Assembly: GCF_000332195.1 (NCBI RefSeq)
Contig: NZ_KB235922.1
Span: forward strand, 5,367,322 to 5,431,321
Direction: 5' to 3'
Length of the DNA: 64,000 bases
DNA from: Pleurocapsa sp. PCC 7319
Lineage (GTDB): Bacteria; Cyanobacteriota; Cyanobacteriia; Cyanobacteriales; Xenococcaceae
Part shown: positions 1-64,000 of the stretch, piece after piece
How positions within the stretch are numbered: the stretch's first letter is position 1
Layout of the letters: every line of letters starts with the position of its first letter
Notes under the pieces: model-generated
Seen by the model: only the letters and a program-made list of their open reading frames with translations
What the model was told of the DNA's origin: nothing
Database searches by the model: none
Made by a program: the position numbers and the translations under genes

Positions 1-150
1 GCAGACTATACTTTGACTCCCCCTGGTACGACAAGCTCCCCGACGAACAAGGAGCTACTTACTTTAACCATTCCTGATGGACAATACCAAAAACACCAAC
101 AATACCAACAATACCTATGCAAATACCAACAACAAAACTTAATCAATTAA
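1..150 (+). CDS. 3' end of an upstream reading frame (partial)
   Basis: An open frame enters from the left edge and stops at TAA 148-150. Its first ~28 residues (starting ADYTLTPPGTT and including LLTLTIPDGQ) look like real protein of the Thr/Pro-rich surface-protein kind. After about base 82 the translation becomes Gln/Tyr-rich (QKHQQYQQY), which looks like an out-of-frame reading of a short AAC/ACC-type tandem repeat. The frame overlaps the start of the giant ORF at 117. It may be the end of a separate gene or the 5' part of the same surface-protein gene after a frameshift. Only the overlap and the abrupt change in composition are seen directly. Confidence 0.4.
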   Translation, partial: ADYTLTPPGTTSSPTNKELLTLTIPDGQYQKHQQYQQYLCKYQQQNLIN

Positions 151-3100
151 CTGTCGATATCCTAACTGATGAAGCAGACGGCAGTATCACCGATGGGGAT
201 ATTAGTCTTCGAGATGCCCTAGGCGCGATCGCCGATGGTGGAACGATTACCTTTGCCAGTAATTTGAGCGGTCAAACTATTGTTCTCAATGGCAGTGAGA
301 TCGAGATTGCTAAGGCTGTAACCATCGAAGGTGATATTGATGGCAATGGCAGCGGAGATATCACCCTGAATGGGGAACGCAATAGCCGTGTTTTGAATAT
401 TGACGATAACAATGGTACGCTCGATCTCGATGTTTTCCTCTCTGGTTTGACAATTGGTGGAGGCAGCGTAAGTAATGAGAATGGTGGCGGGATTCTCAAC
501 CATGAGAATCTCACCCTCACGGGTAGCACGGTCATCGGAAACGGAGCCGTCAATGGCGGAGGACTGAGTAACCAGGATGGAACAGTTACTTTGACGGGCA
601 GCACGGTCAGCGGAAACGTAGCACAAGATGGAGCAGGTATCCAGAACAATTCAGGCACCCTGAACGTGAGCAACAGCACCATTAGTGACAACCAAGCAAG
701 ATCTAACGGCGGGGGAATTGACAATGCCTTAGGCAATGTGAACGTAAGCAACAGTACCATTAGTGGCAACACTGGGGGATTTTTTGCTGGTGGAATATAC
801 AACGCTTCAGGCAGCGTGAACGTAAGCAATAGCACTATCAGTGGTAATAGCTCGTTGCTAGATGGAGGGGGGATTAATAATGCTGCTAAAGGCACCCTAA
901 ACTTAAATAGTACTCTAGTTGGAGATAACATTGGTGGTACTTTAGCCGATATTAATGATACTGGAACCATTACAGTCACCAATAGTTTGCTCGAAGTAGG
1001 GAATGGCAAGATTACCGATGGCACAGATGGCAATATTGTGGGTCAAGACCCCTTGCTAGACCCTGCTGGTCTGAAAGATAATGGAGGACCAACTCAAACT
1101 ATTGCTCTGCAACCTGGCTCTCCTGCCATAAATACAGGTGATGACAATGGCTTAACCACCGATCAACGAGGTACGGGTTTTAAACGGATTGAAAATGGAC
1201 GGGCAGATATAGGAGCCTTGGAGTTTGTAAATCCGCCTCTCAACGAGCTAAAGGTCGATACCCTAACTGATGAAACAGACGGCAGTATCATCGATGGGGA
1301 TATTAGTCTTCGAGATGCCCTAGGCGCGATCGCCGATGGTGGAACGATTACCTTTGCCAGTAATTTGAGCGGTCAAACTATTGCCCTAAATGGTAGTGAG
1401 ATCGAGATTGCTAAGGCTGTAACCATCGAAGGTGATATTGATGGCAATGGCAGCGGAGATATCACCCTGGATGGCGGCGACAAGAGCCGTGTTTTGAATA
1501 TTGACGATAACAATGGTACGCCCGATCTCGATGTTTTCCTCTCTGGCTTGACAATTAGTAGGGGTCTCACAAGTGATGATGGTGGTGGGATTCTCAACGA
1601 TGAGAATCTCACCCTCACGGGTAGCACACTCAGCGGCAATTCAGCCATCAATGGCGGAGGACTGGGTAACAAGAGTAATGGAACAGTTACTCTGACGGGC
1701 AGCACGGTCAGCGGAAACGTAGCACAAGATGGAGCAGGTATCCAGAACAATTCAGGCACCCTGAACGTGAGCAACAGCACCATTAGTGACAACCAAGCAA
1801 GATCTAACGGCGGGGGAATTGACAATGCCTTAGGCAATGTGAACGTAAGCAACAGTACCATTAGTGGCAACACTGGGGGATTTTTTGCTGGTGGAATATA
1901 CAACGCTTCAGGCAGCGTGAACGTAAGCAATAGCACTATCAGTGGTAATAGCTCGTTGCTAGATGGAGGGGGGATTAATAATGCTGCTAAAGGCACCCTA
2001 AACTTAAATAGTACTCTAGTTGGAGATAACATTGGTGGTACTTTAGCCGATATTAATGATACTGGAACCATTACAGTCACCAATAGTTTGCTCGAAGTAG
2101 GGAATGGCAAGATTACCGATGGCACAGATGGCAATATTGTGGGTCAAGACCCCTTGCTAGACCCTGCTGGTCTGAAAGATAATGGAGGACCAACTCAAAC
2201 TATTGCTCTGCAACCTGGCTCTCCTGCCATAAATACAGGTGATGACAATGGCTTAACCACCGATCAACGAGGTACGGGTTTTAAACGGATTGAAAATGGA
2301 CGGGCAGATATTGGCGCTTTTGAGGAGCTTGATACTCAGATTCCTGATGCACCCAAAATCACATCCTCCTTGCTTACTAACTTACCCAATCCTACAATTA
2401 CGGGTACAGCAGAGCCTGGTAGTACCATTAACCTCAAGGTTACTAATAATAGTTCTGAAGCGGTCTATCTAATCAAAGCTACTGCCCGAGGGAATTGGCA
2501 AGTCGATACGGCAAGTGCTTCCCCAACTTTGGGGAGTTCTCTTTTTCCATTAAGTGATGGTAGCAGTGCAACTCTCTCAGCTAAGGCGATCGATCCTTCT
2601 GGTCAAGAGAGTCAAACAGCTACTCAGGTTCTTGCTGTAGATTTGACTCCTCCTAATCCACCCACTTTGGATCGTACGATCCTTAATCCAACCCTCAATC
2701 CCTTAACAGGTAAAGCTGAAGCTGATGCAAAAGTCTTAGTCCAAATAGATACCGATAATAACGGTCAACCAGATGCCACCCTTACAACAACTGCCGATGG
2801 CAATGGTGTTTGGAGTGTTGATTTAAACCAATCTTCCCTAGCTCTGAAAAGTGGAAAAGTGCAAGTTAGAGTCCTGGCAACAGATGCTGCGGGCAATACA
2901 AGTCACCCCACCCCAACTGAGCTAACTATCGATACGGTTGCTCCTCCAGAGCCTGTATTTACGTCGCCCGATGCTACAAACAGTCTGAACCCAATTATTA
3001 GTGGTACGGCTGAGCCAGGTAGCACAGTGCAAATAGACATCGATGGGAATGGTGATGGTAACACCGATGCTAGCTATCAAACAACAGCAACGAATTCGGG

Positions 3101-6100
3101 TAATTTTACACTCGATCTCAGCACCGCCAAACTGATAACTGGAAGTGCTCCTAATTTTGTAAATGGTACTGCTGCTAAGATAACTGCCTTCGCAACAGAT
3201 GTAGCGGGCAACCAGGGCAAGAATAATACCCAAACGCTTACTTTAGATACTGGTGCCCCTGCAAAACCTAGCATCGATTCTGCTGGTGTTACTAACACCC
3301 TAACTCCCACGATTACGGGTAAGGCTGAAGCCAATAGCACGGTCAAGGTTGTAGTTGAGAGTAATGGTAAGTCAGGTACCTATGAAAAAACAGCTGATGG
3401 CAGTGGTAACTGGCAAGTAGATTTATCTCAACAACCTACTTCTGGAGATAAACCCATTCTAGAAGACGGGAAAACAGCAACAATTACCGTCACAGATAGC
3501 GATAAAGTAGGAAATATCAGTAATCCTGCTACACAAGCACTCAAAGTTGATACCACTGCACCTTCCGCAAGTATTACTTCCGCTGATAGAACTAATAAAC
3601 TTGCCCCAATCATTGAAGGAAGTACGGAAAAGGATGCTACTCTCGAAGTAGAAATAACGGTTAATGGAACCAAATATATCTATCAACCCCAAGTAGATCC
3701 TGGTGGCAACTGGACACTAGATTTAGGAACAGCCCAACCTGTAACTGGAACTCTACCTACCCTAACCGATCAAGCGGTTCTCAATATATCCGCGATCGCA
3801 ACCGATGAGGCTGGGAACCCCAGCAATCCTGCTACTCAAACACTGGAAATCGATACTACAGGTCCCTCGGTTCCAACCTTAGACCTTTCAGGTATTACTA
3901 ACACCACAACTCCCATTATCAGTGGTATCCATGATGCTAGCAGTGATATAACCGTTGAAATCGATAGGGAAGGAGATGGGAATATAGATGCAACTTATCA
4001 AGTCAAAACTGATGGCAGTAACAACTTTCAGGTGGATTTAGCCACCGAAACTGATATCACAGGGAATACTATTAGTCTAGTCGATGGGCAAACAGCAATT
4101 ATCAAGGCGTTCGCCACTGATCAATTGGGTAATCCAAGTGCTACTACTACTAAAAATATTAAGATTGATGCTACTCCTCCGAATCCACCATCGTTTAACT
4201 CGCCAGACGTTACTAATACCATTTCTCCAGAACTGAGTGGATTAGCTGAAAACAATAGCACTGTCAGAGTCACGGTGAATGGCAATATTGTCTACGAAGT
4301 ACAGACTGATGGTGCCGGAAACTGGAATTTCAAACTGGGTCAAGAGCAACCTAAGAGCGGAAATCTCCCTGCATTGGGTAATGGGAGCATTCTCAATCTA
4401 GAAGCGATCGCTATTGATGCTGCGAATAACTCTAGTACTAAAACTCTCCAACAATTGACGGTGGATACAGGCACAATAGTCGCCCCCAAATTATCCTCCA
4501 AAGATGTAACCAACAATCTGACTCCGATTATTAAAGGGACTGATGAGCCTGGTACCCTGATTGAAGTGGGCATCGATGTTGATCGAAACGGAAAGGCTGA
4601 TGTCACTTACAATACAACAACTGATCCAGATGGTAACTGGCAGGTAGATACAACCCAAACTCCTGATACAGGAAGTCAACTTACCCTAACTAATGGACAA
4701 AATGTCCAAATTATCGCCACAGCGATCGATCCCATCAGCAATACTAGTGCCAGTACCCGCCAAAATTTACTGATTGATACAGTCGCTCCCAATGCCCCAC
4801 AGTTCACTTCCTCAGATGTTAGCAGTAGTCTTACCCCTGTTATGAGTGGATTAGCTGAACCCGAAAGCATTGTGGAAGTAGATGTAGATGGTCAAGCGAC
4901 TTATGAAACTAAGACTGATAGTGCTGGACATTGGACTATTGACTTAGCTACTGCCACTACCAAGACTGGGACTATTCCCACCCTAATCGATGGCGACAAA
5001 ATTAAGCTTGAAGCGAAAGCTACTGATGAGGCGGGGAATATTAGTCAAATCCAAGAGCAACAGCTAATTATCGATCTGTTTGCCCCTATTGCCACTGCCG
5101 ATAACTATACCTTGATGCGATTTCCAGGGCAGTCAACGTTTCTCGACGTACTTAGCAATGACCGCGATCCTGATGGGGAAGCATTAACTTTAGTCAGTGT
5201 AACTCAACCCAATCCCAGTGCAGGTACAGTTATTATTGACAATAATCGTATCCGTTTCACTCCGAGCACTGATCAGCCTTTTTCCTTAGACCAAGAGAAT
5301 GTAAATAATTCATTTTCCGAAGGAGGAGGATTGTTCATGCTTTCTGGAGGATCTCCCGAGATCGAAACTACATTCACTTATACTGTAGCTGACCCCGAAG
5401 GAAAAACTCGACATAGTGTGGTTACCTTGGATGAGTTAAGTACTGAAACTCATCTAAAATTTACTCTCCAGAATAGCACGACTGATTTGGTCAACGAAAT
5501 CGGCATTTTCAAAGTGGAAAACTCGAATGGTACTATTGATGGCGTTGATCCTAATGAAGACGGATATCTGCAATCTGTTTTAAATAATGGAACCGTCGTG
5601 TTCTCGGTCTTGAGTGATTTTTCGACCCTATTTGGTCAATCACCAACCAGAATTCTAGATGATTTTTCGTCCACTGGCTCTTTTGGCTTTTTCTTTATTC
5701 AAAACGGCACAGTTGATAATGCGTTGGCAGAGTTAAGTGCGGGAGAATCCCCTACTAATGTTTACTTGTCTACCGCGAATATCAATGGCGATGACTTCAA
5801 CAGATTACAGGTTGAGCAGTTAGATAATGGCAGCTTCCAACTCAACTTTGAAGATAGTACCGAAGGAATCGATCAAGATTTTGATGACCTGAACATGATC
5901 ATGGAGCTAACCACTGAATCGGAAACCATTGGTGCTCTTACCCAGGGAGAGCCAACTGAGGAATTTATCGATTTAGAGCAATTGAAAGGAAGTTTCCAAG
6001 TTAAAGTCTCTGTTACTGGAGAATCCCACTTCGATAATCTGGGGGGTTTGTATCCCGTGATCGATGCTGAGAAGGGAACAGTTCAAGACCCAATCACAGG

Positions 6101-6401
6101 TAATTTTATTGAGCCTGGAGATGAGGGTTATATTGATGCTGTACAAGCCCTAAGTGTAGGAAGCTTTGACGAGTTTGCATCTGGCTTCCAAATGGAGTTA
6201 GAAGGTGGGGAGGTTTATGTTCCCTATATCCTAGCTGATGGGAACACTGATGAGGTTTATGTCCCTTATCTGGCTGCTAATGCCGATGGTCTTGATCATA
6301 TTCGCTTATTGGCTGATAATACCTTTGGTTTTGAGGATAAAATCAGCAGTGACAGCGATTTTGACTACAACGACATAATTTTTCAAATCAATTTCGAGTG
6401 A
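117..6401 (+). CDS. giant repeat surface protein: beta-helix units, Ig-like repeats, DUF4114-like C-terminus
   Basis: This 2,094-residue protein is probably an exported or surface-attached adhesin-like protein. Residues ~10-371 and ~376-738 are two copies of one unit. Each opens with a LTDE.DGSI.DGDISLRDAL segment and continues with NVSNSTISGN-type turns typical of right-handed parallel beta-helices, ending in a choice-of-anchor-like GSPAINTGDDNG segment. Residues ~741-1650 hold about nine Ig-like repeats, each starting near an (A/P)P.P.(F/L) strand and containing a P.I.G.AEP.S core. A cadherin-like domain with ADNYT and LSNDRDPDGE follows at ~1655-1770. Two DUF4114-like domains finish the protein (~1780-1950 and ~1959-2094), the last with FGFEDK followed by an Asp-rich DFDYNDIIFQ motif. 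Asp/Asn-rich loops suggest calcium binding. No signal peptide or RTX nonapeptides are visible, and the true start may lie upstream (see the partial frame at 1-150). Confidence 0.85.
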   Translation: MQIPTTKLNQLTVDILTDEADGSITDGDISLRDALGAIADGGTITFASNLSGQTIVLNGSEIEIAKAVTIEGDIDGNGSGDITLNGERNSRVLNIDDNNGTLDLDVFLSGLTIGGGSVSNENGGGILNHENLTLTGSTVIGNGAVNGGGLSNQDGTVTLTGSTVSGNVAQDGAGIQNNSGTLNVSNSTISDNQARSNGGGIDNALGNVNVSNSTISGNTGGFFAGGIYNASGSVNVSNSTISGNSSLLDGGGINNAAKGTLNLNSTLVGDNIGGTLADINDTGTITVTNSLLEVGNGKITDGTDGNIVGQDPLLDPAGLKDNGGPTQTIALQPGSPAINTGDDNGLTTDQRGTGFKRIENGRADIGALEFVNPPLNELKVDTLTDETDGSIIDGDISLRDALGAIADGGTITFASNLSGQTIALNGSEIEIAKAVTIEGDIDGNGSGDITLDGGDKSRVLNIDDNNGTPDLDVFLSGLTISRGLTSDDGGGILNDENLTLTGSTLSGNSAINGGGLGNKSNGTVTLTGSTVSGNVAQDGAGIQNNSGTLNVSNSTISDNQARSNGGGIDNALGNVNVSNSTISGNTGGFFAGGIYNASGSVNVSNSTISGNSSLLDGGGINNAAKGTLNLNSTLVGDNIGGTLADINDTGTITVTNSLLEVGNGKITDGTDGNIVGQDPLLDPAGLKDNGGPTQTIALQPGSPAINTGDDNGLTTDQRGTGFKRIENGRADIGAFEELDTQIPDAPKITSSLLTNLPNPTITGTAEPGSTINLKVTNNSSEAVYLIKATARGNWQVDTASASPTLGSSLFPLSDGSSATLSAKAIDPSGQESQTATQVLAVDLTPPNPPTLDRTILNPTLNPLTGKAEADAKVLVQIDTDNNGQPDATLTTTADGNGVWSVDLNQSSLALKSGKVQVRVLATDAAGNTSHPTPTELTIDTVAPPEPVFTSPDATNSLNPIISGTAEPGSTVQIDIDGNGDGNTDASYQTTATNSGNFTLDLSTAKLITGSAPNFVNGTAAKITAFATDVAGNQGKNNTQTLTLDTGAPAKPSIDSAGVTNTLTPTITGKAEANSTVKVVVESNGKSGTYEKTADGSGNWQVDLSQQPTSGDKPILEDGKTATITVTDSDKVGNISNPATQALKVDTTAPSASITSADRTNKLAPIIEGSTEKDATLEVEITVNGTKYIYQPQVDPGGNWTLDLGTAQPVTGTLPTLTDQAVLNISAIATDEAGNPSNPATQTLEIDTTGPSVPTLDLSGITNTTTPIISGIHDASSDITVEIDREGDGNIDATYQVKTDGSNNFQVDLATETDITGNTISLVDGQTAIIKAFATDQLGNPSATTTKNIKIDATPPNPPSFNSPDVTNTISPELSGLAENNSTVRVTVNGNIVYEVQTDGAGNWNFKLGQEQPKSGNLPALGNGSILNLEAIAIDAANNSSTKTLQQLTVDTGTIVAPKLSSKDVTNNLTPIIKGTDEPGTLIEVGIDVDRNGKADVTYNTTTDPDGNWQVDTTQTPDTGSQLTLTNGQNVQIIATAIDPISNTSASTRQNLLIDTVAPNAPQFTSSDVSSSLTPVMSGLAEPESIVEVDVDGQATYETKTDSAGHWTIDLATATTKTGTIPTLIDGDKIKLEAKATDEAGNISQIQEQQLIIDLFAPIATADNYTLMRFPGQSTFLDVLSNDRDPDGEALTLVSVTQPNPSAGTVIIDNNRIRFTPSTDQPFSLDQENVNNSFSEGGGLFMLSGGSPEIETTFTYTVADPEGKTRHSVVTLDELSTETHLKFTLQNSTTDLVNEIGIFKVENSNGTIDGVDPNEDGYLQSVLNNGTVVFSVLSDFSTLFGQSPTRILDDFSSTGSFGFFFIQNGTVDNALAELSAGESPTNVYLSTANINGDDFNRLQVEQLDNGSFQLNFEDSTEGIDQDFDDLNMIMELTTESETIGALTQGEPTEEFIDLEQLKGSFQVKVSVTGESHFDNLGGLYPVIDAEKGTVQDPITGNFIEPGDEGYIDAVQALSVGSFDEFASGFQMELEGGEVYVPYILADGNTDEVYVPYLAANADGLDHIRLLADNTFGFEDKISSDSDFDYNDIIFQINFE
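600..1210 (+). repeat. intragenic long direct repeat, copy 1
   Basis: About 610 bp inside the giant surface-protein gene. I read it as identical, base for base, to 1701-2311, at an offset of 1,101 bp (367 codons, so in frame). The DNA just upstream in each unit (117-600 against 1218-1700) is clearly related but carries many substitutions. The perfect part is therefore more recent than the duplication itself. Confidence 0.9.
1701..2311 (+). repeat. intragenic long direct repeat, copy 2
   Basis: Second copy of the ~610-bp block at 600-1210. It encodes the distal part of the second beta-helix unit, up to the shared GRADIGA residues, after which the two copies diverge (ALEFVN in the first, AFEELD in the second). 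Confidence 0.9.
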
Positions 6402-6493
6402 TGTCATCTGACCCTATCATTCAATCTTACTTACAGGAGAATGGTAGGGAGATTTTAGATCTCTGGATACTTTTTAATCTCAGATATTGCTGA

Positions 6494-6732
6494 GGCTTCG
6501 CCGTATCTATAAGCTATAAGCCATAAGCTATTTACTTAAGTAAATAACTTATCAAAAAGCTATAAGCTCTAAGCTTTAGGCTCTAAGCCTTTTAGTTGAC
6601 TACTTGCGTAGTAGCCTTAAACCTATAGCTTGTGGGTTTAAGACCCCCTCCAAACTTGTTTGGTGGTCTGCAATTAGGAGAGGTCTAAAACCTCTTCTAA
6701 TTAAGCTTATAGCTTATAGATACGGCGAAGCC
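6494..6732. repeat. 239-bp element with perfect 28-bp terminal inverted repeats
   Basis: Bases 6494-6521 are the exact reverse complement of 6705-6732 (28 bp, beginning GGCTTCGCCGTATC). The interior contains further palindromes: TTACTTAAGTAA near 6532, a TTAAACC...GGTTTAA pair near 6617-6643, and AATTAGGAGAGGT pairing with ACCTCTTCTAATT near 6672-6702. No ORF lies inside. The layout fits a MITE-like or other structured repeat rather than a simple terminator. Similar AGCTATAAGC-type words recur at ~51726-51781. The rest of the 6402-6890 gap shows nothing else I can name. Confidence 0.7.
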
Positions 6733-6890
6733 CCGTTATGGCTTTTTTTATAATAACCATCCGATTTTTATGGGCGATCGCAGATAATAAGAAATTGAAT
6801 TCTTAATAACTGTTGAGTGGGACAGTTAATCTCAAAAAATCCTCAATTCGACCAAAATTTCTCGTCTATTATACAAACACATGATATAGC

Positions 6891-7346
6891 TTAACTAAAT
6901 CCCCTTAATTTGTTAGAAAATATTGGTTCACCATAATCTTCTTCTAACTTTTCAATTAAATCTTGTGCCAAAACTAAAGTTGTTATGTGTGGATCTCCTA
7001 TAAAAAATTTATAGCACTCGTTTAATAAAGGCTCAAAACATATATCAATTTTGGTAATTGCATCCAAATTTATTAATAAAGGCTGGAGAATTATAATATT
7101 TTCACCAGGCGATGTATGAGATAAATAAAGATTTTGTTCAATAATACCAATATTAATCCAGCCTCTTATACGAGTTTCTCCAAGTATACAGCTTTGTCCT
7201 TTAAAAAATGTTTTGGGGGGAGGATTTAATTCAGTTTTAAAAGCTGCCGAAAGTTTGAACCATGGTTCATATGCTAGCCAAACACCAAATCCAAGTATGG
7301 AAATAATAGTTGTGGTAAATATGGCTTTGGTCAATGGTCTTCTCAT
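6891..7346 (-). CDS. hypothetical membrane-anchored protein
   Basis: This 151-residue protein has one hydrophobic N-terminal segment (residues ~8-26, FTTTIISILGFGVWLAY) after a short basic start. That fits a type II membrane anchor or an uncleaved signal. The rest is a soluble domain with three cysteines and no motif I recognise. It lies 32 bp from the 3' end of the chemoreceptor gene on the same strand, and a short TTCGGAGCGAA hairpin separates them. It may be co-transcribed with that gene. No function can be assigned. Confidence 0.6.
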   Translation of the reverse strand: MRRPLTKAIFTTTIISILGFGVWLAYEPWFKLSAAFKTELNPPPKTFFKGQSCILGETRIRGWINIGIIEQNLYLSHTSPGENIIILQPLLINLDAITKIDICFEPLLNECYKFFIGDPHITTLVLAQDLIEKLEEDYGEPIFSNKLRGFS

Positions 7347-7378
7347 TCCTCTGCCTTCGGAGCGAAGCGGGATAATTA

Positions 7379-9511
7379 TTAATTAACTTTAAATTGTCCC
7401 ACACTGGCTTCTAACTGTTGGGCTACGGTTAGCAAATCTTGGAAAGAGCTAGAAACTTTAGTAGCTGAAGTTGAAGTTTTATGGGCGATCGCCGAAACAT
7501 CTTCCATAGTGGCAGTCAAGTTACGACTAGTTAGGGATTGTTCTGTTACCACAGTGGTTACAGTTTTGATTAAACGATCCACTTCCTCCCTGGCACCTTT
7601 TACTTGTTGAAGAGCAGTACGAACCGCCACCAAATTGCGACTGCCTTCAGTAACTTCTATAGTACTAGTTTCCATCGCTTTAACTACTTTGCTAGTCTCA
7701 AATTGAATTTCTCCCACCAATTGTTCAATTTCTGTTGCGGCTTGTGCCGACTGAGTTGCCAGAACTTGAACTTCATCAGCTACCACCGTAAATCCTATGC
7801 CCTCTTCTCCTGCACGAGCAGCCTCAATTGAGGCATTGACAGCTAAGACATTAGTTTGTAGTGCTATTTTTCTAATTAAGCCAATAGTTTTGGCAATTTT
7901 GCGCGAAGCTTTGGCTAAATTTTTTGCTTGTTCGGTGGTTTCCGAGGCTGTTTGACCTAAGGTTGAGATTCTTTGCACTGTTTGCTCAATGGCAATATCT
8001 CCTGCACTAGCTTTGTCCGTTGTTTGTTCAATAATTTTTTCTGCTCGATCGGCATTATCAGCGATCGCCTGTATGGCAACCGACATAGTTTGCATTTGAT
8101 TGAGAATATTCGTAATTTCATCAGTCTGCAACATAGCCCCAGCAGATAACTCGGAGATAGCCAATTCATTGAGATTGGTTGTTTTGGCCACAGTTTGACT
8201 GGCTAATTGAACTTGTGCCACAATTTGACGTAGACTTTCAAGAGTGGAATTATAAGAGCTTGCTACCTGACCAATTTCTCCTTCAGAGATCTGAGCGCGG
8301 ACAGTTAAATCCCCGTTATTCGCCAACTTGAGTTGTCTTTGCAGCTCTCTAACTTGCTGTTGAAGTTTTTCCTTAGCAGTTTTTTGGGCTTGTTCTGATT
8401 GTTTTTGAGCGGTTAAGGCTCGATCTAATTCTTGAGTGCGATCGCCCAAAGTAGCAAATGATTCTTGCAGTTGTCGAGCCATCTTATTAAAAGCAATACC
8501 TAGCAAACCCAATTCATCTTGACGTTCAATATTTACAGTTTGGTCTAAATTTCCTGCTGCCAAACTTGTAGAAACATTTGTCAAACTAATAACAGGTTTG
8601 ACTAAACTTTCTGCCACGAACCAAGCAATAATAGATACTAAGGCAACTGAAGCCAGAGCAATTAAAATTGCTGTTTGTTTAAATTGTTTTACTGAGGCAA
8701 ATACTTCTGCTTTTTCCTGTAAAACTAATACCCCCCAACCATTATTCAATAGAGTTCCGTGGGTCATCCATTCTGTATTAGTATCATCAGAAAAAACAAA
8801 TTCACCTTCATTTCCTGATAACAAGTTATTGACTGGAGGATATTTACTCAGATCGGTTAGGGTATCTCCAGACGTAAAAGTAGAATCTGGATGAGCTAAA
8901 ACTTGACCATTCTCATTTACAAGCAAAGCATAACCTGTTGTACCAAATTTAACTGCTTTGATTTGTTCGCTAACAATATCAAGAGTTGCACAAATATAAT
9001 TTACGCCCTTGATTACCTTTTGTTGACGAATTGGTACCGAAAGGCATAAAGAGGGCTTATTACTAGTACGTCCGATTAATGTCTGATAGGTAATATCATT
9101 TCCAGCTTTTGCCCCTAAAAACCATGGTCTATCTGCATATTTTTTAGGGGCTTGATTGTCACTACGAGTCACATTAATTCCATCAAGACCAGTAGTACTG
9201 GCAGTGTATAAATATTCGTAAGTTTCCAGCATTTTCATTAAGACTGGTTTTTGTTTTTCTACCTCCATACTGACAATAGCTGGTTGTTTACTAAGATTCT
9301 TTAAGGCTCGAACATTCATTTCATTCCATTTCGATAAGCTGTGCTCTAAACCTTGAGTTTCTAATGCTAATTTTTCTTGAGCATCTTCACGAATAATTTT
9401 AGTAGCATTAAAACTGGCTAAACTTAATGATACGAGTATTGAAGGGATCATACCAATTAGGATTAATAGAGGAATCTGAACACGCAAACTGCGGAAAAAT
9501 GCTACTTTCAT
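7379..9511 (-). CDS. methyl-accepting chemotaxis protein with dCache sensor
   Basis: This 710-residue chemoreceptor should signal to a CheA kinase in phototaxis or chemotaxis arrays. TM1 is at residues ~10-33. A periplasmic double-Cache-like domain follows (~35-280) and includes a YADRPWF segment resembling the ligand-pocket R-x-W region of dCache_1 domains. TM2 is at ~283-305, then come a HAMP domain and a second HAMP-like helical segment. The C-terminal half is the MCP signalling coiled coil with the hallmark hairpin tip [20 protein letters not shown] and GFTVVADEV. There is no C-terminal CheR/CheB tether pentapeptide. No other che gene is in the window, so it is an orphan receptor here. 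Ligand unknown. Confidence 0.93.
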
Positions 9512-9649
9512 AACCTGATATTAGTTAGTTCTAAAAATTAGACTTTCAGCTAGCAAACAAGAAAAATTAAACTTAATAATTTGTCTAACCTAGTTTGCCC
9601 AAAAAAACGGCTAAATTTCACATAGTTGACTTGATTCAATATTGTCCAG

Positions 9650-10363
9650 ATGAAAATTTTGATTGTTGAGGATCAGCAAGAAATTGCGCAATTAATCGAA
9701 CAAACCTTAGTTAGAGAAGGCTTTTCGTGTCATATTGCTAACGATGGCTTAACTGCCCTAACTGTATTTAAGCAGCAACAACCCGATCTAGTAATCCTCG
9801 ATCTGATGCTTCCTGGCTTAGATGGATTAGAAGTATGTACTCGTATCCGTCAACAACCAGACAATAAAGACCCTTATATTTTGATGTTGACTGCCAGAGG
9901 AGAAGAAATAGATCGGGTAATAGGACTTTCTACAGGGGCAGATGACTATTTAGTTAAACCTTTTAGTCCCAGAGAATTAGTCGCTAGAGTCAGAGCTTTA
10001 CTACGTCGTAGCTTACGTCATGGAGTACAAGAAGTTGACCAAATTTATCGCACCAAGCATTTTACCGTTGATTTAGCACAACATACAGCTACCAGACAGT
10101 TAGACTCTCAAGGGAGTGATCTTTTAGATTTAACTACTCTAGAGTTTAATTTATTGGCAACTTTTTTGAGTTACCCTGGTCGTGTTTGGAGTCGAACCCA
10201 ATTAATCGATAAACTTTGGGGCAATGACTTTTTCGGGGATGAGAGAGTAGTAGATACTCATATCAGAAGGCTGCGTAAGAAGATTGAACCAGATACAGCC
10301 AATCCGACATTTATTAAAACTGTGGTTGGAGTTGGTTATAAATTTGAAGATGAAAATTTATAA
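9650..10363 (+). CDS. OmpR/PhoB-family response regulator
   Basis: This 237-residue two-domain response regulator has a receiver at residues ~1-120, with acidic residues in VEDQQ, phospho-acceptor Asp51 (VILDLMLPG), the LMLTAR switch region and conserved Lys in DYLVKPF. A winged-helix DNA-binding domain follows (~135-235) with the recognition region VVDTHIRRLRKKI and the terminal hairpin VGYKFE. It is divergent from the chemoreceptor across a 138-bp gap that must hold both promoters. No kinase is adjacent; the closest orphan kinase starts at 23672, so the partner is unknown. The family activates or represses transcription when phosphorylated. Confidence 0.93.
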   Translation: MKILIVEDQQEIAQLIEQTLVREGFSCHIANDGLTALTVFKQQQPDLVILDLMLPGLDGLEVCTRIRQQPDNKDPYILMLTARGEEIDRVIGLSTGADDYLVKPFSPRELVARVRALLRRSLRHGVQEVDQIYRTKHFTVDLAQHTATRQLDSQGSDLLDLTTLEFNLLATFLSYPGRVWSRTQLIDKLWGNDFFGDERVVDTHIRRLRKKIEPDTANPTFIKTVVGVGYKFEDENL

Positions 10364-10910
10364 GTCCCTAGTAATAATTTCTTTATAGGTCAAATTTACT
10401 TAATTTTACTTGCGAGGTTCAATACTATTAAACGTTTAATAAAATAAGCCTTTTGTAAATTAGTTACATTCAGATTCATGAGTTTTCAGCTAATAGCTAA
10501 TAGCTAAAGTTATTCGTCGGCGATTTCTAAGACTACACCTCATCACCATCATCTCCTACTACCCAGCAAAATTTGAAACACTCAGCTACGCCAACGACGT
10601 AATAAACTACCGAAAAACACTTAATCAAACTTTTTAATTTACACCAGACCTATTAATAATGATCGGTATAATCAACTATCTCTCAAGTATCCACATAGAT
10701 CATTGAGAATCAATCTTTATAACTTTCATAATCTTAATAGTTTGGCAATAGAAACAGACAGTATGAATTTGAACTGATAGCAAGTCTCGATTGTCGGTTT
10801 ATTAACTATCTACAACTATACTAATTTTGCCTAATGTTAGATAATAGGTGGTAAATTAGACTCGCAAAATATTCGAGTCACTAAAATAATTTTTAATTAG
10901 TTATATTCTA
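10364..10910. other. 547-bp non-coding gap
   Basis: No convincing gene or RNA was found. It contains AT-rich sequence and a short AGCTAATAGC-type repeat near 10492-10507. The promoter of the receiver-TM gene at 10911 should lie in its right half. Confidence 0.5.
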
Positions 10911-11768
10911 ATGATTCGTATTCTCATCGTTGATGATCAAAATATAGTTCGTGAAGGCATCAAGATATTACTAGAACAAGCAACAGAAATTGAAGTTGTA
11001 GGAGCTGCTGAAGATGGTAATATCGCACTCCAAGAAATGGAAAAGCTGCAACCAGATATTGTGCTTCTAGATATTAATATGCCTGGTATTGATGGACTAA
11101 CAGTAGCGGATAAAATTCGCGATAAATTTCCTCAGGTTAAAATAATTATGCTTAGTAGCTACGAAGATGAGCAATATGTTCAAAAGGCTACTGCCTTAGG
11201 AGCAAAAGGGTATCTGCTCAAAAGTGCCTCTTCTCAACAGCTTGAATGGTCAATAAAATTGGTTCATCAAGGATACTCGGCAATCAAGTCAGATTTACTG
11301 GAAAAACAATTTTCTCAAACATCTCAAACTCCTCCACAACCTCAAGCACAAGCTGCTCAAGAACTTCCTCCACAACCTCAAGTACCTTCTCAACGGGAAT
11401 TTAACCGTGAGTCTAAGTTCAATTATTTAAAAATTGAAAAACCTACTATAGAAATCGGTCCAAAAGCTGAACTACCGAAAGCTGAACTACCAAAAGCTGA
11501 ACCGCCAAAAGTAGCAGCCCTATCTCGCAACAATCAACATCAGCAACGAAATCAAAACAACTTAAATCAGCTAGAGCTTTTATTGGCGAAAAATCATACT
11601 CAGCCAAAATCTATAGGCGCTCCCAGGCAACAGCGACGAAAAACACCAATGTTCCATAGCGTAAGGTTAACTCAAGTTAAGAAAACTATGAAGAGTTTTG
11701 AATTCAAACTCTTGATTTTTATTATTTTGTTTTCTTTAAGCTTATTAGTATTTATTGCACTATCTTAG
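10911..11768 (+). CDS. receiver domain tethered to the membrane, no DNA-binding output
   Basis: This 285-residue protein begins with a NarL-type receiver domain (residues ~1-125): IVDDQ acidic pocket, phospho-acceptor Asp54 in VLLDINMPG, and Lys in GYLLKSAS. In place of the usual LuxR helix-turn-helix there is a long Pro/Gln/Lys-rich linker (~130-255) with a PKAELPKAELPKAEPPK tandem repeat. One strongly hydrophobic C-terminal segment follows (FKLLIFIILFSLSLLVFIAL, ~264-284), ending at the stop. The receiver would face the cytoplasm, anchored by its tail. It could be a membrane-localised phosphate sink or partner-docking module, or the front of a receiver-TM-periplasmic fusion that has lost its last domain. 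No known family is assigned. Confidence 0.8.
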   Translation: MIRILIVDDQNIVREGIKILLEQATEIEVVGAAEDGNIALQEMEKLQPDIVLLDINMPGIDGLTVADKIRDKFPQVKIIMLSSYEDEQYVQKATALGAKGYLLKSASSQQLEWSIKLVHQGYSAIKSDLLEKQFSQTSQTPPQPQAQAAQELPPQPQVPSQREFNRESKFNYLKIEKPTIEIGPKAELPKAELPKAEPPKVAALSRNNQHQQRNQNNLNQLELLLAKNHTQPKSIGAPRQQRRKTPMFHSVRLTQVKKTMKSFEFKLLIFIILFSLSLLVFIALS

Positions 11769-11957
11769 AGCGTATCATTTATTTAACGGGCTACGCCCTA
11801 GCTAATAGCTCTTAGCTAAACGAGTCTAAGTCCCCTATTCTATCGAGTAGCGATGAGATAAATAGTCTTTAATCAACAGTAGTTCGGACGGTCAACAGCG
11901 TGAACTAAATTCACGCTTGCGCCCTCAAAATCTACTTTTGATTAGGCTAAGAGCTTT

Positions 11958-12530
11958 TTAAGTATTAGTCACGTTTTGGCTAGAAACCTTGGGTAAGGCA
12001 ATAGCCTCATTTCCTGGGGGTAAATTGGAGCGAGAAGCAGATACAGGACTGCAGCCTATCTGTTCCATTAAACTAGCCATTTCTAGGGCATTTAAAGCAT
12101 AATTCCAACCCAAATTACTTTTGATTCCCGCCCGTTCTAAAGCTTGCTGCATTGTATCTACGGTCAGAACACCGAAAATAACAGGGATCCCTGTTTGAAA
12201 GCTTGCCGCAGCAATCCCTTTAGCTGCTTCTGATGCCACAAAATCAAAATGAGGCGTTTGTCCGCGAATCACTGCACCCAAACAAATGATAGCGTTATAA
12301 CCGCCAGAGATGGCCAACTGTCGTGCTACCATGGCGATTTCGTAGCTCCCAGGAACCCAGACATAGTCCACTTGACCACTATCAGGTTCAACATCAATTC
12401 CGTGGCGTTTGAGACAATCTTGACAGCCAGAAATCAGCTTTTCAGTGACTAAATCGTTAAAACGTCCAATCACAATTGCCAGACGCAAATTGGCGACACT
12501 ACCTGCAAAATTACCCTCAAAAACAGCCAT
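11958..12530 (-). CDS. ribH: 6,7-dimethyl-8-ribityllumazine synthase
   Basis: RibH condenses 5-amino-6-ribitylaminouracil with dihydroxybutanone phosphate to make the riboflavin precursor lumazine. The 190-residue protein shows the family's signature segments: IGRFND near the N-terminus, [24 protein letters not shown] with the catalytic His in TPHFD, and [16 protein letters not shown] near the end. The last ~25 residues are a non-conserved Ser/Pro/Asn-rich tail. It lies downstream of psbZ on the same strand with a 128-bp gap. The psbZ-ribH adjacency is common in cyanobacteria, so co-transcription is likely. Confidence 0.97.
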
Positions 12531-12658
12531 AATTCTCTAAATTAAGTAGTATTTGTAAAATTTATAATGATTACAGTGATTGATTTTTCTAACAATTATA
12601 GTGCGATCGCCGATAATACAGCGATCGCTTATATTTCTAGATTGCCAATTGATGCCAT

Positions 12659-12847
12659 CTAAATGACAAAAAAGTTTAAAATCGCAACTAAGACAACCAA
12701 AATAGTCCAAATCCCTGACCCTACATAGATTAAAGATTTAGATTGCTCCCAGTTTTGGGGAGAAGCATAGGCAACTGGAACACCAATTACCATCACGAAA
12801 GAAAACAAAACTAGAGTCGCTAGTGTCAATTGAAATAAAATAGTCAT
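12659..12847 (-). CDS. psbZ: photosystem II protein PsbZ (Ycf9)
   Basis: This 62-residue protein consists of two transmembrane helices joined by a short polar loop ([13 protein letters not shown]), the standard length and layout of PsbZ. PsbZ sits at the edge of the photosystem II core near CP43 and affects antenna coupling and supercomplex stability. It marks the organism as an oxygenic phototroph. It lies upstream of ribH on the same strand. The HIP1-containing gap between them shows no clear terminator. Confidence 0.96.
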
Positions 12848-13085
12848 TGTTTGATTCTCCTAGTTAAGATAGCCAATCAGAAACTGGCAAATCTTTAAAA
12901 TAAAGTTTTAATTTGGTTATTTTTTCCTGATATATTAAGCTACCAAAAATCGACCACATCTGAGAAGGGATATTTTGCGCAATGCTAAATAACTTTATCC
13001 AAACTTTTGTAAACTAGACTGATACCGAAGCCACCAAAAAGCTATGGTTTCTCTGGGATATCTGGACCAAATTTACTATTAATAA

Positions 13086-14627
13086 ATGTTAGATTTTAGA
13101 GCTAGCGGTATTTTACTTCATCCAACTTCTTTGCCTAGCCGTTTTGGCATTGGAGATCTAGGTGATCGTGCTTATCAATTCGTCGATTTTTTAGCCAATA
13201 GTGACCAACAAATTTGGCAAATTTTGCCAATTGGACCGACAGGTTTTGGTAACTCTCCTTATCTATCTTATTCTGCTTTGGCAGGAAATCCTTTGTTAAT
13301 TAGTCCCGCAGTTTTGCAAACTCAGGGATTGTTGACTCAGGAAGAATTAGACTGTCTGCCAATGTTTCCCCTAGATTGGGTGGATTTTGAGCAAGTCATA
13401 GCCACCAAAATGCCTTTGTTACGTCGGGCAAGCGATCGTTTTAAAACCCAAGCTTCAACCACCGAACAAGACGAATTTAAGCGTTTTTGCGATCGTCACA
13501 ATGACTGGTTAAGTGATTATGCGCTATTTATGTCACTCAAAAAAGCACATAATGGTAGTAGTTGGCATCAATGGAAACCAGAGATTGCCTACCGTCAGCC
13601 TCAAGCAATGGCAAAATGGGCAACAGAGTTGGCTGACGAGATCTTTTTTCATAAATTTATGCAGTTTCAGTTTTTCTGCCAGTGGCGAGACTTGAAACAA
13701 TATGCTAATCAAAAAGGAATTAAGATCTTTGGCGATATTCCGATTTACGTTGCCCATGATAGTGCGGATGTTTGGGGGAACCGAGAAATTTTTTGCTTAG
13801 ATGAGAAAACAGGGTCAGCGTCTCTGATGGCTGGTGTTCCGCCAGATTACTTTAGTGCTACTGGTCAACTTTGGGGCAATCCTGTTTATGATTGGAAAGA
13901 ACTCAAGCAAACCGATTTTAAATGGTGGATTAGAAGAGTAGAGGGCATCCTTGAATACGTTGATATTATTCGTATCGACCACTTTAGAGGTTTTCAAGCA
14001 TATTGGGCGGTGCCTCAAGGGGAAACTACTGCCATTAAAGGAGCTTGGCTCGATGCTCCTGGTGACGAATTTTTCCAACTACTAGACAAAGACTTAGGGC
14101 AACTGCCTATTGTTGCTGAAGACTTAGGAGTAATTACTCCAGAGGTAGAAGCATTGCGGGATAAATTTGATTTTCCGGGCATGAAAATTCTTCATTTTGC
14201 TTTTGATTCGGATCGTGCTAACGGCTTTTTGCCTTTTAACTATACGAATCGTAACTGTATTGTTTATACAGGTACTCACGATAACAACACGACCGTAGGG
14301 TGGTTTGATGAGCGATCGTCTGAAGCCCAATCAAGAGTAGTAGACTATTTAGGTTGTCTTTGTGAGGATGGTATTCACTGGGCATTAATTCGTTTGGCAT
14401 TAAGCTCGGTTGCCAATACTGCCATAATTCCTTTTCAGGACATTTTGGGATTAGGAACAGATGCCAAAATGAATACCCCTTCCCAACCAACAGGTAACTG
14501 GGAATGGCGTTGTCGAGTTGAAGCGTTTAATGAGGAATTGAGTGGCCGTTTGCGCTATTTAAACTATCTCTATGGGCGCACACCAATCAATAATAAAAAT
14601 GAACAATCGACAGAGGAGGATGAATAA
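13086..14627 (+). CDS. malQ: 4-alpha-glucanotransferase (GH77, amylomaltase)
   Basis: MalQ transfers alpha-1,4-glucan segments between chains and works in glycogen turnover in cyanobacteria. The 513-residue length is normal for the bacterial enzyme. The three catalytic acids are in place: nucleophile Asp298 (IIRIDHFRG), acid/base Glu345 (IVAEDLG) and Asp399 (GTHDNNT). These are close to the numbering of the Thermus enzyme (293/340/395). The N-terminal ASGILLHPTSLPS segment supports the chosen ATG. It is monocistronic; a MITE half and the IS110 element lie just downstream. Confidence 0.97.
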   Translation: MLDFRASGILLHPTSLPSRFGIGDLGDRAYQFVDFLANSDQQIWQILPIGPTGFGNSPYLSYSALAGNPLLISPAVLQTQGLLTQEELDCLPMFPLDWVDFEQVIATKMPLLRRASDRFKTQASTTEQDEFKRFCDRHNDWLSDYALFMSLKKAHNGSSWHQWKPEIAYRQPQAMAKWATELADEIFFHKFMQFQFFCQWRDLKQYANQKGIKIFGDIPIYVAHDSADVWGNREIFCLDEKTGSASLMAGVPPDYFSATGQLWGNPVYDWKELKQTDFKWWIRRVEGILEYVDIIRIDHFRGFQAYWAVPQGETTAIKGAWLDAPGDEFFQLLDKDLGQLPIVAEDLGVITPEVEALRDKFDFPGMKILHFAFDSDRANGFLPFNYTNRNCIVYTGTHDNNTTVGWFDERSSEAQSRVVDYLGCLCEDGIHWALIRLALSSVANTAIIPFQDILGLGTDAKMNTPSQPTGNWEWRCRVEAFNEELSGRLRYLNYLYGRTPINNKNEQSTEEDE

Positions 14628-14721
14628 TGGTCTGACAAAACTCAAACTTGCACGTATATGCCGCTCACTTTGCGGTGCAGCAAGTTTTTCAACCACGCCT
14701 TTGAAGTCTCCAAGGGTCATA

Positions 14722-14785
14722 TATAGCCGTACAAAGTTGTATTAGGACAAGTTTATTTGATTGCTCATAAGTAACAAGTAATAAG
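14722..14785. repeat. left half of a MITE interrupted by IS110
   Basis: The sequence starting TATAGCCGTACAAAGTT and running through TTATTTGATTGCTC matches the left part of the intact MITE at 27185-27290 with few changes. The match stops where the IS110 left end begins. The right half resumes at ~16434. Confidence 0.8.
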
Positions 14786-14799
14786 CTCCTGAAGGACGC

Positions 14800-15000
14800 T
14801 TTGCGCCCCAAAATAAAGATGAGAAACCAAATTGGTAGACCAAGTATCATGATACGTGGAAATGTTTTCATCACAAAAAAGCCGAAGTTACAATGGTGCA
14901 ACGAACGCCCGAGAATAAGCTTGGTTAGAGGAAAGTGGACAAATAAATTGGTGAAAGGAGAAAAAACCTTATCCCGTTGGAGAGAATGACAAGAGAAAAC
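14800..15000 (+). ncRNA. candidate bridge RNA of the IS110 element
   Basis: IS110-family elements encode a structured RNA in the non-coding end that pairs with target and donor DNA (established for IS621). This segment has no credible ORF and shares blocks with the minus-strand copy at 23341-23521, for example CCGAAG..ACAATGGTG and CCCGA...TGGTT. Between the latter two blocks, 14914-14921 reads AATAAGCT. This is identical to 14780-14787, the flank plus CT core at the left junction, as expected for a left-target guide. The fold and the guide assignment are inference. Confidence 0.5.
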
Positions 15001-15045
15001 CATTCCTCATCGAAAACATTTCCCTATCAAGAGTGAGGGCAAAAA

Positions 15046-16419
15046 ATGAAGCCAATTGGTCGAAGCCAAAAATCCCAGAAAAAAAGTAGCAAAAGACAGG
15101 AGCCAGAAATAAAAGTCATCAATCCGCACTCGGCGGGAATTGATATTGGCTCAAGAGAGCATTGGGTTTGTGTACCTATAGCAGCAACAGAATCTAATGT
15201 TCGTTGTTTTGGGTGTAGTACACCAGATTTACTAGCTCTGGCAAATTGGTTAAGTGAATGCGGTGTGACGAGTATTGCCCTCGAATCGACGGGAGTAGAA
15301 TGGATACCTTTATTTAACATCTTAAGTCAGCATAACTTCCAAGTCTGTTTAGTCAATGCTCACAATGTAAAAACAGTACCAGGAAGAAAAAGCGATGTCC
15401 AAGATTGTCAATGGTTACAACAACTGCATAGTTATGGCTTACTTGCACCTTCCTTTATCCCCGAAGGAGAAATAACTGTACTGAGAAGCTATTTAAGACA
15501 ACGAGAAAATTTGATTCAAGCTAGTTCGACTCATGTGCAAAGAATGCAAAAAGCTTTAACACAGATGAATTTGCAGTTGCATAAAGTCATTAGCGATCTT
15601 ACAGGGGTGACAGGATTAAATATTCTGAGGGCCATTATTGCTGGGGAAAGAAATCCACAAACCTTAGCCAAATTAGCACACCGAAGAATTAAAAGTAGTC
15701 CACAACAAATTAGAGATGCCCTAACGGGTAATTATCGTCCAGAAATGGTTTTTATTTTGCATCAAGAATTATCTTGTTATCAATTTTATCAACAACAAAT
15801 CGGATTATTAGAGGAACAAATCGAACAATGTCTCAGTAAATTGCCCTCCCAAACAAAAGAGACTCCGCCCCTAAATAGCCAGAAAAAGTGTCGTCGCTCA
15901 ATCAAATCAGGGTTCGACTTACATTCTCATCTCTATCGTATTGCGGGAGTAGATTTTACCAGCATTGATGGTTTAAGTGTAGTCACAGTGCAAACCATCC
16001 TCAGTGAAGTAGGATTAGACCCGACTAAATTTAAGAGTGCTAAACATTTCAGCTCTTGGCTCGGATTATGTCCTGGTTGTCGGATTACAGGGGGCAAAGT
16101 TAAAAGTTCTCAGACTCGTCGAGTTAACAATCGAGCTGCAACAGCTTTTCGATTGGCAGCTCAAGCTGTTAGTCGTTCTCATTCAGCTTTGGGCGCATTT
16201 TATCGACGCATTCGCTCCCGTGCTGGCGCACCCAAGGCCATTACTGCTACAGCACACAAAATTGCTCGTCTATTCTATACTCTCTGGACAAAAAAAGAAT
16301 CTTATCTCGATCGTGGAGCTGATTACTATGAACAAAAATATCAAGAAAGACTCATCAAAAATCTCAAGCAAAGAGCAAAATCCCTTGGTTTAGAAGTAGT
16401 TGAGGCATCTTCTACTTGA
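15046..16419 (+). CDS. IS110-family DEDD transposase (bridge-RNA recombinase)
   Basis: The protein has 457 residues. The RuvC-like N-terminal domain shows the DEDD set: Asp33 (GIDIGS), Glu80 (ALESTG), Asp117 and Asp120 (RKSDVQDC). The C-terminal Transposase_20 domain (~295-400) includes GLSVVTVQTILSEVG, FSSWLGLCPG and a KVKSSQTRR segment. One of its serines (354/355) corresponds to the nucleophilic Ser of the family. A ~60-residue central coiled-coil stretch with a polar insertion makes it longer than IS621. The frame is intact, so the element may be active. ATG 15046 is preceded by GAGTGAGGG as a possible ribosome site. Confidence 0.95.
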   Translation: MKPIGRSQKSQKKSSKRQEPEIKVINPHSAGIDIGSREHWVCVPIAATESNVRCFGCSTPDLLALANWLSECGVTSIALESTGVEWIPLFNILSQHNFQVCLVNAHNVKTVPGRKSDVQDCQWLQQLHSYGLLAPSFIPEGEITVLRSYLRQRENLIQASSTHVQRMQKALTQMNLQLHKVISDLTGVTGLNILRAIIAGERNPQTLAKLAHRRIKSSPQQIRDALTGNYRPEMVFILHQELSCYQFYQQQIGLLEEQIEQCLSKLPSQTKETPPLNSQKKCRRSIKSGFDLHSHLYRIAGVDFTSIDGLSVVTVQTILSEVGLDPTKFKSAKHFSSWLGLCPGCRITGGKVKSSQTRRVNNRAATAFRLAAQAVSRSHSALGAFYRRIRSRAGAPKAITATAHKIARLFYTLWTKKESYLDRGADYYEQKYQERLIKNLKQRAKSLGLEVVEASST

Positions 16420-16433
16420 TTTTAGTTTCTGGA

Positions 16434-16485
16434 GAGTAATAAGTAATAAGTAATGAGTGTCCTAATGTAAGTCCGTATTGCTATA
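16434..16485. repeat. right half of the MITE interrupted by IS110
   Basis: AGTAATAAG-type tandem words followed by GAGTGTCCTAA and ending GTATTGCTATA match the right part of the intact MITE at 27185-27290. Both ends of the composite are bounded by TA. Confidence 0.8.
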
Positions 16486-16519
16486 AATGATTAGACAAAC
16501 TTAAACCTATCTGTATGAA

Positions 16520-17335
16520 ATGAGTTGGGTGATTTTTGATTTTCTAGAGAGAATTAGACTCTACTCTCAGAAGCAGGAATTGAAGTTAGCGGAGGCAATT
16601 GTTGCTAATGATATTGATGGTATGAGACAACTGCTAGAGCAGAGAGTAGATCCGAATGTAAAAATTGTCGGCAATGCTTCTGAACCGATAATATTTTTAA
16701 TATTTCAGAAAATTTGGTTTACTTTGCCTTCAGGGTCAATGAGCGATCGCCCAAAGACTCTTTATAAAATTACAGCCAGAGAAGAATGTTTACGCTTGTT
16801 ATTAGAATGGGGAGTAAATCCCAATGTTAGAGATAGTTTCGGACGAACTGCCTTAGAGCTAGCAATTCTCTGGTGTATGCCTCATATAGTTAAACTGTTG
16901 CTCACTCATGGTGCCGATCCTAACTTAAAAGATCCCAATGATATTACTCCATTAATGAAGACTGTTATTTTGGGGATACAGGACGCGCGACCAATGACAG
17001 ATAAGCTACAGATCATTATGCATCTGATTGATAATGGTGCGGAAGTCAATGCTCAAGCATCAGATGGTAAAACTGCTTTGATGTACGCTACCGGAAAGAC
17101 CAGAATGGAAATTGTGGAGTTACTGATTAATAGTGGGGCATCTTTATCAATTACTGATAATCAGAGTAACCAAGCTCAAGATCTTATCAGTAGAAGTATT
17201 AGCGAGCAACAAAAAACCTATCTTCAGCAGATTTTGACTCAACCTCAGTTAAATTTGCTTAAATATCAACATCAAAAGTTTATCCTTGGGGAGGAGCGTT
17301 TGTTAGAACCTGATTTATCAAAGGATGAAGAATAA
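16520..17335 (+). CDS. ankyrin-repeat protein
   Basis: This 271-residue cytoplasmic protein is built mainly of ankyrin repeats: residues ~25-55, ~88-118 (ECLRLLLEWGVNPNVRDSFG), ~120-150 (VKLLLTHGADPNLKDPND) and ~170-225 (LIDNGAEVNAQASDGKTALM, then VELLINSGASLSITDNQSN). Such repeats mediate protein-protein contacts; the partner is unknown. There is no signal peptide. It starts 34 bp after the MITE right end, so that repeat may influence its promoter. A perfect 10-bp inverted repeat (17383-17392 with 17400-17409) lies ~50 bp after the stop and could end the transcript. Confidence 0.85.
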   Translation: MSWVIFDFLERIRLYSQKQELKLAEAIVANDIDGMRQLLEQRVDPNVKIVGNASEPIIFLIFQKIWFTLPSGSMSDRPKTLYKITAREECLRLLLEWGVNPNVRDSFGRTALELAILWCMPHIVKLLLTHGADPNLKDPNDITPLMKTVILGIQDARPMTDKLQIIMHLIDNGAEVNAQASDGKTALMYATGKTRMEIVELLINSGASLSITDNQSNQAQDLISRSISEQQKTYLQQILTQPQLNLLKYQHQKFILGEERLLEPDLSKDEE

Positions 17336-17382
17336 AAGATAAATAACATTAGACAACTATCAACTCAACTGATTAACTTTCC

Positions 17383-17409
17383 TAATAGAAATTTCGATAA
17401 TTTCTATTA
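17383..17409. terminator. AT-rich hairpin after the ankyrin gene
   Basis: TAATAGAAAT pairs perfectly with ATTTCTATTA across a 7-nt loop. No U-tract follows directly, so terminator function is only possible. Confidence 0.3.
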
Positions 17410-17518
17410 TGGTTAATTATTTTGCTTTTTAGGGAAAAATATAATTTGTTAGTACTTACGATCAGTTTTTATTAAGTAACTACTAGTTATACATCGCCTG
17501 AAGGCGGGAGCAAAAATA

Positions 17519-18319
17519 ATGAAACCCCTTAGTGTTGGTAATGTTGTTAGTGCAGGGTTACGTATTTATCGCGACAACTTTAAAAAATATTTTAAGTTAG
17601 CTTTTTTCGGTTACTTATGGATATTTGTACCTATTTATGGCTGGGCAAAATTCTCAGCCATGATGGGATTGATTGCTCGCTTAGCATTTGGGGAAGTTGC
17701 CGAAAAACCTGAAGCGATTAAAGATGCTCAAAGACACATTAAACCCAGGATGTGGGATTTTTTCGTTGCGGGAATTTTAGTTAGCCTGATTTTTTCGGCA
17801 GCGATCATTCCTTATTTCATCGTCTTAGGTATTATTGGCGCGATAATCGGGACAATTGCTGGTCAAGGTTCTTCTGTCCTACCTATCATCTTTATTTTAG
17901 TGATGATAGCAGCCATACTGTTCTTCATTTTTGGGATGATTTGGCTTATTTCACGGTTATTTCTCGTCGAACTTCCTTTAGCGATAGAAGAAAACATAAC
18001 TTCTGTGAATACAATCAGTAGAAGTTGGCAATTAACTAAAGGCTCTGTTGGCAGAATTCAATTAATTGTGTTTATAGCTTTTCTAATCAGTTTGCCTATC
18101 GGCATCGCCGTCCAAATATTCAGCTTCATCTTACAAGTGATGATTGGTGCTGGGCTAGAGAATGCTCCTGGTTTTGCGGGGATTGGAGTATTGCTCTATC
18201 TAGTTTTGCTGATAGGGAGTGGAGCTTTAATGATTCCCTTTTGGCAAGCAATAAAAGCCGTTATCTACTACGATTTACGTCTACGTCGTGAAGGAATGGG
18301 CATTGACTTGAGGAAATAA
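17519..18319 (+). CDS. polytopic membrane protein of unknown function
   Basis: This 266-residue protein has about five to six hydrophobic helices (roughly residues 27-55, 80-105, 112-150, 180-205 and 215-245). It starts with an amphipathic LSVGNVVSAGLRIYRDNFKKYF segment and ends with the cytoplasmic YYDLRLRREGMGIDLR. This overall layout recurs in cyanobacterial DUF975/YciC-like or glycerophosphodiesterase-membrane-domain-like proteins. No catalytic motif is visible. The ATG follows GGCGGGAGC at a suitable spacing. It is convergent with the large helical-repeat gene at 18362. Confidence 0.75.
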   Translation: MKPLSVGNVVSAGLRIYRDNFKKYFKLAFFGYLWIFVPIYGWAKFSAMMGLIARLAFGEVAEKPEAIKDAQRHIKPRMWDFFVAGILVSLIFSAAIIPYFIVLGIIGAIIGTIAGQGSSVLPIIFILVMIAAILFFIFGMIWLISRLFLVELPLAIEENITSVNTISRSWQLTKGSVGRIQLIVFIAFLISLPIGIAVQIFSFILQVMIGAGLENAPGFAGIGVLLYLVLLIGSGALMIPFWQAIKAVIYYDLRLRREGMGIDLRK

Positions 18320-18361
18320 GTTGCTCATCATTAATTATTAATTGTCAATTATGAATTATTG

Positions 18362-20413
18362 TTAATTATCCCGATTGCGTTCTTTCTTGAGTTTATCTAA
18401 TTTAAAAGTGGGAGGAATAATTTCTGGTTCAGGAGGATTGAGTCTTTCTTGCCAAAATTTAATTTCGTTTTGGGCAATGATAAAGCTGGTTGTACCGGGG
18501 GGAACTTTTCGGGCGATCGCGATGGCTTGTTCCAGAGAATTATTAGACGCTTCTCGGGCCATAGACAAAATTCTGGCACCCCAATCATTAATATCGCGGA
18601 CTACTTGGGGATGAACAGAACTATTAGCAGAAGCTTGTCTTGCTATTCTAATAGCCTGAGCTAATGACTCTGGTGTACCCTGATTAGCTATGTTATTGGC
18701 TTCACGCAGATATCTTGCTCCGTCTAGCTCTTGTTGCCAGCGCTGAATTCTGTTTTGTGCCTCTGGATACAGAGCTCTGCTGGATTTAATCTTACTGGCA
18801 GCATTAATTGCTGCGGGATAGTTCTCAATATTGGCAAAAGAGTCGGCTTCGTCAAGGATCGGTTGATCTTCCACTCGTTCAATATCAGCGCGCCAAGTCC
18901 GGGCATACCCCTGTGCTTCACCATAGAGAGGGCTATCACCAGAAATCAAATTGATCTCGGCGATCGCCCTCCGCCAAGCATTAACATTATTGCCATAGGA
19001 TATCTCTCGGGCGCGATTCAAAATGGGCTGATCTTCAATAGTTTGAACTTGTCTGCGCCACTTAATCATTTCTTGACGAGCTTCATTATAGCGAGGATTT
19101 GAGCTAGGAATTAATCTGGCTTCGGTAATCGCTTTATTGAGGTTGGCAATCGTACCTACTATAGCTAACTCTCGAGCTTTAGAAAGATGGCGTACATCTT
19201 CAATTTCTAATTCCCAACGACGAATCAACTGTTGTCCTAGCTTATAGTATTCGCTCTTTTTCTCTAGCTTATTGGCTTCTTCAATCGCCTCTTCAATACC
19301 AAACACCGTATCTAATTGCGCACTAGAGCCAGCATTAGCTAAAATCTGCCAATCTTTAACCCGATTTTGCAATTTCAAGCTACGAGGAATGCGATTAGCC
19401 ACCTGGAGTAATTGGCGCCAATCTTGGGTCTCAATTAGTTGTTCAATGTTGTTGACTAGCTTTTTCTTGGCTTGAGCGATAATCTCTTGAGCCTGCTCAT
19501 AAGCGTAGCTTTTTTCATCAATATCATCAGCCTTATCAATTGCCAAAATTAAGTCATCAATTTTGCCATTAGTGATTTGAGTTTGGGCTTTACTTAAACT
19601 AGCATTCTCTTCTTGGGCAACGTTGATATTATTGATACTTTCCTCGTATTTAGTGGTTGCCCAGTACTCATTAGAACTTTCGGTCAAACGTACTGCCGAA
19701 CTAATAGCTCCATCCCAATCAGCTTCTCGAAGTTTGTCCTCTACCTGAGCGTAGATTTCTTCTCCCTTAGACCAGATAGATTCCCATTCGGCAATTTTGG
19801 CATCTACCAGTTCGCTAGCTGAGAGATTTGGTGGAATTTGCTTGGCCGTGGCGATCGCCTTTTTTAACTCTCCAGCTTGAAATTCTTCTTCCCCAATTTC
19901 TAAAATTGTGGTAGCCCATCTGTCTATGTTGCGGTTAATTTCGGGTCTTAGAGGGTGATTTTCTGGTAATACTGCTACTAAATCAATTGCCGAGAGTAAG
20001 CCCTCAACATTTTTATCCTCAGCAGCTGTTTGAGCGCAGTACAAACGAATTGATGCGGAGGCAACTGGCCAAAAAACCTTAGAACAACTTTGAGTTTTGG
20101 GTAACTTTAACAAAATAGAAGTTGCACCATAGCCTACCCCCCCGGAACACAAAACCAACAAAATCCCCCACAATTGCCAGTTCTGCCACCAGGCTTTTTT
20201 TCTTTCTGGAGGTGAAACTAGTTTAGATTGGTTAGAAACAGTTCTAACTGAAGAAGTTCGAGGAGTCACAGGCATTATTAAGCTTTCTTTTAAATCGTGA
20301 TTAATATCCGAGTTTGAATTAGGTTGTTGTGACTTATTGACATTAATTTTAGTCTCAGATTCAATTTTGTTTGCATCGGAGTTCGAGTTTGATGTCTCTT
20401 TGTTTATGGCCAT
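18362..20413 (-). CDS. membrane-anchored helical-repeat protein, unknown function
   Basis: This 683-residue protein opens with ~70 polar Asn/Ser/Lys-rich residues. One transmembrane helix follows (~75-108, WQLWGILLVLCSGGVGYGA), and then ~550 residues of repeated helical units. Each unit reads roughly 'ILNRAREIS...WRRAIAEINLI...PLYGEAQ...W', with a conserved Trp near the end of each helix pair, like degenerate TPR repeats. It probably forms an extended solenoid outside the cytoplasmic membrane. Related cyanobacterial proteins are often labelled as chromosome segregation ATPases, but no nucleotide-binding motif is present. It may act as a scaffold. Confidence 0.7.
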   Translation of the reverse strand: MAINKETSNSNSDANKIESETKINVNKSQQPNSNSDINHDLKESLIMPVTPRTSSVRTVSNQSKLVSPPERKKAWWQNWQLWGILLVLCSGGVGYGATSILLKLPKTQSCSKVFWPVASASIRLYCAQTAAEDKNVEGLLSAIDLVAVLPENHPLRPEINRNIDRWATTILEIGEEEFQAGELKKAIATAKQIPPNLSASELVDAKIAEWESIWSKGEEIYAQVEDKLREADWDGAISSAVRLTESSNEYWATTKYEESINNINVAQEENASLSKAQTQITNGKIDDLILAIDKADDIDEKSYAYEQAQEIIAQAKKKLVNNIEQLIETQDWRQLLQVANRIPRSLKLQNRVKDWQILANAGSSAQLDTVFGIEEAIEEANKLEKKSEYYKLGQQLIRRWELEIEDVRHLSKARELAIVGTIANLNKAITEARLIPSSNPRYNEARQEMIKWRRQVQTIEDQPILNRAREISYGNNVNAWRRAIAEINLISGDSPLYGEAQGYARTWRADIERVEDQPILDEADSFANIENYPAAINAASKIKSSRALYPEAQNRIQRWQQELDGARYLREANNIANQGTPESLAQAIRIARQASANSSVHPQVVRDINDWGARILSMAREASNNSLEQAIAIARKVPPGTTSFIIAQNEIKFWQERLNPPEPEIIPPTFKLDKLKKERNRDN

Positions 20414-20606
20414 AAACTACCCAATGTAATGCCAGTCACTATCTCGTCGATTATGTTTGATTTCTCCATGGAGGGGACTAAATCGTAAACCATCTTATCA
20501 CTTGATTTTATAGATTCAATATTAGATCTATGTCAGTCGAATGAAGAATTGATTTAGATTTCAACTCCAATCATTAGCTAAAGTCTTGTTTCCCAGAAGA
20601 TTTAAG

Positions 20607-21500
20607 TTATTCAGCCTTTAAATCAGCAATTAATTGGGTTAACTGGGTTTCATTTGCCTGATAAACTTCGGCGCAAAACTGACAGACCGCCTCTGCTCCC
20701 TCATCTTTTTCAATCATATCCTGCAATTCAGCTTCTCCTAACATTTTAAGCGCACCTAAAACTCGGTTAAAAGAGCAGCCACAGTGGAATTTAACTTGAT
20801 GAAATTCAGGAAAAATGAATAAATCTAAATCTCCTAGTAACTGTTCCATAATTTCTCTCAGGGTTTTGCCTGCTCGTAACAGAGGAGTAAAACCAGAAAG
20901 CTGAGATATACGGGATTCTAGCAAGGTTACTAAAGATTGATCGCGAGCTGCTTTGGGCATAATTTGTAATAAGACACCTCCTGCTGCTGTTACCCCATTA
21001 GCACCAACGAAAACGCCAACTAAAAGAGCTGAGGGTGTTTGCTCAGAAACCACTAAATAGTTGGCTATATCTTCTCCCACCTCTCCTGAGATTAGTTCTA
21101 CGGTACTAGAATATGGTTGCCCATACCCTACGTCTCTTACTACATGGAGATAACCATTATGACCAACGGCTTGACCTACATCTAATTTGCCTTGAGAGTT
21201 AGGGGGAAGCTCTACTTGAGGGTTTTGGACATAGCCTCGGACTGTACCATCTAGACCGGCATCAGCCAAAATTGTTCCCAATGGACCATCTCCCTTGACA
21301 TGAATATTAACTCTAGATCCTTCTTTTTTCATGCTAGAAGCTAACAGCAACCCAGAAGCCATAGAGCGACCTAAAGCAGCGGTAGCAACGTAGGAGAGGT
21401 TATGTTTACGTCTTGCTTCTTCCGTTAGATTGGTGGTAATAACCCCCACAGCCCGAATACCACCATCTGCTGCTGTAGCTCGAATTAGTTTATCTATCAT
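20607..21500 (-). CDS. hslO: redox-regulated chaperone Hsp33
   Basis: Hsp33 is a cytoplasmic holdase activated by oxidation and heat. The 297-residue length is normal. The N-terminal ATAADGGIRAVGV region and the GPLGTILADAG segment are family hallmarks. The C-terminal zinc/redox switch is complete: Cys240-Gly-Cys242 and Cys273-Gln-Phe-Cys276. Start ATG at 21500. No operon partner is seen, and the 618-bp gap upstream holds its promoter. Confidence 0.97.
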   Translation of the reverse strand: MIDKLIRATAADGGIRAVGVITTNLTEEARRKHNLSYVATAALGRSMASGLLLASSMKKEGSRVNIHVKGDGPLGTILADAGLDGTVRGYVQNPQVELPPNSQGKLDVGQAVGHNGYLHVVRDVGYGQPYSSTVELISGEVGEDIANYLVVSEQTPSALLVGVFVGANGVTAAGGVLLQIMPKAARDQSLVTLLESRISQLSGFTPLLRAGKTLREIMEQLLGDLDLFIFPEFHQVKFHCGCSFNRVLGALKMLGEAELQDMIEKDEGAEAVCQFCAEVYQANETQLTQLIADLKAE

Positions 21501-22119
21501 TTAGTTAAATATTTTTGGAATCTACTAAAATATTATGATTGGCTAAAAATTTATTATTAGCACTTTAAAAATTTTCTGCTGGTTGCCAAGCTTATTGTAA
21601 GATAAGGCTTACTTTAGATGCTATAAAGAAGCCAACATTATTTCGTTCTCATACTATCGTAAGCAGCTTGCCGCTCGCATTATTTTTCGTTTTACCGACT
21701 ACCATAAAAACCAATTTTTTTTGTAGAATTCACTAGTGGATTTGTTTTAGAACTCATAGTGTCAAGCTAACTACTTACCTTTGATTTTTTCGCTCATCAA
21801 AATGAGCGAAATTTGAGAGATTATTTCTTATTTGGCTCGTTACCCTTTAATAAATTGGTTTACCATATGCGGAGCGGTATCCTTTAGGACAAGGGCACAA
21901 TGTAAAGCCCCATAATTTATGACGATTGGGGAAGGGGTAAAGGTTAAGGGGTAAAGGATTAATTTTTTTCCCTTTTCCTTTTAACCTACGAATCACCGTT
22001 CATTTATGATGGTGAGAAGTCAATTCAAATCATTTCCGTTGGCAGTCATAATCAGCAGTCATAATTAAAGGTTTCGCTTCTTAACGCATCACGAATTATT
22101 TTATAGCCAACTAATTCTC
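21501..22119. other. 619-bp non-coding gap with two inverted repeats
   Basis: This gap separates divergent hslO and the HEAT-repeat gene. It contains a perfect 10-bp stem with a 4-nt loop at 21788-21811 (TTTCGCTCAT/ATGAGCGAAA). An imperfect stem at 21942-21986 (GGTTAA...TTAACC) is rich in GGGGTAAAGG-type words. No ORF or known RNA is recognisable. Confidence 0.5.
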
Positions 22120-23319
22120 ATGATTTCTGAACGTTCTATTGTTGCTCTTATCTGCCTTGCCTTATCTAATATCGCTAACTGTTCGAGTAGCTTAGCTGGG
22201 GAACCAGAAACTAGCACGTTTTATATCCCGCAAAATAGAGCGATCACTTTAGGGGTGATGACTCTACCAATTTCTGTTGAAAGTAGGATACAGTCATTCG
22301 AGCAACCAGAAATTAATCTTAAAAATAATTTAAATAATCATAATTCTGAGCTGATTTTAGCCCAGAATAAGATTCTGCAACCACACCAGGAAAAACTTAA
22401 ATCAGCAACAAAATCACAAGCAGAGACTAAAGAAGAAATATTAAATAGTCAAGTAACTGTTGAAGAGCCACAGAGAATTAGCAGGCGTTGGTCACTTATT
22501 GGGATGGCTATTACCTTCCTGCTGTCATTGATTATTCTCTGGTCGTTATTTCAAAAAGAAGAGCAAAAACAAGACCGGGAGGTAGACAGTGAATCAGTCT
22601 CATTGCAAACACAAGATAAAAAAAGTGAATTGTTTGATGAGGAACTCATAATTTCGGAGCAGCTCCCCAGAATTACAGTTCTAAATTCTGAGGGAGAGCC
22701 AATCAGCAATCAAAGTGGGAAATCTCGTCAATCTATCGAAGCTATCACCATTGCTAATGCCAATAGCTTTGATGGGCATCAGCCTAAAGCCGATAAGATC
22801 CAAGACTTGATGTCCAAAAATGTTCAGCCGCTGGTAGAAGCCAATCTAAAAGATAGGGGAAAAATAGTAACCTCTAATACAACTGAGATTGATGTTGTGT
22901 TTGAACTAATCAAGGACTTGCAACATAGCGATCTCGATTTAAGACGTAAAGCAATTTGGGAGTTAGCCCAAACAGCAGATTCCAGAGCACTAGAACCCTT
23001 AATGGAAATTATGTCTCAAGTAGATGCCTTAGATAAAAATCTGATTCTCGATGCAATCGCTCAAATTGCTCTACGAAATATTCAACCAATTAATAGTGCT
23101 TTGTTTACTTCTCTACAAGATGCAAATTCTGAAGTGAGAAAAAATGCCATTTGTGATTTGGTCATTCTATATAAACCAGTATCTCAAATCACTGAACGCC
23201 TCAATCAAATGTTGAATGATTCTGATCGAGAGGTACGGCAAACTGCAGAATGGGCATTAAAACGATTTAATCAAACATCCATCTCTTCTATTTCCCAGGA
23301 TTTTGCCAAACATAGTTAA
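22120..23319 (+). CDS. HEAT-repeat protein with signal/anchor and internal TM helix
   Basis: The protein has 399 residues. The N-terminus has a signal-like hydrophobic segment (residues ~6-28, up to SSLAGEP). A second clear transmembrane helix lies at ~128-146 (LIGMAITFLLSLIILWSLF). After an acidic, Gln/Ser-rich linker, the last ~125 residues form HEAT repeats (DLQHSDLDLRRKAIWELAQ, DANSEVRKNAICDLV, DSDREVRQTAEWALKRF). These resemble PBS-lyase-type HEAT repeats of phycobilisome-related proteins, but no lyase residues are identifiable. It is probably a membrane-bound protein-interaction factor. Confidence 0.75.
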   Translation: MISERSIVALICLALSNIANCSSSLAGEPETSTFYIPQNRAITLGVMTLPISVESRIQSFEQPEINLKNNLNNHNSELILAQNKILQPHQEKLKSATKSQAETKEEILNSQVTVEEPQRISRRWSLIGMAITFLLSLIILWSLFQKEEQKQDREVDSESVSLQTQDKKSELFDEELIISEQLPRITVLNSEGEPISNQSGKSRQSIEAITIANANSFDGHQPKADKIQDLMSKNVQPLVEANLKDRGKIVTSNTTEIDVVFELIKDLQHSDLDLRRKAIWELAQTADSRALEPLMEIMSQVDALDKNLILDAIAQIALRNIQPINSALFTSLQDANSEVRKNAICDLVILYKPVSQITERLNQMLNDSDREVRQTAEWALKRFNQTSISSISQDFAKHS

Positions 23320-23340
23320 AATTAAGCCAATTGAGTCTAG

Positions 23341-23521
23341 CTCTTGTTGACTCCTCTCTCTCATCAATTCTTTTTTCCTCTCTCCCAGGAACCAGGCTGA
23401 TGATCGGGTGCTTTCACACCATTGTCGCTTCGGTCTTGATGCTAAAATACCTCTCTTAGGGGATCAGGACTGCCTACCCAGTTTCTCATTTTCTTTTTTG
23501 GGCGCGTAGCGTCCTTCAGGT
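23341..23521 (-). ncRNA. transposase-less copy of IS110 left end / orphan bridge-RNA-like segment
   Basis: Read on the minus strand, this segment matches the IS110 left end at 14786-15000 in several blocks: CCTGAAGGACGCT, ATGAGAAAC, CCGAAG..ACAATGGTG, CCCGA...TGGTT and CAAGAG. No transposase or right end follows; the HEAT gene stop is 21 bp beyond. The variable word between CCCGA and TGGTT is TCATCAGC here, against GAATAAGC in the IS. It matches this copy's own outer flank, TTATCAGC, at 7 of 8 positions. It may be a relic solo end or a free-standing guide RNA. The rest of the 23320-23671 gap holds the kinase promoter. Confidence 0.45.
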
Positions 23522-23671
23522 GCTGATAATAAATTCTGATATTACTAAAAAATTAGCGAACTTCCTGAATAATAATAATTATGCGATTCCTAAGAAGTTT
23601 ATGAAGTGTAATGAGTATAAATATTAGTAGGTTGATCGCTTCATCTAGAGGAAATTCAAATAATATTCAAG

Positions 23672-25075
23672 ATGCTCGAAAATCGGGGAGTTACATCGTA
23701 TAGATTTCAGATTCGCATTCTAGCGGTATATTGCTTGTTAATTTTGCTATCTTTTTCTGGTGCAGTGATAGCAATTCGTCGAGTATTATTATTGCGCCTT
23801 AACTATAGATTAGAACAAGCCCTCAATCAAGAGGTACAAGAGTTTCGAGTATTAGTTAATGGGAAAGACCCTGATACAGCTCAACCTTTTGGAGATAATA
23901 TTGCTGCTATTTTTAATGTATTTCTCCGACGCAACATTCCTATTTCCAACGAGTATACAATTGCTCTACTTCCAGAGGGCTTCTATGCTTCTGTCCCCTC
24001 CAAGTTACCAAAATTGATCGACCAAAACTCTCCTATAGTAAGACATTGGCAAAAGCTTACTGTTTCCGAGCGCGGTGAGATAGGTAGTTCTGAAAACCCG
24101 ATTGTTTATTTAGCTGAACCCATTAAGATAAATGACAAAATTAAGGGGATTTTTGTGGTAGCGATCGCAACTGCCAGTGAACGTCAAGAGGTACGTGGAG
24201 CAATCTTGGTAATTATTCGTGTAACTTTAATTACAGTGGGCATCACTTCAATTTTAGCTTGGATTTTTGCTGGTAGAATTTTAACTCCATTACGCTTGTT
24301 AACCAAAACAGCAAGAGCAATTAGCGAGAATAATTTAGATCAAAGGATTAAAGTCCAAGGAAATGATGAAGTTACTCAATTGAGTATCACATTTAATGAA
24401 ATGTTAGATCGATTGCAATCTGCATTTGTTACTCAAAAACAATTTCTTAATGATGTGGGTCATGAGCTAAAAACCCCAATCACCATAATTCAAGGACATA
24501 TTGAATTAATGGGAGATACTCCTGAAGAACAAGAAGAAACCAAGGCAATAGTTTTTGATGAATTAGAACGAATGAATCGTTTAATTGCCGATTTGATGAT
24601 CTTAGCTCAATCCGAACAGCCAGACTTTTTGCACCTTGAATTTACAGCGCTCCACTCTTTGACCGAAAAAATTTATACTAAAGTTCAGGCGATCGCTGAT
24701 CGCCAATGGCGATTAGAGGCAATAGGAAGGGGCAATATCTTAGTGGATCGTCAAAGATTAGTTCAGGCAATTACCAATTTGGCTCAAAATGCTACTAAGT
24801 TTACCAATCCTAAAGATACTATTGCCATCGGTTCTGCTATCGAAGGAAATTATATCCGTTTATGGGTCAAAGATACAGGAAAAGGTATTGCTGAGTCAGA
24901 ACAAGAAAGAATTTTTGAGCGTTTCCAGACAGGATCGAATAATATTGGCACCAATAGTACTGGTTTAGGTCTTTCTATTGTCATTGCGATCGCCCAAGCT
25001 CATGGCGGTACAATCGAATTATCTAGTCGCCTCAATCAGGGATCGAAGTTTACTCTCGTATTACCTCTAGAATGA
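23672..25075 (+). CDS. membrane sensor histidine kinase (HAMP-HisKA-HATPase)
   Basis: The protein has 467 residues. TM1 is at ~15-37, a periplasmic sensor of ~135 residues shows no named fold, and TM2 is at ~172-198. HAMP (~200-250), HisKA with phospho-His264 (VGHELKTPITIIQGH) and HATPase_c follow, the last with N (NLAQNATKF), D-x-G (VKDTGKGIAE) and G (STGLGLSIV) boxes. It should autophosphorylate and pass phosphate to a response regulator; none is adjacent, so it is an orphan kinase. A CACTCCC...GGGAGTG inverted repeat ~35 bp after the stop could serve as a terminator shared with the convergent TPR gene. Confidence 0.93.
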   Translation: MLENRGVTSYRFQIRILAVYCLLILLSFSGAVIAIRRVLLLRLNYRLEQALNQEVQEFRVLVNGKDPDTAQPFGDNIAAIFNVFLRRNIPISNEYTIALLPEGFYASVPSKLPKLIDQNSPIVRHWQKLTVSERGEIGSSENPIVYLAEPIKINDKIKGIFVVAIATASERQEVRGAILVIIRVTLITVGITSILAWIFAGRILTPLRLLTKTARAISENNLDQRIKVQGNDEVTQLSITFNEMLDRLQSAFVTQKQFLNDVGHELKTPITIIQGHIELMGDTPEEQEETKAIVFDELERMNRLIADLMILAQSEQPDFLHLEFTALHSLTEKIYTKVQAIADRQWRLEAIGRGNILVDRQRLVQAITNLAQNATKFTNPKDTIAIGSAIEGNYIRLWVKDTGKGIAESEQERIFERFQTGSNNIGTNSTGLGLSIVIAIAQAHGGTIELSSRLNQGSKFTLVLPLE

Positions 25076-25154
25076 AAATCTGGCAAACAATTTTTTAAAC
25101 CAAAGACAAAGCCCCACTCCCGTAAGATAGTCTCAAGGGAGTGAGGAATAATAA

Positions 25155-25192
25155 GCTGAGAGCTGAGAGCTGAGAGCTGAGAGCTGAGAGCT
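25155..25192. repeat. heptamer tandem repeat (GCTGAGA x5)
   Basis: Five perfect GCTGAGA units plus GCT lie between two convergent genes. Short tandem heptamers of this kind are a known cyanobacterial repeat class. Related AGCTAATAGC words occur near 10492, 11800, 49308 and 51725. Confidence 0.9.
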
Positions 25193-25197
25193 AAAAT

Positions 25198-26856
25198 TTA
25201 AAATTTCGATGCAGTTAGTTGAATATCAGCATATTGCCAAGCAGATTCAAATTGCTGTTCTACGGTCTCAACTTTGGCATCTTTTCCTTGAGCTTGGAGA
25301 CTTTGCAGTAGTCCAAATAATGACCAACCATTGTCAGGATAAATAGCTAAGTCTTCCCGATACACTTGCTCAGCTTCAACATTACGTTGGGCTTTGATTA
25401 AAGCCGAGCCTAAATATTGTCTAGCGGGAGTTGACCAATCAGCAGGTTCATCATAGTTGAGGGTATCTTCCAATTTAACTGCCTGACGTAGATGAGCGAT
25501 CGCCCTAGAATATTTTCCTTGTTGAGCGGCAATTTCTCCCGTTAAAACTTCAGTAGCTACTTGAAGAATGCTTTGAGTAGTATTGATATCCCAAATAGTT
25601 ACTTCCTCTAATTCTGGATCGTGAGCAAGAAGCTCTAAAGCTTTTAACTCTCCCTGTGCCTCGTCTATTTTGCCTTGGGCAGTATAAGCTAAACCTCTAG
25701 CATAATGCCATAATCCTGTAGGATATTTCAGATCTGATTCTGGTTGGGGAGTAGCCATAATTTGCTCCCATTGACCAAAGCGAATCATTGTGAATAAGGG
25801 AACAGAATAAAAATGCTGTAAAGTTCCCATCCCAGGTTCCCGCATAGTTTGAGGATCTACCATAGCAGCGACATTTTTCCCTGCTTCTGTTGCTAGCTGG
25901 CTATCACCTTCAAAAGTAGCAGCAAACCACAAGAAATGATGATTATGAGGCATATATGCTAGGGGATAAACTCCTTGGGCGTGACATTGAGTAATGTAGT
26001 CCTTATCTACAGCGATCGCTTTTTGGTTGGCAATGGCAGCATCGTGATATCGACCAACTCGAATATAAATATGAGATGGCATATGTACTAGATGTCCCGA
26101 ACCAGGAACTAAATCACCTAATCGATCTGCTGCGGCAATACCTTGTTTGGGTCGTATTTCCTCCACGGCATGAATATAAAGGTGGTTTGCCCCAGGATGA
26201 TTAGGCTCTTGTTCTAGAATCGATTCTAAAGTACTCAGAACTTTTTTCGTTGCTGGCTTCGGTTCTCCCTCTTCTGTCCAATAATCCCAAGGCATAGTGT
26301 CCATTAATGCCTCGGAATAGATTGTCGCTGCATCCATGTCATCTGGATATTGCTGAGTTACCTGCTTCATAGCCTCCGCATAGGCAAGATCTAGAGAGCT
26401 ACGATCTTCTAATGGTTTATCAGTATATCTTTGAGCCAAAGCATTTACATATGCTTGTTCTTGTTGACTGCTATTATTAGCTAGCTTCACAGCCTTTTGG
26501 ATAGCAGCATAAGATTCAGGAACCGTATCGTCTTCCATCTTGGCATTGATATTTGGTCCCAAGACATAAGCCAAACCCCAGTTACACATCGCACAATCGG
26601 GGTCTAGCTCGATCGCTTGTCTAAAAGAGCGAGCTGCCTCTGCATGGTTAAAACCGTATGCTAAAGTCAACCCTTGGTCAAAATAACGCTGCGCTTTTGA
26701 TGAGTTGGTCGTAATAGGATGATGAAGCTCTCCCATTCCAGTAAACAAAGGTGCAGTTGATTGCTCAGCTTTGCTTATCGTCGAATTAAACCAATTAAAA
26801 CTAATAGTTAAAAAGATACTTAAAATAAATATTTGATAGCGTTTCATAGTATTCAC
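25198..26856 (-). CDS. exported TPR-repeat protein
   Basis: The 552-residue protein has a signal peptide (residues ~4-30, FILSIFLTISFNWFNSTISKA). TPR-type repeats span most of the mature protein: QRYFDQGLTLAYGFNHAEAARSF, ALDPDC-like turns, and a late block ending LAIYPDNGWSLFGLLQSL. A central HMPSHIYIRVGRYHDAAIAN segment and several His residues recur in a bacterial family of large TPR proteins whose biochemical role I cannot name. It probably acts in the periplasm. It is convergent with the kinase gene and apparently monocistronic. Confidence 0.8.
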   Translation of the reverse strand: MNTMKRYQIFILSIFLTISFNWFNSTISKAEQSTAPLFTGMGELHHPITTNSSKAQRYFDQGLTLAYGFNHAEAARSFRQAIELDPDCAMCNWGLAYVLGPNINAKMEDDTVPESYAAIQKAVKLANNSSQQEQAYVNALAQRYTDKPLEDRSSLDLAYAEAMKQVTQQYPDDMDAATIYSEALMDTMPWDYWTEEGEPKPATKKVLSTLESILEQEPNHPGANHLYIHAVEEIRPKQGIAAADRLGDLVPGSGHLVHMPSHIYIRVGRYHDAAIANQKAIAVDKDYITQCHAQGVYPLAYMPHNHHFLWFAATFEGDSQLATEAGKNVAAMVDPQTMREPGMGTLQHFYSVPLFTMIRFGQWEQIMATPQPESDLKYPTGLWHYARGLAYTAQGKIDEAQGELKALELLAHDPELEEVTIWDINTTQSILQVATEVLTGEIAAQQGKYSRAIAHLRQAVKLEDTLNYDEPADWSTPARQYLGSALIKAQRNVEAEQVYREDLAIYPDNGWSLFGLLQSLQAQGKDAKVETVEQQFESAWQYADIQLTASKF

Positions 26857-27008
26857 TTGAAAGCAATTTTGAATTCACACCAGACGTGTTATTTATAGTT
26901 ATAAAAATAAATCGAGATTAACTAGGGAAGAAATTAATCAAGACATCTAAGTGTGAAAAAAAGTAAGCTATTAGCGATTAGCCACTACTCAGAAACTATT
27001 AGCTTTCT

Positions 27009-27611
27009 TCAAAAAAGAAAATAACCTCTTTTTCTAAGATTCAAATTAAATATAGAATATCTAGCTTTTTCTTGAATAAATATTTTAATTAATAAACTTA
27101 AAGTAAGATTGTCAAAAAAATATTGGCAATAAGCATCGATCCCTAAGAATCCTCCTTGACGTTGAAATATTTTAGTGCGTATTTTATAGCCGTACAAAGT
27201 TACGTTAGGACAAGTTTATTTGATTGCTCGTAAGTAATGAGTAACGAGTAACGAGTAATGAGTGTCCTAATAAAAGTTCGTATTGCTATACTAGCTGGTA
27301 AATGATTTTTGCCCTTGAAAATTTGTTTAAACACATCGGGCATCCATTCTATTTGCGAATACAAAGATTTTATTTTATTAACCGCTCTATTAAGCTCATC
27401 TTTGCTCTCAAAATTAGTTTTCGAATAATCTCCTGTTTGTTTCGCTTCTAATAATAAATTTGCCAGTAGAGAAACGCTAGTTAGAAAAGTGTAAAGCCCC
27501 TTAGAAAAAAGTGGATCGACAAAACCGGCGGCATGCCCCAAAAGACAAAAGCGATCGCCAATAATCTTCTGAGAACCGTATTGAATTATTCCTAAATTAT
27601 CAGAGTAAACT
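27009..27611 (-). pseudogene. flavin-dependent halogenase-like remnant, split by a MITE
   Basis: The minus-strand frame from ~27611 reads GSQKIIGDRFCLLGHAAGFV and then DPLFSKGL. This resembles the GDAAGFVDPLFSSG region of tryptophan-halogenase-like FAD enzymes. The N-terminal FAD-binding part is missing; the preceding gene's stop abuts it. The frame runs to ASIAIRT, which is already inside the MITE at 27187-27288. Removing the MITE and one TA joins PAS to KIRTKIFQRQGGFLGIDAYC in the same frame, down to a stop at 27009. So the gene lost its 5' half and was also hit by a MITE. It cannot encode an active enzyme. Confidence 0.65.
27187..27288. mobile_element. intact 102-bp MITE flanked by TA duplications
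   Basis: The element has imperfect ~28-bp terminal inverted repeats (TAGCCGTAC... and ...GTATTGCTA) around AAGTAATGAGTAACGAG-type tandem words. TA lies on both sides. The halogenase-like frame is restored when the element and one TA are removed, which fixes the ends. The IS110-split copy at 14722/16485 is a second member. TA target duplication is typical of IS630/Tc1-type MITEs; no matching transposase is in the window. Confidence 0.8.
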
Positions 27612-27622
27612 GACGGAGGAAG

Positions 27623-28618
27623 TCAAGGAAGTACAAATCGACGGATAAAAAAACGACTAGGAATCTCTTTCTCCTTTCCTGGTACAAGCCGATGACGAAA
27701 GAGCGATTCTGTCACCCAAACTTCTTTAGCTACAGTGGTCAAGTTAACGGGTAAATTCATTCCTGATGCCAAAATTGTCAATTGAGGTTTGGCTTTTGTA
27801 TCCAATCCGTACAATTGCAACAAGCGACCATCTTCGCTTTCTATTCCCCCCTCAATCATTAGAAGAGAACCATCGACTGTTAAGGCGATCGCATCTGAGC
27901 CATCAATTCTGCGAGGTAGCTCAATTTCTTCGATTGTAGGATTTCTTCTCGCTCTCGGCGTTACCCTGAACAACTTACCATCTGAATACATTGTTACAAA
28001 CAAAATACCATCTGCTCTCCGAGTAATTCCAGATAGTCCAAATCGGAGTTGGGTATTGAATCGCTCATCTTCTGCCCAAATCCGAAGTTGACTAGCTCCT
28101 GGTGGAATATAGTGAATTCGAGGACGTGAGGTATCAGTTATATAAACACCGCCTTGGGAATCGAGTGCAATATCATTACCAAAACCACCGTCAGGCATGA
28201 CCATGATTTTGAGTACTTTATTAGTGCGAATATCAATGGCAAAAATTCGATGCTGTCTGCGAACAACTTTACCATTATTACCATTAGATTGAGGTTTACC
28301 TAAAACGTCTGGAGAAGCCCCCCATAATATTCTTCGTGCTTCATCTAGTCTTAGAGTAGTAACTGCAAATATGTCTTTATTACCAGGAAAAAAGGTTTCA
28401 ATTTTACCTTGAGGAGAAATCTGTAGAATGCGACCGCTAGTAACAGAACCCACGTAAAGAGTTCCATCCTTGGCACGGGTAATACAATTAGGATATCGAA
28501 AGTCAATAGGTAACTCGATGGGAGCTAGCTCTATTATCGAAGCATTACTAGGATGAATAGAAGACAGGGCGATCCCAGTAGTAGCTCCTAAAGCAAAAAG
28601 TAATTCTCGACGTTTCAT
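27623..28618 (-). CDS. exported six-bladed beta-propeller, SMP-30/gluconolactonase-like
   Basis: The 331-residue protein has a signal sequence of twin-arginine appearance (MKRRELLFALGATTGIALSS). Propeller repeats follow, including NCITRAKDGTLYVGSVTSG, GFGNDIALDSQGGVYITDT, GLSGITRRADGILFVTMYSD and DAIALTVDGSLLMIEGG. This is the pattern of SMP-30/strictosidine-synthase-like propellers, often sugar-lactone hydrolases, but the substrate cannot be told. It lies 26 bp downstream of the MDR oxidoreductase on the same strand, so the two probably form an operon. Confidence 0.75.
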   Translation of the reverse strand: MKRRELLFALGATTGIALSSIHPSNASIIELAPIELPIDFRYPNCITRAKDGTLYVGSVTSGRILQISPQGKIETFFPGNKDIFAVTTLRLDEARRILWGASPDVLGKPQSNGNNGKVVRRQHRIFAIDIRTNKVLKIMVMPDGGFGNDIALDSQGGVYITDTSRPRIHYIPPGASQLRIWAEDERFNTQLRFGLSGITRRADGILFVTMYSDGKLFRVTPRARRNPTIEEIELPRRIDGSDAIALTVDGSLLMIEGGIESEDGRLLQLYGLDTKAKPQLTILASGMNLPVNLTTVAKEVWVTESLFRHRLVPGKEKEIPSRFFIRRFVLP

Positions 28619-28644
28619 TCCATCAATTAAATAATGTCTAAATA

Positions 28645-29661
28645 CTAAAAAGAAACAATTACTTTGCCAAAATGTAAGCCTTTTTCTAGATATTCAAATG
28701 CTGCTTTAATTTCTTCCCAGGAAAATACGCGATCAATTATGGGATGAATCTCCTTAGCTTCAATTTCTCGATTCATGGCTTTAAATTGATGCGTTCCGCC
28801 TACTTCTAGTCCGCGAAGAGTCGCTTGTTGGTGTATCAATGCCAAAACATCGATATTAGACTTAAAACCATCTAATAACTCAACAACTGAAATATAACCT
28901 CCCATGCGAAGTGCATTGAGCGATCGCTCTAAATTACTCCCTCCTACAGTTTCTACAATTACGTCAGCACCCTTTCCTTCAGTCATATTGCGTACAGTTG
29001 TCTCCCAATTAGCATCTTTTTGGTGGTTAATAACTAAGTCTGCTCCTAACTGCTGCGCTTTCTGTAATTTTTTTTCATTACTAGAAGTAATAATTACCTT
29101 CGCTCCTCGTGCCTTGGCAAATTGGAGAGCAAATATCGATACGCCTCCCGTTCCATGTAACAATACGGTGTTATCTGCTTGTAAATTACCGTACCTTAGA
29201 GCATTCCAAGCGGTAAGTCCTGCAATTGGTAGAGTAGCAGCCTCAATAGTAGTCAGATTGCTAGGAATAAGAATAAGTTGATTAGCAGAAAAACATTTGT
29301 ATTGACTCAGTTGACCTGAGATATTGCCTAAACCCTGTCTGGTTTGATAGTCAGTTGTCTGTGCTGTAGGTTGACTATCGATCCAATCAGGAATAAAAGT
29401 TGTGGCTACTTTATCTCCAGTTTTAAATGCTGTAACTTCTTCTCCTACTTTTTCGACTATTCCAGCACCATCACAAACGGGAATATATGGCAATGACAAA
29501 TTGGAGTTTAATAACCCTTTAATCACTAGTAAATCGACATAATTAAGAGAAACAGCTTCAATTTTTACTAAAACTTGCTTTTTAGTTAATTGAGGTTGGG
29601 GTTGTTCGACAATTTTGAGACGTTCGATACCAAAGTTATCTACAAGCTGAATTGTTTTCAT
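28645..29661 (-). CDS. zinc-independent MDR oxidoreductase (quinone-oxidoreductase-like)
   Basis: The 338-residue protein is a medium-chain dehydrogenase/reductase. It has a GroES-like N-terminal half with the DGAGIVEKVGEEVTAFKTGD segment. Its Rossmann domain has VLLHGTGGVSIFALQFAKARGA and VVELL near the C-terminus. The catalytic and structural zinc cysteines of alcohol dehydrogenases are absent, which points to the NADPH:quinone oxidoreductase branch. It probably reduces quinones, enals or similar small electrophiles in the cytoplasm. It is divergent from a truncated LysR gene 105 bp away, which was probably its regulator. Confidence 0.88.
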   Translation of the reverse strand: MKTIQLVDNFGIERLKIVEQPQPQLTKKQVLVKIEAVSLNYVDLLVIKGLLNSNLSLPYIPVCDGAGIVEKVGEEVTAFKTGDKVATTFIPDWIDSQPTAQTTDYQTRQGLGNISGQLSQYKCFSANQLILIPSNLTTIEAATLPIAGLTAWNALRYGNLQADNTVLLHGTGGVSIFALQFAKARGAKVIITSSNEKKLQKAQQLGADLVINHQKDANWETTVRNMTEGKGADVIVETVGGSNLERSLNALRMGGYISVVELLDGFKSNIDVLALIHQQATLRGLEVGGTHQFKAMNREIEAKEIHPIIDRVFSWEEIKAAFEYLEKGLHFGKVIVSF

Positions 29662-29766
29662 AGACTCGTCGATCTAGCTACAAGTTTTATGATGCAGTCG
29701 ATCGCTTGATTCTGTCCAATACCTGTTTTTAGTTAGACTGATACCAAATAAGTATTAATTTCCCTT

Positions 29767-30285
29767 ATGGAATTGCGACAGCTTAAGTATTTTGTAGCGG
29801 TAGCAGAAGAGCTGAATTTTCGCCGTGCAGCCGAGAAACTTTACATACAACAACCACCCCTAAGTCGCCAGATTCGTCAGCTAGAGACCGAACTGGGGGT
29901 AGAGCTATTTCATCGCACTAAGCGCAGTGTTTCTCTCACCGAAGCAGGACAAGCTTTATTAAATGAGGCGAGACTGACTCTGGCTCAAGCACAACGAGCC
30001 GTAAATGCAGCCCAACAAGCGCAAACTAACAAATTAACTATCGGATTTTCCCTTTGTGCCTTTGATCGCGTTTTGCCCGAAATAATTACAATGTTTCGCC
30101 AACAGTATCCAGAGAATCGGGTAAATCTCACAGAAGTGTCCAAAGAAAAGCAAATCCAGGCACTTTTAAATAATCAGATTGATATTGGTTTTTGTTATGC
30201 TCCCATTACTCAACCAGAACTTGCCAGTTTGACTATTCTCAGTGAGCCTTTAGTAGTAGTGTTACCATCCGATCATTTTTTAGCC
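29767..30285 (+). pseudogene. LysR-family regulator, 3'-truncated by an IS605-type element
   Basis: The first ~173 residues are a good LysR protein. The winged helix-turn-helix is MELRQLKYFVAVAEELNFRR and following, with PPLSRQIRQLETELGVELF, then the linker helix, then the first co-inducer half-domain up to LVVVLPSDHFLA. The ORF then runs into the IS left end and stops at 30381 after ~31 unrelated residues. A normal LysR has ~300 residues. The missing half was not found on the far side of the IS (~32230), so sequence was lost. A DNA-binding but non-responsive fragment could still be made. Confidence 0.85.
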
Positions 30286-30377
30286 GTCCGTGCGAGAAGC
30301 CCCGCGTACATGCGGACAAGTCCTTTGTGCTCCCAAGGATGTAGGAACGAACGTCGGGATGACAGCACGGGCTGGCA

Positions 30378-30788
30378 CTAACTAGGCGTATTCTGGTTTT
30401 GAATATATTTCTTTAATGTTGATATTGTAACTCCACCACATGAAGCAATGAAATAAGATTCATTCCAAAGAACTTTTTTCTGGTAAAAACTATTAATTTC
30501 AATAGAAAATTCTTGTCTCAATTTTCTACTTGTAACAGATTTAAGATTACCAACAAACTTACTTATCTCCATTTGAGGGTAGTACTGAAAAAGCAAATGA
30601 ATGTGATTCTCTTCCCCGTTAAATTCAATTGCTTTACAATCCCATTTACTGCACAAGTCAATCACTACCTCTTTTAATCGGTCAATCATTGCACTGGTCA
30701 ATACTTTTCGCCTGTATTTAGTTGTCAGCACCAAATGGGCTTTCATGTCTGATATCGACCTAGCACTTGATACAAAATCATTTTTCAT
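30378..30788 (-). CDS. tnpA: IS200/IS605 transposase TnpA (Y1 HUH)
   Basis: The 136-residue single-strand DNA transposase has the HUH motif His62-Ile-His64 (NHIHLLF) and catalytic Tyr128 (STLKKYIQNQ). It has the usual LVLTTKYRRKVL start and a SYFIASCGG turn. All catalytic parts are present, so this copy may be active. It works as a dimer at the hairpins of the element ends. A 45-bp gap separates its start from the divergent tnpB. Confidence 0.95.
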   Translation of the reverse strand: MKNDFVSSARSISDMKAHLVLTTKYRRKVLTSAMIDRLKEVVIDLCSKWDCKAIEFNGEENHIHLLFQYYPQMEISKFVGNLKSVTSRKLRQEFSIEINSFYQKKVLWNESYFIASCGGVTISTLKKYIQNQNTPS

Positions 30789-30833
30789 TATTCTTGTGTT
30801 ACAATCAATGTATTCTTATTTAAACACATTGAC

Positions 30834-32213
30834 TTGATTTACAACTACCAATACCGACTAAGACCGAATACGGAGCAAAAGCTAGTACTCAATAACTGGT
30901 TTCGTATCTGTCGTTATTGGTATAACCACCAATTAGGTGAAAGGTTTGATTGGTGGGAAAGAAATCGTAGCTACACTGATAGATGCCCTTTAATTTGTCA
31001 TCTACCAGAATTAAAGGACAAACCTGAGTTTTACGGGCAGAAAAAGCAACTGCCAGTAATCAAGAAAGATTTACTTGTTATTGGCTGGAGTGGTGAATTA
31101 CTTGATTTTTCCTCTGTACCATCACAAACTTTACAAGAAGTATGTGACAGAGTTAAAAAGGCTTTTGCTCGTTATATATCTGGAGACAAAAACAAGAAAC
31201 GTAGTGGTAGACCTCGGTTTAAAAATACAGCTCGTTTCAAGTCTATGGTGTTTGAGGGTGCAAAACTTCACTCTTGTTCTGTTGGCGGTAAATGGCTATA
31301 TATTGTCTTGCCTAAAATTGGTGTAGTTAATATTCGCCATCACAGACCAATACCTAATGGAGCGAAATTAAAGTCAGTTCAAGTAATCAAAAAAGCTGAT
31401 GGCTGGTATATAAATTTAAGATTATTAGACAACAGTATTCCAGATTACGAACCAGATATTATTCCAACTTGGGATAATACCCTGGGTATGGATGCGGTAC
31501 TTCATAAGTCGGATTATTTGGCTACATCTGAGGGTGTTAAGCTACCAAGTTTAAAATCACTACGTATATCTAAATCTAAATTAGCTAAAGTTTCAAGGCG
31601 CAAAAATGCTCTTAAAAAAGGTAGTAAAGCCAGACGTAAACTAGCCAAAAAAGAAGCAAAGCTACACTCCTCAATAGCTAGAGCCAGAAAAGACCATGCA
31701 TACAATACGGCTAATGCACTACTTGCTACTGGCAAAAAAGTTTTTTTCCATGAGAAGTTAAACCTAAAAGGGTTGATGAAACGTAATCAACCTAAATCAG
31801 ATGGCAATGGGCATTATGTACCTAATGGTCAGTCAGCTAAAAGCGGATTGGCATTAAGTTGGACTGATGCTGCTTTTGCTCAATTTTTCAACATACTAAA
31901 GTACAAAGCCGAAAAAGCTGGTGCTTTGGTTCAAGAAGTGAATCCTGCCTATACCTCACAGCTACTCAGTTATAAAGATGAATTTGTCTTTACTGATAGC
32001 AGCATTCGAGAGTATTGGGATGAAGAATTCAAGCTTTTGATTGACCGCGACATTAACGCTGGTATCAATATCAAGAGAGTGGGGCTGGGCTTGTTCCCCA
32101 CTATAAAACGCCGTAAGGGGAATCGGGTTACAATCAACTCTGTAACTAATAGTACCTTAAAGGAAGTTCTGACTATCTTACGAGGTTTTCAGAAGCCCGC
32201 GTTCTGCCGATAG
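30834..32213 (+). CDS. tnpB: TnpB RNA-guided nuclease lacking the zinc-finger cysteines
   Basis: The 459-residue protein starts at TTG 30834 (MIYNYQYRLRPNTEQ). TnpB uses an omega-RNA from the element's right end to cut matching DNA. RuvC acids are kept: Asp220 (LGMDAVL), Glu307 (FHEKLNLKG) and the DRD at 404-406 (DRDINAG). The CxxC...CxxC zinc finger that normally precedes DRD is absent; the stretch TSQLLSYKDEFVFTDSS...EEFKLLI has no cysteine. A basic tail follows (IKRRKGN). The 3' end and ~30 bp beyond, with AGAAGCCCGCGTTCT, are the likely omega-RNA region. Confidence 0.88.
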   Translation: MIYNYQYRLRPNTEQKLVLNNWFRICRYWYNHQLGERFDWWERNRSYTDRCPLICHLPELKDKPEFYGQKKQLPVIKKDLLVIGWSGELLDFSSVPSQTLQEVCDRVKKAFARYISGDKNKKRSGRPRFKNTARFKSMVFEGAKLHSCSVGGKWLYIVLPKIGVVNIRHHRPIPNGAKLKSVQVIKKADGWYINLRLLDNSIPDYEPDIIPTWDNTLGMDAVLHKSDYLATSEGVKLPSLKSLRISKSKLAKVSRRKNALKKGSKARRKLAKKEAKLHSSIARARKDHAYNTANALLATGKKVFFHEKLNLKGLMKRNQPKSDGNGHYVPNGQSAKSGLALSWTDAAFAQFFNILKYKAEKAGALVQEVNPAYTSQLLSYKDEFVFTDSSIREYWDEEFKLLIDRDINAGINIKRVGLGLFPTIKRRKGNRVTINSVTNSTLKEVLTILRGFQKPAFCR

Positions 32214-32365
32214 GCGAACGTCGGGAGAAGTCACAAAATTCACCAATTCGGAACATTTGGCTTCCTCAAAGCTGATGTAAAACATACTAAAGCTTCAAGT
32301 AACTTGAAGGTCAAGGAGCTATTTAAAATTTTTTTCGATGTTTGACAAAAAGCACAAATTCAGAG

Positions 32366-32935
32366 CTATTTAACCGAACTATCAATTAAAGTAGATAATG
32401 CTTTTTGAGCATAACCTGCACCTCCATCTACTCCTTCGATGGTAGCCATCAAACTAGCTCCTCCAATTAATAGCAAATATTGCTGGGAAAATGCTTCTGA
32501 ATCCTTGACTCCAGCTTGTTCGGCTAAACTCTTTATTTGCAGCCTAATTGACTCTCTTACTCTTACCGAGACATCATGAGCGGGATGAGAAGTATCAGCT
32601 ATCTCCAGTACAGCATTAATAAACGGACAACCTCGAAAATCTGGACTAGCATACCACTCCCTGAGTACGTCGAAGGTTGCTAACAATCTCTCTTTCGGAG
32701 TGTTTCCGCGATCGCCTACTGAAGTTTCAAACCAATATAACCATTCTGTGGCGCGATGTTTCATCACTGCTTCAATTAGTTCGTCTTTTGAGGGAAAGTA
32801 ACGATAAAGTGTCCTTTTTGCTACTTTGCTAGTGGCAATAATCTCGTTAATGCCTACTTTTTGGATACCTTTTTGATAAAAGAGTCGTGAGGCAGTTTCT
32901 AGAATTTGCTGCCGAGGATTGCTAGAAGATTTCAT
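32366..32935 (-). CDS. TetR-family repressor (module 1)
   Basis: The protein has 189 residues. The N-terminal helix-turn-helix (residues ~10-56) reads ILETASRLFYQKGIQKVGIN, then ATSKVAKRTLYRYFPSKDEL, which is standard TetR. The C-terminal helical domain is ligand-binding and includes a GCPFINA segment. It is divergent from an AhpD-like gene across 100 bp containing two perfect copies of AGACAA-NN-TTGTCT. The likely role is repression of itself and that neighbour, relieved by a small molecule or oxidant. Ligand unknown. Confidence 0.92.
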   Translation of the reverse strand: MKSSSNPRQQILETASRLFYQKGIQKVGINEIIATSKVAKRTLYRYFPSKDELIEAVMKHRATEWLYWFETSVGDRGNTPKERLLATFDVLREWYASPDFRGCPFINAVLEIADTSHPAHDVSVRVRESIRLQIKSLAEQAGVKDSEAFSQQYLLLIGGASLMATIEGVDGGAGYAQKALSTLIDSSVK

Positions 32936-32948
32936 GTTGGCACGAAGT

Positions 32949-32962
32949 AGACAAACTTGTCT
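32949..32962. promoter_or_regulatory. TetR operator candidate, copy 1
   Basis: Perfect palindrome AGACAA-AC-TTGTCT, just upstream of the minus-strand tetR start. Flanks GT and CT are shared with copy 2. Confidence 0.7.
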
Positions 32963-32992
32963 CTATAAAGGTATAGTATCAACAAAATTGGT

Positions 32993-33006
32993 AGACAATG
33001 TTGTCT
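32993..33006. promoter_or_regulatory. TetR operator candidate, copy 2
   Basis: Perfect palindrome AGACAA-TG-TTGTCT, 30 bp upstream of the AhpD-like gene and centred 44 bp from copy 1. Both sit in the divergent promoter region. Confidence 0.7.
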
Positions 33007-33035
33007 CATTAACTATTAAATCAGAGATATAATCA

Positions 33036-33590
33036 ATGAAATTTACAATTTATACTTTAGAGACTGGACCACCAGAATCGAAACAGGCTTTAGCTCACGC
33101 TAAAGAAACATTTGGCTTTATCCCTAATCTAGAAGGAATTTCGGCTGAAGCTCCAGCCTTGTTAAAAGGTTCGATGGCGCTATGGGATTTATTTGAGACT
33201 ACCAGTTTTACTGCGGTCGAACAGCAGGTAATTTATTTAACGGCGAACTATGAAAACTCTTGTGATTACTGCATGGCAGCTCATTCTGGGTTGGCTAAAG
33301 CGATCGGAATGCCCCGAAAATATATTGAAGCTTTAAGAAATGGAACGCCAATACCAGATCCAAAGTTGCAAGCATTACGTCACTTTACTCAACAAATGGT
33401 GAAAACTCGCGGCTGGGTGGACGACAGTGAAATAGAAGCATTTATGATAGCTGGATATACTCAACAGCATGTATTAGAGGTAATTTTAGGCATTGCTATC
33501 AAGGTCATACACAACTACACTAATCACATCGCCAAAACACCGCTGGACAGGCAATTTCAATCTAACGTTTGGTCAAAACCAAGAGTGTAG
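33036..33590 (+). CDS. carboxymuconolactone decarboxylase / AhpD-like protein (module 1)
   Basis: The 184-residue all-helical protein has the AhpD-type redox motif CDYCMAAH near residue 80, preceded by a proton-relay-type Glu (VEQQVIYLTANYEN). The C-terminal helix carries NYTNHIAKTPLD. Such proteins act as thiol-dependent peroxidase or reductase partners in stress defence. It is divergent from a TetR gene with palindromic operators between them, so it is probably induced by the regulator's ligand. A second such pair lies at 35759-36939. Confidence 0.88.
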   Translation: MKFTIYTLETGPPESKQALAHAKETFGFIPNLEGISAEAPALLKGSMALWDLFETTSFTAVEQQVIYLTANYENSCDYCMAAHSGLAKAIGMPRKYIEALRNGTPIPDPKLQALRHFTQQMVKTRGWVDDSEIEAFMIAGYTQQHVLEVILGIAIKVIHNYTNHIAKTPLDRQFQSNVWSKPRV

Positions 33591-33923
33591 TTGAGGTGAG
33601 TTTATATCTTTTGCAAGAGAGCTAAAAATACAAAATTACAAATATCTCACGGTGATAAAACTTAGTTTGTGCGTTTATGCGCGATCTCATTAAACTACTT
33701 ACTTGTTTCTTCCGGAAATTCTATTGTGTTTCAAATGAGAGTTTTAATCACTCTAGATGCGATCGCTTTTTTAAAATATCTGGTGGTTAAGACTGTTTGA
33801 GCGATCGCGATACAGAAAATATCAATCGAACGCAATTAAAATAAAAGAATCTAAGGATTAGCTTTAGTGAATATTCTGATCATGTCGCTATTACGATACT
33901 GTTCAAGAGTTGTTTAAATAACT
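33591..33923. other. 333-bp non-coding gap
   Basis: Two HIP1-type GCGATCGC words and AT-rich sequence. No gene, RNA or repeat was recognised apart from the likely mntA promoter at the right end. Confidence 0.5.
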
Positions 33924-34229
33924 ATGAAGCGATTCACATCTCCCCTCGCCCAACAACTTCAAACTCAACGGCAAGCAATCCTTCGCATTGCCCAAATCTA
34001 TGGAGCTAAAAACCTCCGCATTTTTGGCTCCGTTGCTAGAGGTGAAGATGATGACCAAAGCGACCTCGACCTATTGGTAGACTTGGAACCTGGACGCAGT
34101 CTGTTTGACTTAGGTGGTTTGGCGATTGACTTACAAGATCTGCTAGGTTGTTCCGTAGATGTCGTTACTGAAAAAGGACTCAAGCAACGAATTCGCGATC
34201 GAGTATTGCAAGAAGCTATCGAACTATGA
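33924..34229 (+). CDS. mntA: MntA-like minimal nucleotidyltransferase antitoxin
   Basis: The 101-residue protein has the nucleotidyltransferase signature [20 protein letters not shown]: the GSxxRG loop and the two Asp of the metal site. A third acidic residue lies in the strand SVDVVTE. MntA proteins inactivate a partner HEPN RNase (HepT) by AMPylation. The hepT start codon overlaps the mntA stop (ATGA), the normal operon layout, but hepT is cut to 27 codons. The antitoxin appears to persist without its toxin. Confidence 0.9.
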
Positions 34230-34309
34230 GGAGCGATCGTGAAAAGCTTCTGGATATCATAGAGGCAAACGATTTGTCGGGTAATAATCCAGCGATCGCT
34301 TTAAGGTAA
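34226..34309 (+). pseudogene. HepT (HEPN RNase toxin) N-terminal stump
   Basis: ATG 34226 overlaps the mntA stop. The frame reads [15 protein letters not shown] and then GNNPAIALR before TAA at 34307. The first 13 residues match the start of HEPN-type HepT toxins. The catalytic RX4HXY region is absent, and I see no continuation in the next 300 bp. It is therefore a 3'-deleted relic. Confidence 0.75.
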
Positions 34310-34607
34310 AGTTACTCAATTCTTTGTGCCATCAATAAAAATATGAAGAACCCAGCAAGAGTGATCGCGATAGTCGTTCCAATTTCTTGCTAAATCATAT
34401 TAATTTTTAAAAGTAACGAGAGACTTCGTATGATGTAAAAGTCAAAAGTCATAATAAACAAGAGATTAAAAGCTTTTTCTCAATACTAAAACACTCTCTA
34501 TATGTCTAACTACTTTTAAGAAATAGTGTCAGTTAGTTTCTACTTCATTTAGGAAGCTTATCGCTCTAAGACTCATGAATAGGATAAATCGTGAACATTT
34601 TGCTTAA
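34230..34607. other. non-coding gap after mntA/hepT
   Basis: Beyond the hepT stump the sequence is AT-rich, with scattered GCGATCGC-like words and no readable gene. It leads into the inverted-repeat element at 34608. Confidence 0.4.
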
Positions 34608-34707
34608 TAACTGATGTTACGCAGTTAAATTAGATTTCAATAGTTTCAGTAATTATTTTGGGACGAGATATTAAGGGTTTCAGTCCTAAAGTGCGTAACA
34701 TCAGTTA
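34608..34707. repeat. 100-bp element with 16-bp terminal inverted repeats
   Basis: TAACTGATGTTACGCA at 34608-34623 is the exact reverse complement of 34692-34707. The interior has no ORF. The size and perfect ends fit a MITE. It sits between the hepT stump and an integrase remnant. Confidence 0.7.
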
Positions 34708-34792
34708 ATAATTAAGTTTGGCTGCCGCTACGGAATTTAGAGGAATAGTAGTCAGATTGAACGCATTGTTAGATGGTCTTTTGAATATTTCC

Positions 34793-34935
34793 AAATTTCA
34801 TGATCGAGTTCGCCAAGTCGCTCGACTTAAGCACTTTAGTCTAAAAACTGAAAAATACTATATTCATTGCATCAAAGACTTCATTCTCTTTGACACAAAC
34901 GTCATCCTAGAGAAATAGAAGTAGATTAAAAAAGA
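34793..34935 (+). pseudogene. tyrosine recombinase (integron-integrase-like) N-terminal remnant
   Basis: The frame reads FHDRVRQVARLKHFSLKTEK, then YYIHCIKDFILF. This resembles the SAM-like core-binding domain of integron integrases (R..HYS.RTEK.Y..WI..FI.FH.KRHP). The expected continuation HKRHPREIEVD is present one frame over, from ~34890, so at least one frameshift occurred. It then stops, and the catalytic domain is absent. It is a short decayed relic. Confidence 0.7.
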
Positions 34936-34978
34936 TTATATTGAAAATAGCCTCTACAAAAAATTGGAGTTGATCAGC

Positions 34979-35233
34979 ATGGAACTCTCAGAAGCATCCC
35001 TTCAGAAACAAATTATACAGAAAACATCAGGGGTTTGTGGAGGTCATGCTCGTGTTGGGAATACCAGGATTCCTATTTGGACACTCGTTTCATTACGCCA
35101 ACAGGGAGCAACAGAACAAGAATTACTACATAATTATCCAAATCTGACTTTAGATGATTTAACTGCTGTATGGGGCTACTATTTTAATCATAAATCAGAA
35201 ATAGACAGTATTATTGCCTCAATTGACGAATAG
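34979..35233 (+). CDS. DUF433 antitoxin
   Basis: The 84-residue protein is counted from ATG 34979. The upstream in-frame TTG at 34964 is less likely because GGAG at 34966 is well placed for 34979. It has the DUF433 core GGHARVGNTRIPIWTLVSLR, then LLHNYPNLTLDDLTAVWGYY, a small helix-turn-helix-like domain. It is followed 5 bp later by a DUF5615 gene. DUF433/DUF5615 pairs are toxin-antitoxin systems in which DUF433 is the antitoxin and probable autoregulator. Confidence 0.9.
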   Translation: MELSEASLQKQIIQKTSGVCGGHARVGNTRIPIWTLVSLRQQGATEQELLHNYPNLTLDDLTAVWGYYFNHKSEIDSIIASIDE

Positions 35234-35238
35234 ATTTA

Positions 35239-35631
35239 ATGAAGAACTTTAGCTTTTACTCCAATGAAAACTTTGTTTTGGATATGGTTTACAAGCTAAG
35301 AGATTTGGGATATCGGATAACAACAAGCTATGATGCAGGACAAGCAAACCAAGGCATATCCGATCATGAAGTTTTGAACTATGCAACCCAAAATAATTTT
35401 GCTGTCATTACCTTCAATCGAGATGATTTTATTGAATTACACAATAGTGGTTTGAAACACGCAGGGATAATTATTTGTAAAACAGACCGAGATTATGAAG
35501 GACAAATTCAAACACTCCATGAATATTTGCAAACTCAGGATAGTCTTAATAATCGCTTGATTCGGATTAAAAAACAAAATCAAAAAGGTTCAAGTAAGCA
35601 GATGTTTGTTGTTCAAGAATATTTTCGATAG
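35239..35631 (+). CDS. DUF5615 PIN-like toxin
   Basis: The 130-residue protein is PIN-like: an opening FYSNENFVLDMVYKLRDLGY, then DAGQANQGISDHEVL, AVITFNRDDFIELH and ICKTDRDYEGQ. Family members are probable RNases using clustered acidic residues. Where many DUF5615 proteins have DEN in the first strand this copy reads NEN, so one acidic residue may be missing and activity is uncertain. It is translationally coupled to the DUF433 antitoxin. Confidence 0.88.
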   Translation: MKNFSFYSNENFVLDMVYKLRDLGYRITTSYDAGQANQGISDHEVLNYATQNNFAVITFNRDDFIELHNSGLKHAGIIICKTDRDYEGQIQTLHEYLQTQDSLNNRLIRIKKQNQKGSSKQMFVVQEYFR

Positions 35632-35717
35632 TCACAAGTTCTCCTATCTCAGGCAAAAAATTTAGACAAAAGCGATCGCTCTTTTCCTTTGACAATTTCC
35701 TCCATATCTTGCTATTA

Positions 35718-35735
35718 TCAGAACAATCATTCTGA
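35718..35735. promoter_or_regulatory. TetR operator candidate, site A
   Basis: TCAGAA-CAATCA-TTCTGA lies 23 bp before the tetR start at 35759. It is the first of three similar sites (35718, 36357, 36970). Confidence 0.65.
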
Positions 35736-35758
35736 TTTAGATTTTACTCACTTAATTA

Positions 35759-36340
35759 ATGCCTCGCAATAAAGAATTTGAGCCGGAGGAAGCACTGGAT
35801 AAAGCAATGGGAGTATTTTGGCGTAAGGGCTATTTTGATACTTCTATTGACGATCTGGTGCAGCAGGTAGGAATAAGTCGCTATGGTTTGTATGGCACTT
35901 TTGGCAACAAGCAGGAATTGTTTTTAGCTAGTTTAGATCGCTATCGCGATACTTTTGTGGCTCAGTTAATAGCAGATTTAGAGACTCCTAATGCTTCCTT
36001 GGCAGAAATTCAGAGTTTTTTTGAGACTTTTATGGAATTAAGTAAAACTGAGCGGGGTAAATTAGGCTGCTTTATGTGCAACACTGCTACAGAATTAGCT
36101 TTACATGACGATCGCGTTGCTGCCAAGATAGATAGTCACATTCAACGTCTGACTAAAGCATTTCGTAAGGCTTTGAGCAATGCTCAACAAGGTCAGGAAT
36201 TTAAGTCAAATATCAATATAGATGATTTTGCTAAATATCTTACTGGAGTAACGTTAGGTTTATGCGTCTATGCGCGATCGCAAGTTGACCCAAAAACTAT
36301 CGAAAGTTATGTAAGGGTAGCGTTGAAAACACTCGGCTAA
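35759..36340 (+). CDS. TetR-family repressor (module 2)
   Basis: The 193-residue protein has an N-terminal helix-turn-helix EEALDKAMGVFWRKGYFDTS, then VQQVGISRYGLYGTFGNKQE, typical of the AcrR/TetR group. The C-terminal helical domain contains a GKLGCFMCNTATELA segment whose Cys pair might sense thiol-reactive compounds (inference). Palindromes of the form TCAGAA...TTCTGA precede it, the next gene and a remnant after that. A local regulon with autoregulation is likely. Confidence 0.92.
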   Translation: MPRNKEFEPEEALDKAMGVFWRKGYFDTSIDDLVQQVGISRYGLYGTFGNKQELFLASLDRYRDTFVAQLIADLETPNASLAEIQSFFETFMELSKTERGKLGCFMCNTATELALHDDRVAAKIDSHIQRLTKAFRKALSNAQQGQEFKSNINIDDFAKYLTGVTLGLCVYARSQVDPKTIESYVRVALKTLG

Positions 36341-36356
36341 ATTTTTTTTACTTAAA

Positions 36357-36374
36357 TCAGAATGGTTATTCTGA
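36357..36374. promoter_or_regulatory. TetR operator candidate, site B
   Basis: TCAGAAT-GGTT-ATTCTGA is a perfect 7+7 palindrome between tetR and the AhpD-like gene. It is preceded by CTTAAA, as is site C. Confidence 0.7.
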
Positions 36375-36405
36375 ATACAACATTATCTTTGGAGATTTTA
36401 AGATC

Positions 36406-36939
36406 GTGCCTTTTCTACCACAGCAAAGCTTAATCGAACTTTTCAACCACAATCCTAAACGTTATTCTCCCCTAACTCAATTGGTTCAAAATGTCATGCG
36501 AGGGGAATCTGCTTTTACGGCAGGAGAAAGAGAATTAATTGCTGCTTATGTGTCGAGTTTAAATGCTTGTAACTTTTGTTTTGGTTCGCATCAAGCGATC
36601 GCTGCTGATCTAAATGTCGATCCTCAATTGCTCAAAGCCGTTATCAATGATATAAGTACTGCGCCAATTGAAGAGCGTTTTCGCCCCGTGTTTGCCTTAG
36701 TACAAAAGCTTACTCAAACTCCGAGTAAAACTACTCAAGCTGATATAAATGAAGTCTTGGCAGCAGGTTGGGATCGACAAGCCGTAGAAGATGCGATCGC
36801 TGTTTGTTCATTGTTTAATTTTATGAATCGTTTAGTTGATGGTTTTGGCTTTGAATCTCCAGGTCAAGAACAACTAATGGGTATGGCGAAGATGATAAAT
36901 ACTCAAGGTTATCAAGCTGTTATCCAGACGGCGAGGTAA
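36406..36939 (+). CDS. AhpD-like peroxidase-related protein (module 2)
   Basis: The 177-residue protein starts at GTG 36406, with GGAG 11 bp upstream. It is an all-helical carboxymuconolactone-decarboxylase/AhpD-fold protein with the redox motif CNFCFGSH near residue 58, preceded by GERELIAAYVSSLN. The C-terminal part has the NFMNRLVDGFGF segment of the peroxidase-related subgroup. The promoter has a TetR palindrome. It probably detoxifies peroxides or carbonyls together with other thiol systems. Confidence 0.9.
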   Translation: MPFLPQQSLIELFNHNPKRYSPLTQLVQNVMRGESAFTAGERELIAAYVSSLNACNFCFGSHQAIAADLNVDPQLLKAVINDISTAPIEERFRPVFALVQKLTQTPSKTTQADINEVLAAGWDRQAVEDAIAVCSLFNFMNRLVDGFGFESPGQEQLMGMAKMINTQGYQAVIQTAR

Positions 36940-36969
36940 ACAGCAAAACCCTATTTTTTTTGACTTAAA

Positions 36970-36987
36970 TCAGAACAATTATTCTGG
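36970..36987. promoter_or_regulatory. TetR operator candidate, site C
   Basis: TCAGAA-CAATTA-TTCTGG has one mismatch in the last base of the palindrome and the same CTTAAA lead as site B. It now stands in front of a decayed gene. Confidence 0.55.
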
Positions 36988-37219
36988 TTATTCAACTCGC
37001 CGTTATGTAGCCCAGCGTGCGGAAGCTAAACCATCTCTAAGCAACAAATTAAAGGCTATTGGGAACTTTATCCAGATTTTGATTACTCCTGCCCCTAATT
37101 TAGAGCGATACGAACAAAATCGCCATCATCCGATTGTTACTCAATCTGCTTATGCACCAGATTTTAGTTCTTGGTTGGAGACCCACAATATTGAAGGTGC
37201 TTTTGGTCGAGGATTTTAA
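36988..37219 (+). pseudogene. decayed gene after the third TetR site, family unknown
   Basis: One frame reads TPAPNLERYEQNRHHPIVTQ followed by SAYAPDFSSWLETHN up to TAA at 37217. An earlier stretch reads better in another frame (KGYWELYPDFDYS) and runs into that segment only after a shift near 37090. There is no start codon with a good context. The segment looks like the tail of a real protein, but I do not recognise the family. It was probably a third member of the TetR module. Confidence 0.5.
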
Positions 37220-37342
37220 GTACCTAAGCATAATTATTTACACATTAAATACTCTTCTATTCCCTGTTCCCTGTTCTCTTTCTCAAATATGCAATTAATT
37301 TTGCACGACTACTTAAATTATATAGTTAGCAAATATTGAAAG

Positions 37343-38107
37343 ATGAAAATTTCCACCCTTCCTTTTTTACTTGCTACTGTCTTAGGGTTTATTACCATAA
37401 TTACTCGCAGAGCAGTAAAACTAGGTTATATTCAACCCCAAAATGCCAAAAATGTTTATTACTTACTTGGTGTTTTAGGCTTATGGACTGTAGTAAGTTC
37501 GATTTTGGCAATAAAAGGCTTCTATGCTTCACCTCGTTTTTGGGCATTGTTGCCTGGACTTTGGTTTCCTTTTGTTCCTGTTTCTTTCTGTCTGATTCCT
37601 TTTGCCATTTCATCTCAGTTTAGAGATAGTCTAATTAAGATTTTGAATGCTACTCCTATTTATTGGTTGGTTTACTTACAAGGATTACGAATTGCTGCTC
37701 TGGGTACACTCTATAAAACTATTATTGGTCAATTTCCAGTTCATGTTGAGTTGATAATTGGTATTTCCGATTTAATTTTTGGATGCTCTGCTTTTTACAT
37801 TGCGAAGAGAGTTCGTGCTAATACTATCGGTTGGAGAAGTTTGGCAATCTGGAATTTAGTCGGAGCCGGAATAATCATAATCCCAGGTGAAATTGCCATT
37901 CAGATGGGGCTACCAGGATTTTTACAAATGTTTAATTCGCCACCTACTGCTGAAGTTATGTTTGAGTTTCCCCTTGTTATCGCTCCAACAATTATTGTGC
38001 CTCTATTAGTTTTGATGAATGGCTTGGTTGCTTGGTGGTTATTCAAGACTCAACCCGTTTCTTTAAGGGGAAAGAAAGGGAAAATAATGCTGCGATCGCC
38101 AATCTAA
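37343..38107 (+). CDS. polytopic membrane protein, unknown function
   Basis: This 254-residue protein has about six to seven hydrophobic helices (roughly residues 4-20, 40-62, 66-90, 100-122, 130-150, 165-190 and 210-238). It has a basic C-terminal tail (LRGKKGKIMLRS). No charged catalytic motif or known family signature is visible. It sits 25 bp before a truncated GST gene on the same strand, so the two may once have been co-transcribed. Confidence 0.7.
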   Translation: MKISTLPFLLATVLGFITIITRRAVKLGYIQPQNAKNVYYLLGVLGLWTVVSSILAIKGFYASPRFWALLPGLWFPFVPVSFCLIPFAISSQFRDSLIKILNATPIYWLVYLQGLRIAALGTLYKTIIGQFPVHVELIIGISDLIFGCSAFYIAKRVRANTIGWRSLAIWNLVGAGIIIIPGEIAIQMGLPGFLQMFNSPPTAEVMFEFPLVIAPTIIVPLLVLMNGLVAWWLFKTQPVSLRGKKGKIMLRSPI

Positions 38108-38132
38108 TTCAATTAATTGGGAATAGAAAACG

Positions 38133-38240
38133 ATGAATCAAAAATTAGAACTATTTTGGATTAGTGGTAGTCCCTTTGCTTGGCGGGTACAACTTGCTTT
38201 AGTAATTCATAAGATTGATTATGTTTCCCACTTAAATACT
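38133..38240 (+). pseudogene. glutathione S-transferase N-terminal stump
   Basis: The first ~36 residues (KLELFWISGSPFAWRVQLAL, then VIHKIDYVSHLN) are the beta-alpha-beta start of a GST thioredoxin-like domain, including the SPFAWRV glutathione-site turn. The frame then continues through the antisense of the neighbouring glycosidase-like gene until 38414. The rest of the GST is missing, apparently deleted up to the neighbour's stop codon at 38243. Confidence 0.7.
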
Positions 38241-39323
38241 ACTCAAATATCTGTTTGTAATGGCAAGCTCAACCACGCATCCCATATATCGAGAGAAGGA
38301 CGAGGCTTTCCGTCTTGGTCGTACAGACCCATATCCATAGCTAAGCGTAACATCGAAGTTCTAGTTTCAGGATCGTTTTTTTCCAGAAGAGCAAACAGAG
38401 CGTCAAGGTCATGAACTGTCCAGAGATTGATAAATGGCATATTCATCTGATGAGCTGCTTCTAGTAACTGTTTAGTATAAAGTGCCTGTGATTTCTGTCC
38501 TCCAGGAATAAGTAGACGCTGGTCGTGATCGGATACTTTTACTCCCAACTTAGGATGCATGAAGTGTTCGGCATGAAAGCCTGTTTCCAATACAGCAATC
38601 GGTTTATCTGCTGCATAACGCCTAGCTAGGGTGAACCAGTTGTCAGACAGTTTTGATGCGTCTCCTGCTATCTTTTCAAACCGTGCAGGATAAGTACTTA
38701 AAGCGTAGATATCACTGTAGGGTAGGAGAGCAGAAATCACTTCTGAGCGTTCTTTCATATAAGGTCGATCACCCAGATTAAATTCAGCAAAAATAATAAG
38801 ATCGGGATATTCATTTTTGAGGGTTGTATAAATTGTCTTTGCCAGCTCGCGAAGCTTGCTAAAACGGTTATCATTGATATCCGTAAAAGCTGAATCAACC
38901 TCAGCCACATAACCAAAATAATCAGGTTGAAAACGCGCAATTAGATCCCGACAGTAGTTGAGATAGGACTTGATAACTTGTGGCTCGTTAAAATCTAAGT
39001 CTGCCCAGATACCTGGTCGTTCTTTCACTCCTGTTTCCCCATGTGCATAGGATGCGAGACTAAGGCGATCGCCTGCAAGAAAGCTGGCAAGAACAATGAT
39101 ATGCTCAAATTCTTTAGCGATGTTTTGCTGTCGTTCTAAGTCAGCTTCGATATTAGGGTGGTAAGCTGTGCCCTCATAAGATTCAACCCAAGGCACTCCC
39201 ACATCAAGAAAAATCGTTATGGTGTCTCCATGACGTTGAATTAGTTCGGCTGTTTTTTTAAAAGCTTGTTCGTTCCATTGACATCCTCTCCGTCCTGCGC
39301 TGACGCTAAAGAACGGAGATTCC

Positions 39324-40543
39324 CTAAAACAAAGTTAACTGTTTAGGGGTGGTAGACGGTTCAACACAAACTGCTACTACTGTAGTCTGACATTTGCTCC
39401 CACGTCCGTTGATATATTGGTCGGATTGCCCACCCGCCCATCGATTTAAATTTTCTGCTGCGTTGATATCTCGGTCGTGAATAGTATTGCAAAACAAGCA
39501 TTCCCACTCCCTAACATCTAGCTCTTTTTTTCCTTCTGACTCTCCGCAGCATGAGCATTTTTGAGATGATGGAAACCATCTGTCTACGATAGTTAAATGC
39601 CTACCGTACTTGTCGCATTTAGCAGCAAGTGTAGTTTTAAATTTACTCCAACCTGCATCACTAATTGCTCGTGACAACTTACGGTTTTTAACCATTCCTG
39701 CCACATTCAAGTCTTCTACTGCCAGAGCTTGATTTTCGCGTACTAGGCGAGTAGTTAACTTGTGAATAAAATCTGTTCTTTGGTCTTTTACCTTAGCATG
39801 AAGTTTAGCTAGCCTATGCTTGCGTCTTTTTCTCCGCTCAGATTCTTCCATGCGGCTTAAGCCTTTGGTAGCTTTGGATAATCTTCGATTAGCTTTTTGG
39901 ATTTTCCGGAGCATTTTCTTGTGTAGACGAGGATTTTCAACCTTTTCGCCTGAACTTAAAATAGCAAAATAGGTTAAACCTAAATCAATCCCAACAGATT
40001 GCTCCGTAACAGGTGAAACAGGTTGCTCAACTTCAACTACAAAAGAAGCAAAATATCTGCCAGAACAATCTTTGATGATAGTCACACTTGATGGTTCGCT
40101 TGGTAGTGGTCGAGAAAAAACTATTGGTATATGACCAATTTTGGCAAGTTTAACCGATTGAGAATGTACACTAAAGCCACCAATTCTGAATCTAATTGAT
40201 TGTCTAGATTGTTTTTCTTGAGCTTAGGTTTTCCTACTGGTTTACCTTTTCTTTTTCCTTTTAAACTAGAAAAATAATTATTCCAGGCAGTGCATAAATC
40301 TCTATATGACTGTTGGAGAACAATGTTAGAGACTTCAGCCAACCAACTTCTTTCTTCAGTTTTTTTAGCCTGAGTAATAACCTGTTTGTCTACATCCTTT
40401 GGTCTTGGCAAACCTTCTCTGAAAGCTTTCTTGTAGACCCATAACGCATCATTCCAAACTACACGAGCGCAACCAAAAGCTTTGGCTAATGGCTCAATCT
40501 GAGTCGGTCTGGGATAAATTCTGTACTGGTATCTAGCTTTCAT
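39324..40543 (-). pseudogene. tnpB: tnpB with one frameshift
   Basis: The first frame (40543 down to ~40213) gives the TnpB N-terminus MKARYQYRIYPRPTQIEPLA. In the A-run at ~40211-40217 the good frame shifts: KLKKNN should read KLKKKQSRQSIRF. It continues as SVTIIKDCSGRYFASFVVEV. RuvC acids (GIDLGLTYFA, AVEDLNVAG, HDRDINAAENL) and the zinc finger (CSCCGESEG, CLFC) are intact. A single missing A explains the break, so this nuclease is probably inactive unless ribosomal slippage rescues it. Confidence 0.88.
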
Positions 40544-40578
40544 GTACAGTATGATAACATTGGTCTGTACATAAGATT

Positions 40579-40977
40579 ATGAAGTTTAGAAGAGAGAGAA
40601 ATAGCGTTACAGATTTAAAAGTACACTTAGTCTGCGTAACCAAATATCGCGCTCAAGTGTTTTCTGCACCGCAGATTGAATTAATTGAAAAAGTATTTTA
40701 TGAAGTAGCTAAAAAGATGAATATACAGATACTCGAAATTAATGGAGAGACAGACCATCTTCATGTTTTGGTTGAATATCCTCCCAAGTTATCTGTATCT
40801 AAAATGGTTAACTCTCTTAAAGGGGTATCTAGTCGTAGATTTGGGCAAGCTGGTTTCAAAAAGCCTAAAAATGGGAAAGCATTATGGAGTCCTAGTTATT
40901 TTGCGGTTTCTGTAGGTGGCGCACCCATAGAAGTATTAATCAAGTATATTAAAGAGCAAAACCGTCCAGCCATATAA
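40579..40977 (+). CDS. tnpA: IS200/IS605 transposase TnpA (Y1 HUH)
   Basis: The 132-residue protein has the HUH motif His60-Leu-His62 (TDHLHVLVEYP) and catalytic Tyr123 (VLIKYIKEQNRP). LVCVTKYRAQVF near the start and SYFAVSVGG are family hallmarks. It starts 35 bp from divergent tnpB and ends next to the left-end hairpin at 40980-40996. It is intact, so the element may still move despite the broken tnpB, which is not required for transposition in this family. Confidence 0.94.
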   Translation: MKFRRERNSVTDLKVHLVCVTKYRAQVFSAPQIELIEKVFYEVAKKMNIQILEINGETDHLHVLVEYPPKLSVSKMVNSLKGVSSRRFGQAGFKKPKNGKALWSPSYFAVSVGGAPIEVLIKYIKEQNRPAI

Positions 40978-41499
40978 AGTCGTGCTAGAAGCACGAGGCT
41001 TGTATCCCATTACCTTCGGTCAAAAGGTTGATTGGTAAATCCCATCAAAAAGGGGCGTGATTTTGGTAAATTAGTCAATTCTAATGCTTCATCAGGAATG
41101 TTGGAATCAATATCAAATGAAGCTAAATTGGGAGTTAATATGCTTGTCAACATAGCATACATAACAACTATGCCTAAGCTAATTGCACCGAATATAATTA
41201 CTGTGGGTTTCAACATAAATTTTCCTAATCCTTCCAGACAAAGATAGGATTTTGGATCGATATGGGGACAAGTTACCTGGCGTTGAATTTGCTAGTTCAA
41301 AAATTGACAATTATCAATGGGCAATTCGTTGCATGTTCTAAGATTCTCTCTAATCCGGAATTAGAAATTACAATCTTTTCCTATTAATCAATTATCGACC
41401 TAGGATTCAAGACTCCGCCAGTGCAAATATACTGAGTGGTGAGTTTAATTAAAAAGTCTTCAAGAAATACTATGGATAATGGAGCAAGCTCACCTGTAA

Positions 41500-42168
41500 T
41501 TAAGCTTGTCTCAGTACAGCTAAGTAATTACCATCATTCTCAATATGTACTATTTCTGGAGCAAAGCCTACGTCATAAGCAATTTTTTGCAGAGTTTCTC
41601 GATCAATATTAAGCCAATCGACAATTGAACTCTTTGTTCCTTGATATTCAAATTGCAACTTGCGGATAATCGTTATGTTTCTTTCACCATTAGTAGAATT
41701 GAGGATTATTTTTCCCCTAGGAGTTAGGGATAACTTAGCTTTCAAGAAAAAATTTCTAAGTTTTTCTAGGTTGCCGACGGCACCGATACTTCGACCGAGT
41801 ATTAACCATGTCTCATATTTTGATTCTGACTCTAACTCAAAAATGTCTTGATTGATAATATTTTTCACTCCGCTATGTGACATTACTAAACAAGCATTTC
41901 TTGAAACATCTAATGCTGTAACTTCTACTCCTTTATTCTGAAGATATAAAGTATGTATACCAGTACCAGCACCAATATCTAAGATCTTTCCTGAACAGAG
42001 CGACACAGCAAGTCGATCAATAGTAAGCTGATCTGGAGGACGAAAAAATACAGAGACGGGGAGGTTGTATGTTTCTGCTTCAGTTGAAAACACTTTCAGA
42101 CAAGCATCTGCGTTACCGTGATAATAATCAAGCAAAGCCTTACCAAATACGTCCCGGTCATTTACCAT
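41500..42168 (-). CDS. class I SAM-dependent methyltransferase
   Basis: The 222-residue protein has the SAM-binding motif ILDIGAGTGIHTLYLQNKG at ~62-81, an acidic second-strand end (VTALDVS) and the later KLSLTPRGKIILNSTNGE strand typical of Methyltransf_11/25 domains. The substrate is unknown; the PPDQLTIDRLA region before the motif is a variable cap. No neighbour suggests a pathway. The start ATG at 42168 precedes VNDRDVFGKALLDYY, which is a common opening in this group. Confidence 0.85.
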   Translation of the reverse strand: MVNDRDVFGKALLDYYHGNADACLKVFSTEAETYNLPVSVFFRPPDQLTIDRLAVSLCSGKILDIGAGTGIHTLYLQNKGVEVTALDVSRNACLVMSHSGVKNIINQDIFELESESKYETWLILGRSIGAVGNLEKLRNFFLKAKLSLTPRGKIILNSTNGERNITIIRKLQFEYQGTKSSIVDWLNIDRETLQKIAYDVGFAPEIVHIENDGNYLAVLRQA

Positions 42169-42217
42169 CGAACTTTCTTTGTTTTAGATATCCACAAATT
42201 GAATTTTTATACTTTCC

Positions 42218-42409
42218 CTATTTTAAAATTTCCAACTCTCTGGCTTTTACTACGGCCTGATTACGATTTTTGACAGACAATTTGCCGTAGATATTACTAG
42301 TATGCCATTTGACTGTAGCTAAACTAATATAAAGGCGATCGCGATTAACTAGATTAGATTTGCTCGATGGTATAAAAAATTTAGTTTCTAGTAAGTCATA
42401 AGACACCAT
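42218..42409 (-). pseudogene. MalT-like LuxR regulator reduced to its two ends
   Basis: The first ~27 residues (LLETKFFIPSSKSNLVNRDR) are the N-terminal start of large MalT-type STAND/LuxR activators. Directly after RLY the frame continues as ISLATVKWHTSNIYGKLSVK, the recognition half of the C-terminal LuxR helix-turn-helix. About 800 residues of ATPase and TPR region must have been deleted in frame, at a HIP1 word (CGCGATCGCC). The 63-residue product lacks the first half of the helix-turn-helix and is unlikely to work. Confidence 0.8.
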
Positions 42410-42513
42410 AGTGATTATGTAATTATCTATTCACATACTATATATAATTCAGATAATTATGAGTTTCTGCTTAAAAAGCAAAATTCAGTTTCCTTGGAGC
42501 TTCATGTTCTTCG

Positions 42514-44952
42514 ATGAAATTACCGCAGTTATCCTTGACTACCAAGATAGCCAATTACTTTTTGCTGCTGGCGTTGATTACCGTAAGTATCGTCGGGGGA
42601 GTTGCCTATTTTCGAGCTAGAGGAGCTTTAAAGCAAGCAGCATTTGATCGTCTTAGTGTGGCAGCAACTTTAAAAGAGCAAGAAATTGCCCGTTGGTTTG
42701 AAGATCAACAAAGAGATTTCTTGCAAACTACTGAGATGCCCGATGTGCAAGCAAATTTAAATATTTTACTTAACTCCAGTCTTACTAAAGAAAAACAACA
42801 AGCTTATCAAGTTCTCGCTTATTATCTCACCAGGGTTAACCAGATCAAACCTAATTTAAGAGAAATCTTCATTCTCGATCGCAGTAATAAAATTATTCTC
42901 TCTACTAACAAAGAACGCGAACAAGAATACGAAATCTTAGCCAATATTACCTATATCGAGCAAGTTGAAATCGGAGCCAATTTTGCCCCCATATTTTATG
43001 TTTCTCCCGTGACCGGAAAACCGGCAATTACTTTGGCAAAACCACTGGAAAATCGCCAAGGAATGATTTTGGTCGATCTAGATCTAGAACGGATCGATCA
43101 AATTGTAAGAGAAAAAACCGGTTTAGGTGAAAGTGGTGAAAGTTATTTAGTTGGTTCTCTCATTAGCAAAAATAGTTTTATTGCGGGAAAATCCGAGTCA
43201 AGTCAAGCTTTTCCTGATGGGATCAATAGTGCAGGGATTGATGCTGCCATGAGTGGGATGAGTGGTTATGGACTTTACCGAAACTATTCCCAGTCTTCCG
43301 TCTTGGGAGTCTATCGCTGGCTCAACGAACAAGATATCGCGCTGCTGGTTGAAATTAGCCAAGAAGAAGCTTTCGATCCTGCCCGAAAATTAGCTAGTGC
43401 AATTGTTTTGGTGGGTTTAGTATCGGTATTAGGACTACTAATAGGAGTTAACTGGTTATCCCTGCAATTATCTTTATCCCGTCAACAGTTAGAACAATCC
43501 AGCTATCAATTACAACTCAAAGCACAAGAAGCAGAAGCAGCAAATCGAGCTAAAAGTCAATTTTTAGCTAATATGAGTCACGAGTTGCGGACTCCCCTCA
43601 ACGCCATCTTAGGGTTTTCGCAGTTAATGTCACGGGATACGAGCATCACCACCGCGCAACAAGAATCTTTGGATATTATCAATCGTAGTGGCGAACACCT
43701 GCTTAATTTAATTAACGATGTTTTAGAGATGTCCAAAATTGAAGCAGGAAAAATCACCCTTAATAACACTCAATTCGATCTGCATCGACTTTTACAAACT
43801 ATTCAAGAGATGTTTAAGATCAAAGCTGAAGCCAAAGGACTATGGTTTAAATTTTTACTGGCAGATAATTTACCTCAATATGTGGTTAGCGATTCCCGTA
43901 AATTACGTCAGTTATTAATTAATCTCTTGAGTAATGCTGTTAAATTCACTCAAATTGGAGGGGTTACACTCAGGGCATTTATCTGTCAATCAAATCGCTC
44001 ATTAGATAATAAAGCCCAACTCTGTTTTGAAGTATCCGATACAGGAAAAGGTATTGCTCCGGAAGAATTAAATCAGCTATTCGATCCTTTTGTGCAGACA
44101 GCTAGTGGTATTCAATCAGAAGGAGGGACTGGACTAGGATTATCAATCAGTCGTCAGTTTGCTGAATTAATGGGGGGAAACATCCAAGCTACAAGCATTG
44201 TGGGGGAAGGTTCTGCTTTTGCTTTTAACATTCAAGTGGAGCTACCTGATTCATCTGAAGTAAAAATTGTATCTTCCCAAGTGCAAATAAAACAGTTGGC
44301 ACCAGGTCAACCTGACTATCGAATTGCCGTTGTGGACGATAATCAAACTAATCGTTTGGCGTTGGTTAAATTATTACAATCCGTTGGTTTCCACCCCCGT
44401 ACAGCAGACAATGGGATGACGGCGATCGCTCTTTGGGAAACATGGCAACCTGATTTAATTTGGATGGATATGCGGATGCCAGTAATGGATGGCTATGAGG
44501 CTACAAGACATATCAAAAGCCATCCTGATGTTCAACAGACAATTATTATCGCTTTAACTGCGTCGGCTTTTGAAGAACAAAGAGAAAAAATTTTAGCAGC
44601 AGGTTGCGATGACTTTGTTCCCAAACCATTTCCCGAACAAATTATTTTTGATAAATTGACCCTACATCTGGGAGTCAAATTTATTTATGAACGAAAATCT
44701 AGCAATTCAAGCAATGGAGCTGAAAATAAAAGCGCAACACCACTTTCTATTAGAGATTTAAGTCCTCTTTCTCCCGATTTAATTACTCAACTCAACCAGG
44801 CGGCGATCGCTGTAGATGCAGAACAAATTGAAAAATTAATTATGCAAATCCCTGATTCTCATCAGCATATCACCCAAGCAATAGCAGAAATGCTAGCTCA
44901 ATATGACTTTGATGCCATTATTGATTTAACTGAATCCTCAATTATTGAATAA
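42514..44952 (+). CDS. hybrid sensor histidine kinase with dCache and receiver
   Basis: The protein has 812 residues. TM1 is at ~12-30, a large periplasmic Cache-type sensor covers ~35-295 (IFILDRSNKIILSTNKE, ITLAKPLENRQGMILVDLDL), and TM2 is at ~298-318. A short coiled coil is followed by HisKA with His356 (MSHELRTPLNAILGFS) and HATPase_c (NLLSNAVKFT, VSDTGKGIAPEE, GGTGLGLSIS). A receiver follows with phospho-acceptor Asp652 (LIWMDMRMPVMDG). The last ~90 residues are helical but lack an HPt histidine motif. It should act in a phosphorelay; no partner is adjacent. Confidence 0.93.
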   Translation: MKLPQLSLTTKIANYFLLLALITVSIVGGVAYFRARGALKQAAFDRLSVAATLKEQEIARWFEDQQRDFLQTTEMPDVQANLNILLNSSLTKEKQQAYQVLAYYLTRVNQIKPNLREIFILDRSNKIILSTNKEREQEYEILANITYIEQVEIGANFAPIFYVSPVTGKPAITLAKPLENRQGMILVDLDLERIDQIVREKTGLGESGESYLVGSLISKNSFIAGKSESSQAFPDGINSAGIDAAMSGMSGYGLYRNYSQSSVLGVYRWLNEQDIALLVEISQEEAFDPARKLASAIVLVGLVSVLGLLIGVNWLSLQLSLSRQQLEQSSYQLQLKAQEAEAANRAKSQFLANMSHELRTPLNAILGFSQLMSRDTSITTAQQESLDIINRSGEHLLNLINDVLEMSKIEAGKITLNNTQFDLHRLLQTIQEMFKIKAEAKGLWFKFLLADNLPQYVVSDSRKLRQLLINLLSNAVKFTQIGGVTLRAFICQSNRSLDNKAQLCFEVSDTGKGIAPEELNQLFDPFVQTASGIQSEGGTGLGLSISRQFAELMGGNIQATSIVGEGSAFAFNIQVELPDSSEVKIVSSQVQIKQLAPGQPDYRIAVVDDNQTNRLALVKLLQSVGFHPRTADNGMTAIALWETWQPDLIWMDMRMPVMDGYEATRHIKSHPDVQQTIIIALTASAFEEQREKILAAGCDDFVPKPFPEQIIFDKLTLHLGVKFIYERKSSNSSNGAENKSATPLSIRDLSPLSPDLITQLNQAAIAVDAEQIEKLIMQIPDSHQHITQAIAEMLAQYDFDAIIDLTESSIIE

Positions 44953-45061
44953 ATTTGATCGCGATCAATCTTACTTCTCTAATTGTTCCCGATTTCATCC
45001 TGACTTGTTCTCGTTTACTCCCTAAATTACATAACAAGTTAACTAACAGGAGATTTTAATC

Positions 45062-45238
45062 ATGCAACTTTGTTATCGTGGTAATAAATATCAAGCACCA
45101 ATCAACTCTATCGATACAGTGGAATCAGGCATTAATGCTAAGTTTTTGGGGAGAACATATACTCTTCGCCAGACTAATTATCAAAGTACTTCTTCCTCAG
45201 ATAGGTACAAATATCGCGGAATTGTCTATCAAAAATAA
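45062..45238 (+). CDS. DUF4278 small cyanobacterial protein
   Basis: The 58-residue protein runs from ATG 45062 to TAA 45238, with AGGAG 9 bp upstream. It opens MQLCYRGNKYQ and ends YKYRGIVYQK, the paired YRG...Y motifs that define DUF4278, with KFLGRTYTLRQ between them. The function is unknown; the family is small, basic and widespread in cyanobacteria. It sits 5 bp before the GST gene and is probably co-transcribed with it. Confidence 0.85.
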   Translation: MQLCYRGNKYQAPINSIDTVESGINAKFLGRTYTLRQTNYQSTSSSDRYKYRGIVYQK

Positions 45239-45243
45239 ATACC

Positions 45244-45900
45244 ATGGTCAATCCCAAATTAATTATTGGCAATAAAAATTACTCTTCATGGTCGCTCAGA
45301 GCTTGGCTTATTCTAGCTAAACTAGGAATTAAGTTTGAAGAAGTGCGGGTTTCTCTTTTTCGTGAAGGATATAAAGAACAACTTTTACGTTATTCCCCCA
45401 CGGGACAAGTTCCTGTTTACCTAGAAAATGAGCTGGTGATTTGGGATAGTCTGGCGATCGCCGAATATCTTGCAGAAAAGCATTCAGGATTATTACCCAG
45501 AAATATCAACCAACGCGCTTTAGCACGTTCTTTAGCTGCCGAAATGCACTCTGGTTTTTTGGCATTGCGATCGCAAATGCCAATGAATTGTCGAGCAACA
45601 GGGCGGCAGGTAGAAATTACAGATGGATTAGCTGCTGATATCAATCGAGTTCAAACTATATGGACTACCTGTAGAAATCAAAATAGACAGTTAGGTTCAT
45701 GGTTATTTGGTGAATTTTCTATTGTCGATGCTATGTATGTCCCAGTAGTTTTTCGTTTTAATACCTATGGGGTTGAATGCGACTCATTAGCTACTGAATA
45801 TATGAATAATGTATTAAATGACCCAGATGTTATGAGCTGGCTGGAAGCTGCCAAAAATGAGACCGAGGTGATTGAAGAGGAAGAAGTAGGAATTAACTAA
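45244..45900 (+). CDS. glutathione S-transferase family protein
   Basis: The 218-residue protein has a thioredoxin-like N-terminal domain: LIIGNKNYSSWSLRAWLILA with the SSWSLR glutathione-site turn, then GQVPVYLENELVIWDSLAIA with the cis-Pro and the DS glutathione contact. An all-helical C-terminal domain follows, ending in an acidic EEEE tail. It resembles the zeta/maleylacetoacetate-isomerase-like and YfcF-like GSTs. The likely role is conjugation or peroxide reduction with glutathione in the cytoplasm. It is downstream of DUF4278 in the same direction. Confidence 0.9.
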   Translation: MVNPKLIIGNKNYSSWSLRAWLILAKLGIKFEEVRVSLFREGYKEQLLRYSPTGQVPVYLENELVIWDSLAIAEYLAEKHSGLLPRNINQRALARSLAAEMHSGFLALRSQMPMNCRATGRQVEITDGLAADINRVQTIWTTCRNQNRQLGSWLFGEFSIVDAMYVPVVFRFNTYGVECDSLATEYMNNVLNDPDVMSWLEAAKNETEVIEEEEVGIN

Positions 45901-45942
45901 CACCGAATATTAAAATTAGTAATTTCAGCTCAAGGTCTTTGA

Positions 45943-46821
45943 ATGAAAGAAATAAAAGTATTGCATCTAGATGCATTTACCAAGATAAAAGATAAAGGTA
46001 ATCCTGCTGGCGTTGTGCTTTTCAAAGATGAATTGAAAGAAGAAGAGATGCAACTAATAGCTAAAAAAGTTGGGTTTAACGAGACTGTATTTATTGAAAA
46101 ATGTATTGACGCAGATTATAGATTTAGATATTTTACTCCAGAGCATGAAATGAATCTATGTGGTCATGCCACGATCGCAGGAGTCTATGCTTTGTACCAA
46201 TATAATGACCTGAAAGAAAATTTGGCAATAGAAATAAAGACAAATATCGGCATAATTAAGGCAAAAGCAATCTCTAAAGATCGTGATTGTATTGTGGAAA
46301 TGGAGCAGGAACCGCCTAAGTTTTTAATGTTTGAAGGTGAGGTAGAAAAACTAGCTAGTGTGTTAAACATTGCTCCTGAAAATCTCATAGATAATGAAAT
46401 AATATATGGTAATACAGGAACGTGGACTTTACTGGTTCCAGTCAAAAGTGGCAAAGATTTAGAAACTATGATGCCCCAAACAAATAACTTTCCTGAAGTG
46501 TTAACCCAGATACCAAAAACTTCCATTCACCCGTACACTTTACAATATTTTGATCAAAATAATCTGGTGGTGGCAAGGCATTTCTCTTCACCGCATTCGG
46601 GTACGATAGAAGATCCTGTAACAGGAACTGCTAGCGGAGTGATTGCTGCTTATCTACTGAAAAAATACCGGAAAAACAAAATAGAAATAGATGTACTACA
46701 GGGGAGAGAAATGGGAAAAGATGGAAATTTGAAGGCTTATGCGTGGAAACATGGCGAGAAGATAGAGATCAAAATAACTGGTGCTTGCGTTTATAACCAA
46801 GAAATGCGTGTCAACATCTAA
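45943..46821 (+). CDS. PhzF-family isomerase
   Basis: The 292-residue protein has two diaminopimelate-epimerase-like halves. Family motifs are DAFTKIKDKGNPAGVV near the start, catalytic Glu in VGFNETVFI, FTPEHEMNLCGHATIAGVYA, and EDPVTGTASGVIAAYL in the second half. PhzF relatives isomerise small metabolites; phenazine genes are absent here, so the substrate is unknown. It follows the GST gene by 42 bp on the same strand and could be part of a DUF4278-GST-PhzF operon. Confidence 0.92.
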   Translation: MKEIKVLHLDAFTKIKDKGNPAGVVLFKDELKEEEMQLIAKKVGFNETVFIEKCIDADYRFRYFTPEHEMNLCGHATIAGVYALYQYNDLKENLAIEIKTNIGIIKAKAISKDRDCIVEMEQEPPKFLMFEGEVEKLASVLNIAPENLIDNEIIYGNTGTWTLLVPVKSGKDLETMMPQTNNFPEVLTQIPKTSIHPYTLQYFDQNNLVVARHFSSPHSGTIEDPVTGTASGVIAAYLLKKYRKNKIEIDVLQGREMGKDGNLKAYAWKHGEKIEIKITGACVYNQEMRVNI

Positions 46822-46914
46822 AAAAATTAATGTTGGTTATTAAGTTGAATTTGGGAACAATAACAGTGTAAACCCTGAAATATTTGTTGTTTAATTCTCG
46901 ATCTTCTAAATAAC

Positions 46915-47688
46915 ATGAACCTAATTAGAGTTTTTACTATCGCCAATAATGGCTTTAAAGAAGTTATCCGCGATCGCATCCTCTACTTTCTGGGTTTTTT
47001 CTCCCTATTACTGATTTTGGCTCAAAGAATTATTCCTGAAATAGCAGCGGGTACTCACGAAAAAATTCTCTTAGATTTTGGCATTGGGGCGATCGCTATT
47101 CTGAGCGTAGTGGTAGCAATTTTTGTAGGTACAGCATTAATCAATAAAGAAATCGAAAAACGTACGCTATTAATGCTAATTCCCAAGCCAATTAGCCGTG
47201 CTGAACTGATATTAGGTAAACACTTAGGACTTACCATAGTGTTAGCGATCATGATCACGATCATGATGGCAATCTATTTAGCCATGCTCAGTTTTTCTGG
47301 GATTAATTATCCTACAGGTGCTTTGGTAATTGCTGCGATCTACTTGCTATTAGAATTAGCTTTGATTGTAGCAGTAGCAATTTTATTTGGAGTTTTTACT
47401 AGTTCAATCTTAGCTACCTTGCTTAGTTTCGGCGTTTACCTAATGGGACACTTTAGTGAGGATCTAGTTGAATTAGGAAAACTCAGCAAAAATGCCAGCA
47501 TCGAAAGTTTAACAACTAGTCTCTATCTGGTATTACCCAATCTTTCACGACTAGATCTTAAAAACGAAGCTGTTTATGGTTTACTCCCAAATTCTACGGA
47601 ACTTCTATACCATGCTTTATATGGCTTACTGTACACGGCTCTTTTGTTAATTATTTCTATGATAATTTTTGCTCAAAAAGAATTTTAA
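46915..47688 (+). CDS. ABC-2 type transporter permease
   Basis: The 257-residue protein has six transmembrane helices and an amphipathic N-terminal segment, IANNGFKEVIRDRILYFLGF. The GTALINKEIEKRTLLMLIPKPISRAELILGK region is the hallmark of ABC-2 permeases of the ABC2_membrane_2 type. The matching ATPase is not adjacent, so it works with a distant subunit. The exported substrate is unknown. A 337-bp gap (47689-48025) follows; it is AT-rich and holds no recognisable gene. Confidence 0.88.
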   Translation: MNLIRVFTIANNGFKEVIRDRILYFLGFFSLLLILAQRIIPEIAAGTHEKILLDFGIGAIAILSVVVAIFVGTALINKEIEKRTLLMLIPKPISRAELILGKHLGLTIVLAIMITIMMAIYLAMLSFSGINYPTGALVIAAIYLLLELALIVAVAILFGVFTSSILATLLSFGVYLMGHFSEDLVELGKLSKNASIESLTTSLYLVLPNLSRLDLKNEAVYGLLPNSTELLYHALYGLLYTALLLIISMIIFAQKEF

Positions 47689-48025
47689 GCACTCATGTAT
47701 AATTAAACAAGCATAATTCTGTTTTTTGGGTGAAATAAGTATGCTTTTAATAACACAATTTCTTCATCACAGCCAAGTTCAATTTTGCCTAAATATTTAA
47801 ATTTTCCCAACTAGTATGTAGAGTTTCTTATTCTGCGTTACCATAAAATTCTGTCAACATAGCAGTGTCGATAAGCAGAGATAGCTTAATTATTTTTTCA
47901 CAACCAGAAAATAAATAATTAAGTAAAGGTTTATCTAGAGTTTTTACTGTGATTAGAGGTTGATAGATACTATGAAATACGACAACATTTAACATATATC
48001 TAAATCTCAAGACACTTTGATACTT

Positions 48026-49234
48026 ATGTCCGATAGTTCTGGGTCAATATTACAGCTACAACCAAAAGCAACAGCACTCAGTAACTTAAATCTTCTTATT
48101 GCTTCAAATAATGGTAATGATATTGAGGCGATCGCGAAACCTCTTTATTCAGCAGGCATAGATTTGACTTATGAAGTTATCTCGGTGGACAAGTTGGTGG
48201 ACAAGTTACCTCGGCAAAAATATAGTGCCATCTTGTATGATTATTTTCCAGTTTCCAATTTGACAACAGTTAATACTCTGACCGAACAACTGCAATTATG
48301 GTGTAATCTTTGTCCTCAAACTCCCTTCATATTGATTACGGATGCTCTAGGAGATGAACTGGCGGTAGAGTTAATCCAGTCTGGAGTCAGTGGCTATATA
48401 CTTAGACAAAAACTGTATAAATTACCGGATGTTCTGGAAAATACTCTGTTTAACTTTTTCAGTAAACAAACTATTATTGCTCAACAATTAGATCTGATTA
48501 ATCAACAACAGAAAAAAATTAAGGAACTAGAAGCAGAGAAGCAAAAGTTATTAAATCAAGAAAAAGCTAAGCAAGAACACCTTTCTCACTTAAATCATGA
48601 ATTGCGCAGTCCGATTTCTTCGATGTTGGGCTTTGCGGGAATGTTAAAAGAACAGTACTATGGTCCACTAAATTCTAAACAGTTGCAGTATGTCAGTGCT
48701 TTACTTACTGTTGGTCAACATTTATTAGATTTAGTTAATAATTATCTTGATTTAGCCAAAATTGACGCCAATAAACAAACATTAGACCTAGAAAGACTAG
48801 CGGTGTCAGAAATTTGTCAGGCATCTTTGTTTATTGTTGCTGACCAAGCCAAGCAAAAAGGATTGGAGCTAATTTATGAGCAGGGAGACAATATTGACTT
48901 TTGCACTGCTGATTCTATACGTCTCAAGCAAATTTTAGTTAATTTACTTAGCAATGCGATTAAATTTACCAACGAAGGCTCGATAATTTTACAAGTTCAG
49001 CTAGAACAAGATCTACTTTATTTTGCCGTGATAGATACTGGGATAGGAATCTCCACTGAGAACCTAAGTAAACTATTTAAGCCTTTTCCGCAAATCACCA
49101 ATCACCACGAAAGTACAGGTTTGGGCTTGGCACTGTCACAAAAACTAGCTCAACTTCATGGCGGAGATATTACAGTAACTTCAAAACTGGGTAAGGGAAG
49201 TTGTTTTACTCTTTGGCTACCTCAACATCAATGA
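48026..49234 (+). CDS. histidine kinase with degenerate N-terminal receiver
   Basis: The protein has 402 residues from ATG 48026; a TTG at 48017 is in frame but less likely. Residues ~12-135 fold like a receiver (LLIASNNGND, ILYDYFP, FILITDALG, VSGYILRQKL). They lack the acidic pair after the first strand and the Lys-Pro end, so this is a pseudo-receiver sensor. A coiled coil (~140-180), HisKA with His191 (LNHELRSPISSMLGF) and HATPase_c (NLLSNAIKFT, VIDTGIGIS, STGLGLALS) follow. There are no membrane segments, so it is cytoplasmic. The layout resembles pseudo-receiver kinases involved in light or clock input; specificity unknown. Confidence 0.88.
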   Translation: MSDSSGSILQLQPKATALSNLNLLIASNNGNDIEAIAKPLYSAGIDLTYEVISVDKLVDKLPRQKYSAILYDYFPVSNLTTVNTLTEQLQLWCNLCPQTPFILITDALGDELAVELIQSGVSGYILRQKLYKLPDVLENTLFNFFSKQTIIAQQLDLINQQQKKIKELEAEKQKLLNQEKAKQEHLSHLNHELRSPISSMLGFAGMLKEQYYGPLNSKQLQYVSALLTVGQHLLDLVNNYLDLAKIDANKQTLDLERLAVSEICQASLFIVADQAKQKGLELIYEQGDNIDFCTADSIRLKQILVNLLSNAIKFTNEGSIILQVQLEQDLLYFAVIDTGIGISTENLSKLFKPFPQITNHHESTGLGLALSQKLAQLHGGDITVTSKLGKGSCFTLWLPQHQ

Positions 49235-49449
49235 GCAATTGACAATTTAAAAACCATGATTTTCATTAATTCATAACAAGGTTGACAAGAAAATAAACCA
49301 AAAAAGCTAATAGCTAATAGCTTAAAGCTTAGAGCTGACCCCACCCTTATATTGCCTTGACCCGAACTGAGGTTAACTAGTCTGACTAACTTTGGTGATT
49401 GAGATTGGCTACCATAACATAAAGTGAACAGTTGGTTGATAGTTGAGTA

Positions 49450-50253
49450 ATGAGCGAGCAGAAATTAGAACAGTTAAAAAATCTCTTTCAAGAAATGGAA
49501 CAGGCTTTAATTGCTTATTCTGGAGGAGTAGACAGTACTTTAGTAGCCAAAATTGCCCATGATGTTTTGGGCGATCGCGCTTTAGCTATCACCGCCGTAT
49601 CTCCTTCTCTGCTGCCAGAAGAATTAATTGATGCTCAAACCCAAGCGGCACAGATTGGTATTAAACACGAGGTAGTAGAAACTCATGAAATGGAAAATCC
49701 TAACTATACTTCTAATCCCGTAAACCGTTGCTATTTTTGCAAGAGTGAACTCCACGATACTCTCAAGCCTCTTGCTATCGAGCGTGGTTATCCCTATGTT
49801 GTTGATGGAGTAAATGCTGACGATCTACAAGACTATCGTCCTGGTATCCAAGCTGCTAAAGAAAGAGGAGCGCGATCGCCTTTAGCTGAAATAGGAGTTA
49901 GCAAAGCGGAAGTGAGAGAAATTTCTCGTAGCTTGGGATTGCCTTGGTGGGACAAACCCGCTCAACCCTGTCTTAGCTCTCGTTTTCCTTACGGTGAAGC
50001 AATTACAGTCACCAAACTACAACGGGTAGGCAGGGCGGAAATTTATCTCCGTCAGTTAGGCTATCAGAATTTAAGGGTACGCTCCCAAGCAGACACCGCT
50101 AAAATTGAATTACCTGCTGTAGAAATCTCCCAGTTTGTGCAACAGGTTGATTTACCCAAACTAGTCAAAACTTTTCAAGAATTGGGCTTTTTATATGTGA
50201 CTCTCGATCTAGAGGGTTATCGTAGTGGCAAACTAAATCAAGTGCTACAATAA
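49450..50253 (+). CDS. larE: ATP-dependent sacrificial sulfur transferase LarE
   Basis: LarE donates sulfur to build the nickel-pincer cofactor of lactate racemase-type enzymes. The 267-residue PP-loop protein has SGGVDS at 24-29, NRCYFCKSEL near 93, and the sacrificial Cys174 in QPCLSSRFPYG, matching Cys176 of Lactobacillus LarE. The C-terminal half has the ARSPLAEIGVSKAEVR and LRQLGYQNLRVR segments. larB/larC are not adjacent. The next small basic gene follows by 31 bp on the same strand. Confidence 0.95.
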   Translation: MSEQKLEQLKNLFQEMEQALIAYSGGVDSTLVAKIAHDVLGDRALAITAVSPSLLPEELIDAQTQAAQIGIKHEVVETHEMENPNYTSNPVNRCYFCKSELHDTLKPLAIERGYPYVVDGVNADDLQDYRPGIQAAKERGARSPLAEIGVSKAEVREISRSLGLPWWDKPAQPCLSSRFPYGEAITVTKLQRVGRAEIYLRQLGYQNLRVRSQADTAKIELPAVEISQFVQQVDLPKLVKTFQELGFLYVTLDLEGYRSGKLNQVLQ

Positions 50254-50284
50254 GTGTGTATACATAAGTCAAAAATGAATAGCC

Positions 50285-50524
50285 ATGGTAGAGAGACTCA
50301 AACGGTGGGAAACTCCCCGCAAAAGAGGGCGTAACGACAAAGGAAAAGGAGGCTCAGCTAGAGCAAGACAACTCCGTAAAAGAGAACAGATGCTCCGCCA
50401 AAAGCTTAAAAATAATGGTGAGCTCAAACCAGAAAAACAAACTAAAAGAAAACGCGATCAGCAGAGGGAAATTATTCCCTCTCTTTTTTTTGGGAAACTA
50501 AACGCATTTTTTTTCTGTCAATAA
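50285..50524 (+). CDS. small basic protein, C-terminus running through a terminator
   Basis: Up to 79 residues. The start MVERLKRWETPRKRGRNDKG and GGSARARQLRKREQMLRQKL are strongly basic and look like a conserved small nucleic-acid-binding protein. From residue ~60 (QQREIIPSLFFGKL) the coding frame crosses a strong hairpin plus T-tract at 50463-50491, so the last ~20 residues may not be authentic, or the stop has been lost. The function is unknown. It is probably in one transcript with larE. Confidence 0.6.
   Translation: MVERLKRWETPRKRGRNDKGKGGSARARQLRKREQMLRQKLKNNGELKPEKQTKRKRDQQREIIPSLFFGKLNAFFFCQ
50463..50491 (+). terminator. Rho-independent terminator
   Basis: The stem AGAGGGAA pairs perfectly with TTCCCTCT across ATTA and is followed by C and eight T. 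It lies inside the 3' end of the basic-protein ORF and should end the larE transcript. Confidence 0.85.
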
Positions 50525-50569
50525 CACCTAGGCAAAGCTCTACCTTGTAACCTAGCAAAGTGTTTGTAT

Positions 50570-50788
50570 ATGTCAGTAGAAATAATCATTCCGATCATTG
50601 CAGTTATTATTTTATGGTTACTATTTACTTGGTCAATTAAAATCTTTAAAGCTAGTATCAAAACATTATTAACAATTGTGGCAATTTTTTTAGTGATGCA
50701 AATCGCTTTTGGCATTAGCTCTGAACAGATTATTCAGGAAATAATTAGTATATTTAAGAATATCGAACAATTGATTTTAGGTAATTAA
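50570..50788 (+). CDS. small two-helix membrane protein
   Basis: The protein has 72 residues from ATG 50570 (the in-frame TTG at 50564 is less likely). There are two hydrophobic segments (IIIPIIAVIILWLLFTW and LLTIVAIFLVMQIAFGI), then an amphipathic helix (IIQEIISIFKNIEQLIL). No family is recognised. Good codon bias and a clean frame support it as a gene, but the AT-rich context calls for caution. Confidence 0.55.
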   Translation: MSVEIIIPIIAVIILWLLFTWSIKIFKASIKTLLTIVAIFLVMQIAFGISSEQIIQEIISIFKNIEQLILGN

Positions 50789-50891
50789 AATTCAGGATAA
50801 AAATTTAAAAATTATTAATCATTTTGCTTAACACCTGCGGTTTTCTAATCAAAAAGTTAAGCTAGGCATTTCTATTAAATCTTGTATCGAT

Positions 50892-51683
50892 ATGTCTTCT
50901 AAGAACTTGAATGAGCAAAATGATCGCTCTCAAAAGAAAAATTCGGCAAGCAACCCTAATTTAAAATCTAGTATTGTTCATAAACCATTTCCTACGGGAA
51001 CGGTTAATATTTTTAATCCCCATAGAAGTCAATCTAGTAAATCTAATGAGGGGCTCAACGTACCGAAATTATTTTTAAATGCCGAACTAGAAGACGAAAT
51101 ACCACAATCTACTGTCCCCCAAACAGATATAGATTTTTCTGAAGTAGAGTATCGTGACGGAAATTGGAGCGACAGTTTACTTAGCCCTTGGGGGATTAGT
51201 GCGATCGCTATTATTTTTTTCACTAATCTAGTTTCAGGTGCCATGATCTGGCGCAATTCCCGAACAGTAGCCGCATCAGACAAAGATACCGTTTCAGTTT
51301 CTACTGTCGGCAATACTAATTTGACGAGGAAAGAATTCATGCCTCTCAACCTGAGTACCTTAAGTATGTTCAAAACTGCCGAAGATAAATCCGTTGAAGA
51401 TTCCCCAGCAGCCCTCACCCCAATTCCTCCTGCTTTGGCTCCTTTGAATAACGTCACTGCTTTATCGTCAATTAATCCTCAATACTACTACGTACTATCG
51501 GAATATACTGGCGATCGCTCTTTGTCGATAGTAAGACAAAAAACTAAGCAAGTTTCCTTGGTAAACTTGCCTCAAGGAGTGTTTATTTACTTAGGTGCTT
51601 TTACTGATAAAGATCGAGCAAATGAATTTGTGTCACAGTTAAAGAAAGAAAATTTTCCCGCTTATCTTTATCCGTTAGATTAA
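50892..51683 (+). CDS. single-pass membrane protein with SPOR-like C-terminus
   Basis: The protein has 263 residues. A polar cytoplasmic N-terminal region of ~105 residues is Ser/Asn-rich. One transmembrane helix lies at ~101-121 (WGISAIAIIFFTNLVSGAMI), then a Thr/Pro/Ala-rich periplasmic linker. The last ~65 residues form a SPOR-like fold (YYYVLSEYTGDRSLSIVRQ, then VFIYLGAFTDKDRANEFVSQ, ending PAYLYPLD). SPOR domains bind denuded peptidoglycan at septa, so a cell-wall or division role is plausible. It is apparently monocistronic. Confidence 0.78.
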   Translation: MSSKNLNEQNDRSQKKNSASNPNLKSSIVHKPFPTGTVNIFNPHRSQSSKSNEGLNVPKLFLNAELEDEIPQSTVPQTDIDFSEVEYRDGNWSDSLLSPWGISAIAIIFFTNLVSGAMIWRNSRTVAASDKDTVSVSTVGNTNLTRKEFMPLNLSTLSMFKTAEDKSVEDSPAALTPIPPALAPLNNVTALSSINPQYYYVLSEYTGDRSLSIVRQKTKQVSLVNLPQGVFIYLGAFTDKDRANEFVSQLKKENFPAYLYPLD

Positions 51684-51795
51684 TCTGATTGAGCCAAGGA
51701 AGAGTTTAACCAGGGCTTTCTCCTTAGCTATAGGCTATAAGCTATCTACTTAATTAAACTCTAAAGCTTAGAGCTTTAAGATTAAAGCTGATCAA

Positions 51796-53049
51796 TTAGT
51801 TTTTAGTAGGCAAGAGCGACTCATACTTACGGCAAAAATACTGTTTGATAGCATTAACTTCTGAGCCAGGAAATACTTTAATCTTGACTAAAAGCCGATG
51901 ATTAGAGATAAATTCAATTGCTCTAATTTCAATTGTTTGGGCATGATATTTGCGCTTTAATTTTCTTAAGGTATAACGGAAAATAGCCCAGTCAATTTCA
52001 CCATTAAAGATGATGCTAGTTGAACCATGTAAATCTTGGATGATTAGCTTAAACTCTTCGGAAGTCAAGTTTTTGTGGATGTTTTTGGGGCGACGGCGTC
52101 TTTGAGCTGATTTTAAGTAAAGATACTGACAAATTACCCGTTCAAAGCTTGATTGAGAGTTGATTTGTAACTCCTCTAAACAGGCTCCTGATAATTGACA
52201 CCGATTAAAATTACCTCCCCAGGCGTGGGTTTGCAGCAGATTAGCCTGAGTTAAATTAGCTTTGATTAAATTAGCTTGACGAAGGTTTGCTTTGGTCAAA
52301 TTGGCTCGAGTTAAATTAGCTTGGCTGAGATCTGCCCCTGCTAAACAAGATTTCGTTAAATTAGATTTAGAAAGATTGGCCTGAGTCAAATTAGCTTCAC
52401 GGAGGTTGGCTTCATCTAAATCTGCCTGAAACAAATTTGCTTGTTGTAAGTTAGCTTGAACTAAGTTGGTCTTTCTCAGATTAGTTTGTTCTAAATTAGC
52501 TCGAGTTAAATCAGCTTTATGGAAACTAGCTCGAGTCAAATTAGCATTTTTAAAATCAGTTTTGTTGAGCTGTGCTAGTCTAAAATTGGTATCAGCCAAA
52601 TTTGCTCCCAAAAAATTTGCACTATTGAGATTAGCCTGACTAAAATTAGCTCCAGCCAAATCGGCGGCAGTAAAATCTACTACTCTCAAATCTGCTTCGG
52701 CTAAATCAGCAAGACTTAAATTAGCCCCGACAAAATCGGCGCTTCTATGATTAGTTTTGATCAGATTGGCAGCAGTTAAAGTTGCTCCAATTAAACTAGC
52801 TCCTGTTAGATTGGCATTGGTTAAATTAGCTTCGGTTAGGTTAGCCCCATCCAAATTAGCTCCATTAAATTTAGTTTTGACTAAGGTTGCACCCGCAAGA
52901 TCGACTCCCGTAAAATTGATTCCCATCAACAGTTTGCCGCTCAAGTTAGCTCCTTTAAGATCGAGCTGAATATGTAAATTATTTTTTCTCCACTTATTCC
53001 AATATTCGACACCACGTTTCAAGGAAGCGTAGCATTTCTTGTTGACCAT
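51796..53049 (-). CDS. pentapeptide-repeat protein
   Basis: The protein has 417 residues. Residues ~30-290 are almost unbroken A(D/N)LXX pentapeptides (ANLTEANLTNANLTGASLIG and similar), forming a right-handed quadrilateral beta-helix. A basic ~125-residue C-terminal domain follows (SAQRRRRPKNIHKNL, RKLKRKYHAQTIEIRAIEFI) that is not repetitive. Pentapeptide proteins are abundant in cyanobacteria and mostly of unknown role. At the DNA level the repeats give a regular ~15-bp periodicity that should not be mistaken for a CRISPR array. Confidence 0.9.
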   Translation of the reverse strand: MVNKKCYASLKRGVEYWNKWRKNNLHIQLDLKGANLSGKLLMGINFTGVDLAGATLVKTKFNGANLDGANLTEANLTNANLTGASLIGATLTAANLIKTNHRSADFVGANLSLADLAEADLRVVDFTAADLAGANFSQANLNSANFLGANLADTNFRLAQLNKTDFKNANLTRASFHKADLTRANLEQTNLRKTNLVQANLQQANLFQADLDEANLREANLTQANLSKSNLTKSCLAGADLSQANLTRANLTKANLRQANLIKANLTQANLLQTHAWGGNFNRCQLSGACLEELQINSQSSFERVICQYLYLKSAQRRRRPKNIHKNLTSEEFKLIIQDLHGSTSIIFNGEIDWAIFRYTLRKLKRKYHAQTIEIRAIEFISNHRLLVKIKVFPGSEVNAIKQYFCRKYESLLPTKN

Positions 53050-53336
53050 TTTTTAAAGATTAATTTTTTAAGACTTCGATTATATATACGACTTAATCAT
53101 AGTCATCAATTCATCGGGATTAATTTAGTTTTCCGCTTATAAAGATTGTATGTTTTTGGGACAACCGTACCTTTTATCTTGATATCAACAGTACACTGGG
53201 AGAATATGTCACACTAGAGATGTGAAGATGAAAATCACTATCACTCTCTTAATGTAACTAACTGATGGTGGACTTAGTATCCTTGAGTCTGCCAAGCCTA
53301 AACTATTTTGTAAACGATTAAAGGATATACAAAGTC

Positions 53337-54104
53337 ATGGGATTATTTGATCGCCTTAGCCGAGTTGTTCGAGCCAATATTAACGATCTAGTTAGCAAAG
53401 CCGAAGATCCAGAGAAAGTTCTGGAACAAGCTGTCATTGATATGCAAGAGGATTTGGTACAGCTACGTCAAGCTGTTGCCAGAGCGATCGCCACTCAAAA
53501 ACGTACCGAGCAACAATACAATAAAAATCAGTCTGAAGCAAATACTTGGCAGCAAAGAGCACAATTAGCTCTTTCTAAAGGTGATGAAAATTTAGCGCGG
53601 GAAGCACTTGTACGCAAAAAGTCATTTAGTGATACTGCTACTAGTTTAAAAACTCAGTTAGATCAGCAAAGCAGTCAGGTAACAACTCTTAAACGTAGCC
53701 TAATTGCTTTGGAGAGCAAAATTTCTGAAGCTAAAACTAAGAAAGATATGCTCCGAGCCAGAGCTAATGCAGCTAAAGCTAATAAACAATTACAAGATTC
53801 CATGAGTAGCATTAATACTAGTAGTGCTATGGGCGCATTTGAGCGTATGGAAGACAAGGTAATGCAGCTAGAAGCAGAATCGGAAACTGCCGCAGAATTA
53901 GGTGGCACTGGTATCGAACAACAGTTTGCAGCCTTAGAGGCTGGTAGTGGCGTTGATGATGAACTAGCAGCTATGAAAGCCCAATTATCTGGAGCTTCTC
54001 CTGCTCAGGAAGCTTTACCTGCCTCAGATTCCACGACTTCTACTCCACAAGATGCAGTAATTGATGCTGAATTAGACGAACTACGTTCTCAACTTGATAA
54101 ATAA
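53337..54104 (+). CDS. vipp1: Vipp1/IM30, PspA-family membrane-remodelling protein
   Basis: Vipp1 is an ESCRT-III-like protein that maintains and fuses thylakoid membranes. The 255-residue protein begins with the lipid-binding amphipathic helix MGLFDRLSRVVRANINDLVS and EDPEKVLEQAVIDMQEDL. A long helical hairpin follows (~25-190), then a linker and a short C-terminal helix (AVIDAELDELRSQLDK). The C-terminal extension separates Vipp1 from PspA and is present here. The gene stands alone, with a ~290-bp upstream region. Confidence 0.95.
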   Translation: MGLFDRLSRVVRANINDLVSKAEDPEKVLEQAVIDMQEDLVQLRQAVARAIATQKRTEQQYNKNQSEANTWQQRAQLALSKGDENLAREALVRKKSFSDTATSLKTQLDQQSSQVTTLKRSLIALESKISEAKTKKDMLRARANAAKANKQLQDSMSSINTSSAMGAFERMEDKVMQLEAESETAAELGGTGIEQQFAALEAGSGVDDELAAMKAQLSGASPAQEALPASDSTTSTPQDAVIDAELDELRSQLDK

Positions 54105-54179
54105 ACAAGTCTTGATTATCAAGGTATTCATCTTGGCAAGTATTGGCAAGCAGGTACAGGCTACCTGCTATTTTTGGTT

Positions 54180-55679
54180 CTAGCTATTGTTTTTAGCTAT
54201 TTGCAGATAGTAAGCTTTTGCTTCTTGATGTTTTCCTAGGCTTTCAAATATCTTGCTCAACATTAGATAAGCTTGGTCATAATTAGGCTTCAATTGTACT
54301 GCACGGCGCAAACAGTCGATTGCCTTCTCTAATTGTTGATGTCGCCACAAATTCTTGGCCAAACTGAAATATTCTTCAGGTTTTATCTGATCTGGTTTTA
54401 AAGTAAAGGCTTCATACCAATAGTGATTGGCTTTTTCTGGCTTTCCCAGTTTAGTGTAAACTCTGGCTAAATTACGATGAATTTTACTAAACTTGGGATC
54501 AAGTTGGAGTGCTTCCTGGTAACAGCTGATTGCTTTTGACCACTGCTTTTTCTGGGCATACAGACTGCCTAAATTATTCCAAGCAACTGCTGAATTTGGT
54601 TGCTTTGCTTCAGTAGTTACCTGAGAGTTTTGTATGGCAATATTAGTCGCCTTGGAGGTCTTGGAAGGGAGTTGAGATGGTAGCTGAGCCGAGGTGGAAC
54701 TCTTTTCTAAGCTAACTTTTGGTAATAATTGAGGAGCAGCAGCTTTAGGTAATGATATAGATGATGATGAGGTTTGTTGCTGAGGATTATTGGCGATTGG
54801 TTTTGCGGCTCCGCTTCTTGAAATAGGGCTTTGTCCACCAGTAAATGAGAGAGTATTTTTGGAGGGAAATTTCGACTGTGAGCGAGACAATAAATTACTA
54901 ATTGGTTTATTGACTTTGGTTATACGTGGACGATTACCGCCAACAGCTTGAGTCAATGAAGTTAGCTGATGATAATAGGCTACTGCTTGTTGCCATTCCT
55001 CAAGCTCTTCTAAGATCTTAACTAGACGAGCTAACTCCTGTTCTGCATTGGGACGCAGTTTAACTCCTTGAGTATAAAAAATACTAGCTTCTTTAATTTT
55101 TCCTTGCTGATATAACTGCTGACCAAAGTCAAAATACTCTTCCGGAGTCAAAGTTTTTGGCTCCAAATTGACAGCTTGACATAAACATTCCAAAGCTTTG
55201 TTTGTATCTCCCAATTCCTCCCAAATCTTCGCTAAGCTACGATAGGCTCCTGCTAAATTAGGATCTATAATTACAGCCTGTTGAAAATAATCAACGGCTT
55301 GCTGCCAATCTTGCTGTTGAGCGTAAAAGCTCCCTAAATTGGCGTATATTGCTGCTGAATTAGGATTAATCTGTAGTGCTTTGGCATATACTCCTAGAGC
55401 TTCGGCTTTTCTACCTTGGAACTGTAATATATTACCTAATATCTTATATGCATCTGCAGTATCCGGAGCAATTTCCAGAGCATTTTTACAAGCGACGATC
55501 GCCTTATGCCAATTCTGCTCTTGAAAATACAGCCTTGCCTGTTGAGAATAAATCTGGGCAATTGTCTTTTTTTGCTGATTAGTTGGTTGATCGAGGTGAG
55601 CGGATGATTTAAGCAGTGTCAACGATCGCATATCAGAGTTTAAGGAATTAGCTGAAGTGCTATCTGGCAAGGTAGGCAT
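54180..55679 (-). CDS. TPR-repeat protein
   Basis: The protein has 499 residues. N-terminal TPRs at ~43-245 (WHKAIVACKNALEIAPDTAD, AYKILGNILQFQGRKAEALG, SAAIYANLGSFYAQQQDWQQ and more) are followed by a low-complexity Ser/Pro/Gln linker (~250-365). A second TPR block lies at ~366-495, starting VAWNNLGSLYAQKKQWSKAI. There is no signal peptide or TM segment, so it is cytoplasmic. It probably acts as a protein-interaction scaffold; the partner is unknown. Confidence 0.88.
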   Translation of the reverse strand: MPTLPDSTSANSLNSDMRSLTLLKSSAHLDQPTNQQKKTIAQIYSQQARLYFQEQNWHKAIVACKNALEIAPDTADAYKILGNILQFQGRKAEALGVYAKALQINPNSAAIYANLGSFYAQQQDWQQAVDYFQQAVIIDPNLAGAYRSLAKIWEELGDTNKALECLCQAVNLEPKTLTPEEYFDFGQQLYQQGKIKEASIFYTQGVKLRPNAEQELARLVKILEELEEWQQAVAYYHQLTSLTQAVGGNRPRITKVNKPISNLLSRSQSKFPSKNTLSFTGGQSPISRSGAAKPIANNPQQQTSSSSISLPKAAAPQLLPKVSLEKSSTSAQLPSQLPSKTSKATNIAIQNSQVTTEAKQPNSAVAWNNLGSLYAQKKQWSKAISCYQEALQLDPKFSKIHRNLARVYTKLGKPEKANHYWYEAFTLKPDQIKPEEYFSLAKNLWRHQQLEKAIDCLRRAVQLKPNYDQAYLMLSKIFESLGKHQEAKAYYLQIAKNNS

Positions 55680-55888
55680 AGGAAAATTAACCCATGGGGA
55701 ATGAAACTACAAACTATTTAAGCAAGACGAACTTGAGGTTATGTCTTGGATTTAGGTAGCATGAATGAGTGTCAATCTTATCTCATGTTATTGTCAGCCG
55801 CCATATGGAAACCTCTATTGTGAATCTGGAATGTTAAGGTGAGTCTCAATTGGAGGAACAGAATAAAAATTAGAATTTTGGGATTTAG

Positions 55889-57070
55889 ATGCAATTTGCT
55901 AGACGTTTACAAAGTCTCGATCGTAATGTGTTTGCCGATATGGATCGTGCCAAAACTCAAGCCAGAAACTTGGGTAGAGAAATTATCGATTTATCTTTGG
56001 GGTCATCGGATTTACCCGTAGTCGAACCCACCCTCAAGATCATTGAAACCTCCCTGAGAGATCCCTCCACCCACGGTTATCTACTTCACGCTGGCACCAA
56101 AGATTTTCGAGTCGCAGCAGCCCATTGGTACTTTCAAAGGTTTGGCATCACTGTCGATCCCGAAAGGGAAGTCTTACAGTTAATCGGTTCTCAGGAGGGT
56201 ACTGCCCACTTACCTCTAGCAATTCTCAATCCTGGAGATGTGGCACTGCTGTTAGATCCTGGTTATCCTTCCCATGCAGGGGGAGTGTATTTAGCAGGAG
56301 GCGAAATTTATCCCATGCCCTTATTAGCAACCAATAATTTTTTGCCTCAATTTGAAGATATCCCTGCTACTGTATTGGCTAAGTCTAAAATGATGGTACT
56401 TAGTTATCCTCATAACCCGACAACGGCGATCGCCCCCTTCGCTTTTTTTCATCAGGCAGTCAGCTTTTGTCGTCAACATAATTTAGTCTTGGTTCACGAT
56501 TTCCCTTATGTCGATTTAGTGTTTACCGAGCAGACAGATATTGCCCCTTCTATTCTGCAAGCCGATCCTCAAAAAGAACTGAGTATCGAATTTTTTACCC
56601 TTTCCAAGTCTTATAACATGGGCGGTTTTCGCATTGGATATGCGATCGGTAATAGCTCTTTAATTCAGGCTCTGAGACAGATCAAAGCCGTAGTTGATTT
56701 TAATCAGTATCGTGGCATTTTAAATGGTGCGATCGCCGCCCTATCAGGCTCACAAAAATCTGTTGTCCAAACCGTGGCAACCTTCAAGCATCGCCGAGAT
56801 ATTTTTATTCAGGCACTGAACGAAATCGGCTGGCAAGTGACATCACCCCAAGCCACGATGTATATCTGGGCAAAACTCCCCTCTCTTTGGCAAGATAACT
56901 CTATCGAATTCTGTACCCAACTTGTAACAACAACTGGAGTGGCTGCATCACCAGGGGCTGGATTTGGTCAAGCAGGAGAAGGCTATGTTCGCTTTGCTTT
57001 AGTCAAAGAGCCAGAAATATTGCGCCAGGCAGCAGCAAAAATACATAAGTTTCTGCAAGCACCAATTTGA
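55889..57070 (+). CDS. class I/II PLP-dependent aminotransferase
   Basis: The 393-residue protein has a fold-type I aminotransferase pattern: YLLHAGTKDFRVAAAHWYF, PGYPSHAGGVYLAGGE, SYPHNPTTAIA, the Asp in VHDFPYVDLVF, and the PLP Lys in FTLSKSYNMGGFRIGYAIG. The C-terminal Arg in VRFALVKE binds the substrate carboxylate. It is closest in pattern to LL-diaminopimelate or aspartate aminotransferase-like enzymes of cyanobacteria; the exact substrate cannot be read from sequence. It is convergent with dnaX, with 14 bp between the stops. Confidence 0.9.
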   Translation: MQFARRLQSLDRNVFADMDRAKTQARNLGREIIDLSLGSSDLPVVEPTLKIIETSLRDPSTHGYLLHAGTKDFRVAAAHWYFQRFGITVDPEREVLQLIGSQEGTAHLPLAILNPGDVALLLDPGYPSHAGGVYLAGGEIYPMPLLATNNFLPQFEDIPATVLAKSKMMVLSYPHNPTTAIAPFAFFHQAVSFCRQHNLVLVHDFPYVDLVFTEQTDIAPSILQADPQKELSIEFFTLSKSYNMGGFRIGYAIGNSSLIQALRQIKAVVDFNQYRGILNGAIAALSGSQKSVVQTVATFKHRRDIFIQALNEIGWQVTSPQATMYIWAKLPSLWQDNSIEFCTQLVTTTGVAASPGAGFGQAGEGYVRFALVKEPEILRQAAAKIHKFLQAPI

Positions 57071-57084
57071 TTACTGATTATTGA

Positions 57085-59337
57085 TTACCAAACATCATCA
57101 TAATCCTCCACATTCGGTCTATTAGTGCTTGTTCTGCTTGTATCTAATTGTTCAGATTCTTCTGAAGATTCAAAAAAATGGCTCTGAGTACTTTCTAATT
57201 GAACCAATTCCCCTTCAAAACTGTGAGTTAGGTTGTCTATCGCCTGCTGAAGATTATCATCCGTATAATCCTGATTTAAATCTCGCTCAACAATTACTTC
57301 TGGGGTAACTATAGTCTTATTTTCAGTGTCAGATACGTCAAGAGATGGTAGAGCAGATATTTTGCTGACTGAAGGCGCAGAATCATGATCTAAATTGCTA
57401 ATTGATGTCCACGACTTGACTGAAGATGAATTCGATTCACTAGTCTGCGATGCTTGCTTCTGAGTTGGCAATTTTTGTTTGATGACTTCCGTATGCTCTG
57501 CTGGAGACTGGGCAAGCTGATCATTGTTTACTGATGATGGAATATGGTTGACATTTTGATTGCGTTCAGGTATGTGAGAGATAGGATCATGTCTATCTAT
57601 TGATACTAGAGAATTGTTAGCTAAGGTATTTCTCGGGTTTGCTACTTCTAACTGAACTTTGATTTTATGCTGACAAACTTGAGCAAATGCTGCTTCAATA
57701 TTAGCGACTTTTCCTTGATGTAGTTTCTGTAGTTTGCTAGAACTAATACCTACAATGGCACTTGAGCCATCAAAGGTCACTAGATGACATTGCTGTTTTA
57801 ATAACGCCTGAGTTGTTGGTGGGTGCAGACAACTGACAATCTTGTTCCAAAGCTCTTGATTAGAAATATTTTCATTGACTATAGGTGCATAACTTGGCGG
57901 AGTTTTCTTCAGTTCTGGCTCAATGACTGGCTCTGAAGATTGAGAGCTGTTTACCAAATCATTTATGGGAACTTTAGTCGTAGTTTGGTTTCTCTGATCA
58001 ATAGCAGAACGCTCGCTGGTAAGTTCTTGTTGGTTGACGACTTTTACAGGAATAGAAGTAGTCTGAAGAGGACTCGCTGGAGATGGAGTAGTATTAGCTA
58101 GCGGAACATGATTTTGACCAGATGCTCCGTTGAGTAATTGAGCCTTAGCTCCATTATTGTTAGTATGATTTGGTTTTGCTGGTTTTGGGGCATCTGCTAC
58201 TGGTTGCTTAACTACAATTTGAGACTGGGCAGTAACAACAGGTAAATTATTACCAGACAGTAACCCTAATAAAGTTACTTCTAACCATAAACGAGGTTGA
58301 GTTGTATGTTTTAATTGAGTTTCTGCCTCTTTAAGGTGTTGTTGTCCTCTTAAAATTAGCGCCGTATCCCAATTAGTTGCTTCTATACATAATTCTTGCC
58401 AGCAAGTTTCCGTTACTGCCACTAGATCAGTATGTTGTGGAGCAGTTTTGGCAATTAGTAGATTGAGATAGAAACTAGCTAAGTTTTGTAACACTACTAA
58501 GGGTTCTCGTCCTCGATCTAATAGATTTCGACACTGTTGTAAGATCTTGATCGGTAAGTTGTTTCTTATTTCTCTGATCAGGTTTAATAAATCCTGTTCT
58601 GGTACAGCACCAATCAAGTCCCAAACTTTGGCTACGGAAATTTTTTCTGGTAATAAACTCAATTGATCTAAGAGGCTTTCTGCATCTCTTAAGCCACCAT
58701 TAGCAATTTGAGCAATTAAAGTTATTGCTTCATCGGCGATCGCAATGTTTTCGGCTTCAGCAATATATTGCAAATGGGCAATCATCTCTGCCAAGGGAAT
58801 ACGGCGATAATCAAACCGTTGACAACGGGAAATAATTGTGGAGAGAACTCGTTGTGGATCGGTGGTTGCCAAAATAAAGACAACTCTTGGTGGGGGTTCT
58901 TCTAAAGTCTTCAGCAGAGCATTAAACGCTGCCGTACTGAGCATATGGCATTCATCAATGACATAAATTTTATAACGACACTGAACGGGAGCAAATCGCG
59001 ATCGCTCAATAATTTCGCGAATATTATCGACCCCAGTATTGCTGGCAGCATCAATTTCCATCACATCTAATGCCGTACCATTGGAGATCGCCTTACAAGC
59101 TTCACACTGACCACAAGGTTCAGGAGTGGGTTGACTAATAGCTAAACAATTCAGAGATTTTGCTAAAATTCTGGCACTAGAGGTTTTACCCGTTCCCCTA
59201 GGTCCGGTAAATAAATATGCTGGAGCGATTTTTTCTTGTTTTAGAGCATTACTTAAAGTTAGGGCGATCGTTTGTTGACCAACTAAATCTTTAAAAGTTT
59301 GTGGTCGATACTTATGGTGAAGAGGTTCGTAAGGCAT
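57085..59337 (-). CDS. dnaX: DNA polymerase III clamp-loader subunit gamma/tau
   Basis: The 750-residue protein begins HKYRPQTFKDLVGQQ. Walker A is at 45-52 (GPRGTGKT), a zinc-binding cysteine cluster is CGQCEACKAI, Walker B is VIDECHML, sensor 1 is ILATTDPQ, and SRCQRFDY follows. Domain III ends near 360. The remaining ~390 residues are low-complexity Ser/Asn/Gln/Glu-rich sequence with a small folded island (ELWNKIVSCLHPPTTQALLK, then VGISSSKLQ) and the terminal VEDYDDVW. No intein interrupts the Walker A region, unlike dnaX of Synechocystis 6803. It loads the beta clamp in replication. Confidence 0.96.
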   Translation of the reverse strand: MPYEPLHHKYRPQTFKDLVGQQTIALTLSNALKQEKIAPAYLFTGPRGTGKTSSARILAKSLNCLAISQPTPEPCGQCEACKAISNGTALDVMEIDAASNTGVDNIREIIERSRFAPVQCRYKIYVIDECHMLSTAAFNALLKTLEEPPPRVVFILATTDPQRVLSTIISRCQRFDYRRIPLAEMIAHLQYIAEAENIAIADEAITLIAQIANGGLRDAESLLDQLSLLPEKISVAKVWDLIGAVPEQDLLNLIREIRNNLPIKILQQCRNLLDRGREPLVVLQNLASFYLNLLIAKTAPQHTDLVAVTETCWQELCIEATNWDTALILRGQQHLKEAETQLKHTTQPRLWLEVTLLGLLSGNNLPVVTAQSQIVVKQPVADAPKPAKPNHTNNNGAKAQLLNGASGQNHVPLANTTPSPASPLQTTSIPVKVVNQQELTSERSAIDQRNQTTTKVPINDLVNSSQSSEPVIEPELKKTPPSYAPIVNENISNQELWNKIVSCLHPPTTQALLKQQCHLVTFDGSSAIVGISSSKLQKLHQGKVANIEAAFAQVCQHKIKVQLEVANPRNTLANNSLVSIDRHDPISHIPERNQNVNHIPSSVNNDQLAQSPAEHTEVIKQKLPTQKQASQTSESNSSSVKSWTSISNLDHDSAPSVSKISALPSLDVSDTENKTIVTPEVIVERDLNQDYTDDNLQQAIDNLTHSFEGELVQLESTQSHFFESSEESEQLDTSRTSTNRPNVEDYDDVW

Positions 59338-59461
59338 ATTTAGATGTGGACTTTTTTATTTTCCACTGGTTAGTAGAAAATTATCCCTGTACAATTGAGC
59401 AATATTTTAGTGAAATTAAGTTTATTTTTCTTTTAAATTCAGTATATTTGATCTAAAGGTA

Positions 59462-60940
59462 ATGAGTCATACGATTGGGCACCTCAAGCAAGACAACCAA
59501 CAGTCAAACTCTAACTCTAACTTATCTCGGGCGAATCAAGACTCACCTCAGCCTGAGGACAAAAAATCAAAATCAACTTCTGCCTTGACTGATGCAGACT
59601 ATGAATTTTTGTTCAATCAGCTATTAGAAGGTATTGCCCATGGTTGGCATGACAAAAGAATTGCTAAATTTTTTCATCAGTTGGGCGATCGTGGACAACA
59701 GCAAAAATGGGTTGCTTGGCTCATCCGCCTAAGAATCAAGTTGCTGACCATGCCAATCCCTTCTAAGCGCCAACTGGGAACAATGATGATCCGTTTGGCA
59801 GAACTAACTCAATTTACCTCTGAAGTAGACCAAATTGGTGCCATTTGCAATCAGATTGGACGAGAATTATTATTTGGCAGTACAGAAGATATAGTTTGGG
59901 AATATGTTGGTTCAGATTTGGTGATGGATTCTACTGAGGAAGAAATGGATTCTGCTGAGGAAGAAACAGAGGAGAGGTTATCAGAGAGATTACCTACTGA
60001 TTTTTCTCAACTGGGTTCAACTACCAATGAGGACCGAGAAACCGAAACATCTTCAGAAAGAGTAGAAGAGGATACTCTCCAAAATCAAGAAATAGAAAGC
60101 TCTCCAGCTTTGACTTCAGAACTATCATTGCCAAACCCACCACTAGAGCATCAAGAGAATCTGGAGCAAACAAGCGATCTTGACTCAGAAGACACTGATT
60201 TAAATTTATCAGATTCGTTTGAAATTGTAGAACCTAAGCCAGTAGAAGATAGTTTATCATCCGTGGACGACGATATAGAACAAGATCCACAAGAGACAGT
60301 AGCTGTTGATGTGCATCAGGTGATGAACTTAATTCAAGAAGATGAAGAATTAGCTCAACAAATATCACAAAAACTTAATGTTTCTCTAATTAAGTTAGAT
60401 AATTTAGCCTTAGAAACTGTTGAGCAGTCACCAAAAATTTCGACTAATGAACTGGATCAGTCTAGTGTAGAATTAATCGAAAGCTGGTTTAATTTAGGGC
60501 TAAAGCAAGTGAGTGCCGGAGAGTTCCTCAAAGCGATCTCCTCTTGGGAAAAGGCTTTGAGAATCAATCCCAATTTATCAGAAGCTTGGCATAATCGAGG
60601 TAGCGCTTTGGGTCGATTGGGCAAATATAAAGAGGCTGTGGAATCTTTTCAACGAGCTTTAACTATAGAACCTGGCAATTATCAAGCTTGGAATGATCGC
60701 GCTCACGCCTTATATCAAATGCAACAATGGTTAGAAGCAGTTAATAGTTGGGATAATGCAATTAAAATAATGCCAGGAAATCATTTATTCTGGTACAATC
60801 GCGGCTGTGCCCTGGAACAACTAGAAGATTGGAATAAATCTATTCTTAGTTATGAAAAATCATTAGAAATCAAGCCAGATTTTCAACCAGCACGTTCGCG
60901 ATATATTAACCTAGTAGCAGATAACTCTCGTTCAAATTAG
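59462..60940 (+). CDS. TPR protein with long acidic linker
   Basis: The protein has 492 residues. The N-terminal ~160 residues contain a helical domain (FLFNQLLEGIAHGWHDKRIA, then WLIRLRIKLLTMPIPSKRQL). A very acidic Glu/Ser/Asp-rich linker follows (~165-340), and three or more TPRs finish the protein (FNLGLKQVSAGEFLKAISSW, AWHNRGSALGRLGKYKEAVE, FWYNRGCALEQLEDWNKSIL). It is cytoplasmic. It is divergent from dnaX across 124 bp. The helical N-terminal domain is common in cyanobacterial TPR proteins of unknown role. Confidence 0.85.
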   Translation: MSHTIGHLKQDNQQSNSNSNLSRANQDSPQPEDKKSKSTSALTDADYEFLFNQLLEGIAHGWHDKRIAKFFHQLGDRGQQQKWVAWLIRLRIKLLTMPIPSKRQLGTMMIRLAELTQFTSEVDQIGAICNQIGRELLFGSTEDIVWEYVGSDLVMDSTEEEMDSAEEETEERLSERLPTDFSQLGSTTNEDRETETSSERVEEDTLQNQEIESSPALTSELSLPNPPLEHQENLEQTSDLDSEDTDLNLSDSFEIVEPKPVEDSLSSVDDDIEQDPQETVAVDVHQVMNLIQEDEELAQQISQKLNVSLIKLDNLALETVEQSPKISTNELDQSSVELIESWFNLGLKQVSAGEFLKAISSWEKALRINPNLSEAWHNRGSALGRLGKYKEAVESFQRALTIEPGNYQAWNDRAHALYQMQQWLEAVNSWDNAIKIMPGNHLFWYNRGCALEQLEDWNKSILSYEKSLEIKPDFQPARSRYINLVADNSRSN

Positions 60941-61040
60941 CTAAGATGACGGTAATCAAGTTATCGGATAAACTTTAATAGCCGTAAGATGTAATTTCAT
61001 CTTCAATACTAATCATTAGGTGTTTAATTTCTAGCTAGCT

Positions 61041-61316
61041 ATGACGGAATCATCAAACAGCACAATGGAAGAAATCAGGTTATCAAGTGAAGAAAGAGTA
61101 ACCCAACTTAGGGACTTAATTGATACTCTCAGAATCGCTGAAGAAATAGCTAGCAAAGGTTATCTAATCAGCAGCTCCGAACTGGCAGATTTAATGGATA
61201 TCAATGCTAGTGCTGTAACTAGTAGAGGAGATCATTGGTCTTGGCGAAATTGGGTTGTATCCAGAGTGAGACGAGAAGGAAATCAAATTTTATGGCAATT
61301 AGAGAGGGTTGATTAA
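61041..61316 (+). CDS. small conserved cyanobacterial protein, HTH-like
   Basis: The 91-residue protein has a helix EERVTQLRDLIDTLRIAEEI followed by KGYLISSSELADLMDINASA and VTSRGDHWSWRNWVVSRVRR. The pattern of a short helix, turn and recognition-like helix around 45-65 suggests a DNA-binding winged or HTH fold, but it is not assigned to a family. It is 9 bp before the GNAT-like gene and close to ruvX, so the three probably form one transcript. Confidence 0.7.
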   Translation: MTESSNSTMEEIRLSSEERVTQLRDLIDTLRIAEEIASKGYLISSSELADLMDINASAVTSRGDHWSWRNWVVSRVRREGNQILWQLERVD

Positions 61317-61325
61317 CAAAATATC

Positions 61326-62621
61326 ATGACTTCATCCGTACCTAAAAACGATCAGCTTATAGTTCGTCCTCTTGAGTATCGCGACGTGGATGCAATCAAT
61401 GCTTTGGTGAGCGAATGTGTCGCCAGAGAAACTTCCAAACGCCTTATAACTGTAGATAGGGAACTAGAACAGGTAGGCTCATGGTACGGACTCAAAAGGT
61501 TTTTAAGTTTGTTACCTCATTCTTATTATCATGGTTGGCGAGTCTATGTTGCTCAACAGCTAGCCGAAGTATTAGGTTTAATTCAAGTTTCTTCACTCAA
61601 TAGTACTCGCAGTACTTGGAGAGTAGAGAGAGTTTTGCTCAATAGCAACTCTCCTCAGTTAGAGTTACTCAAAACTCAGAAAGAAATTGGTTCTCAATTA
61701 TTGCGTTACTGTCTGCAAAATATTTGGGAAGCACGAACTTGGATGCTAGAAGTTAATGTAAATGAGAAAAATCATTTAGCTCTCTATCGGGAAAATGGTT
61801 TTCAGCCATTAGCGCAGATGACTTACTGGCAAATATCTTCAGATTTAATTACCCAACTAGCCCAGCAAAATCCCGATTTACCCAACTTTTTGCCTATTAG
61901 TAATGCTGATGCACCACTTCTATATCAACTGGATTGTGTCTCCATGCCTCCTTTACTGCGTCAGGTTTTTGACCGTCGTGTAGAAGATTTTAAAAGTAAT
62001 CTAGTGCAAAGTGCAGTTAGCAAAATTAGACACTGGCTGAACGGTACGGATGTGGTGAGTGGGTATGTTTTTGAGCCCCAGCGTAAAGCTGCAATTGGCT
62101 ATTTTAGATTAGAGTCATCTAAAGATGGTACTCGACCTCACAGAGCCCAATTGACAGTAAATCCTGCCTATACTTGGCTTTATCCTAAATTGACTGCTCA
62201 GATGGCACAGATAGTTCAGAAATCTCTCGACTGCAAACATGGTTTAGCTGACGAGAGTCAGATCTATTCCCAGCCTTTAGAAATAGTTTCTGCTGATTAT
62301 CAACCGGAAAGAGAAGAATACTTTAACAAAATAGGTGCGACTGCTGTAGAACATACCCTGTTAATGTCTCGCTCTGTGTGGCATAAAATCAAAGAAGCTA
62401 AACCATTAGAAGGGTTACAGCTATCAGATGTACTTCAGGGGTTAAAACCAGCTCGCGCTCCCATTCCTTCTCGTATATCTCTAATCAAGTCTCTTTCTAG
62501 TTCATATCAAAATATAGTTAGACAGAAAAATATTTTTTATTCCAAGTCCACTGAATTTAACCCTGTGGAAAAGAATAAATCTGGAAAATCTTTTAAACCT
62601 CCGAGTAGTGGCTTGGTTTAA
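61326..62621 (+). CDS. GNAT-like acetyltransferase domain protein
   Basis: The protein has 431 residues. Residues ~10-185 resemble a GNAT domain: VRPLEYRDVDAINALVSEC at the start, EVLGLIQVSS in the central strand, QKEIGSQLLRYCLQNIWEA at the acetyl-CoA loop and LALYRENGFQPLAQMTYW at the end. The second half repeats a weaker GNAT-like pattern (AAIGYFRLES). The C-terminal ~60 residues are basic and low complexity. Family members are found next to ruvX in cyanobacteria; the substrate is unknown. Confidence 0.75.
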   Translation: MTSSVPKNDQLIVRPLEYRDVDAINALVSECVARETSKRLITVDRELEQVGSWYGLKRFLSLLPHSYYHGWRVYVAQQLAEVLGLIQVSSLNSTRSTWRVERVLLNSNSPQLELLKTQKEIGSQLLRYCLQNIWEARTWMLEVNVNEKNHLALYRENGFQPLAQMTYWQISSDLITQLAQQNPDLPNFLPISNADAPLLYQLDCVSMPPLLRQVFDRRVEDFKSNLVQSAVSKIRHWLNGTDVVSGYVFEPQRKAAIGYFRLESSKDGTRPHRAQLTVNPAYTWLYPKLTAQMAQIVQKSLDCKHGLADESQIYSQPLEIVSADYQPEREEYFNKIGATAVEHTLLMSRSVWHKIKEAKPLEGLQLSDVLQGLKPARAPIPSRISLIKSLSSSYQNIVRQKNIFYSKSTEFNPVEKNKSGKSFKPPSSGLV

Positions 62622-62716
62622 GAAGCCCAAAAATTGGACTATAGTCTAACTATTAAGAACGTATAAATTAAATATATGTCTTTTTTAATCGCATAAATAA
62701 TCCTACAATAGATGCC

Positions 62717-63169
62717 ATGAAAAGAATTTCGGCTTTAGGGTTAGATGTGGGAAAAAAACGCATGGGAGTAGCTGGTTGCGATGGCACTGGTCTAATTGCT
62801 ACCGGTCTAACTACTATCTATCGCACTTCTTTTGCTGAAGATATCAAACAACTCCAAAGTATAATTGAAGAGCGAAAAGTCGAAATATTAGTTATTGGCA
62901 TGCCATATTCTTTGGATGGCACAGTAGGATTACAGGCACAGCAAGTTCAAAAATTCGCCAATAAGATTGCTAAAATTTTACAGCTACCAGTTGAATATGT
63001 AGATGAACGTTTAACTTCAGTTGAAGCAGAAGCTCAGCTTAAAAATAATAAGCAGTTTTCAACCCGAGATAAAGGTGCAATTGACCGCCGTGCTGCAGCA
63101 ATAATTTTACAGCAATGGCTTGATATGAGACGGATGAAAAAGATGAAGGATGAAAAGGATAAAAGATGA
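62717..63169 (+). CDS. ruvX: RuvX/YqgF Holliday-junction resolvase-like nuclease
   Basis: The 150-residue RNase H-fold protein has Asp in ALGLDVGKKRMGVAG, VIGMPYSLDGTVG, the Glu/Arg pair in EYVDERLTSVEAE, and the third acidic in AIDRRAAAIILQQWLD. YqgF proteins act in pre-16S rRNA 5' processing and possibly recombination. The tail after ~137 is a charged MRRMKKMKDEKDKR extension. It is the last gene of the 61041-63169 cluster and convergent with the gene at 63247. Confidence 0.94.
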   Translation: MKRISALGLDVGKKRMGVAGCDGTGLIATGLTTIYRTSFAEDIKQLQSIIEERKVEILVIGMPYSLDGTVGLQAQQVQKFANKIAKILQLPVEYVDERLTSVEAEAQLKNNKQFSTRDKGAIDRRAAAIILQQWLDMRRMKKMKDEKDKR

Positions 63170-63246
63170 AGGCAAAAGAAGCAAAACGAATTTTTCTTTT
63201 CTTCTGTCACCTTCACCTTCACAACATCCACGAGAAATTCATTCAA

Positions 63247-63993
63247 TTATATAGGCATAGGATCGGAAATACTAATATCTAAGATCGGTTGTCCGGTTAA
63301 ACAATGCCAATGACAAGTAAATAAATCGGGCTGTTGGGTTTTGAGAGTAATCAAGGCTGGTGCAGCTGGAAAGGGCCACAATCGGTCAAAAACTATTTCA
63401 CCATTGTATAAACTAAATTGCAGTAAATAGGTGGATGGGGGAGCATCCAAAGAATCAAGTAATTGAGCCGCTAAACGATGGAGAGATTTACGCTGGCGAT
63501 TAGGTATGCTTATGGGCTGTTCATAAGAGTTGGGCATTGCACCCTCACCAATAACCTCTGCATAAATAGGTTTATCTGTCATAATTATTGGCAACCACAG
63601 ATGACCTAACCAAGAATCTCCCACACTAGTCTTAAATCCTAAATTTTTTTCGACCCAACGCCTCCGGGAGTGAAGATCTTTACAAGCAGAATATATTTTT
63701 TTGTAGGGAAAATCAAAGTACTCTGGCAACTGAATCGTTAAGGGACAATAAATTGCTTCGGAGTCTTTGTCTATTTTATTAGTTCTTGAATGTCTAGACC
63801 AGAGGCTCGCTGCAGAAATGATTTCTACAACAGTTGAAACAGCAGAATATTGAGCAATGCTATGCTTCAAGGCTTCAACCATTTTTTGTGTTACTGGCGA
63901 TGCAGAAATTAGCTTTCCTTGTTCACTAACTTCGGCGTTGATAATGATTACAACTTTTTCCATTCCCCTTCCATAGTTATGAGATTTTGCCAT
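63247..63993 (-). CDS. conserved hypothetical protein
   Basis: The protein has 248 residues from ATG 63993. An internal ATG at 63963 (MEKVVIIINAEV) has GGAAGGGG directly upstream and may be the true start, giving 238 residues. Two domains are likely: a region to ~125 with VTQKMVEALKHSIAQYSAVS, and a beta-rich half with SWLGHLWLPIIMTDKPIYAE, then LLQFSLYNGEIVFDRLWPFP. No catalytic motif is recognised and there is no signal or TM segment. It is typical of cyanobacterial core-set hypotheticals. Confidence 0.7.
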   Translation of the reverse strand: MAKSHNYGRGMEKVVIIINAEVSEQGKLISASPVTQKMVEALKHSIAQYSAVSTVVEIISAASLWSRHSRTNKIDKDSEAIYCPLTIQLPEYFDFPYKKIYSACKDLHSRRRWVEKNLGFKTSVGDSWLGHLWLPIIMTDKPIYAEVIGEGAMPNSYEQPISIPNRQRKSLHRLAAQLLDSLDAPPSTYLLQFSLYNGEIVFDRLWPFPAAPALITLKTQQPDLFTCHWHCLTGQPILDISISDPMPI

Positions 63994-64000
63994 AGCTGTA

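What the first reader, a model, noticed from the sequence alone, without database searches (positions are those of the whole stretch)
23341..23530. Transposase-less copy of an IS110 left end whose variable loop tracks its own flanking DNA
Seen: the minus strand of 23341-23521 shares ordered blocks with the IS110 non-coding end at 14786-15000 (CCTGAAGGACGCT, ATGAGAAAC, CCGAAG..ACAATGGTG, CCCGA...TGGTT). The short word between CCCGA and TGGTT differs: GAATAAGC in the IS, TCATCAGC here. In each copy it matches the DNA just outside the element: AATAAGCT at 14780-14787 is identical over 8 nt, and TTATCAGC near 23522-23529 (minus) matches 7 of 8. Known: IS110 elements use a bridge RNA whose target loop pairs with the insertion site. 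Inference: this stretch is the left-target guide, and 23341-23521 is a reprogrammed bridge RNA left without its recombinase. It may be a relic or an RNA served in trans by the 15046 transposase.
Basis: partly seen in the sequence, partly recalled or inferred. Interest (0 to 1): 0.85.

Follow-up and report, generated by a model that had tools for sequence, protein, structure and literature searches.

The report
IS110 relic at an inversion breakpoint
The stretch is the broken front end of an old IS110-type jumping element, still carrying half of its guide RNA, and it sits with a near-identical twin at the two ends of a 67-kilobase piece of chromosome that has been flipped around; it is most likely a scar rather than a working RNA.

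Summary
Window 23359-23529 (minus) is a real IS110 left end: 66% identical to the window's IS, 75% to a left end in another cyanobacterial genus. A target-loop model built without it scores it at 58.2 bits. Its guide ATCATCAG matches its flank ATTATCAG at 7 of 8 places. Guide-flank agreement is general in this clade, as the known bridge-RNA mechanism predicts.

It is not a reprogrammed copy of the 15046 element but a remnant of another IS110 lineage. The target-loop half survives; no donor guide at the expected place, no closing strand and no transposase remnant were found.

Verdict: IS110 relics marking a chromosomal inversion. Service in trans is not excluded but unsupported: 8 of 8 own IS copies carry the other guide and sit at its target.

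By-product: in this clade the right-target guide lies 5' of the left-target guide, the order published for IS1111, although the RNA is upstream of the transposase.

The parts
23378..23524 (-). IS110 left-end segment shared with the twin at C7:5457496-5457650 (inverted orientation): 147 bases, 2 substitutions, starting exactly at the core AG
23359..23529 (-). extent of homology to the left end of another cyanobacterial genus (L053, 75%); about 20 further bases towards 23341 may belong to the relic but are not clearly alignable
23359..23449 (-). target-binding loop of an IS110 bridge RNA, model R1, 58.2 bits
23422..23430 (-). 5' side of the target loop (AAGCGACAA), position of the right-target guide in this clade
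   Evidence: role
23397..23404 (-). 3' side of the target loop, left-target guide ATCATCAG
   Evidence: role
23523..23530 (-). flank word ATTATCAG, 7 of 8 identical to the guide; AG (23523-23524) is the core
22120..23319 (+). HEAT-repeat-like gene (label by eye), one side of inversion breakpoint 1; in 17 of 26 family relatives it is followed directly by the glycosyltransferase gene that here lies next to the twin
23672..25075 (+). histidine kinase gene (label by eye), the other side of breakpoint 1
14786..16434 (+). full-length IS110 copy (1649 bases between the two AG cores), transposase 15046-16419 (PF01548, PF02371), inserted in a 7-base tandem repeat
14912..14919 (+). left-target guide AGAATAAG of the full IS
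14885..14893 (+). 5' side of the target loop of the full IS (AAGTTACAA), right-target guide
14977..14984 (+). left-donor guide TTGGAGAG of the full IS, matching its right end CTGGAGAG (7 of the 7 places scored)
14858..14869 (+). 5' strand of the 12-pair stem that closes the full bridge RNA; partner at 15012-15023; the relic lacks the partner

Best explanation
The stretch is a decayed IS110 left end. An IS110 of another lineage than the window's IS once inserted here, its bridge RNA carrying left-target guide ATCATCAG. It lost the donor-binding half of the RNA, the transposase and the right end. A second remnant of the same element lies 67 kb away in the opposite direction, and the two now sit at the two breakpoints of an inversion of about 66.7 kb. 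Shown: homology, fold, guide-flank match at this copy, the twin, the inversion, and that it is derived in this genome. Inferred: the inversion arose by recombination between two inverted left-end copies (ordinary homologous recombination through about 147 shared bases is the simplest), and the RNA is not functional today.
For: Homology and model score. Twin with 147 shared bases and 2 substitutions, opposite orientation. In G020:C335 eight own genes from 5378214 to 5390638 run in one direction and the contig then goes straight on with the own genes at 5457540 to 5453307 in reverse; G024 and G019 agree with fewer genes. The HEAT and glycosyltransferase genes are neighbours on one strand of one contig in 17 of 26 relatives by the coordinates; in 7 they lie on different contigs of drafts, 2 gave no HEAT match. 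Missing parts: the best 12-base closing stem scores 14 against a shuffled mean of 15.0, while own IS, L053 and L098 score 28, 29 and 23; no donor-guide motif at the place (91-93 bases on) where own IS, L053 and L098 have it; no transposase remnant below E 0.2 in 7 kb around the relic or in L002.
Against: The second ancestral junction (hybrid-cluster-protein gene next to the kinase gene) was not seen in any relative: not in the 14 relatives with the former, nor upstream of the kinase in the ten closest kinase loci. That side may have been rearranged more than once. The two remnants end at different places on the donor-loop side, so one simple history is not proved. The twin's flank does not fit the guide. 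No stretch with a real closer relative was found, so the parent element is known only through relatives about 75% alike, and in L053 itself the transposase frame is only 175 aa.
Confidence: 0.8

Rival explanations
1. Recombinase-made, duplicative inversion: a left end between the HEAT and glycosyltransferase genes attacked the word ATTATCAG beside the kinase gene, guided by ATCATCAG, and the event left one old and one new flank at each copy.
For: The shared segment starts exactly at the core AG, where the recombinase cuts. The new flank (kinase side) fits the guide at 7 of 8 while the old one (glycosyltransferase side) does not. IS621 can be made to invert DNA (PMC11208160, passages).
Against: A conservative exchange would leave only one left end, so a duplicating step not described in the passages and sections I read is needed. 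Both remnants lack a right end. A duplication of 147 bases is also what two old copies would give.
Confidence: 0.15
2. A non-autonomous mini-element: about 150 bases between AG-CACCTG and an internal right-end-like GGTTCCTGGGAG-AG move with help from a full IS.
For: Two copies with almost the same ends; the inner GGTTCCTGGGAGAG resembles a right end (GTTTCTGGAGAG in the window IS) by eye. Short elements with both left and right ends seem to exist in G026 (L043, L045, by eye).
Against: Copy 1 runs on beyond that point with left-end homology. Only two copies, both at the inversion breakpoints, none elsewhere in the genome. GGTTC is explained by the target-loop stem.
Confidence: 0.07
3. A living trans-acting target guide: the remnant is transcribed and lends its target loop to the recombinase of the window IS.
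For: All model pairs are kept in the relic, and one of the two substitutions between the copies keeps an inner-stem pair (A-U to G-U). Separate target and donor loops support IS621 recombination in vitro (PMC11208158, passages).
Against: 8 of 8 own IS copies carry the guide AGAATAAG and follow GTAATAAG. No promoter-like excess. No donor guide, no closing stem. Two copies say nothing about selection.
Confidence: 0.05

Closest known systems
IS110-family bridge RNA / seekRNA (IS621: PMC11208160; ISEc21: PMC11187229)
   Same: Non-coding left end upstream of a DEDD transposase; loop with two guide strands; left-target guide equals the flank; shared core dinucleotide; donor guide equals the element's right end.
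   Different: The relic has only the target loop. [quoted passage not shown] for IS621 and ISEc21 the published order is the reverse.
IS1111-family seekRNA (PMC11187229)
   Same: Order of guides: top-strand match 5' of bottom-strand match.
   Different: Here the RNA lies upstream of the transposase, and the protein is 457 aa (IS1111 proteins: 330-350 aa in that paper).
IS copies at inversion breakpoints (homologous recombination between inverted repeats; repeat-mediated inversions in Neisseria, PMC3454330, passages)
   Same: Inverted copies of one mobile sequence at both ends of the inverted segment.
   Different: The repeats here are only left-end fragments.

Membership tests
IS110-family bridge RNA (target loop) | conserved two-strand loop between an outer and an inner stem | tested here: met
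   R1 match 58.2 bits, no broken pair
IS110-family bridge RNA (target loop) | left-target guide equals the left flank | tested here: met
   7 of 8 at the window copy; family test. At the twin 4 of 8: not met there
IS110-family bridge RNA (target loop) | right-target guide fits the right flank | not testable with these tools
   the relic has no right end, so its right flank is unknown
complete IS110 bridge RNA | donor loop with donor guides and closing stem | tested here: not met
   with own IS, L053 and L098 as positive controls
autonomous IS110 element | DEDD transposase gene and right end | tested here: not met
   tblastn no hit below E 0.2; one weak right-end-like word 2.4 kb away at copy 1, none at copy 2
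non-autonomous IS110 mini-element | both ends and several dispersed copies with the same boundaries | tested here: not met
   two copies only, different right boundaries
IS-flanked inversion | inverted repeats at both breakpoints and the old order in relatives | tested here: met
   one of the two old junctions seen, the other not

The most novel reading that the evidence does not exclude
The inversion was made by an IS110 recombinase: a left end on one side of the segment was joined, guided by its own target loop, to the matching word ATTATCAG on the other side, with duplication of the left end. Remnant target loops could then remain as guides that, together with donor loops from other copies, steer genome inversions.
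Probability: 0.12. Interest if true: 0.75.

Novelty: new member of a known kind. Interest (0 to 1): 0.42.

Why it matters
As a relic it is ordinary, but it shows how bridge-RNA left ends outlive their recombinases and mark genome rearrangements. The family comparison made to judge it has more reach: in 40 non-redundant elements of this long-transposase IS110 clade, cyanobacterial and other, the right-target guide is 5' of the left-target guide. If that holds up, guide order does not follow the place of the RNA in the element, and a programming rule taken from IS621 would be wrong for this clade.

Tried and rejected
Rejected: (a) a copy of the window IS with a changed guide: homology is higher to another genus. 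(b) My own first idea that the stretch is a complete mini-element ending at GGGAGAG: copy 1 goes on with left-end homology. (c) An intact empty site for the window copy: kinase upstream regions of relatives align only in pieces (only L149 resembles the flank, by eye). (d) Rfam: no match in the window at gathering scores. (e) A donor-loop test of right-donor guide against left end failed because the pattern caught 2 of 42 elements. The left-target matrix is circular (site chosen by best match) and is not used. Single-cell controls for the IS621 order there reached z 4.7 and 4.0 without stratifying; with stratified diagonals the IS621 order reaches z 1.1 and the 5' identity control 2.5. (f) Papers on solo, miniature or non-autonomous IS110 bridge RNAs: searches gave none that I could recognise from the listings; one search held 531 papers of which 20 were listed, so this is weak.

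Rows dropped: one search used 75 entries, reduced to 50 distinct guides; six guides were entered by hand where the pattern failed (L068, L070, L071, L074, L078, L086) and three came from L053, L054 and L063. Seven of the non-cyanobacterial loci gave no loop pattern (L094, L104, L114, L137, L138, L141, L143); L084 and L121 were left out by eye. Right-target test: 60 elements with a candidate right end, 43 with score 7 and a core AG or AA, 41 distinct; 40 in the stratified run.

Full report
What is there. The window lies in a cyanobacterial genome (G000, 7.39 Mb; my placing, from the kin of its IS110). A full IS110 copy occupies 14786-16434, with transposase 15046-16419 (457 aa; PF01548 E 1e-21, PF02371 E 5.4e-14). 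The genome holds 7 full copies and one truncated copy. In 8 of 8 the left flank ends in GTAATAAG and the guide is AGAATAAG; in the 7 with a right end the element ends CTGGAG followed by AGTAA. AG is thus present at both junctions and is taken as the core. The targets are 7-base tandem repeats; in the six IS-free copies printed these lie inside a short repeat found in dozens of places.

The finding. Minus strand 23359-23529 is a left end: 118 of 178 identities with the window IS and 130 of 173 with L053 from another genus. Model R1, made from 28 other left ends (alignment A1; consensus of 10 pairs with changes on both sides at 2), finds in the own genome exactly ten places up to E 1: the eight IS copies (69.4 bits), the window relic (58.2) and a second relic (37.8). 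It is, however, a relative and not a copy of the window IS.

Guide and flank. The words beside the loop were tested over the family. For 50 distinct guides the best 8-base match in the region before the loop sums to 332; reshuffled guides give 280.6 +- 4.6, at most 295 in 1000 runs. This is the known IS110 rule (PMC11208160, sections 6, 7 and 12 read). The window relic fits its flank at 7 of 8, its twin at 4 of 8.

What is missing. In the own IS, L053 and L098 the loop is enclosed by a 12-base stem (scores 28, 29, 23); the relic's best candidate scores 14, below the mean of shuffled DNA (15.0). The donor-guide motif stands 91-93 bases after the loop start in the same three controls; the relic has none there, only two words 134 and 179 bases on, inside the neighbouring gene, and the twin has none. 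No transposase remnant scores below E 0.2. One weak right-end-like word 2.4 kb away at copy 1 is taken as chance; copy 2 has none.

The inversion. The twin (C7:5457496-5457650, plus) shares 147 bases from the core AG onward with 2 substitutions; copy 1 then continues as a left end while copy 2 passes into DNA that by eye is the terminator region of the hybrid-cluster-protein gene, comparable in G020. The gene before copy 1 (HEAT-like) and the gene beside copy 2 (glycosyltransferase) are neighbours on the same strand in 17 of 26 family relatives by the coordinates (7 on different contigs of drafts, 2 without a HEAT match). G020:C335 is collinear with the own genome over eight genes up to the HEAT gene and then goes on with own genes 5457540 to 5453307 in reverse order; G024 and G019 agree with fewer genes. 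The own genome therefore carries a derived inversion of about 66.7 kb whose two ends are the two relics. Against a simple story: the other old junction (hybrid-cluster-protein gene next to the kinase gene) was seen in none of the 14 relatives that have the former, nor beside the kinase in the ten closest kinase loci.

How it most likely came about. Two inverted left ends recombined. Whether by the cell's homologous recombination (most likely, inferred) or by the recombinase cannot be decided. For the latter speak the exact start at the core and the good fit of the kinase-side flank; against it that a conservative exchange would not leave left ends at both junctions.

Relics elsewhere. Among 21 loci with a loop match (two own relics and 19 from relatives) examined, 12 had a transposase match in the roughly 1.5 kb of DNA held beyond the loop and 9 had none; these nine include the two own relics and one low-scoring hit (L194) that is probably chance. 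Solo loops are thus common, which fits decay.

Guide order. Right ends were located by the donor guide, not by the target guide. In 41 distinct elements the four places r6-r3 of the 5' side complement the first four bases of the right flank in 91 of 164 cells against 42.9 +- 6.0, at most 67 in 5000 reshuffles. With reshuffling inside groups (40 elements): z 6.2; cyanobacteria 40 of 60 against 20.7 (highest of 5000: 39); others 47 of 100 against 25.7 (highest 45); the IS621 order reaches z 1.1. Siddiquee et al. (PMC11187229; abstract and passages, sections 6, 12 and 14 read) give bottom-strand match first for the IS110 member ISEc21 and top-strand match first for IS1111. This clade has the IS1111 order with the RNA upstream of the gene. 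The figure with three further IS110-group RNAs (Extended Data Fig. 10 of PMC11208160) is not held, so I cannot say that it is unpublished.

Literature seen: PMC11208160 (outline, sections 6, 7, 12, part of 43, passages), PMC11187229 (abstract and passages, sections 6, 12, 14), PMC11208158 and PMC3454330 (passages); the rest as search listings only.

Noticed in passing
window 14786-16434 and loci L066-L145: In this IS110 clade the 5' side of the target loop fits the right target and the 3' side the left target: IS1111-like guide order with an upstream RNA.
   Followed up: partly
window 14720-14785 and 16437-16510; L017-L038: The full IS sits inside a short repeat with 7-base tandem units (GTAATAA) that recurs in dozens of places in the genome, mostly without the IS.
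   Followed up: partly
L043 and L045 (G026): About 100-base stretches that look like an IS110 left end joined to a right end without a gene: possible true mini-elements (by eye).
   Followed up: no
L204, L205 (G069): Two similar loops without transposase whose guide side reads TAATATCCGC, that is without the usual AG core, and which share DNA beyond the loop.
   Followed up: no
L063 (G283): Left end fused to the end of a transposase gene: an internal-deletion derivative (by eye).
   Followed up: no
C7:5390.7-5457.5 kb of the own genome (window 23.3 kb onward): Derived inversion of about 66.7 kb; its second old junction was not found in relatives.
   Followed up: partly
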